From a virus: a stretch of 27,353 nucleotides of DNA. A program made the translations under genes and the position numbers. The stretch's first letter is position 1, and each line of letters begins with the position of its first letter. This document shows positions 1-27,353 of this stretch, in pieces. A model generated the notes under the pieces. The model was not told the origin of the DNA, did not search any database, and was given only the letters and a program-made list of their open reading frames with translations. Location of the stretch: the IMG/VR virus record IMGVR_UViG_3300017951_000093, positions 1 to 27,353 of that record. One strand, 5' to 3'.

Positions 1-1
1 A

Positions 2-283
2 AACTTTTCTGGCGCTACTCCAGAACAACAGGCGTTTTTCTCAAACCCAGAAAACCAAGCTATGTTGAGGGCCTTAGGTTTTAAGGATGGTGGAAAGGTA
101 AAAAAGACCCCTGGTGAGTTTTCCCACAAATCCAATCCAATAGACGTCATGCAAGACGGGGCTAAGATCGGGGAGCTGACTGGCGGTGAGTACGTCCTGA
201 ACCCCGAACAAGCGGCAGCTATTGCCAAGCAAAGCGAAGTTGCTAGAAAGTTGTTTAAGAAGTTTGACAAAGAATCACGATGA
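2..283 (+). CDS. Virion structural protein, C-terminal part (truncated by window edge)
   Basis: The reading frame is open from base 2, before the first ATG at 62, so this is the 3' end of a longer gene cut by the window edge. The visible tail runs from a Lys/Gly-rich linker (GGKVKK) into a compact motif ending in KIGELTGGEYVLNPEQA. Motifs of this kind (SH-x-NPIDV..., then GE-x-GGEYV-N) are common at the C-terminus of large phage virion or tail proteins, notably in Bacteroidota phages. The stop TGA overlaps the next start as ATGA, indicating translational coupling with the following virion-module gene. The exact identity of the protein cannot be judged from this fragment. Confidence 0.6.
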   Translation, partial: NFSGATPEQQAFFSNPENQAMLRALGFKDGGKVKKTPGEFSHKSNPIDVMQDGAKIGELTGGEYVLNPEQAAAIAKQSEVARKLFKKFDKESR

Positions 284-1527
284 GCACACTGTACGGAGCT
301 GTAGACTTAGGCAAGCCAGAAAGACAGGAGTTCTTCGGGGAAACCAGGAAGATGATCCAAGATATGGTCACTCTCAGGGAATCCGAGGATGCGGCTGAAA
401 AGCTGGCTATGGAGAGCTCTGGGATCGTGCCCCCTATTTCTTCATCTGGTCTGTATCAGAGAGACTTTGACGCCGCGATTCAAATGGCTAACATCCTGAA
501 AGAAAGGAAGGATGATTTTATGGGGACAGAAGAAGGGAGGCTTCAGTATCAGCAGGGTTTAGACCAGCTCAGCTTTTTTCTTGAAGATAGAAAGAAGTAC
601 TACAATACCACTCATCCCATATTGGTTCAAAATACTAGGCTCAAGCAGTCAGGCACAAACCCACAACAGTGGGCGTCTCAAGGTTTGATGGATGGAAGAA
701 CAATGGAGGAGTACGTAGCCAAAACCACAGAGCTCGACACAAACAGATTCAGTGTAAAGTTTGACGGGGGGAGTTTTGTTTTATCTGACGCCACAGGTGA
801 TTACGATATAAACGACCCTTCTCTTGTTGATCTTTCTTGGTTTGACGAAAGTAACTATCTAGTTCAGACTCAACCAGTTAGGCCTCAAGACTTCTATAAC
901 GTCAACAGGCCCAAGGATGATACCAAGATCTTTGAGGATAGAAACCAAGTGGTAGATTGGGTTGCAGCTACGATCATGTCTGACACTACTGGATTGCAGA
1001 AGCGTGATGCAGTAAGATGGTTTGTGGATAGTGACGCAAACACTGAAGGCCTTACAGAGCAGCAGATACTAGATGCTCCCAACGCAATAGAAAGGGCAGT
1101 AGACGCTTATGCTGAAGCCGCAGTACAAGCCGATTGGAAGGCATTTGTAAAAAAGACTGAAGAGAAAAAAGGGAAGGAGAAAGACAAGCAGAAAGAAAAT
1201 CTTGACGCTCTGATTTCTGGTGTGCAAGAAGGTATGTCTGTTGAAACCACAGTAAACGGTGAGCCTGGAAGCGTTAGAGCTAATTACGCTCCGCTTTATG
1301 ATGCCAACATCTATATAGGAAGTGTAGAAGGAGAGGACGTAAAATACAGGTTAGATGGCATTTACGTCGATGATGAAGGCCGACCAATATTTGCTTTGAT
1401 AACTTCTCAAGGAACTGTATTCTTTGATTCAGATTTTGATGATGATCTTTTCAAAGAGATAGAATCTAAGATGTCATCCAAATATGGCGAGCAATCCCTT
1501 ACCAAATTGATAAAAGAAATGGTTTAA
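280..1527 (+). CDS. Hypothetical virion-module protein, 415 aa
   Basis: This 415-residue protein follows the upstream structural gene with a 4-base ATGA overlap and precedes the giant polyvalent gene. It is largely hydrophilic, with no signal peptide or membrane segment. The N-terminal ~120 residues look helical. The middle (about 150-215) contains short beta-like strands, and a Lys/Glu-rich stretch near residues 290-310 (KKTEEKKGKEKDKQKENLDA) looks like a coiled coil or charged linker. The C-terminal ~100 residues look alpha/beta and include DVKYRLDGIYVDDEGRPIFA. I do not recognise the family. Its position between two virion genes suggests a structural, internal-virion or assembly role, which is inference from context. 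Confidence 0.75.
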   Translation: MSTLYGAVDLGKPERQEFFGETRKMIQDMVTLRESEDAAEKLAMESSGIVPPISSSGLYQRDFDAAIQMANILKERKDDFMGTEEGRLQYQQGLDQLSFFLEDRKKYYNTTHPILVQNTRLKQSGTNPQQWASQGLMDGRTMEEYVAKTTELDTNRFSVKFDGGSFVLSDATGDYDINDPSLVDLSWFDESNYLVQTQPVRPQDFYNVNRPKDDTKIFEDRNQVVDWVAATIMSDTTGLQKRDAVRWFVDSDANTEGLTEQQILDAPNAIERAVDAYAEAAVQADWKAFVKKTEEKKGKEKDKQKENLDALISGVQEGMSVETTVNGEPGSVRANYAPLYDANIYIGSVEGEDVKYRLDGIYVDDEGRPIFALITSQGTVFFDSDFDDDLFKEIESKMSSKYGEQSLTKLIKEMV

Positions 1528-1536
1528 GTATCTTTG
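1505..1536 (+). promoter_or_regulatory. Candidate Bacteroidota-type promoter before the giant gene
   Basis: The 27-base gap before the giant gene contains TATCTTTG (1529-1536), which fits the Bacteroidota -7 box TAnnTTTG. ATTG lies 19 bases upstream (1506-1509) as a partial -33 box. A transcript would begin roughly ten bases before the ATG at 1555. TAnnTTTG alone is expected several times by chance in this window, so the intergenic position is the main support. Confidence 0.35.
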
Positions 1537-1554
1537 CTTTCAAGGTACTAATCC

Positions 1555-4500
1555 ATGAACGAGGACTTTAACAAAATCATCGACCAGTATAGATCTGAGG
1601 GTCGTGACGATAGATATATAGCGAGAAAGATTTTCCTTGATGAAAATTTTGCAGGGCAGTTTGAAGAAGCCCTTGGCCTTGTAACCTCGTATAAAAAAAA
1701 AGAAGAAGAAGTTCCAGAAGAAGCTCCCATTCAGAGTTTCACCCCTATTACTTCGGGATTTATTTCGGAAGATACTCCTTCGGATTCTATTTCTCAAGAG
1801 CAACCGTCTGACAATACCCCTATTTCAAGCAGGGTAGACGCTGCTGTTACTATTGATGATATAGGTAAAGAATACTCTGAGCGATATGTCGCCGACAGAG
1901 ACGCTCTTATCCAAAGCATACTCGACACCGACGAGGAGTTTGGCGCCAAGGTCAGTGAAATCAGAGGATCTAACAGATCTGATAAAGAGAAGAACTACCT
2001 CATAGAATCTGAGTTTAGGAGTAGATTCGATGAGAAAAGGCGAGAAATAACAGAGGGGTACAAAGAGGAGATCCTGAATAGACTTCCTGAGGGTACGAAC
2101 CTCGAAGATGCAGCTGACAAGCTGTATATGGACTACAACCTTGCCATTCCTCTTGATGACGATAGGGCATACAATGAGGGTTATGGTGGTATCGTTGGGA
2201 TGCTTTCTGATGCCGCCGTCGATCTTGGGGCTTCCTTTGCATCAATCGGAAGCAGTATTGCTGCTTATAGTGCAATGGCGTTTCTCCCTAGCGGATCATT
2301 GCGTGACAGGTTAAACTTTGCTACCACAATTAAAAACTCTGCGCAACAAGGCATTGATGAGTTTAGTAGGATAAGCACTACTCAATACGATCAGGGCATC
2401 GGGGAGTCGTTTTCAAATGGGGATATTGGAGAAGGTCTTACTCGGTTTGTGAGGGCCGCAGCGCAGAGCGCCCCATATATTCTTTCATACGCTACTGGAG
2501 GGGGAACTTTTACTGGTGTTATAGCTGCTTCTGATACATACATGAGATCTCGTGCTCAAGACGCTGAGAGAGTCAAAAACGGTCTTGACCCAGTCTACGA
2601 CTTAGACAGTCCTAGTGGTGAGCTTGCTAGAACTGGCGCTGCAGTAATTGACGGGGCTATAACTGGTGTATCTGGAGGTCTCCAGCACAGGATTTTGACG
2701 ACATCTATGAAGCGTCTTATAGCCAATCCAGCTACTACACAGACTGCCGCTCAAGCTTTCAGGGGGTACTTGACAAAGCAAGGTATTGACATTAGCCTTG
2801 AGGGGGCGACCGAAGCCGTACAGGAGTTGGCTAACATGGGCTATGAGGATATTGTTGCTGGCAATAACTATAGCTCTGAAGAGTACATGAGTAGGGCTAT
2901 GGAGGCGTTTATAACAGGACTTGGTAGTTCTGCGGTTATTGCGGCTCCAGGTGGCGCGTATGAGGGAATAAGGGCTGGAAGAGAGTTGATTACGGGGCCT
3001 CAGGCGGCGGCAAACTCAAGGGTTGAGTCTGCAGGTAAAGATGCAGATATTTCAAGCCTTAATGCTAGTCAAGACGTAAGCAATCTCGTTAGCACTTTTG
3101 AAACAGATAGGGCTGCAGACTCTAAGAACAGAGAGGCTTTTTACACTATGATGGCTGTACGCCATCCTATAGACATGGATCGAATCAAACAGCTCGATCT
3201 CGCTTTGGAACAAACGGTTATAGAATATAGAAAGGTTGAGGCCGCTGGAGGAGACTTAGAGGCTATCAAAGCCAAAATGCTCGATATAGTCAAGCAGAGA
3301 AATTCGATAACAGACTCCCATTCTGGGGAGAGCACCACTCTTACTACTGAAGAAGTGCGGACTGTAGAGGATGGTAAGATTTCCAATGCTCTCGACAACT
3401 TGAGCTCGGACGTCGAAATTACTTCTGAGTCTGTTTCTTCGCAGGAGGAGTACCTTGGTACTGAAGGTTTTGATCAAGGTGCATACGATGACGCTATACA
3501 AGCTAGGGATGCCGCTATCGACAGAAAGAAGGAAGCTCTAAGGCTTGTAGGTGAACTTGGGAGAGCAAGGAAAGAGGCTGATGAAGCAAAAAGAGCAGCA
3601 GCCACTCAAGCGGCTGATATCTCTGGTGTGGAGGAAGCTTCAAGAAAAGAATACGAAGCAGAGCAAAACCTGAGGTTGCACCTTGGTATGCAGATCATTC
3701 CCGAAGGGAAAGTAGAAAGCGCTCCTGAACAAACTCAAAAATATTCTGCTGGAAAGCAGCTGGAAGCACATACAGCAAACGGAGGAAGTACGTTTACTCT
3801 GGATGGTAGGGACATGATTGGTCAACCTAAAGCCAGCGTAAGCATCTTCCCAGAGAGGAGCAAGCTTGTCGAGGGTAGAGAGATTACGAATGAAGATCTT
3901 GAATCGTTTGTAGAAGAAAACAAAGACCTTTTTGAAGGTAATGAGGATGTCCTTGCTGTAGGCACTTGGTTTGACGAAGAGTCTGGTCAAACGTACATAG
4001 ATGTCATTGCTGTCCTTGACAAGAAGACTGCAGAAAACCTTGGTAGGGAGTATAATCAAAAAGCGGTTTTCGATCTCGAAACTCTAGAGGAAATAGATAC
4101 TGGAGGTAGTGGCGAAGCTGTCGCGGATCTTAAACCAGAGGTAGATAGGGTGACAGACATAAGGTCTCTGCTAACACCCAAGGAGGCCAAGCCTATAGAG
4201 CCAGTAACTCCAGAAGTAAGAAAAGAAACCCCATCAGAAGTTAGGGGTATTGAAGGGCAATTTACAGAGTACACCCGTCAGAAAGATGGTAGTATTGGGG
4301 TTTTGTCCAAGGGGCCCTTGCTGGCTAAGTATGCTAGGTTCATAAACAAAAAGCTGGCTAACACGCTCAGAGCAAACTTCGGTGACAACTTTAAGATTGT
4401 TGTCCATGACACTGCTGAGTCAGGAGATAAAGCAGATAGAATTGGAGAGACTCAAAAGCTTGGTCATGCAGTTATAAATACGGATGGGTCGGTAGAGATA

Positions 4501-7500
4501 CACATCAACCCAGCAAGATTTGCAGAGGCTGCTGCTGCTGGAAAGGATCCCATGGCTGTTCTTGTCGAGGAAGTCTTTCATGTAACCTTGTCGCCTTCTC
4601 TAGCTAAACTGTATAGGACGAACAAGCCAGTCCTGGATGACCTGTTGAGTCAGATGGAGGGCATTGCTAAAGCCACTGGTAATGCAGACCTCATAGCTGA
4701 GGTGGAGGCAAAAAAGAAAGCTTACGAGGCCGCTGGAGCAAAGGAAGGGGAGGTAATAGACGAGGCTTTGGCTGAGTATGTGGCTGAAATGCTCAACTAC
4801 GGATATGAGCCTAAGTTGATGGATAAAATCAGGGTTATCCTGAACAAGATCCAAAAGGCCGTATCAGGAAAAGACGCTATTGTAATATCTGATCTCAGTA
4901 GTGCTCAGAACATTATAGATGCGTTTAGTTCTATGGTGCGGGATGGGAGTGCTGTCGTGGTTGCAGACAATGTAGTTGACAAGACCACCGAAAGATCAGC
5001 GTTATCTCCCTCTAAGCTTCCAGAGAATGAGTTCTTTAGAGTCGCTTACTGGCAACCAAGCTATGCGCTAAGAGGCGAAACTGTTGGTATAGAGGGTCCG
5101 AGCAAGTGGAGAGAAAAAGAGTTTGCTGGTAAGTGGCACTTTATAAACTGGTGGAAAGAGGCTACCAAAATGGGTAAGCTGAATTTCACTGGATGGGAGG
5201 TTAGTTATGTTGATGGAACAAAAGAGCCGCTTGACGCCAATATCATGCGCAAGTGGAAGATGAAGCCTCCAGTGAACAAGAAGGTTCAAGAAAGAGAGGC
5301 GATTAGGAAAAAGCAAATTATGACCCCTAAGCTAATCTCATTCATCAACGATTCCAGACTGGAGGATGAAAGAGTTAGGGGTGTAGAATACTATCTAAAC
5401 CGATCTAACGTAGGATGGTCTTATAAGATCGCTATCGACGAGTTCATGAACTTCACAACTGAAGAGCAGAACAAACAGATAGAAAAGATTCTAGAGGGTA
5501 CTGATCCATCAAATCCTGTAAAAAATACTTCAGAGTATAGACAGATATTTGATGAAGTAGCTACGTACAATGATGTCTCCATGCTGTTTGATGTCATGGA
5601 GAGAAAATACGGGAAGGAGTCTGGTGTAGACCCGATAGAGAGGTCCGCCATAAACAGCCTGTACAAATTCCTGGATAACGAAAGCGCACAAGAGGATTTT
5701 CAAAGAAGGCTTGACGAGAAAGAAAGAGCCATATGTGGCATTGGTGGAAGAACTTGCTCTACAAATGATAAGGTGAGTCTGCTTCAGTACGAGTCTCACA
5801 TGGTCAAGTCCCAAATCGGGGATAACCCCTCTATGGTAGAGAGTGTAAGGTATGCCACAGAGTCTCTCGAAGTTGCTGATAACCACTTGCGCAAACAAGG
5901 GTTTGATGTGACGAAGGTCAAAGAGAATTATGATGAAGGAAAAGAAGTGTTCTTTTCTAGACTTGACTCAGATCCAGAGGTGAAGATAGATCCCAGACAA
6001 TACGATTGGTTGTATGACGTAATACTTTCGTACACATCAAACGGATCTCAGATCGACCCGAATATCACGCTTGCAAACAGCATATTCAGAAACGGGTTGA
6101 TTGCTGTACAAACGGGGTCGACTGACTTCATACCAAAGAGTAGGATAGAAGGGATCGCCAAGATGGAGTCAGAGTCGACGCTTGGTTCAGTTACAGGCCA
6201 AAGGGCTTCTGTTATTGCTAGACATTTGTCTGACATAAACTCCTTATATAACGAGTATGTGATGGACAGATTCGCATTCTTCAGAGACATGAAGAAGCGA
6301 GATAAAAATGGAGTTCCTGAATTGGCTAAAAGAATCGGGAAGAACACCGTAAAGCTTGCAGAGCTAACTCTTGGAAACATGGGTGATCCAGAGGCTATAC
6401 CAATGGATAGCAATATGAAGGATCAGTTCAACATATACAGGGGTAAGTTCGATCTGACCGACTATTCCGAGGGGCTTGTTATACCAGAGGCTGTCCGCAC
6501 AAACGTCATATCCAGAATGAGGTCTCTAGGTAGAGATGTGAATTCAGCGATGACTGACGCAGAGATATTCGACGAGATAAGAAAGATGAAGGCTAGTGGC
6601 GATAACGCCTTGATAGCCAGAGGTAAGGAGTTTTACGCCCAACTGGTCGGAAATAACATAGTTCAGCTAAGAGACTTCTCAGCTGAAGAGATACGCGAAG
6701 CGCAGAGATTTGTAAGGTCTGTAGCAAAGAATTTGGGGATCACACCATTCCAAGCTCAACAGCTTATGTATATAGACGGTATCCACACTTGGAATTTGTA
6801 CAAGAAGGGTGAGTTCATGGTGAGTGATTACAAGTCGGCTCAAGAAAGAAACCTCGATGTCGACATCACCGCCCCGATCGAAAGGTCCGCACTGACGCCT
6901 CCAGGAACTCAGCTAGATCTGTTTAGCGAGGAGATCCCTATCGAATCTACGCGATTCCCACTTCCTGGTCGTAGAATGGTGGGAGCTGCTAAAGACGGCA
7001 ACGCTATTGATAACGAGCTGTATAGAGAAAGGAATACTGAAGTTGGAACTAAAGTGAGGGTAAGAGGCCAAGAGGTAAACCTTACTCAAGAAGCTGTTGA
7101 TAATGCGCTTTCTACAGACGCTACTTCAAGAAGAATTATAGGTAAAGAGATTCAAATTACTGAAGGTCAAAGAGTTGGGGTTAGACTAAACCTCAACGTC
7201 ATGAAGAACACGGGGGTTCCAGTACAAACCCTGCACGACAAGACAGCTTCAGGAGAAGCGCTGCAATATGCTCCAGCTGTGACTGTTAAGAACGCCGAGC
7301 TGTATGTAAATCAAAACGCCAGAAATAAGATTGTCACATTCCAAGAGAATAAGTTCCCCATGGCTAGTGTTAACGGGGAGTTTGTTGCTTCTGGAACCGA
7401 TCTGGACTACAGTGGAGTGAAGGCTGTGTTCAATCCGTTCCGTCACAATGTGTTTGTTGATATGGCTGGAAGGCCAATAAAGACTGCTGAAGAAGCGACC

Positions 7501-10494
7501 ATTGTGGGTGGAAGCGTATACCTGAGAGGTAAGATTGAATATTATGATATGTCAGATCCAGTTCTTGAGTCTGGAAGAATAGAGACTGAAGAGCAGAGGA
7601 ACAAAAGGCTGAAGAGAGGCCCGAAGTACGATAAGGCAATCAACAGATTCATTGGGTACTCCAAGAGTCAGGGGATAGAATATGATAGCAGACAGGAGGC
7701 TGAAGTCGCATACGACAACATGACTATCCCGTCAGAGGTGGCCTTGAACGAGTCGCAGGTTGCAGAGAATATGGCGACAGCCATGGAGAGAGCAGCTATA
7801 GCCAACTTCACAAAGAAAGGTATGCGTATGCGTCAGACGGCTTCTAAAGCCGCTAGAAAGTACACAGACGTAAAAGCTGACATAGTAAACAACCCAGCCA
7901 ACTACATAGTGCCTCAGAAGATAGGGGAGATAAAAGACAGGCTCCAAGACATGACCGACCAGGACCTTGTCGATATCATGACCGACGAGGCTATCGGTAG
8001 ACTATCCCAGAGGAATGACGACATTGGAGTGCTGGCTGGATCTGAAATGATTAGGAGGGCTGTAGCGCGGGGAGAAGTGGAACGCATCCCTGCAATCATT
8101 GCAGAGCTGGCAGCCATGGGGACCACTGCTGGTAGGATACTTAGGCACTTCAGAGAGCTCAAGTCAGCCACACCAGCTGGTCTCGCTGCTACCATTAAGT
8201 CTTCTGTTGAAGCAGCTGGAAACACTCTCACTGAGTCACAAGAAAACCAGCTAAATCAACTCACTCTTGATCTCTTCCAGCAACAATCTATAGTGGAAGA
8301 TTTCATGCGTAGAGCTATAGGGGGTGAGGAAGTTGATTCTGAGCTTGAGGCCGAGGTAAAAAAGCTGAAAGCACTTGAGCGTCAACTAGATACACTTGCA
8401 AACAGGGTTATAGAAAAGGGTTGGGGAGATATCTTTGGTCAACTCATACAGGGCAACTTGTTGACTACAATGTCTCAGGCCTTGAACGTGGCGGCCAACA
8501 TGGTTAATGCGGTAGGCAATGTGGCTGTAGGAACGATCTCTCTACCTGTTGAGGCTGCATACGTCAAGGTTGGTAACATCTTGGGTAAGAACCTTGAGAT
8601 GCGAAGACGGCCTAGCTTGATGGCATATATGTATGCTGTAAGAAAGTTCGGGGAAGGGTTTGTTGAGTCATCTGATACGTTTATGACTGGTCAGGAAAAG
8701 GATGTCTCCGAATGGAGAGTCAACAGAGGTTTGGCCCCATTCAGATCTTTCTTGGCGGCTTGGAACAAGGACCTCCCAATGGGTCCTGACGGAAAAGGAA
8801 GTGCTTCGCAAAGGGCTAAGTTGTTTGTTCAGGGAACGCTCGGCATACCAGCAGAGGTCATGTTCAGGATGCTGTCTTTTGGGGACATTCCTTTCAGAAG
8901 ATACGCAGAAGGTTTGTACCTGTATCAGACTGGACTCAACATGGGCCTTGAGGGTGAAGCTTTGGCTAGGTTCCTGAAGTACCCAACCAAAGAGCAATTA
9001 TCTAAAGCTCAGGTTGAGGGAAGGAAATTGACCTTCCAAGAAGAGACCATTGCAAGCAGGACGACCAACCGAGTAATCTCGACCATGGAGAGGGTTACGG
9101 CTGAAGCTTTGGATGCTATTCCAGGAGTCAATGGCACTGTATTCGCTAAGAGTCTGTTTAGGGCTATGGTTCCGTTTAGGTCTACTCCTGCCAACATACT
9201 TTACGAAACGTTTACTTGGGTCAACCCTTACGTTGGTATCGTAAAGATGTCGGGTGAGATTAGCAAGGGTAATACGGAAGAGGCCTCGAAGACGATGGCT
9301 AAGATGATGCTGGGGGCTGTAACCATGGAGGCGGCCATCATGATGATTAAAGAGGGTATTATCTCTGGTGCGATTCAGTGGGATGAAGACGAAGAGAGAA
9401 ACATAGCTTATGATGTATTCCCTCCGACCAGCATTAATGTTTCAGCCCTTGATAGGCTTATCAAAGGTGAGGATCCATCAAAGCAAAAAGACGATAGATT
9501 CGTTAAGTACGACAAGCTCGGAATGATTGGAGCCATCCTTGCTACGTCTGTCCAATCTGTCGATATGAGCGATGTCTCTGATATCAAATCAGATAAATAC
9601 AGCGGCCCAATAGACTTCTTTACTGATGCCGTTACTGGTTTCTTTGGCTTGAACTCGTTTGCCGCAGTGTCTACTATGATGGAACAGAGCTTTGTGCAGG
9701 GATTGAATGGATTCCTGAAGGTGCTGACTGGAGACGATGTAGAGCGCAATATGGAGAACCTTGTGAACTCCCTGTTCCAGGCTGGTAGTGCAGCTGTTCT
9801 CCCGAACCAAATGAGCGCGTTCTATCGCGCTGAAAGAGAATTCTTGCCCGATACCAGAACCACGAAGGATATGAGCACCACGGAGCGAATCCTCAAGAAG
9901 TTCGAGTACACCATCAAGGATAGAACTTTCGGTCTGGCTGATCATCCGATTCGTATCAATTGGAAGGGTGAACCTATCTCTCAGACGCCAAGGGGGGCAG
10001 GGTCGATTGCATATCAGTTGTTCGATATCACCAAGTCCAGACAGGGCACGGCAGATCCGCTTTCAAATGAAATCTGGAGGCTGTACGAACAGACTGAAGA
10101 CCTTACCGACTTGTGTGGAACCCCATCCTATGCGGCTAAGAGATCGCTTAATGTCCCAGACATAAAGAGCAAGAGGGAGCTGAAAGCGGCTCAAGCAATA
10201 GGAAAAAGATACACGTGGATGGACGACGATGAGTTCATGTCTGAGCGCGTATACCTGAACGTCGAACAGATAAACAGACTCATGGAGGCAGCTGGAAAGC
10301 AGAGATACAGAGATGCGGCTGAGGTGATTCAGGGTCAGGATTATCAGAGGGCATCCGATGAAAAGAGGGTTGAGATGCTGAACGATGTCGCAGAGAAGTA
10401 CGCTAGTTCAAAATCCTATGAGGACGGAAGGTTCATGAACCACACTGTGGTCTTGTTCGACATCCTTCAAGAAATCTACGATGGCAGAGAATAA
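1555..10494 (+). CDS. Giant polyvalent virion protein, probable ejected internal protein, 2979 aa
   Basis: This is the largest gene, 2,979 residues, in the virion module just before the holin-like gene. Visible architecture, by approximate residue: a short helical N-domain (1-45); an acidic/Ser-Pro linker; Gly/Ala-rich hydrophobic segments (210-475) including EGATEAVQEL; coiled-coil stretches (540-710); a small alpha/beta domain with VGTW...LGRE...KAVFDL (760-850); a zincin-like region with EEVFH at 1005-1009 and DEALAE at 1069-1074; a long helical part (1230-1770) with a weak resemblance to phage HhH-glycosylase-like domains; a beta-rich region (1785-1990); and a long C-terminal region (2290-2979) with amphipathic/hydrophobic helices such as GNLLTTMSQALNVAANMV. 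Such multi-domain chains match the large polyvalent proteins of phages, in which the C-terminal helical parts resemble the LPD families. They are thought to be packaged and delivered with DNA. Delivery and enzyme functions here are inferred. The motif ERSA recurs at 1146, 1362 and 1776. Confidence 0.75.
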   Translation: MNEDFNKIIDQYRSEGRDDRYIARKIFLDENFAGQFEEALGLVTSYKKKEEEVPEEAPIQSFTPITSGFISEDTPSDSISQEQPSDNTPISSRVDAAVTIDDIGKEYSERYVADRDALIQSILDTDEEFGAKVSEIRGSNRSDKEKNYLIESEFRSRFDEKRREITEGYKEEILNRLPEGTNLEDAADKLYMDYNLAIPLDDDRAYNEGYGGIVGMLSDAAVDLGASFASIGSSIAAYSAMAFLPSGSLRDRLNFATTIKNSAQQGIDEFSRISTTQYDQGIGESFSNGDIGEGLTRFVRAAAQSAPYILSYATGGGTFTGVIAASDTYMRSRAQDAERVKNGLDPVYDLDSPSGELARTGAAVIDGAITGVSGGLQHRILTTSMKRLIANPATTQTAAQAFRGYLTKQGIDISLEGATEAVQELANMGYEDIVAGNNYSSEEYMSRAMEAFITGLGSSAVIAAPGGAYEGIRAGRELITGPQAAANSRVESAGKDADISSLNASQDVSNLVSTFETDRAADSKNREAFYTMMAVRHPIDMDRIKQLDLALEQTVIEYRKVEAAGGDLEAIKAKMLDIVKQRNSITDSHSGESTTLTTEEVRTVEDGKISNALDNLSSDVEITSESVSSQEEYLGTEGFDQGAYDDAIQARDAAIDRKKEALRLVGELGRARKEADEAKRAAATQAADISGVEEASRKEYEAEQNLRLHLGMQIIPEGKVESAPEQTQKYSAGKQLEAHTANGGSTFTLDGRDMIGQPKASVSIFPERSKLVEGREITNEDLESFVEENKDLFEGNEDVLAVGTWFDEESGQTYIDVIAVLDKKTAENLGREYNQKAVFDLETLEEIDTGGSGEAVADLKPEVDRVTDIRSLLTPKEAKPIEPVTPEVRKETPSEVRGIEGQFTEYTRQKDGSIGVLSKGPLLAKYARFINKKLANTLRANFGDNFKIVVHDTAESGDKADRIGETQKLGHAVINTDGSVEIHINPARFAEAAAAGKDPMAVLVEEVFHVTLSPSLAKLYRTNKPVLDDLLSQMEGIAKATGNADLIAEVEAKKKAYEAAGAKEGEVIDEALAEYVAEMLNYGYEPKLMDKIRVILNKIQKAVSGKDAIVISDLSSAQNIIDAFSSMVRDGSAVVVADNVVDKTTERSALSPSKLPENEFFRVAYWQPSYALRGETVGIEGPSKWREKEFAGKWHFINWWKEATKMGKLNFTGWEVSYVDGTKEPLDANIMRKWKMKPPVNKKVQEREAIRKKQIMTPKLISFINDSRLEDERVRGVEYYLNRSNVGWSYKIAIDEFMNFTTEEQNKQIEKILEGTDPSNPVKNTSEYRQIFDEVATYNDVSMLFDVMERKYGKESGVDPIERSAINSLYKFLDNESAQEDFQRRLDEKERAICGIGGRTCSTNDKVSLLQYESHMVKSQIGDNPSMVESVRYATESLEVADNHLRKQGFDVTKVKENYDEGKEVFFSRLDSDPEVKIDPRQYDWLYDVILSYTSNGSQIDPNITLANSIFRNGLIAVQTGSTDFIPKSRIEGIAKMESESTLGSVTGQRASVIARHLSDINSLYNEYVMDRFAFFRDMKKRDKNGVPELAKRIGKNTVKLAELTLGNMGDPEAIPMDSNMKDQFNIYRGKFDLTDYSEGLVIPEAVRTNVISRMRSLGRDVNSAMTDAEIFDEIRKMKASGDNALIARGKEFYAQLVGNNIVQLRDFSAEEIREAQRFVRSVAKNLGITPFQAQQLMYIDGIHTWNLYKKGEFMVSDYKSAQERNLDVDITAPIERSALTPPGTQLDLFSEEIPIESTRFPLPGRRMVGAAKDGNAIDNELYRERNTEVGTKVRVRGQEVNLTQEAVDNALSTDATSRRIIGKEIQITEGQRVGVRLNLNVMKNTGVPVQTLHDKTASGEALQYAPAVTVKNAELYVNQNARNKIVTFQENKFPMASVNGEFVASGTDLDYSGVKAVFNPFRHNVFVDMAGRPIKTAEEATIVGGSVYLRGKIEYYDMSDPVLESGRIETEEQRNKRLKRGPKYDKAINRFIGYSKSQGIEYDSRQEAEVAYDNMTIPSEVALNESQVAENMATAMERAAIANFTKKGMRMRQTASKAARKYTDVKADIVNNPANYIVPQKIGEIKDRLQDMTDQDLVDIMTDEAIGRLSQRNDDIGVLAGSEMIRRAVARGEVERIPAIIAELAAMGTTAGRILRHFRELKSATPAGLAATIKSSVEAAGNTLTESQENQLNQLTLDLFQQQSIVEDFMRRAIGGEEVDSELEAEVKKLKALERQLDTLANRVIEKGWGDIFGQLIQGNLLTTMSQALNVAANMVNAVGNVAVGTISLPVEAAYVKVGNILGKNLEMRRRPSLMAYMYAVRKFGEGFVESSDTFMTGQEKDVSEWRVNRGLAPFRSFLAAWNKDLPMGPDGKGSASQRAKLFVQGTLGIPAEVMFRMLSFGDIPFRRYAEGLYLYQTGLNMGLEGEALARFLKYPTKEQLSKAQVEGRKLTFQEETIASRTTNRVISTMERVTAEALDAIPGVNGTVFAKSLFRAMVPFRSTPANILYETFTWVNPYVGIVKMSGEISKGNTEEASKTMAKMMLGAVTMEAAIMMIKEGIISGAIQWDEDEERNIAYDVFPPTSINVSALDRLIKGEDPSKQKDDRFVKYDKLGMIGAILATSVQSVDMSDVSDIKSDKYSGPIDFFTDAVTGFFGLNSFAAVSTMMEQSFVQGLNGFLKVLTGDDVERNMENLVNSLFQAGSAAVLPNQMSAFYRAEREFLPDTRTTKDMSTTERILKKFEYTIKDRTFGLADHPIRINWKGEPISQTPRGAGSIAYQLFDITKSRQGTADPLSNEIWRLYEQTEDLTDLCGTPSYAAKRSLNVPDIKSKRELKAAQAIGKRYTWMDDDEFMSERVYLNVEQINRLMEAAGKQRYRDAAEVIQGQDYQRASDEKRVEMLNDVAEKYASSKSYEDGRFMNHTVVLFDILQEIYDGRE

Positions 10495-10927
10495 GAGATT
10501 TAAGGACACAAAGGCTGGGAAGTGGATTAAAGAGAAGCTCCCTCAGGTTGCTGACAAGTTCGGGGACTTGTTGCCCGATCAGGGGATGCTGGGGATCATA
10601 AAGAGAGTTGTAGATGGTAGCCCAGAGCTTACGGCCCAAGAAAAGCTGGAGTTTGACAGGCTGGCTGTAGAGGCAGAAAGGATCGCGCAGGACAATGTGA
10701 CGAGGAGATGGGAGGCAGACGCAAAGTCAGACGTTAAACTAGCAAAGTATATACGCCCAGCAACTTTGATTACCTTGACTATATTCTATATGACCTTAAC
10801 GGTTTGGGATGGGGTTGATCAATCCTTTATGCCTCCTGAGAATTACATAGACTTGCTGGAAGTTCTTATGCTGGCTGTATTCGGGGCGTATTTCGCTGGT
10901 CGAACGATAGAAAAGGTCAGAAAATAA
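10481..10927 (+). CDS. Holin-like membrane protein (3TM-holin type), 148 aa
   Basis: The N-terminal ~90 residues are charged and helical, ending in DNVTRRWEADAKSDVKLAKYIRP. Two hydrophobic segments follow: about 92-108 (ATLITLTIFYMTLTVW) and 122-138 (YIDLLEVLMLAVFGAYFAG). The protein ends with a basic tail, GRTIEKVRK. The order 'R-W-x-AD...SD-x-L.K.IRP.TLI' then '...LL...FGAYF.GR.IEK' is typical of the phage/gene-transfer-agent 3TM holin-like family, although only two strong membrane segments are evident here. The expected role is forming inner-membrane lesions at lysis; family members near virion genes are sometimes annotated as structural proteins. The gene starts 14 bases inside the end of the giant gene, so translation is probably coupled. 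No endolysin is adjacent in this window. Confidence 0.7.
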   Translation: MAENKRFKDTKAGKWIKEKLPQVADKFGDLLPDQGMLGIIKRVVDGSPELTAQEKLEFDRLAVEAERIAQDNVTRRWEADAKSDVKLAKYIRPATLITLTIFYMTLTVWDGVDQSFMPPENYIDLLEVLMLAVFGAYFAGRTIEKVRK

Positions 10928-10928
10928 G

Positions 10929-10950
10929 AGAGGCCCCGAAGGGCCCCTCT
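10929..10950. terminator. Hairpin terminator between convergent modules
   Basis: AGAGG (10929-10933) pairs with CCTCT (10946-10950) and CCC pairs with GGG inside. On the minus strand the apex reads CCC-TTCG-GGG and the hairpin is followed by CTTATTTT, so it resembles a factor-independent terminator mainly for the leftward transcript that ends with the reductase gene. On the plus strand it lies directly after the holin-like stop but lacks a T-run. It is the only strong hairpin in the ~100-base gap between the two converging modules. Confidence 0.65.
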
Positions 10951-11025
10951 AAGGTTAGCGAATTACCCCGCACTATCTCGGTGTAACGTTGCTAAGATAA
11001 TACAACTGGCTTATCCAGCACTCAC

Positions 11026-12930
11026 TTATCGGACGGGACATGCTCCAGTATCGCAGTTGTCGATCTGTACCTCATCGAGCGTAATGCTATCGATGGTGGT
11101 GATCGGGATTACACTTGCTTTCATATCATCGTACTCCTCCTTAGTGATTTCTTCCAGCGGAGCCTGATCGAATCCGTGGTCACTATGTAGCAAAAAAGAA
11201 ACAGACTTCACGTTGTGGTAGTTATCGTGCAACCACCAACGGATAGCCTCCAGTTCCTCCTTGCGGTAGTAGATGGTCACGCTAACGCTATTGTCGCTCC
11301 ACTCCATCTGAAGCCTTTTGATTACCTCCAACTGATCCTCAGCGGACATATCGGTTGCAAACTTGGTGCCTTCAGGAAAGGAGCAAGGGAAAGAAACAAC
11401 GACAGTAGAGTGATCTTCGGTTCCGTCAAAGTTCCGTACATACTCTACGCCATACCCGTGGCTCCGAGCAACTCGTGCCAGCTCGCTATCTGCCGCCATT
11501 CGGATTCTTCTAATGTAATATTGGGAATATCCAGGGTGTGCGCCAGGTGTAACCCCAGCAAGAAGTGACAGCGTTCCAGAGGGTTTAATTGTAGTAAGCT
11601 TGATGGAATTAGGGAAACCATTGATCTTTGAGTATTCTTTATCGTATGCACGAAGGTACGTATACGCTACGTCAAGCCAGTCTTTTTGCTGTTCACTAGC
11701 TTGAAGGTATCCAGTAATCCCAATCCCCATCCTCATATTCTTGTGGACGATTTTTTCGGTCTCTTTCAGGGCGCAAGGTATGGCGAGACTATGCTTGTTG
11801 ATCCTGTATAGGTATCGCAACACCTTCTTCAACTCATCGAAGCTCTCGATATTTGGGAGGTACACCTCTGCCAGACAGCAGGTCTCGAAGTTCGCCAGAC
11901 TCTGTTCTGCGCAAGGATTGTACCCTTGAACATCAGGGTCTGGGTAATCGTAATCTCCAGTCCTCCCCATCTTTCTAGATGCTTCGAGATTGATCAGTCC
12001 ATACGGCTCTCCATTGCCATTGTACCCCTCCCAAAACTCGTCAGGGAGCTTCCCGATATCGTCGCACACTACAGAGTTATTGGACATGGCTCTCCAGTTA
12101 GGGATACCGCCAAGGTCCCAACGCTTAGCTCGTAGGTATTCAAGATCATCGTAGTCGCCGATGGCGATTTGCGCTGACCTACGGACATTCCCTGCCACCA
12201 CGATCTTTCCTATGATGTTCATGATGTCGAGACAGTCCACGCTGGACAGTCGACGACCAGCCTTGGCATTCAGGATCTTGTTAATCTCCATCATACCCCA
12301 CACCAGGTCCTCGCTACCGCTGGCAGTACCGCCGAACCCCTTGATCTTCGCACCCTTCGGGCGGATGAGGTGAGTGGCGAACGTGAAGTCCTCGCATGTG
12401 CCATCCTGCCAGAAGTGAGACTCGATGACCCGCTCAAGGAGCTGAACCCACCCTTCGCGAGAGTCAGGTACGATAAAATCAGCATCGTTTTTGTCCTTCC
12501 TCTCGATGTTTACCTTTTGGTGCCCGACCTTCGGAAGTTGGTATACATTCTCCCTTTGGATGTTGAACCCGACTCCACTTCCGAGCATGAGCATCTCGAA
12601 CGCCCAAGTAAAGGGTCGGATGGGTTCGTCAACAACCACAAACGCACAGTTTTGGAGGGATGGCAACCCCAGACGATCTACGGTTTTGGTGCCGAGTTGC
12701 CACAAGAACCTACCAGCAACTGTGCCTTTGAGGTCAAGCATGATGTTCCTGAGCTCCTCTTTCTCGTGATCGAGGAACCCGCAGTTGAGTTGTTCGTTAC
12801 ATGCCTCGACAACGCGATTGACAGTGTCAGGCCACTCCTCAGTTTTGCCTTCTTCGGTAGGTCTTGCATACGTTCGCTTGAACGTGGGGTATCCTACCTC
12901 ACCCCATGGAGTAAGTTTTTCTGTGCTCAT
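11026..12930 (-). CDS. nrdJ: Monomeric class II (adenosylcobalamin) ribonucleotide reductase, 634 aa
   Basis: This enzyme reduces ribonucleoside triphosphates to deoxyribonucleotides using a thiyl radical made with adenosylcobalamin. Key residues are visible. C95 (SLQNCAFV) and C351/C352 (NFETCCLAEVYLP) provide the substrate-reducing pair. C340 in NPCAEQSL is the thiyl cysteine, with E342 nearby. The C-terminus CDTGACPVR carries C626 and C631, matching the mobile redox tail (CESGACPIK) of the Lactobacillus leichmannii monomeric enzyme. It is somewhat shorter than that ~740-residue protein. It is the last gene of the leftward replication module, 31 bases after the preceding stop, and its ATG follows a run of nine A with no Shine-Dalgarno, as is common in Bacteroidota. 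The phage must obtain B12 from its host. The family call is firm; the monomeric subtype rests on the tail and motif pattern. Confidence 0.93.
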   Translation of the reverse strand: MSTEKLTPWGEVGYPTFKRTYARPTEEGKTEEWPDTVNRVVEACNEQLNCGFLDHEKEELRNIMLDLKGTVAGRFLWQLGTKTVDRLGLPSLQNCAFVVVDEPIRPFTWAFEMLMLGSGVGFNIQRENVYQLPKVGHQKVNIERKDKNDADFIVPDSREGWVQLLERVIESHFWQDGTCEDFTFATHLIRPKGAKIKGFGGTASGSEDLVWGMMEINKILNAKAGRRLSSVDCLDIMNIIGKIVVAGNVRRSAQIAIGDYDDLEYLRAKRWDLGGIPNWRAMSNNSVVCDDIGKLPDEFWEGYNGNGEPYGLINLEASRKMGRTGDYDYPDPDVQGYNPCAEQSLANFETCCLAEVYLPNIESFDELKKVLRYLYRINKHSLAIPCALKETEKIVHKNMRMGIGITGYLQASEQQKDWLDVAYTYLRAYDKEYSKINGFPNSIKLTTIKPSGTLSLLAGVTPGAHPGYSQYYIRRIRMAADSELARVARSHGYGVEYVRNFDGTEDHSTVVVSFPCSFPEGTKFATDMSAEDQLEVIKRLQMEWSDNSVSVTIYYRKEELEAIRWWLHDNYHNVKSVSFLLHSDHGFDQAPLEEITKEEYDDMKASVIPITTIDSITLDEVQIDNCDTGACPVR

Positions 12931-12961
12931 GATTTTTTTTTCGGAAAGGCCTACAAGATAC

Positions 12962-13459
12962 TCAATAGTCGGTGAAGTATTTCCATACTCGATACGACTC
13001 TAATAACCTGAGATCCCGTAGGATAAGTTTTGTTATGACGTCTTGCCTGTCTTTGCGAGTGTAAAGTTTTCGGTAGGCATCGCGTTTATGCGCTACCACT
13101 TCAAGTTCAACATTCTGATCGACCCACTCTTTTAGTTCCAGCCTGTCGACCACTGAGAAACCACCTTCTTCAGGCATGTCGAATGCTATTATCTTGGCAC
13201 CTCCATGCAACCATCCAGTGTTTCCCCTTACGTTTTTCAACTCTACCCATATTTCGTCGGGCAGGTTGTTCCCTTTTACATCTACACCCCAGTGGCCTTT
13301 GCTGTCGTAGGCCAACCAATAGTCTACATGCCTTTTGATGTCGTCCTCTCTTGAGGATTTCACTACTGTTAGTCCGAGCGCTTCTGACGCTCTCACGAAC
13401 CTAACCTCAGCTACTCTCCCCGTCGAACCTGAGTATGCCCTCCGTTTGGGACTCAGCAT
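12962..13459 (-). CDS. PD-(D/E)XK-like nuclease, 165 aa
   Basis: The order of conserved features fits a small PD-(D/E)XK nuclease: an N-terminal helix with GRVAEVRF (E18), then DDIKRHVDYWL (D46), GVDVKG (D60-x-K62) and IWVELKNVRGNTGW (E73-x-K75). The C-terminal half is helical and basic. A role in cutting branched DNA or trimming DNA during replication or recombination is likely by fold and context, but the specific substrate is unknown. The ATG at 13459 lies 53 bases inside the preceding gene. A GTG at 13396 would avoid the overlap but would remove the E18 helix, so the ATG is preferred. It sits between another small gene and the ribonucleotide reductase in the leftward replication module. 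Confidence 0.65.
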   Translation of the reverse strand: MLSPKRRAYSGSTGRVAEVRFVRASEALGLTVVKSSREDDIKRHVDYWLAYDSKGHWGVDVKGNNLPDEIWVELKNVRGNTGWLHGGAKIIAFDMPEEGGFSVVDRLELKEWVDQNVELEVVAHKRDAYRKLYTRKDRQDVITKLILRDLRLLESYRVWKYFTDY

Positions 13460-13679
13460 AAGACTCGTAAAATTGGTTAGAAGCTTCTCGAACTAGGTCT
13501 AGCTCATAATTAATCTGCTGTCTTACCTTCTGAGTCAGCTCGATCACATAACCTGGGTGACGCTTCGGGTCCCCCTCCCTGTTGAACAGGTCCTCGTAGA
13601 AGTTCGAGATCAGGCGATGCATCCTTTCGGTTGCTACGCCGTAAGCCCTTCCTACGTCTTCCTTTGTTACTTGATTCAT
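13407..13679 (-). CDS. Hypothetical helical protein, 90 aa
   Basis: This small, charged, mainly helical protein has a plausible protein-like composition (MNQVTKEDVGRAYG at the start, HPGYVIELTQKVRQQINYEL in the middle) and no recognisable catalytic motif. It overlaps the end of the upstream nuclease reading frame by 170 bases and the start of the downstream nuclease by 53 bases. Its ATG is followed by A, giving the ATGA context that elsewhere in this genome joins consecutive genes. This supports it as the true frame here, and suggests the upstream ORF extension is the abnormal part. No function is assigned. Confidence 0.6.
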   Translation of the reverse strand: MNQVTKEDVGRAYGVATERMHRLISNFYEDLFNREGDPKRHPGYVIELTQKVRQQINYELDLVREASNQFYESYAESQTEGILRFDGESS

Positions 13680-14121
13680 GGCTTTTTATAATCCTTACAG
13701 CGTGTTCTATCTGCTGTCTATTCTTACAAATAAACAACATCGGAAGCGGTTTTCCAAGCTCTGTCAAGTATTTCATAAAAAGCTTCCACCTCATAGGGAA
13801 GTCATGGTGTGAGTGGAGATACCCTTTGGTCTCAATTATCCAACTCTCATCCTTGGCAACGAAATCGGGCTTGTAGCGTATAGGGAGTGCAACGCTGTTA
13901 CTTCGATCTGACATCTCCTTTGATTTGGACGTCATCTTCCAGTAAACTCCTTCGTACCTGAATTTCTCCATGAGTAAGTACTCGTGCTCCTCATAGGAGA
14001 AAGATATCCCAGATTCAGCGAGAAGGTCAGCGCACTGTTTCTCAAGTCCGCTCTTATACCTTCCTAATTCCCTCTTCTTGGCAGACTTCCTCTTTGGAGT
14101 CTGTCCTCTCTTTCGCTTCAC
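13510..14121 (-). CDS. Endonuclease-I-like PD-(D/E)XK nuclease (Holliday junction type), ORF with doubtful 3' end
   Basis: After a very basic N-terminus (MKRKRGQTPKRKSAKKR) comes RYKSGLEKQCADLL (E27), then RYKPDF (P85-D86-F87) and WIIETKGYL (E97-T-K99), the core pattern of phage T7 endonuclease I-like resolvases. LPMLFICKNRQQI then matches the last strand and helix. The homologous part ends near residue 148. The remaining ~55 residues are Arg/Gly/Pro-rich and lie out of frame over the next gene. One extra A in the run of five A just before 13680 would end this protein at a TGA overlapping the next ATG (ATGA). The long tail may therefore result from a sequence error, a recent frameshift or recoding. 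Likely role: cleaving branched DNA during replication and recombination. Confidence 0.75.
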   Translation of the reverse strand: MKRKRGQTPKRKSAKKRELGRYKSGLEKQCADLLAESGISFSYEEHEYLLMEKFRYEGVYWKMTSKSKEMSDRSNSVALPIRYKPDFVAKDESWIIETKGYLHSHHDFPMRWKLFMKYLTELGKPLPMLFICKNRQQIEHAVRIIKSHESSNKGRRRKGLRRSNRKDASPDLELLRGPVQQGGGPEASPRLCDRADSEGKTAD

Positions 14122-14137
14122 AAGGGAAAGGTACAGC

Positions 14138-15943
14138 TTATTTTAATGCGAAGTCTTCATTTGGGGACAACTTAAAAGTTTTGTAGTTAGTGAATTCATG
14201 ACCAATGGGTTGGAACAGCTTTTCCTGTGAATAATTAGACCTGAACGCTGTCATCGAGGTGTCCATGGTGAATGTAACTGGCTCGTCAAGAGACGTAGGC
14301 ATACCTCCAGTTTCGACATCTCGAACCTTCCGAACATGGAATTCAGTTGTTTTTTTGATGTTGTTGTCTGGGGCTTGTACTTTCCTATGGATCGTGATGA
14401 AGCAGTCTGCTCGGTTGACGAACTTACCTCCACCCTCGGTGTCTTCTGCATAAGGGGCTACAGGAAGCCCGTCATCACCTTTGCGACGCTGAGCCTCGGT
14501 AACTGCATGCATGTTCAACCATACCGCTACATCATTGGCATTGGCGAATGTCAAGAATTCTGAGGCGGCTTGGTAATGGTAGTCATGACTGTTGCCCTGG
14601 CCCGATAGCTCCAGCTTGAGGCTGTTGTATGGGTCAACGAGGACAGCATCGTACTTCTGCTGACGCATAATCTTCTCAAGAAAAATCAGAATATCACTAT
14701 AGCTGTATACCTGATTGTTGCTGATCACCGTGAAGTGCTGGTTCACCCATGTGTAGGCCACCTTTCGCTGGTCATAAGTCATGTCACCGATCTTTCGGTT
14801 GGTGGCGAATTGCATGAGCGTCATCTTCAGGGATGCCGTGCGGTTCTCCGAGGAGTATACCACCCACTTCCAATTGTGTCGTCGTGCGGCATTTACCATC
14901 AGGTAAAGCATCATGGTAGTCTTACCTACGTTACTGTGTCCGTTGATGATGACAAACTCCTTTTTATATCTGAAGTAGTTATCAAGGTTGGCATCTCCAG
15001 TGTCCAATCCGACTTGGATTCTTCCGTTGGCGTAATCATCGATCCACCTGAAGTCTTCATCGTCTGATGAGATGAATGACATATCTCCATCATTGATGAG
15101 AAGCTCACGTTGAGCATCTTGCTCAGCACCGATGGTGTCCCTGATTGGGTCTCGTTTACCCTGCTCAATTCCCTCCCTTATTGTTTTGATGGCGTGGTCT
15201 TCGCTGTCAATGTCACGCTTGTTAATCTCGCGCATAAGAACCCTTACGGCTTCTTCTTCTTCGATCCTCCCTGCGGCTACAAATCCACCCATGAGACGAG
15301 CGGCTCTAAGTAGGGTGTTGTGTTTGTCTCCGTCATCGCATTGTCGAATCATGCGGCATGCGAGGTTCAGCTTCATGTAATCTGTTACTGCCCCTACCCT
15401 TGCTTCCTGCACTTGTTCGCTACGCTCGGAGGCAAACGCCCCGAACTTCTTGGCTCCAGGATTCGTGATGAGTTCTGGGTCGTAAGACTCAAAACAAGCG
15501 CGTGACTCGTTTACTCCAGACTCATCTACCTCCAGATCGTATTGCTTGCGGAAATAATTCTTGAGAGCTCGGAAGTGATCGCGGTGTCTCTCAGGGTTTG
15601 TAATCCTTACCAGCGCCTTGAGCCCGTCACCCGATGGAGAAACCCAACAGGCGTAGACGTAAGAGTCAGTACCCAATACCGCCTTGGATTTTTCAACGTC
15701 GATATGATCGAAGTCCAGAACAATAAGTCCGCTGTGGTCAAACAGACCCTCGTCACTGCGATCCGAGAACTCACCGCTAAAGCATACAATCGGGAGCTTC
15801 TTCTTTGCGTCTTTATCTCCATTACGGATGTCTTCAATCGTGGTTTTCGACTGGCCCTCCCTGATTCGGTCCAAGGCTGTGATAACTTCCACTACGTGAG
15901 GGTTGTTCTTGTCGTAGAGGTTCTGGAAGAATGTTACTTTCAT
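14138..15943 (-). CDS. Primase-helicase fusion: BT4734-like (VirE-N) domain plus RecA/DnaB-type helicase, 601 aa
   Basis: The N-terminal ~170 residues match the BT4734/VirE-N family of archaeo-eukaryotic-type primase domains: SGLIVLDFDHID (D77 and D79), WVSPSGDGLKALV, and ESRACFESYDPEL. After a helical linker, the C-terminal ~300 residues form a RecA-like ATPase with Walker A GHSNVGKTT (about 335-343) and Walker B YDAVLVDPYNSL, followed by WLNMHAVTEAQRR, as in DnaB/RepA-type hexameric helicases. The enzyme probably makes primers and unwinds the fork for phage replication. BT4734-type domains are characteristic of Bacteroidota and their phages. An in-frame ATG at 15982 exists, but the ATG at 15943 (MKVTFFQNLYDK) sits nearer the domain start, reduces overlap with the DUF3310 gene and has an ATGA context. 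Confidence 0.85.
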   Translation of the reverse strand: MKVTFFQNLYDKNNPHVVEVITALDRIREGQSKTTIEDIRNGDKDAKKKLPIVCFSGEFSDRSDEGLFDHSGLIVLDFDHIDVEKSKAVLGTDSYVYACWVSPSGDGLKALVRITNPERHRDHFRALKNYFRKQYDLEVDESGVNESRACFESYDPELITNPGAKKFGAFASERSEQVQEARVGAVTDYMKLNLACRMIRQCDDGDKHNTLLRAARLMGGFVAAGRIEEEEAVRVLMREINKRDIDSEDHAIKTIREGIEQGKRDPIRDTIGAEQDAQRELLINDGDMSFISSDDEDFRWIDDYANGRIQVGLDTGDANLDNYFRYKKEFVIINGHSNVGKTTMMLYLMVNAARRHNWKWVVYSSENRTASLKMTLMQFATNRKIGDMTYDQRKVAYTWVNQHFTVISNNQVYSYSDILIFLEKIMRQQKYDAVLVDPYNSLKLELSGQGNSHDYHYQAASEFLTFANANDVAVWLNMHAVTEAQRRKGDDGLPVAPYAEDTEGGGKFVNRADCFITIHRKVQAPDNNIKKTTEFHVRKVRDVETGGMPTSLDEPVTFTMDTSMTAFRSNYSQEKLFQPIGHEFTNYKTFKLSPNEDFALK

Positions 15944-16124
15944 CTGTGTATTGATCTTTAATGATGTACTGGAGGTATTCAATTGCTTTCAGGATGTCCT
16001 CCTTCCCACCCTTCTGTTTGTGTCTACAGACATACTTGATGACGTTAGCCTCCAAGAACGGTATGTCGTTAGCTACAATGAACTCCACTGGGGGGATGTT
16101 CATGTCATAATGTTTAGGCTTCAT
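15834..16124 (-). CDS. DUF3310 family protein, 96 aa (3' end doubtful)
   Basis: The first ~62 residues are a clear DUF3310 domain (IPPVEFIVANDIPFLEANVI, KYVCRHKQKGGKEDILKAIEYL), a small phage family sometimes annotated as 'nucleotide kinase', though no kinase motif (for example a P-loop) is visible. It starts in an ATGA overlap with the preceding gene. The last ~35 residues are Pro/Gln/Ser/Gly-rich and lie out of frame over the primase-helicase N-terminus, an overlap of 110 bases or more. The family domain normally ends near the point where the overlap begins. As with the endonuclease-I-like gene, a one-base shift would create a TGA inside the ATGA at the next start (15943). Confidence 0.8.
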   Translation of the reverse strand: MKPKHYDMNIPPVEFIVANDIPFLEANVIKYVCRHKQKGGKEDILKAIEYLQYIIKDQYTDESNILPEPLRQEQPSRSGSYHSLGPNQGGPVENHD

Positions 16125-16378
16125 ATGGCGTTGCTGTTTACGTATCCTACTATCTTCTTGTCACGAACTTTTTTTATCAGAATTCTCTTTTCACCCTTGT
16201 GGTTTTTCCCGTAGAATTCATTCCTGAGCCTGTCCATCGTGTACTTACTATGAGCCATTATGTCGGCAGGAGTATCATATCTACATACCGCCCAGGTGGT
16301 TCGGTTGTATACCTGTTTCCCTTTCTTGATTTGAATGTCAAGCGTTAACGAGTATATCGGGGGCCTTGAGTCCTGCAT
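16121..16378 (-). CDS. Hypothetical protein, 85 aa
   Basis: This small basic protein is part of the replication-module gene chain. It starts 41 bases inside the end of the preceding gene and ends in an ATGA overlap with the DUF3310 gene. Visible parts are a beta-like start (PPIYSLTLDIQIKKGKQVYN), a helical middle (TPADIMAHSKYTMDRLRNEF) and a Lys-rich end (KGEKRILIKKVRDKK). There is no membrane segment, cysteine cluster or nucleotide-binding motif. The basic charge would be compatible with nucleic-acid binding, but this is only a guess. I do not recognise the family. Confidence 0.65.
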   Translation of the reverse strand: MQDSRPPIYSLTLDIQIKKGKQVYNRTTWAVCRYDTPADIMAHSKYTMDRLRNEFYGKNHKGEKRILIKKVRDKKIVGYVNSNAI

Positions 16379-16709
16379 TCCACTTTCTTTTGAGCTTACT
16401 AGCTATCCATGTCATATCTACTCTACTCTCTATTTTATCCCATGAATCTTCTTTTGTCATGATGACGCAGTTGTCACCTTCTTTGTTTGGTATGAATAGA
16501 AGAAGGAAGTCTGTATTGAATTTTGGCATCGATACGGTAAAGTCCTTGTCGTAGTTCTCTGCGTGAACATGGAACGTCATTGTCCTCCCGTTCTTTTTAC
16601 CAGAGAAAATTTGGGGGCTGAGAAACTTGACATCTCTCAACCCCCATTCTATTGCGGCGAATGCGCCGAACCCCTTAGAAAGGGAGATCGTCTTGGGCAA
16701 CTTGTGCAT
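16338..16709 (-). CDS. Hypothetical protein, ~123 aa (start uncertain)
   Basis: The frame is open further upstream to 16787, but that extension lies over the body of the SSB-like gene and reads as Arg/Pro-rich shadow sequence. The ATG at 16709 (MHKLPKTISLSKGF) overlaps the SSB-like stop by 35 bases and keeps the protein-like segment GFGAFAAIEWGLRDVKFLSPQ. A TTG at 16640 or an ATG at 16580 are alternatives. The remainder has alternating strands (TMTFHVHAENYDKDFTV; DFLLLFIPNKEGDNCVIMTK) and a basic C-terminal helix. The fold looks alpha/beta but no catalytic motif is clear. The function is unknown. It lies in the replication module between the SSB-like gene and a small basic protein. Confidence 0.6.
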   Translation of the reverse strand: MHKLPKTISLSKGFGAFAAIEWGLRDVKFLSPQIFSGKKNGRTMTFHVHAENYDKDFTVSMPKFNTDFLLLFIPNKEGDNCVIMTKEDSWDKIESRVDMTWIASKLKRKWNAGLKAPDILVNA

Positions 16710-16983
16710 TCTGTGCGGCTTTTTGTTCGCGCTTCTCCTTAGCGGCTTCGCTGTTAGGGTTGAAGACACGGGCGCACGCCTTGCCATTCTTGCTCATAAA
16801 CAAGGTGACATAGACATTTCCACCGCGACCTTGGTCATCCCGACGGGTGACGTACTGATCGAGCATGTCCTTGAGTTCGTTGTCCTTGAGTCGGACGGAC
16901 CAGCTCATCAGCTCGTTGTTGTCGTTGTACTTGGGTTCGTCAGCCCAGCCGACGAGAACGGAGTCATACTTAGTATCGCTCAT
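16675..16983 (-). CDS. Single-stranded-DNA-binding-like protein with acidic C-terminal tip, 102 aa
   Basis: The protein begins MSDTKYDSVLVGWADEPKYN, has a beta-rich core (LMSWSVRLKDNEL; GNVYVTLFMSKNGKACARVF), then an Ala/Gln/Lys linker and the terminal tip DDLPF. That tip closely resembles the conserved acidic end of bacterial SSB proteins, which docks partner proteins. Size and tail suggest a phage SSB or SSB mimic with a single OB-like domain, although the OB fold itself is not provable by eye. The frame is open to an ATG at 17025, but that lies inside a candidate -7 promoter box, so the ATG at 16983 is preferred. It sits next to the RecE-like exonuclease and the annealing protein, consistent with a recombination/replication role. 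Confidence 0.6.
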   Translation of the reverse strand: MSDTKYDSVLVGWADEPKYNDNNELMSWSVRLKDNELKDMLDQYVTRRDDQGRGGNVYVTLFMSKNGKACARVFNPNSEAAKEKREQKAAQNAQVAQDDLPF

Positions 16984-17022
16984 AGTATAAAGTTGATTAA
17001 AATTGAAAAAAGGGTTATGAAA

Positions 17023-17030
17023 CAAATATA
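17023..17030 (-). promoter_or_regulatory. Candidate -7 promoter box before the SSB-like gene
   Basis: In the 90-base gap between the exonuclease stop and the SSB-like start, the minus strand contains TATATTTG, matching TAnnTTTG. A convincing -33 TTTG is not present 19-21 bases upstream (ATAG instead), so this is a weak candidate. If used, the leader would be about 35 bases and A/T-rich, ending in CAACTTTATACTATG. Confidence 0.3.
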
Positions 17031-17073
17031 GATGAATAACATTGTCGCTCCTATAAAAATGTGCGGTAGCAAC

Positions 17074-17862
17074 TTAAATCTTGAATTTGAGGTAGTCTTT
17101 CTTTGGGGCGGAACCTTCGGAGAGGAATCTGTGAATGCGCTCAACTGCATCGTTGAATTTCATTTCCCCAGCAAAGAGAGTTTCTTCTGAGCATTCTACA
17201 ATTGCTGGGAGGTAAGGGAACGTCTTCTCTTGGACGAGCCAATAAAACTCGTCTACGCCGAAGACCTTAGCGTATATGTATGCTTGAATGTCGTAGCAGA
17301 AGTCGCGGACACTGTACCTAAACTTAGACACTGCTTTCGTAGACTTCGAGTCCACGATAAACCCATCGCCAAGACAATCAAGAAAACCTTTTACTCTGAC
17401 TGGTCCGAGCATCTCATTGAACTCAACTTGGTAGTTTCCGCTCGACAAGTATTGGTCGGCGAGCCCGCATTCTTCGAGCCTGTCGATCATGTCGTTCGCC
17501 ATCTTCCAGTCTTCAGGAGATACGAGCTTCTTGCCATTGGACTCAGCCTCTTCAATCATATCCGACTTGAGTTTCTTGAACTCAGTAGACATACTGGGGC
17601 GCTTCATCTTCCTGACCGCATCGGTACACAAGTTCAGGATCTTGTCATCTGATACGACAACGTATAAATCCATTGCCTTATCACGTTCGAACAAGAGCAT
17701 ATCGTAGAGTGTACCAAACTCCAGAGCAGGAGACTCGAACTTGAGTTCTTTCTTCATGTAGAGGTCGAACTGAGCCATGTCGGTCAGAGCAACCTTGAGG
17801 GAGGAGTACGACAAGTGTGACTTGCCGTACCGCTCTTCGAGGGCTGATGGGATATCAATCAT
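17074..17862 (-). CDS. RecE/exonuclease-VIII-like PD-(D/E)XK exonuclease, 262 aa
   Basis: The N-terminal part has the family pattern LSYSSLKVAL...ESPALEFGTLYDMLLFE (residues 17-59). The nuclease core follows as VRVKGFLDCLGDGFIVDSK (D162; D171-S-K173) and RDFCYDIQAYIYAKVFGV with Q193, matching the D...D-x-K...Q order of RecE/exo VIII and DUF3799-type exonucleases. It would resect double-stranded ends 5' to 3' to leave single strands for annealing. It is linked by a 4-base overlap to the 115-residue unknown gene and, beyond that, to the annealing protein. This exonuclease-plus-annealase arrangement is classical for phage recombination modules. No missing catalytic residue is evident. Confidence 0.82.
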   Translation of the reverse strand: MIDIPSALEERYGKSHLSYSSLKVALTDMAQFDLYMKKELKFESPALEFGTLYDMLLFERDKAMDLYVVVSDDKILNLCTDAVRKMKRPSMSTEFKKLKSDMIEEAESNGKKLVSPEDWKMANDMIDRLEECGLADQYLSSGNYQVEFNEMLGPVRVKGFLDCLGDGFIVDSKSTKAVSKFRYSVRDFCYDIQAYIYAKVFGVDEFYWLVQEKTFPYLPAIVECSEETLFAGEMKFNDAVERIHRFLSEGSAPKKDYLKFKI

Positions 17863-18206
17863 TTTTTCTTCAGTGTGTATTTAGGTTCTTTACCCTCACG
17901 GATGAGGAACATATCAATCGACCTTAGGGCTTCTTTCTCTGTCCCGTAGAAGTGGCGAAGCTTCTTACCATTGACCACTTTGTTTACGAGATAGAACTCA
18001 AACGAGATTTTGATGGACGCTTCTACTACGCCAGAATACCTCGTTACCCCAGGGGCTACACGAGTCTGTATAATTGACTTACTCGTGATCATCTTTCTTG
18101 ACTTCAGGTCACAGCCCCCATGCCGCTCAAGAAGCGGGACGGTAATAAACTCCACCCCGTTCTTGAACTTGTTGGTCTTGATTGATATGTCCTCAAACTT
18201 GATCAT
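17859..18206 (-). CDS. Hypothetical protein between annealase and exonuclease, 115 aa
   Basis: This is a basic, beta-rich small protein (GVEFITVPLLERHGG; SGVVEASIKISFEFYLVNKV; HFYGTEKEALRSIDMFLI) ending in a Lys-rich tail (YTLKKK). It is tied to both neighbours by 4-base overlaps (18203-18206 and 17859-17862), so it is co-translated with the annealing protein and the exonuclease. A role as an accessory recombination factor is a reasonable inference from this placement, but no known domain is recognised. It has no membrane segment and no metal-binding motif beyond a single Cys in GGCDLKS. Confidence 0.7.
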   Translation of the reverse strand: MIKFEDISIKTNKFKNGVEFITVPLLERHGGCDLKSRKMITSKSIIQTRVAPGVTRYSGVVEASIKISFEFYLVNKVVNGKKLRHFYGTEKEALRSIDMFLIREGKEPKYTLKKK

Positions 18207-18736
18207 CGTACAAATTTCTTCAGACCTTCCTTCTGCTTGTCGGTCAGCTCGTCACCGTACTTGGCGAGGATACTGTCGTAAGCTTTCTGTTTGTCGGTCT
18301 GTCCCTTGACGTAGTTCACAGCTTTATCCATGATCGACGTGTCGGACTTGGGTTTCCGATTAGTAGCGGGTTTCGACTCTTGTTGTGCAATCGCATCCGA
18401 CACTTCATTCGCTGAAGCGATAGAAGTATCAATACCGATACCAAGCATAGCCAAAGCCCGCCCTACGGCTGACGTCTCGCAGTTCTCGACGTAGCAAGTT
18501 TTATTGATGTTGCTCGATCCGCGCTCCTCGTGAGCGTGACCAGTAGCAATGACTTTACCCTGCGGGGTGGCAATTGTGCACTTACACACGCACATCTCGC
18601 TGTCAAGGACAGGGAACTCTGTTATGATGCTGTACTCCTTGAGGCTGTCCTCTTGGCGCAGGTACTTGATACGCTCGTTAACCTCGACGTACTGCTTACC
18701 ACGGATGTTGGTAGTCTTAAACTTGTAGTTGCTCAT
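18203..18736 (-). CDS. Rad52/ERF-type single-strand annealing protein (putative), 177 aa
   Basis: The core contains NKTCYVENCETSAVGRALAMLGIG (residues 79-101). The pattern E-x-x-ETSA-GRALA-LG-G is the hallmark of phage annealing proteins of the ERF/Rad52-like group. The N-terminal ~75 residues are beta-rich (YSIITEFPVLDSEMCVCKCT; GKVIATGHAHEE). Residues 115-140 form a polar linker, and the C-terminal ~40 residues are a Lys-rich helical domain (DKQKAYDSILAKYGDELTDK), a common accessory DNA-binding end. It likely promotes annealing of single strands produced by the adjacent exonuclease. The exact subfamily (ERF, Sak3 or Rad52) needs a profile search. Confidence 0.75.
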   Translation of the reverse strand: MSNYKFKTTNIRGKQYVEVNERIKYLRQEDSLKEYSIITEFPVLDSEMCVCKCTIATPQGKVIATGHAHEERGSSNINKTCYVENCETSAVGRALAMLGIGIDTSIASANEVSDAIAQQESKPATNRKPKSDTSIMDKAVNYVKGQTDKQKAYDSILAKYGDELTDKQKEGLKKFVR

Positions 18737-19149
18737 TGTTTTTGGGGTGTTGGGATTGAATTGAGTTCGTTGCGGAGCATTGCGGCTTCCTGTTCTAAGA
18801 TGTAAATTTTGTTTGTGATTTCAGCGAGTTTGTCTGCCTTACTTGATGCGGATAACCTGTTGTCTACAATCATCGTCGCCGTTTCGTATAGCTCTTTGTA
18901 TCCCTTCCAGTAATCTAAATTGTCATGATGATTAAGCATCATATGTGCTACTGTCGATCGGTCTCTACCAAGGACATCCGCTACCTCTTGTTGTGTGTCA
19001 GCCCACTGTAATAGGGCGCATCCAATAGCATTACGTGCTTTTACTTGGTCTGATGTTCGGGTGTTGTCGGGGCGAACCCCTATTGATGTGTAGTATGTTT
19101 CAATAGCTGATAACATCAACAGTCGTTTGTTGTGTGGATTGAATTTCAT
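18733..19149 (-). CDS. DnaA domain-IV-like DNA-binding protein with C-terminal coiled coil, 138 aa
   Basis: Residues 35-75 resemble the C-terminal DNA-binding domain of DnaA: QVKARNAIGCALLQWA, then QQEVADVLGRDRSTVAHMM, equivalent to the DnaA signature 'GRDH-TTV-HA'. Residues 100-130 (ADKLAEITNKIYILEQEAAM) form a likely coiled coil for dimerisation. No ATPase domain is present, so it is not a full DnaA. It heads the recombination/replication gene chain after a 116-base gap and overlaps the annealing-protein gene by 4 bases. It may bind a phage origin or mimic/compete with host DnaA boxes, or act as a repressor; this is inference. The start follows an A/C-rich leader (AAATTCACAGAATG). Confidence 0.65.
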   Translation of the reverse strand: MKFNPHNKRLLMLSAIETYYTSIGVRPDNTRTSDQVKARNAIGCALLQWADTQQEVADVLGRDRSTVAHMMLNHHDNLDYWKGYKELYETATMIVDNRLSASSKADKLAEITNKIYILEQEAAMLRNELNSIPTPQKQ

Positions 19150-19265
19150 TCTGTGAATTTAGTGTGTATTTGGTAAAAATCCAAGAAAAGGACAGACTTT
19201 GTTTCTTCGGGCCACTCACGGCCTGTCACAGGCTCTCCCTGAGCACCATCCGTCCGTCCCGCCTG
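19150..19265 (-). other. 116-base intergenic gap with small hairpins
   Basis: This gap separates the small-gene chain from the DnaA-like gene. It contains a perfect inverted repeat GCCTG-TCA-CAGGC (19221-19233) and an overlapping GGCC...GGCC pair (4-base stem, 6-base loop), which could alternate. No T-run follows and no clear TAnnTTTG promoter box is present on the minus strand. It may hold a weak terminator or operator for the downstream module, but nothing firmer can be supported. Confidence 0.35.
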
Positions 19266-19607
19266 TCAGCGTTCTGACTTGGCTTCCTTGGCAATGGCCT
19301 CAAAGATGGCGGCGTACTTAATCATGGCAATCATGACGCTCTCCATTTTGTCCCTGAGGTTGTGCATCTCGATCTTGACTCCATCGTCGTAACCGAAGAT
19401 GTCACATCGCTCATCAATGAACTTGGTGGCGATACTGTTATTATGGTCAATGAACTGATTAAGGTGCATTGGTGCTGGCACCTTCAGCCAGTTATCGATA
19501 TCGTCTTCTATGATGTCTTCACAGGCAAACACCTTGGCGATAACATCCTCTTTTGAATTGTCAGCGGTCATGGCCGCTACAATCTTGATGGCTCTTTCAT
19601 TCGTCAT
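19266..19607 (-). CDS. Hypothetical acidic helical protein, 113 aa
   Basis: The frame is open to an ATG at 19652, but the ATG at 19607 (MTNERAIKIVAAMTADNSKE) overlaps the upstream small gene by only 11 bases and gives a cleaner N-terminus. The protein is acidic and almost entirely helical, with EDIIEDDIDNWL in the middle and a long C-terminal helix (RDKMESVMIAMIKYAAIFEA). No catalytic motif, cysteine cluster or membrane segment of convincing length is visible. It is the last gene before the 116-base gap. The function is unknown. Confidence 0.65.
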   Translation of the reverse strand: MTNERAIKIVAAMTADNSKEDVIAKVFACEDIIEDDIDNWLKVPAPMHLNQFIDHNNSIATKFIDERCDIFGYDDGVKIEMHNLRDKMESVMIAMIKYAAIFEAIAKEAKSER

Positions 19608-19743
19608 ATTCTCGGTAATAAATGAGGGTTGGCAACCCTTGACCACGTTCAACCGCGAGGCTGTGGCTAGGGGTGACGCAGATTTCTCCGCTAATGGTTT
19701 TGTATGCCCAGATGGACTCGGTGGTGGGGTTGTTCACTATCAT
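19597..19743 (-). CDS. Hypothetical protein, 48 aa
   Basis: This short ORF starts MIVNNPTTESIWAYKTISGE and ends LPTLIYYREYDE. Its ATG overlaps the stop of the upstream 48-residue gene as TGATG and its end overlaps the next gene start by 11 bases, so it fits the tight chain exactly and fills an otherwise empty space. The composition looks like a small beta-rich protein. No family is recognised. Confidence 0.6.
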   Translation of the reverse strand: MIVNNPTTESIWAYKTISGEICVTPSHSLAVERGQGLPTLIYYREYDE

Positions 19744-19889
19744 CACTTGATTGGTTTTCCGTATAGTTCGTCTTGGAGGGCTTCAAACTTTTTACGCAAA
19801 AGGACGGATTGGGAGTAGTTTACCTCTTTGAGTTTTAGTATAGCCTCGTTTGTAATAGACATCAACCTGTATAGTTGCCTAGTAGTCAT
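19743..19889 (-). CDS. Hypothetical helical protein, 48 aa
   Basis: A short ORF beginning MTTRQLYRLMSITNEAILKL and ending ELYGKPIK. It starts in an ATGA overlap with the stop of the Cys-rich membrane protein gene and ends in a TGATG overlap with the following 48-residue gene. The two perfect junctions and the amphipathic, basic helical composition support a real gene. No family is recognised. Confidence 0.6.
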   Translation of the reverse strand: MTTRQLYRLMSITNEAILKLKEVNYSQSVLLRKKFEALQDELYGKPIK

Positions 19890-20212
19890 TTGCAGGTATT
19901 GAATTCTTCAGGGCAAGCAGGAATTTCGTCGCACACCACGCACCAAGTGGTACTGTCTGTGTTGTACTGCTCCCATATTACTGCATAAGCCTTATGAAAC
20001 AATTCTGCTTCTTGGCAAGTCTTCACCCACCTGTGCTCGCTGTCGAGCTTCCCAGGGGGTGCATATTGCCACGATCCATAGTAATCGGGATATGCCCTGC
20101 AAACACTTTGTATGCCTGATTTACCGAAGGGGTAGATGCAAGCCGCTATACTCATGGATAATAGAATAATAGCCGCCCAAGCTACCATAATGTAGAATGA
20201 TGGTTTTTTCAT
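19886..20212 (-). CDS. Membrane-anchored, cysteine-rich extracytoplasmic protein, 108 aa
   Basis: The N-terminus (MKKPSF then YIMVAWAAIILLSMSIAACI) is a single signal-anchor or uncleaved membrane helix with a positively charged start. The remaining ~80 residues would lie in the periplasm and contain cysteines in IQSVCRAYP, KTCQEAE, WCVVCDEIPACPEEF and NTCK, suggesting disulfide bonds, including a CVVC pair. The gene starts in an ATGA overlap with the lipoprotein gene, implying joint production. A spanin-like partnership or an envelope-modifying/superinfection role is possible by inference, but no typical i-spanin coiled coil is evident. The family is not recognised. Confidence 0.65.
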   Translation of the reverse strand: MKKPSFYIMVAWAAIILLSMSIAACIYPFGKSGIQSVCRAYPDYYGSWQYAPPGKLDSEHRWVKTCQEAELFHKAYAVIWEQYNTDSTTWCVVCDEIPACPEEFNTCK

Positions 20213-20529
20213 TTTGTTTGAGTTATGTGGTAAAAGGTCCCATCAAACCAAAGATTGAACCCGTACCTCCGCAAAGGTATAGAGTCGGCTTCGTGTTTAG
20301 TGATTCGAGTGAACTCTTCTTCTGCTACGGTGCGGTATTGAGTGGTAAACCAGTATGTGCTGTTGTTTTCCAGTTCAACCTTAGTCCATGTGTTCAGACT
20401 CACTGAATTCGGAGTCCACGATACATACTGAATCTTCGGCTTCACTGCACAGCCCATCAGCAAGCATGCGGTTAAAAGCACGAAGACGAGCCTCAAGAGA
20501 GGAGACCAATAGTTCGAGAATAATTTCAT
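20209..20529 (-). CDS. Phage lipoprotein, 106 aa, starting inside the upstream gene
   Basis: The N-terminus is a classic lipoprotein signal peptide: a short polar start (MKLFSNYWSP), a hydrophobic core (LLRLVFVLLTACLL) and lipobox LMGC with lipidated C27, followed by AVKPKIQYVSW. The mature ~80 residues look beta-rich (KVELENNSTYWFTTQYRTV; GFNLWFDGTFYHIT). The ATG at 20529 follows an A/C-rich stretch (CACGACAAAATG); an in-frame ATG at 20562 would put extra residues before the signal. The first 149 bases overlap the 77-residue gene in a different frame, and the stop makes an ATGA overlap with the Cys-rich membrane protein gene. An outer-membrane spanin or superinfection-exclusion role is possible but unproven. 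Confidence 0.72.
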   Translation of the reverse strand: MKLFSNYWSPLLRLVFVLLTACLLMGCAVKPKIQYVSWTPNSVSLNTWTKVELENNSTYWFTTQYRTVAEEEFTRITKHEADSIPLRRYGFNLWFDGTFYHITQTK

Positions 20530-20614
20530 TTTGTCGTGTTGGATTAGATTCAAATCTGTCATATGCCTTGTCTACTTGTTTGCGCAAAGCGTTGATGTAA
20601 TTAGCGGTTATCAT
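20381..20614 (-). CDS. Hypothetical helical protein, 77 aa, containing a nested lipoprotein start
   Basis: It starts in an ATGA overlap with the stop of the Myb-like gene. Residues 1-55 look like amphipathic helices (LRKQVDKAYDRFESNPTRQN; LELLVSSLEARLRAFNRMLA), and the tail is strongly acidic (EAEDSVCIVDSEFSESEHMD). The second half is read simultaneously in another frame as the lipoprotein signal peptide. The N-terminal half is the better supported part as real coding. The function is unknown, and no membrane segment is present. Confidence 0.55.
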   Translation of the reverse strand: MITANYINALRKQVDKAYDRFESNPTRQNEIILELLVSSLEARLRAFNRMLADGLCSEAEDSVCIVDSEFSESEHMD

Positions 20615-21255
20615 TGTTCTTTTTCAATTATGTATAACCCCCACAAGAATGTTTTGCGGGTGATTTTCACCCTAGATGTATGTACTCTGTCATCACTCGG
20701 TTCTGTGTAAACCCAATCTTTTCCGTTCCATGTGTAATCAGATTTCAGAAATTCAGTCCACCTGCGAGTCACCGCAATCTTCGTTCGGTTAGGGAACAGG
20801 TCTTCTTCTTTTAGCTCTCGCCACATGACCTGTCCATCTCGCCTCGTGTTTTTTCTTACGAATTGAATCAGGGCTTCATCTTCTTTATTTGACCACCCGC
20901 TTCTACGTGTCGGCTCGTTAAGACCACCCGCCCTTTTGTATTTATCAAGCGCAACCCGAACAGACTGGTGAGAAATTCCAAAATCCCTTCCAATTTGCCT
21001 CAACGTGCACCCGTCTTTGTGCGCCTCATAGAGGGCCTCGTAGTCAAGCTTATGTGAAATTCTTTTTGACGAGCCAATCGAGCTGATGTTATAGTCGCTT
21101 CTAAGCTTGGAAGAGTGCGCCCCAATGGATCGACCTGAAATAAGCTCTGAATTTTTGACTTTGTAGGAAAGAAAGTTTCCGTTTTTGTCTCTGTACTTGT
21201 CGTACAGTTTAATCAGTCTTTCTTCCTCTTCAATAGTCCAATATTTACGTTTCAT
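20611..21255 (-). CDS. Myb/SANT-like DNA-binding protein with central HTH, ~214 aa
   Basis: Starting at MKRKYWTIEEEERLIKLYDK, the protein has a first Myb/SANT-like helix bundle with spaced Trp/hydrophobic residues. A helix-turn-helix follows in the middle (CTLRQIGRDFGISHQSVRVA), then a second Myb-like repeat (SGWSNKEDEALIQFVRK ... IAVTRRWTEFL). A basic C-terminus follows (VHTSRVKITRKTFLWG). Such proteins bind DNA, so it is probably a phage transcription regulator or nucleoid-type protein. An upstream in-frame ATG at 21279 overlaps the previous gene by 14 bases. The ATG at 21255 is preferred because it follows an A-rich leader (AACAAAAAGACATG). It lies upstream of the small-gene chain that includes the lipoprotein. 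Confidence 0.72.
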   Translation of the reverse strand: MKRKYWTIEEEERLIKLYDKYRDKNGNFLSYKVKNSELISGRSIGAHSSKLRSDYNISSIGSSKRISHKLDYEALYEAHKDGCTLRQIGRDFGISHQSVRVALDKYKRAGGLNEPTRRSGWSNKEDEALIQFVRKNTRRDGQVMWRELKEEDLFPNRTKIAVTRRWTEFLKSDYTWNGKDWVYTEPSDDRVHTSRVKITRKTFLWGLYIIEKEQ

Positions 21256-21265
21256 GTCTTTTTGT

Positions 21266-21745
21266 TTATCGGTTATCATGTGCGGCGAGTAATTGCTTTT
21301 CGAGTGAGGCTATGGTAGCCTTCAGAATTTTTGTTTTCGACCTCTCCTCGACATACCTGTTATGCAAGGAGTTGCATGAGGATGAGATTGCCGCCATCTC
21401 GTCTGCTACGCTGTCGATGAAGACTCCGATGTATTCGAGGTCAGGCGAGATGCCACCTTCATCATAAGAGGCGTACCAGTCGATGAGCTTCTCGATGCGC
21501 TTCTGTGCGCCCTCGATCGAGGTCTCCATTACGGGGACTGTTTTGCTGTGTTTGACAGGGACAGGGATGTTCGGGAGTGTACCCACCAGGAACGCCTTAA
21601 TTACCCTCGCGTCCTCGAAGTCATCGTCCTCTACGTTCTCAGACCAAAGCAGTCGGTTGACCGCCTCGATAGCCTGTGCCGCCGTGAACGTCTCGTTCGG
21701 GAGCGGGTTGTCGATGTTGTTCAGTTCTTCTTTAATCATGTTCAT
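21266..21745 (-). CDS. Hypothetical protein with C-terminal coiled coil, 159 aa
   Basis: The N-terminal half is acidic and helical (TFTAAQAIEAVNRLLW; EDDDFEDARVIKAFLVG), followed by a Pro/Val-rich linker (TLPNIPVPVKHSKTVPV). The C-terminal ~50 residues (SLHNRYVEERSKTKILKATI and on to LEKQLLA) form a probable coiled coil. It starts 14 bases inside the upstream 53-residue gene and ends just before the Myb-like gene start. No enzyme motif, Cys cluster or membrane segment is seen. The family is not recognised. Confidence 0.68.
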   Translation of the reverse strand: MNMIKEELNNIDNPLPNETFTAAQAIEAVNRLLWSENVEDDDFEDARVIKAFLVGTLPNIPVPVKHSKTVPVMETSIEGAQKRIEKLIDWYASYDEGGISPDLEYIGVFIDSVADEMAAISSSCNSLHNRYVEERSKTKILKATIASLEKQLLAAHDNR

Positions 21746-21893
21746 TCATGTTTATGAGCAGTCGCTCAGTGATTATGTCCCATGCCCACATGTCGTTGTG
21801 GTCTGGTGTTTTTAGAATATCTACCTCAAGGAGGTGTTCAACGATGTCGCTGGCTATGACCCGTGCTTCGTCTTCAGTCATTTCAAAATCCAT
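21732..21893 (-). CDS. Hypothetical acidic protein, 53 aa
   Basis: This short ORF starts MDFEMTEDEARVIASDIVEH and ends ERLLINMNEHD. It overlaps the upstream gene stop by 11 bases and runs 14 bases into the next gene, filling the space between them exactly. It is acidic and helical, without motifs. Junction geometry and composition support a real gene; the function is unknown. Confidence 0.62.
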   Translation of the reverse strand: MDFEMTEDEARVIASDIVEHLLEVDILKTPDHNDMWAWDIITERLLINMNEHD

Positions 21894-22125
21894 TTGTCCT
21901 GTCTTTGTGGCGGGTAGGGGGGTTATCGATTGCTCTGTTGTGTGTAGCGTTGATGTAGCTCGTTGCCATCTCTTCAGCCACTCGGTATGCGGAGTCAGCT
22001 AACTCCTGAGCTACTGGGTCGTCGTGCTTTTCGAGGCGTTCAATCACGCACTCGATCAGGTTGCGACACACGATAGCTCTGTCACGTAGCTCGTATTCGA
22101 GCAACACTTCTCTGTATTCATTCAT
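21883..22125 (-). CDS. Hypothetical helical protein, 80 aa
   Basis: The ORF is open to 22275, but the upstream 50 residues are Ser/Thr/Arg-rich shadow sequence over the previous gene. The ATG at 22125 (MNEYREVLLEYELRDRAIVC) overlaps the previous stop by only 8 bases and begins a consistent helical protein (NLIECVIERLEKHDDPVAQE; YRVAEEMATSYINATHN). The C-terminus is polar and basic (NPPTRHKDRTNGF). No recognised domain. It is part of the chain of small co-translated genes. Confidence 0.65.
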   Translation of the reverse strand: MNEYREVLLEYELRDRAIVCRNLIECVIERLEKHDDPVAQELADSAYRVAEEMATSYINATHNRAIDNPPTRHKDRTNGF

Positions 22126-22429
22126 CTTCGTGCCAGATTTTAATGAGTCGCTTCTCTTCGTTCTTGTACCGCTCGTACAGCTCAGACTCGCTGAGCGGAT
22201 TGTCCTCGTCTTCGTATCCATCCTCGTCGACGGGGTATCGGTCGGGCTCGTCACGCAGGAGCATAGCGAGACCATCGAGCCAGTCGGCGTTGTTCTCGTG
22301 CAGAGCCAGTTGCAGTCGCATCTCCACGACCATCTCGGCGATGTCGCGTGGCTTCATGTAAGCAATGCTGTCGAGTTCGCGCTGGACGCGCTCCTCCTTG
22401 AGGGGTTGGTTGGGTTTGCTGTAATACAT
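22118..22429 (-). CDS. Hypothetical acidic protein, 103 aa
   Basis: The start at 22429 (MYYSKPNQPLKEERVQREL) follows an A/C-rich leader (AAACACACAACGCTATG) like those of the other early genes. The protein has a helical middle (RDIAEMVVEMRLQLALHENN; WLDGLAMLLRDEPDRY), a highly acidic segment (PVDEDGYEDEDNPLSESELY) and a basic-acidic end. Acidic small early proteins can act as DNA mimics or inhibitors of host proteins, but there is no direct evidence here. The stop overlaps the next gene by 8 bases. Confidence 0.66.
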   Translation of the reverse strand: MYYSKPNQPLKEERVQRELDSIAYMKPRDIAEMVVEMRLQLALHENNADWLDGLAMLLRDEPDRYPVDEDGYEDEDNPLSESELYERYKNEEKRLIKIWHEDE

Positions 22430-22441
22430 AGCGTTGTGTGT

Positions 22442-22741
22442 TTACTTGTTCTTGAGGTATTCTGCCGTCTCGTTGAGGTTCTTGTGCATAGTCTTCTTAG
22501 CTTCGATTTCGACCATCTTCTCGCCCATGACCCATCCGAAGATGAACTCCGCAAGGTCTACCCTGAAGTTCTCCATCTCCGTGCCGTCATCTTCGAGCGT
22601 GTCGGTAACGATATGATCGAGTGTGCTCCAGATGTCGTTGAGGAAGTCCTCAGCCTCGTCAATCACATCGGCGATTCGGTTTAACTGCATCCGTTGCCCC
22701 TTGGTGAGGAGGTCTTTTGTGGTTGTTACGTAGTAGCTCAT
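22442..22741 (-). CDS. Hypothetical helical protein, 99 aa
   Basis: The frame is open to 22834, but the first 31 codons would run through the tRNA-like minihelix. The ATG at 22741 (MSYYVTTTKDLLTKGQRMQL) directly follows the recurring leader AAACACTCACAGACATG and is the clear start. The protein is acidic and helical (ADVIDEAEDFLNDIWSTLDH; VDLAEFIFGWVMGEKMVEIE) and ends in a Lys/Asn-rich tail. No recognised family. It is the first gene after the 300-base structured-RNA locus, so its transcript may carry or be processed from that RNA. Confidence 0.68.
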   Translation of the reverse strand: MSYYVTTTKDLLTKGQRMQLNRIADVIDEAEDFLNDIWSTLDHIVTDTLEDDGTEMENFRVDLAEFIFGWVMGEKMVEIEAKKTMHKNLNETAEYLKNK

Positions 22742-22763
22742 GTCTGTGAGTGTTTGTTTGTGT

Positions 22764-22807
22764 TGGTGATGCGGGAGGGAATCGAACCCCCATAAACCAT
22801 TCGCATC
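22764..22807 (-). ncRNA. tRNA-like minihelix A (acceptor + T arm, encoded CCA, no anticodon arm)
   Basis: On the minus strand GATGCGA at the 5' side pairs with CGCATC at the 3' side (6 pairs, then an A/C mismatch). The connector is only about nine bases (ATGGTTTAT). A T arm follows (GGGGG-TTCGATT-CCCTC) with the invariant TTCGA loop. The element ends in discriminator A plus an encoded CCA. There is no D arm and no anticodon arm. Such acceptor/T-arm minihelices are known minimal substrates for RNase P and CCA-related enzymes. It lies 22 bases before the ATG of the 99-residue gene. Its 5' 13 bases and its T-arm/acceptor 3' half are nearly identical to element B at 22972-23032. Confidence 0.55.
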
Positions 22808-22971
22808 AGGTGGTAGGTTTGGCACCTTCGGCACCTACCATGTGAGGAGATTTCGACCTGACCCCATTCGTCGGACACGTCCAGTCGGGGGCTACCTCTC
22901 ACGCCGCTCATCCATGAGGTGTCAGCCTCCGATGAGTGTTGCCCCTCTTTCTGACACGTAGGCAACAGGTG
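22808..22971 (-). ncRNA. Candidate structured RNA between the two tRNA-like elements (pseudoknot plus hairpins)
   Basis: There is no credible coding frame here. On the minus strand TGTTGCC (22961-22967) pairs with GGCAACA (22937-22943), and GTGTCAG (22951-22957), lying in that loop, pairs with CTGACAC (22919-22925). These two perfect 7-base helices make an H-type pseudoknot with loops of 3, 7 and 11 bases. A competing hairpin uses CTCATC/GATGAG and GAGG/CCTC (22907-22936). Downstream are a bulged stem GTGAG(A)G/CCTCAC enclosing CCCC/GGGG, and a perfect 8-base hairpin TGGTAGGT/ACCTACCA (22811-22840). No U-run terminator is seen. The RNA would be released if the flanking tRNA-like elements are processed, which is inference. 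Confidence 0.5.
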
Positions 22972-23032
22972 TGATGCGGGAGGGAATCGAACCCTCCGAC
23001 CCCCAGACACACAAGGGTCAACCATTCGCATC
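22972..23032 (-). tRNA. tRNA-like element B (61 nt, D-armless, irregular anticodon arm)
   Basis: On the minus strand GATGCGA and CCGCATC form the acceptor (6 pairs plus an A/C mismatch), followed after a linker by a GACCC/GGGTC stem enclosing a 12-base loop instead of a normal 7-base anticodon loop. A perfect T arm follows (GAGGG-TTCGATT-CCCTC) and discriminator A. CCA is not encoded. The total length of 61 bases leaves no room for a D arm. Whether it is charged is doubtful, and no anticodon can be assigned. It starts 10 bases after the stop of the 206-residue gene and shares its ends with minihelix A. Confidence 0.4.
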
Positions 23033-23041
23033 ATGAGGGTG

Positions 23042-23662
23042 TCAGCCCTCGAAGTTTACATTCGCTTCAAGCCAGTCACTGAGGTCATCTTTATCCTCCA
23101 CCCCATTCACATGGTTGTCCTGTTCGGCGAGGATGCTGAACCTCTTTTCGAGGTCGATAGTGTGGTCGGTGCGGGTGCGACCCGCCTCTTCCTCTGCTCG
23201 ACCCGCCTCATCCTGCGGATACGGGGATCGACCCTCCTTGTCGAGGTAGTACGTTATCTCATCTTGGTTGCGACCGAACTCGGTGATGGAGGACGGACAT
23301 TGAACACTGTCGTTCTCCGCCATATCCAAGGCACGGGACTTCATGTACTCCACGCGGACCAGGTTCAGGTAGACACATCCGCGTCCGTGGTTGAAGGTCA
23401 TCATCACCCCGTAGGTAGCGGGGTCATGGTCGTGCCGCTCGGCGAGAGCCTGTGCTTCACGCAGGAAGTCCGCCCAGTACGAGTACGCACCCTTAGGGTC
23501 TGTGGGCCCAACCACGATGCTCTCCGCGTCATTGGCGAGGTAGTAGTACCCATAGGATTGCGGGTTGAGCAGGGCATCACAGGTGACGATGTCCTTTCCG
23601 AAGGAGACGGCGCGACCGATGGACTCGGCGAAGGCGCGGGTGTTAGTGTTGTTGTTCATCAT
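23042..23662 (-). CDS. Hypothetical protein, 206 aa
   Basis: The start MMNNNTNTRAFAESIGRAVS follows AAAACACAAGAGCA; the second ATG, one codon later, is equally possible. The first ~130 residues look like a folded alpha/beta domain (GKDIVTCDALLNP; YGYYYLANDAESIVVGPTDP; TFNHGRGCVYLNLVRVEYM), followed by a polar, Glu/Arg-rich linker (PQDEAGRAEEEAGRTRTDH) and an acidic helical tail (DDLSDWLEANVNFEG). The opening AES-x-GR motif is shared with the 164-residue protein at the right end. The function is unknown. It is the last protein gene before the structured-RNA locus. Confidence 0.66.
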   Translation of the reverse strand: MMNNNTNTRAFAESIGRAVSFGKDIVTCDALLNPQSYGYYYLANDAESIVVGPTDPKGAYSYWADFLREAQALAERHDHDPATYGVMMTFNHGRGCVYLNLVRVEYMKSRALDMAENDSVQCPSSITEFGRNQDEITYYLDKEGRSPYPQDEAGRAEEEAGRTRTDHTIDLEKRFSILAEQDNHVNGVEDKDDLSDWLEANVNFEG

Positions 23663-23768
23663 TGCTCTTGTGTTTTTTCTTGCGTGTGTACTTGGACTTG
23701 TCTTTGTGTACTCGGTTAGCGGGTTGCTTGAAGTACTTGCCGTCAGGCAGGGTCTTGTTCAAATTCAT
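23643..23768 (-). CDS. Small very basic protein, 41 aa
   Basis: This short ORF starts MNLNKTLPDGKYFKQPANRV and ends KKKHKSNDEQQH. It overlaps the end of the 98-residue gene by 26 bases and the start of the 206-residue gene by 20 bases, bridging an otherwise uncovered gap of 80 bases. The Lys/Arg/His-rich tail suggests nucleic-acid binding if it is translated. It lacks the usual leader (its ATG follows CACCCTGCCTA), so this is a moderate call. Confidence 0.45.
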   Translation of the reverse strand: MNLNKTLPDGKYFKQPANRVHKDKSKYTRKKKHKSNDEQQH

Positions 23769-24039
23769 TAGGCAGGGTGCCAAAAGTTTTGTAGTTGAGG
23801 TGGGGGTTCCACTTCTTCATATCCTCCACAATCTCGCGGGCCTTCATCCGTGAGTAGTCGATCTTCTGCGTCTCTGTCCCTGCCCGCTGTGGAGAGGGGA
23901 GCTGGATGAAGCGAGTGAAGGGGCCTTCTTCGTCATACATGGCGATGGTGTAGCCCTTCTCCTCGTTGCGGATGGCACGAGCGATGGAGTTGACGTAGCC
24001 TTCTACTGCGTCGAGGTATGCGATGAGTTTGCGATTCAT
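23743..24039 (-). CDS. Hypothetical protein, 98 aa
   Basis: The start at 24039 (MNRKLIAYLDAVEGYVNSIA) follows the recurring leader AAACACTTACAGACATG. The N-terminal helix is followed by an alpha/beta segment (EEKGYTIAMYDEEGPFTRFI) and a helical C-terminal half (MKAREIVEDMKKWNPHLNYK). No catalytic motif, membrane segment or Cys cluster. It is the second gene of the transcript that begins at the promoter near 24,311-24,342. The family is not recognised. Confidence 0.66.
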   Translation of the reverse strand: MNRKLIAYLDAVEGYVNSIARAIRNEEKGYTIAMYDEEGPFTRFIQLPSPQRAGTETQKIDYSRMKAREIVEDMKKWNPHLNYKTFGTLPNEFEQDPA

Positions 24040-24051
24040 GTCTGTAAGTGT

Positions 24052-24267
24052 TTAGAGTTTGTCTTCGTACATATCGAGGATGCCTTCCATGATGTCCCTG
24101 AGCGCACTTGCTGGGCGGTCTTGCCAATTCACGGACGGAGGTATCTCTTCGAGCCAGTCCCGCATCATGCTCATGAAGCAGATGTGAGTGTGGATGGCAA
24201 CGTCAGGATGAACCCTGTCTCGGTTGAGGTCGGCGATGTGTGCCTCGGTGGATGATGGTTGCTTCAT
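24052..24267 (-). CDS. Hypothetical protein, 71 aa, first gene of a promoter-led unit
   Basis: The start MKQPSSTEAHIADLNRDRVH follows the leader AAAACACTCACACACATG, immediately downstream of a well-formed promoter and 5' hairpin. The protein is helical with a His-rich stretch (HPDVAIHTHICFMSMM) and a C-terminal acidic helix (RDIMEGILDMYEDKL). The gene lacks recognisable domains. Being promoter-proximal it is probably expressed strongly and early. Confidence 0.66.
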   Translation of the reverse strand: MKQPSSTEAHIADLNRDRVHPDVAIHTHICFMSMMRDWLEEIPPSVNWQDRPASALRDIMEGILDMYEDKL

Positions 24268-24342
24268 GTGTGTGAGTGTTTTGAATGTTCCGTGGCATCA
24301 TTGCCGTGGACAAAGTTACAACGTTTGTTCCTTATTTCCAAA
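24268..24342 (-). promoter_or_regulatory. Bacteroidota-type promoter with 5' hairpin leader (copy 2)
   Basis: On the minus strand the -33 box TTTG (24339-24342) is separated by exactly 20 bases from the -7 box TAACTTTG (24311-24318), matching the Bacteroidota sigma pattern TTTG/TAnnTTTG. The likely transcript starts a few bases on, at a short hairpin (GGCA-ATGA-TGCC with outer TCC/GGA), then CATTCAAAACACTCACACACATG. The whole module is duplicated at 25,506-25,579 with the same spacer length. Confidence 0.85.
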
Positions 24343-24352
24343 TTTATTTTGC

Positions 24353-24368
24353 TACCCCTTTAGGGGTA
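24353..24368. terminator. Hairpin between two early transcription units
   Basis: TACCCC and GGGGTA form a perfect 6-base stem around a four-base loop, located 5 bases after the stop of the 65-residue gene and just upstream of the next promoter. No U-run follows on the minus strand (GCAAAAT), so it may be a weak terminator, a pause site or a 3'-end stabiliser. Confidence 0.45.
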
Positions 24369-24373
24369 AAGGT

Positions 24374-24571
24374 TCAGTAGGTGATTGAGTGCAGGAGTTC
24401 CGTGTCACTCATGACCCCCGCCTCCTTGAGGAAGCAGATGGAGTGGTTCACAGGCACACCCTTTGCGGTCATGTCCTTGATGAATTTGTTTGCCTCGTTC
24501 ATGCGGTCAATCTCGTCGAGACCTTCAAACTTCTTGCGGCAGTTTTCGAGTGCTTGTTCGTGTCTGTTCAT
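24374..24571 (-). CDS. Hypothetical protein, 65 aa
   Basis: This small helical protein (MNRHEQALENCRKKFEGLDE; MNEANKFIKDMTAKGVPVNH; FLKEAGVMSDTELLHSITY) starts in a 4-base overlap with the upstream 76-residue gene and is the last gene of the 25.5-kb promoter unit, followed by a hairpin. It has no recognisable domain. The leader ACAGAACGCATG belongs to the same A/C-rich class but is more divergent. Confidence 0.65.
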   Translation of the reverse strand: MNRHEQALENCRKKFEGLDEIDRMNEANKFIKDMTAKGVPVNHSICFLKEAGVMSDTELLHSITY

Positions 24572-24798
24572 GCGTTCTGTTCTTGTGCGTTCATGTTTGC
24601 TTGTGCGAGGATCCGTTCCATGTCATACATGGAGTAGTCAGCCTCCTTGATACCCTCAAGTTGGGCGGCAAGGGCGTAGAACATCCGCTCTCGGAGCGGG
24701 TCGTCCTCGACCTTCCATCCCTGAAGGAGTTGGTCGATGAGTTCCTCGACCATGATTTTGTGTGTGCGGTTCACGTCCGCTTCTGTGTACTTGTTCAT
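24568..24798 (-). CDS. Hypothetical protein, 76 aa
   Basis: This small acidic helical protein (ADVNRTHKIMVEELIDQLLQ; ERMFYALAAQLEGIKEADYS) is joined to both neighbours by ATGA overlaps (24795-24798 and 24568-24571). The Gln/Asn/Ala-rich C-terminus (ILAQANMNAQEQNA) looks flexible. No family is recognised. Its translation is probably coupled to the 236-residue gene upstream. Confidence 0.65.
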   Translation of the reverse strand: MNKYTEADVNRTHKIMVEELIDQLLQGWKVEDDPLRERMFYALAAQLEGIKEADYSMYDMERILAQANMNAQEQNA

Positions 24799-25505
24799 GC
24801 GTATTGTGTTTCAGTTTGAATGCGACTTCCGTTCAGCCACACGAGTCGCTTGCAGTTCTGCACAGGGAAGTAGTGGGTGCAAGAGTCGTCGATGTCGACC
24901 ATGACATTCTGTGGGTACTCAAGGTTACGCACCACCTCTGCGAGGCAGTCGTAGCAGGAGATGAGGCTGTTGAGGACGTACTTGAGGTCTTCGGTGAGGA
25001 CGCCATCGCCAGTGTAAACCTGACTCTTGAGGCGGTTGACTTCGAGACTGATACCCTCCTCTGCCATGCGGATGGCGGTGGACTTGTGTGTGATGGTGCG
25101 AACCATGTCGTCCATCTGGTCGTAGACCACGACACCATCGCCGAGCATCACCCCGTCATACACTTGGATAAAGAGTGTGTGTACGGAATCGAAGTCAACA
25201 CCTGCAAAGTCAGGGGAAAAAGCGTCAAGGGCGAAGCACACCTTGTGCCACCCGCCGTACTTACACTCGTCATGGATGACATTGACACACTTGGGGTCAA
25301 CCTCGAAGTCTTTGCACAGACCCTCGTAGTGTTCGTGCATGTCGTGAATCCATTGGTCGATGTACTCCTCGACAAGAGCCTTGCCGAGTTCGGGGGTCAC
25401 CACGTCCTCGACGCGGCGGCAGGTGGTGTCGGAGTAGCCCGTGTTCATGCCACCGATGGAATCGATGACGAAGTAGTGAGGGGCGGTGCGGAGATTAGTC
25501 TTCAT
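24795..25505 (-). CDS. Hypothetical protein, 236 aa, promoter-proximal
   Basis: The frame is open to 25550, but those 15 codons would translate the 5' hairpin leader. The ATG at 25505 (MKTNLRTAPHYFVIDSIGGM) follows the exact leader AAAACACTCACACACATG and is the real start. The protein is acidic and alpha/beta, with segments such as HYFVIDSIGGMNTGYSDTTC, WHKVCFALDAFSPDFAGVDF and VMVDIDDSCTHYFPVQNCKR. Nine or so cysteines are spread along it without a CxxC pair. It is the first gene after a strong promoter, so it is likely an early, abundant product. The function is unknown; an anti-host or takeover role is only a contextual guess. Confidence 0.7.
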   Translation of the reverse strand: MKTNLRTAPHYFVIDSIGGMNTGYSDTTCRRVEDVVTPELGKALVEEYIDQWIHDMHEHYEGLCKDFEVDPKCVNVIHDECKYGGWHKVCFALDAFSPDFAGVDFDSVHTLFIQVYDGVMLGDGVVVYDQMDDMVRTITHKSTAIRMAEEGISLEVNRLKSQVYTGDGVLTEDLKYVLNSLISCYDCLAEVVRNLEYPQNVMVDIDDSCTHYFPVQNCKRLVWLNGSRIQTETQYA

Positions 25506-25579
25506 GTGTGTGAGTGTTTTGAATGTCGTTGGCAGAACTGCCGTGGACAAAGTTAATGCAAATGTTCGTATCTACCAAA
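25506..25579 (-). promoter_or_regulatory. Bacteroidota-type promoter with 5' hairpin leader (copy 1)
   Basis: On the minus strand TTTG (25576-25579), a 20-base spacer, and TAACTTTG (25548-25555) form a complete TTTG/TAnnTTTG promoter. Downstream is a hairpin (GGCA-GTTC-TGCC with outer GTC/GAC), then CATTCAAAACACTCACACACATG. The outer helix bases differ from copy 2 but still pair. This supports a conserved RNA structure at the transcript 5' end. Confidence 0.85.
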
Positions 25580-25600
25580 TTTATTTTCTAAGTTGCTGAT

Positions 25601-25963
25601 TTACAGTGAAGGATAGTCATGCTTGCTCGGCCTCCAACGTGGGCCATTCGCCTCTGCCTCTTGGATGCGCTTGAGCAAATCCTCCAGAGGCTCACGCTGG
25701 GCGTTGGTGTAGTCTGCGTAGAAGTGAGGGGCAAGAACCCATGCGAGAATCTCACGGACACCCACAGCCGTGCCGAGGTAGTTGTCGTCCATGCTTCCGC
25801 CATTGAAGCGGCCACGCAGTTCGGTGTTCTCCCTGAAAAACTTGCCGCTGTCGTTGTTGTAGTCGAGGATGTCGAACAGGTCATCGAACAGGTTCTCCTC
25901 GTTGCGGACGTAAGTGTCGCCAGTCTTGGCGCACTTGATGGTGTATGTAGCTGTTGGTCTCAT
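25601..25963 (-). CDS. Hypothetical protein, 120 aa
   Basis: The frame continues to 26077, but the upstream part is Arg/Gln-rich shadow sequence over the zinc-ribbon gene. The ATG at 25963 (MRPTATYTIKCAKTGDTYVR) follows the leader AATACACAAAGACATG. The protein starts with beta strands, continues with an acidic helical section (ENLFDDLFDILDYNNDSGKF), then MDDNYLGTAVGVREILAWVL and a helical end (REPLEDLLKRIQEAEANGPR). No recognised domain. It is the last gene before the promoter at 25.5 kb. Confidence 0.66.
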   Translation of the reverse strand: MRPTATYTIKCAKTGDTYVRNEENLFDDLFDILDYNNDSGKFFRENTELRGRFNGGSMDDNYLGTAVGVREILAWVLAPHFYADYTNAQREPLEDLLKRIQEAEANGPRWRPSKHDYPSL

Positions 25964-25974
25964 GTCTTTGTGTA

Positions 25975-26259
25975 TTAGTTGAAGGTGTATCCGCACTCGT
26001 TGCAGAATTCGTAGGTGTCGCTGTACTCGACGTCTTCCTTGCCGCAGTTGGGGCACTCGTCGACCTCGTACACACACGCCAGATCGATGAACTCTGTGTG
26101 TCCACGATTGGGGCTGTCGTCCTTGGGGAGGAACTCGTCGAGCACCTCCATGACCATGTCAATCCTGTCGGATACGTTCTTGGTCATGTCACACCCCTTG
26201 AGTTTGCGGTTGATTCGGATGGCGAGGTCGCGCTTGTAGGATTCGTAGCTGTAGCTCAT
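25975..26259 (-). CDS. Small protein with C-terminal zinc ribbon, 94 aa
   Basis: The N-terminal ~60 residues are helical and charged (YKRDLAIRINRKLKGCDMTK; DRIDMVMEVLDEFLPKD). The C-terminus has two CxxC knuckles, ECPNCGKE (C69, C72) and FCNECGYTFN (C86, C89), a typical zinc ribbon that can bind nucleic acid or a partner protein. Small phage zinc-ribbon proteins often affect host transcription or translation, but the target here is unknown. It begins three bases after the preceding stop and therefore has no room for a ribosome-binding site of its own. Confidence 0.7.
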   Translation of the reverse strand: MSYSYESYKRDLAIRINRKLKGCDMTKNVSDRIDMVMEVLDEFLPKDDSPNRGHTEFIDLACVYEVDECPNCGKEDVEYSDTYEFCNECGYTFN

Positions 26260-26262
26260 GGG

Positions 26263-26424
26263 TCAGAAGTATTTGTGGATGAGTGTGTGCAGGAGAAGCT
26301 GGTTCTCAATCTTGTTGATGTTCTTGTCGCGCAGGAGAAGTTCCACCACTTCGGGGACCTCAATTACGAGGTTGGGGTTCACTTCGCATTCAGCGCAGAC
26401 GCCGAGGAAATCGTTCTTAGTCAT
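26263..26424 (-). CDS. Hypothetical protein, 53 aa
   Basis: This short ORF starts MTKNDFLGVCAECEVNPNLV and ends NQLLLHTLIHKYF. Its ATG follows the leader CTAACACACAGACACATG, whose TAA is the stop of the upstream micro-protein. It contains a single CAEC pair and a leucine/His-rich C-terminal helix. The leader match and compact packing support translation; no function is assigned. Confidence 0.62.
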   Translation of the reverse strand: MTKNDFLGVCAECEVNPNLVIEVPEVVELLLRDKNINKIENQLLLHTLIHKYF

Positions 26425-26435
26425 GTGTCTGTGTG

Positions 26436-26525
26436 TTAGAGTGTGAGTATGGTGTAGGCTACGAGCGCAGTTACGCTCAAAAACACTGCCCCTACAATGG
26501 CAATGGCGCGGTTATCTTCTGTCAT
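26436..26525 (-). CDS. Micro-protein with one membrane helix, 29 aa
   Basis: The ORF encodes MTEDNRAIAIVGAVFLSVTA followed by LVAYTILTL. Residues about 7-27 form one continuous hydrophobic helix after a short acidic start. The ATG shares bases with the stop of the 51-residue gene (ATGA) and follows the leader AATACACAGACGCATG. Small phage membrane peptides can be toxins, lysis aids or inhibitors of host membrane proteins, but nothing specific can be claimed. The call rests on leader match, packing and hydrophobic pattern. Confidence 0.5.
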   Translation of the reverse strand: MTEDNRAIAIVGAVFLSVTALVAYTILTL

Positions 26526-26677
26526 GCGTCTGTGTATTTGAGTGTGATTTGAATTGCCTCACCCAGCATCTTGCCGAGCGGGTTGATGTCTGCACCCTTG
26601 GATGCAGGGACAGCTATGAAGAACATGTCTGCCACCATGAGTGCCTGTTGCACCTTCTGAATTTCTTGGTCGGTCAT
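26522..26677 (-). CDS. Hypothetical protein, 51 aa
   Basis: This short ORF starts MTDQEIQKVQQALMVADMFF and ends EAIQITLKYTDA. It follows the leader CTAACACAGACACACATG, 11 bases after the 164-residue gene, and ends in an ATGA overlap with the micro-protein. The middle (MVADMFFIAVPAS) is moderately hydrophobic but too short and polar-flanked for a confident membrane segment. No family is recognised. Confidence 0.6.
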   Translation of the reverse strand: MTDQEIQKVQQALMVADMFFIAVPASKGADINPLGKMLGEAIQITLKYTDA

Positions 26678-26688
26678 GTGTGTCTGTG

Positions 26689-27183
26689 TTAGAGGGTGAT
26701 TTCCTTGCTGTTCTCGATACTGTAGATAGCCTTCTCTCCGCGCTCCCTGCCGAGGGACTTTGCCACGGAGATGTCATCCACGAGGGTGGTCACGTCGAAG
26801 ACAATGTCCTCGCCATCCACCCATGTGCCGACACACAGGGGGTGTTGGGGCATCCATCCGTGTTCGTATGCGGCGGCCCAAGTCTGCTCGAAGAGCCGCT
26901 TGAACTCCTTCCACAGAACCTGTGGGTGTGTGTTGCGGAACACCTCGTCAACACCATCCCACTCCACCATGGACAGGCGGACTTCAGGCACACAGCCACC
27001 GACTGCGTGACCCCAACAGGGGCGCCAAGGGTCGGTCGGCATCTTGTCGTAGTTCAGGGTGCCAGACTTGAACGTGTAGCGTGGGTGTCCTGGTGTGAGC
27101 AGGATGGTGTCACCGCCGTCAGCGAGGGTGCGACCGAAGGACTCAGCGATGAGCATAAAGTGGGGGTATTCGAAAGTCTTCAT
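26689..27183 (-). CDS. Hypothetical protein sharing a domain with the giant virion protein, 164 aa
   Basis: The start MKTFEYPHFMLIAESFGRTL follows the leader CAAACACTCACACACATG just after the tRNA-His-like gene. The C-terminal ~50 residues (116-164: LCVGTWVDGEDIVFDV, AKSLGRERGEKAIYSIENSK, EITL) align with residues ~799-850 of the giant polyvalent protein (LAVGTWFDEESGQTYIDV, AENLGREYNQKAVFDLETLE, EIDTGG). This small alpha/beta domain recurs in phage proteins, but its function is unknown to me. The N-terminal ~110 residues are rich in Trp/Pro/His (DKMPTDPWRPCWGHAVGGCV) and not recognised. An early-gene position suggests a role in infected-cell takeover, by inference only. Confidence 0.7.
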   Translation of the reverse strand: MKTFEYPHFMLIAESFGRTLADGGDTILLTPGHPRYTFKSGTLNYDKMPTDPWRPCWGHAVGGCVPEVRLSMVEWDGVDEVFRNTHPQVLWKEFKRLFEQTWAAAYEHGWMPQHPLCVGTWVDGEDIVFDVTTLVDDISVAKSLGRERGEKAIYSIENSKEITL

Positions 27184-27205
27184 GTGTGTGAGTGTTTGAA
27201 GGTGA

Positions 27206-27280
27206 GAGACACAGGAGGAATCGAACCTCCGCCTTTCGGACGAGTCACAGCCGTCCAGTTGGCCTCCAGTGTGTGTGTCT
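27206..27280 (-). tRNA. tRNA-His (anticodon GTG), irregular D arm
   Basis: On the minus strand a perfect 7-base acceptor (AGACACA/TGTGTCT), an anticodon stem GACGG/TCGTC with 7-base loop CTGTGAC (T before and A after anticodon GTG at 27246-27248), and a perfect T arm GGAGG-TTCGATT-CCTCC are all present, total 75 bases. Discriminator C agrees with histidine identity. The D arm is poorly formed and U8 is replaced by C. No G is encoded at position -1 (T instead), which bacterial tRNA-His normally has. CCA is not encoded. It lies 22 bases upstream of the first early gene's ATG. Confidence 0.6.
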
Positions 27281-27353
27281 AAAACAGGTTCTGCCTGTTC
27301 CGCAGTTAGGAGCGTCCTCCCTCTGCTATCGGATACAGCCTCCGATGGGACTA
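27281..27353 (-). other. Structured non-coding segment at the right window edge
   Basis: On the minus strand, helices ATCGGA-GGCTGTA-TCCGAT, GCAG...CTGC enclosing GGAG-GACG-CTCC, and AACAGG-CAGAA-CCTGTT followed by TTAG lie directly upstream of the tRNA-His-like gene. No T arm with TTCGA is visible, so it is not a complete tRNA. The last hairpin plus its short T-run could be a weak terminator. The segment CATCGGAGGCTG also occurs in the pseudoknot RNA (overlapping 22,921-22,935 with CATCGGAGGCTGACA). It is cut by the window end. Confidence 0.35.

Follow-up and report, generated by a model that had tools for sequence, protein, structure and literature searches.

In plant mitochondria, t-elements are cut by RNase P and RNase Z, define the ends of mRNAs and rRNAs and are not aminoacylated (PMC11658184). 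With regard to mascRNA, cleavage by RNase P generates the 3′ end of the noncoding RNA ahead of it (MALAT1), the small RNA itself is not charged, and two conserved guanosines together with the T loop let RNase P and RNase Z recognize it (PMC11693755). RNase P binds the stack formed by the acceptor and T stems and measures from the elbow (PMC4919913), and the bacterial enzyme also cleaves model hairpins made of an acceptor and a T arm (PMC11143913). Among phage transcripts, the M3 RNA and the C4 antisense RNA are cut by host RNase P (PMC11143913), and phage T4 makes two small late RNAs of unassigned function, RNAC and RNAD (PMC9697503).

The window analyzed here, i.e., the whole stretch of 27.4 kb (positions 1–27,353 of the IMG/VR virus record IMGVR_UViG_3300017951_000093), carries genes on its minus strand from approximately 11 kb to its end. 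TAnnTTTG promoter-like motifs of the Bacteroidota type are located ahead of several window genes, and Maribacter phage Panino is the closest cultured phage by primase (34% identity); based on these two features, the sequence indicates that the host of the window phage likely belongs to the Bacteroidota. On the plus strand, a gene for a 2979-residue protein (1555–10494), with a single weak PHROGs match, takes up about one-third of the window. The locus of interest is situated on the minus strand between a gene for a 206-aa protein (23042–23662; no PHROGs match) and a gene for a 99-aa protein (22442–22741), and its order in the transcript is element B, module C and element A. This locus was unmatched in collections of phage and plasmid DNA, and a search for relatives with a 159-aa protein returned only two contigs, both already in our set.

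Element B (22972–23032, minus strand) starts 9 nt past the stop codon of the 206-aa gene, and element A (22767–22807, minus strand; 41 nt) is directly followed by a genomic CCA (22764–22766), 22 nt ahead of the start of the 99-aa gene. The coordinates and the strand assigned to both elements in the original prediction were borne out, and the 23-mer GGGTTCGATTCCCTCCCGCATCA that they have in common was found exactly twice, compared to zero expected occurrences. Both share the acceptor GATGCG(A)/(C)CGCATC, an unpaired AUGGUU and a discriminator A. The body of B is a single hairpin (GACCC..GGGUC, with an 8-nt loop) without a D stem, followed by the T arm GAGGG-UUCGAUU-CCCUC, while that of A consists of only 9 nt without a hairpin, with GGGGG-UUCGAUU-CCCUC as its T arm. 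As claimed, B folds around its hairpin, with an energy better than 198 of 200 shuffled sequences (z −3.5); A folds into an acceptor plus T-arm helix. A and B are thus "top halves" of tRNAs, in which the acceptor stem, the T arm and an unpaired GG are present, and the D stem and anticodon arm are missing. In tRNAs, the elbow is formed by the GG on one side and the T loop on the other. Since U-1 is able to pair with A73, the expected cut site in elements of this type is ambiguous by one base. Directly before B, a hairpin (GAGGG-CUGACA-CCCUC; 23035–23050, minus strand) includes the stop codon of the 206-aa gene; it is identical in the related contig G003 and altered in G005. An intrinsic terminator was rejected, as no terminator-like T run was found after A or B and no terminator-like site on the minus strand.

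The 164-base spacer announced between both elements was recovered at 22808–22971 (module C, minus strand). It comprises a GUUGCC..GGCAAC hairpin with the loop GUGUCAG, a hairpin GAGG-CUGACA-CCUC and a 3′ hairpin GGUAGGU..ACCUACC. The "strong helices" attributed to it did not stand in terms of energy, which was similar to that of shuffled sequences (z −0.4), and it is on conservation, not on energy, that we take module C as a real RNA and that the structured RNA between A and B was upheld. In particular, most of module C is the same, base for base, in the window and in G003, where 164 and 165 nt, respectively, separate the flanking elements, and the module is also conserved in the 77 nt available of G005. 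Furthermore, the CUGACA hairpin becomes GGGG-CUGACA-CCCC in G003, with one A-U to G-C compensation. The CUGACA loop is complementary to the GUGUCAG loop of the first hairpin, and these bases make a kissing interaction within module C possible. The same CUGACA loop is also present in the hairpin at 23035–23050, with which GUGUCAG could alternatively kiss. A known Rfam RNA was rejected for the spacer, which gave no Rfam match. The spacer had also been described as free of coding frames; in the window, however, an ATG frame of 98 codons runs through B, the spacer and A. This frame was rejected as a conserved gene because stops and an indel interrupt it in G003.

A and B belong to a set of 25 elements from three sequence families (F1, F2 and F3), distributed over 13 related phage contigs including the window. 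These were obtained by scanning the seven contigs with the 206-aa gene and others fetched by DNA patterns for a T arm plus acceptor pairing. Family F1 (GATGCG..CGCATC) comprises A, B and members in G001, G003, G005, L043 and L060. Family F2 (AGCGCA..TGCGCT) is represented in G001 (twice), G003, G005, G006, G008, L047 and L049, and by a variant (GACACA..TGTGTC) in L058 and G311, while F3 (AG[AG]CACA..TGTG[TC]CT) occurs in the window (27206–27280), G002, G003, G006, L043, L058, L059 and L060. Under a strict definition, 24 non-tRNA matches were found in 475 kb versus a mean of 0.07 in dinucleotide shuffles, a count that is inflated by the pattern-fetched contigs; contigs fetched by protein only (e.g., G002, G003, G006 and G008) were also positive. 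A covariance model (R1) built from 14 F1/F2 members scored the members of both families at 51–62 bits (B, 60.4; A, 54.9), in comparison with less than 22 bits for real tRNAs. With F3 left out of the model, seven of the eight F3 elements still scored above every real tRNA, the one in L060 falling among the tRNA scores. R1 matched 12 of 14 related records and none of 296 genomes of one bacterial phylum, which were searched with stricter filters and in a mode without positive control. Presence in bacterial genomes was also rejected for four exact-pattern matches in GTDB contigs, which have neither the T arm nor the acceptor pairing. The short-type element was absent from the cultured phages scanned, namely phi38:1 (first 40 kb), elemoE 6-9C (first 50 kb) and part of MW202828.1. 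Pattern matches in two large-phage contigs of about 345 kb (L011 and L013) were discarded, since they lie in another structured-looking region where acceptor pairing is absent. This long, apparently noncoding region (L011, 1200–1800; L013, 1900–2500) carries GATGCGAGTGGTT and the T-arm-like GCAGGTTCGAATCCTGT, and gave no Rfam match at the cut-off.

The F3 element of the window (27206–27280, minus strand), a third element of this kind that the original prediction had missed, has the acceptor AGACACA/TGTGTCT, the GG, no D stem, an extended hairpin and the T arm GGAGG-UUCGAUU-CCUCC. ARAGORN calls it tRNA-His(GTG), which is probably a miscall: no Rfam tRNA match was obtained for it at the cut-off, and the F3 elements of related phages share the acceptor and the T arm and have quite different bodies, with a 4-bp hairpin replacing the supposed anticodon arm. 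Directly upstream, a module of three hairpins (module E; 27281–27351, minus strand) abuts both F3 and the contig end, and this module directly precedes F3 in all eight contigs. In seven of these, F3 ends 17–21 nt ahead of the start codon of a directly following gene.

The covariation expected from conserved RNA structures was found in the related phages. In the F1/F2 alignment, both-side changes that keep the pairing were observed in all six acceptor pairs and in three of six T-stem pairs (9 of 12 in all), and 98.2% of the cells were paired versus 83.6% in shuffles and 45–64% in slid registers. The covariation score was 0.64 compared to 0.32 ± 0.03 after shuffling, with none of 500 shuffles reaching the observed value. 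Choosing members by pairing inflates these counts somewhat; A and B, along with the corresponding elements in L003, L005 and L007, were first found via sequence or gene neighborhood, not via pairing. Within F3, the acceptor in L043 shows an A-U to G-C change. The GG and the canonical T loop (UUCGANU) are invariant in the F1/F2 set; elsewhere, the GG is present by search criterion. The acceptor and T-stem stack spans 12–13 base-pair positions. We softened an initial idea of a constant 12-bp stack, since one additional base can be paired in F1 and in the L058-type F2 elements, and since the scanner itself presupposes a 12-nt 3′ strand. For some F2 elements, competing folds are available. The middle of the elements, on the other hand, ranges from 9 nt without a hairpin to a 60-nt hairpin body, and its stems are rebuilt with different bases (GCCC-GCAA-GGGC, ACCC-GAAA-GGGU and GACCC..GGGUC). 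This variability excludes a decoding function and indicates that only the enzyme-recognized part has been kept. A 3′ RCCA, which aids the bacterial RNase P, is absent from most elements (it is present genomically for A), and the real tRNAs of these phages also mostly lack it.

Regarding known RNA classes, ARAGORN called neither A nor B a tRNA, and the Rfam tRNA model (RF00005, 29-bit cut-off) gave no window match at the gathering score, the best weak match (22.5 bits) covering part of the spacer plus A. An ordinary or pseudo tRNA was rejected on these negative results, on the absence of a D stem and of a 7-nt anticodon loop, and on the covarying stems. Similarly, tmRNA and permuted tmRNA were rejected: the match of the Rfam tmRNA model was confined to the T arm of B (17 nt; 11.7 bits versus a cut-off of 47), ARAGORN reported no tmRNA in the scanned records, and G3-U70 is not found in F1 and F2. 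The mascRNA model (RF01684) gave only weak matches of 21.3 and 19.5 bits for A and B, so far below its cut-off of 42.5 bits that mascRNA serves as an analogy and not as a class to which the elements belong. Charging as an alanine or histidine minihelix was also discarded, given that the signatures are absent, with U3-A70 in F1, C3-G70 in F2, A-U, G-U or G-C in F3, and U, A or C at position −1.

The elements have in common the parts recognized by RNase P and RNase Z and little else, which is what leads us to favor, with somewhat more confidence than doubt, a reading of A and B as minimal tRNA-like processing signals in polycistronic transcripts, whose cleavage, stability and timing we infer. 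The tRNA-like nature originally assigned to them agrees with the conserved structures, the covarying acceptor and T stems, and these recognized parts. In such a scheme, the unpaired GG may dock on the T loop to form a tRNA elbow, host RNase P would cut the 5′ end of the elements in a polycistronic (early) transcript, and RNase Z, or 3′ exonucleases, would cut their 3′ end. These cuts would release the preceding mRNA or structured RNA at its 3′ end (module C ahead of A, module E ahead of F3) and also set the 5′ end of whatever follows the element. The excised pieces of 41–61 nt would probably be by-products. Counting against this reading are the 3′ RCCA missing from most elements, the one-base ambiguity at the F1 cut site, the competing folds of some F2 elements, and acceptor sequences that are conserved beyond what pairing requires.

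The principal rival is that the excised mini-RNA is itself the product, i.e., a stable trans-acting tRNA mimic which would, for instance, occupy RNase P, RNase Z, the CCA-adding enzyme or EF-Tu, or act as a decoy for a host defense that targets tRNAs. Several elements are retained per genome, and their acceptors are nearly constant (GATGCG in six of seven F1 elements, AGCGCA in most F2 elements) while the neighboring protein is 65–79% identical to that of the window; this conservation, beyond structural demand, could mean that the small RNA itself matters. Nevertheless, we regard a mimic as unlikely, since the body of the elements varies widely and an ordinary tRNA takes the slot of A in one relative (see below). 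Moreover, an RNA with no anticodon loop is not a decoy for anticodon nucleases, and no charging signature is present, as the G3-U70 of alanine is seen at most as a G-U intermediate, in some F3 elements, and the G-1/C73 of histidine not at all.

The genomic placement bears on a narrower alternative, the one originally proposed, in which A and B form a matched pair and their common ends serve to excise one dedicated phage RNA of 164 nt. Their identical ends in the window, and the conservation of module C in two relatives, always directly after B, are in line with this proposal. However, the slot below the 206-aa gene, which holds B, C and A in the window, contains B, the 165-nt module and a tRNA-Arg, and no A, in G003 (in G005, B and C run up to the contig end). 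A-type elements without module C are present in G001, followed there by module D and tRNA-Arg, and in L060, and F2 elements stand without a partner between two protein genes. In addition, an exact 25-mer found module C in no further viral contig. A dedicated pair is therefore improbable, and each element seems to work on its own as a processing signal, interchangeable with a tRNA. In the remaining contigs, the slot holds module D and tRNA-Arg (G004 and G006), tRNA-Met, module D and tRNA-Arg (G002), or tRNA-Arg only (G007), while L043 shows the order E, F3, D and F1. Modules C, D and E are hence each directly trailed by a tRNA or a tRNA-like element. Module D, a structured RNA of about 130 nt (L003, 1600–1745; L040–L043; L058) with the conserved 3′ part GGGGGAAGTCGTCGAACTGCAGTCGGCGCACAC, immediately precedes tRNA-Arg or an F1 element in several of the phages, changes CTGCAG to GTGCAC in L058 and gave no Rfam match in the records scanned.

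The natural swap after module C, a position held in the window by the minimal A and in G003 by a true tRNA-Arg, is what most strongly suggests to us a role of the elements as cleavage signals, which tRNAs in a transcript also are. By its placement between B and either A or tRNA-Arg, module C would be freed there, and an RNA of about 164 nt around it would arise via two independent signals, either of which a tRNA could replace; its release from the B-C-A order is still plausible. All elements lie on the same strand as the flanking genes, within intergenic gaps and at conserved gene positions, and adjoin structured RNA modules, ordinary tRNAs or protein genes directly. In most cases, F2 elements and B begin 9–12 nt past a stop codon.

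Phage tRNA arrays often decay, and some elements are found among real tRNA-Arg and tRNA-Met genes, so they might be pseudogenes left in a tRNA array. This is refuted as a general explanation and very improbable overall: compensatory change keeps the stems, the GG and the T loop are invariant, lone elements persist between protein genes at conserved positions, and a full tRNA with these ends, which would have spoken against the original prediction, was looked for and not found in the related records. Sites of recombination or gene insertion akin to tRNA att sites are hardly any more credible. tRNA 3′ ends are common integrase targets, and the small genes next to F2 and F1 vary from phage to phage; yet the tRNA-like stack is conserved at both ends, with covariation at the RNA level, and the elements are always in sense with the flanking genes.

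Extending the reading as processing signals, it seems to us an evenly balanced proposition that a phage lineage with probable Bacteroidota hosts evolved a modular RNA-processing code, a counterpart of mitochondrial tRNA punctuation, in which anticodon-less, tRNA-interchangeable cassettes between genes and structured RNAs would let host RNase P and RNase Z cut transcripts into mRNAs and mature RNAs. In the literature searched, outside subscription titles, we found no set of such minimal cassettes from phages; if our reading is true, these would be the first phage set of natural acceptor/T-arm minihelices in that literature to act as transcript punctuation. The t-element/mascRNA principle would thereby reach bacterial viruses, and the elements would reveal the small part of a tRNA that suffices for RNase P in nature. 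They would also account for odd or miscalled tRNA genes in annotated phage genomes and offer a defined route by which structured phage RNAs acquire their ends.

Other unannotated tRNA-like RNAs came to light in cultured phages. Maribacter phage Panino (L056, 4941–5032) and Cellulophaga crAss-like phage phi14:2 (L068, 1698–1788), both from marine Flavobacteriia, carry one that is 84.5% identical over 84 nt and whose D-like hairpin, long arm and T stem show compensatory changes; it is not called a tRNA and is larger than the window-type elements. Given this RNA, part of the idea is testable in laboratory phages. Stretches with a T arm, acceptor pairing and an unusual body also occur within or adjoining tRNA arrays of unrelated phages, namely Vibrio phage 150E35-1 (L070, 1464–1530), Klebsiella phage Sugarland (L069, about 1450–1530) and Sinorhizobium phage Phosso (L071, 762–831).

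Compared with the described systems, the elements resemble the tRNA-like domain of tmRNA in their acceptor, T arm, missing D stem and replaced anticodon arm; that domain consists of an acceptor stem, a T arm, a D loop without a D stem and an insert in place of the anticodon arm. T4 RNAC and RNAD, encoded in the T4 tRNA region, are similar as phage small RNAs, by description only, and are described as late RNAs. Likewise compared by description only, the M3 RNA and the C4 antisense RNA are named as single RNAs, unlike the repeated tRNA-like cassette reported here. Element A is essentially a natural version of the acceptor/T-arm hairpin model substrates of McClain et al. 1987 (PMC11143913), from which the elements differ in being natural and phage-encoded and in having an extra GG-containing strand able to build an elbow. 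With mascRNA and menRNA (of MALAT1 and MEN beta), they share the acceptor stem, the T arm and the two elbow guanosines; mascRNA and menRNA, however, are human nuclear RNAs and retain a small D stem-loop that is absent from the phage elements. Like the plant mitochondrial t-elements, the phage elements are tRNA-like sequences at the 5′ or 3′ ends of genes (PMC11658184), but t-elements are organellar, host-encoded and homologous to real tRNA genes, whereas the phage elements have no tRNA body, form three families, have retained GG and T loop, and are interleaved with structured phage RNAs. Taken together, the family tests exclude tRNA, tmRNA and mascRNA, and the proposed working principle is that of t-elements and mascRNA, as seen in the acceptor and T-stem stack with its T loop, the elbow guanosines and the intergenic sense placement at transcript borders.
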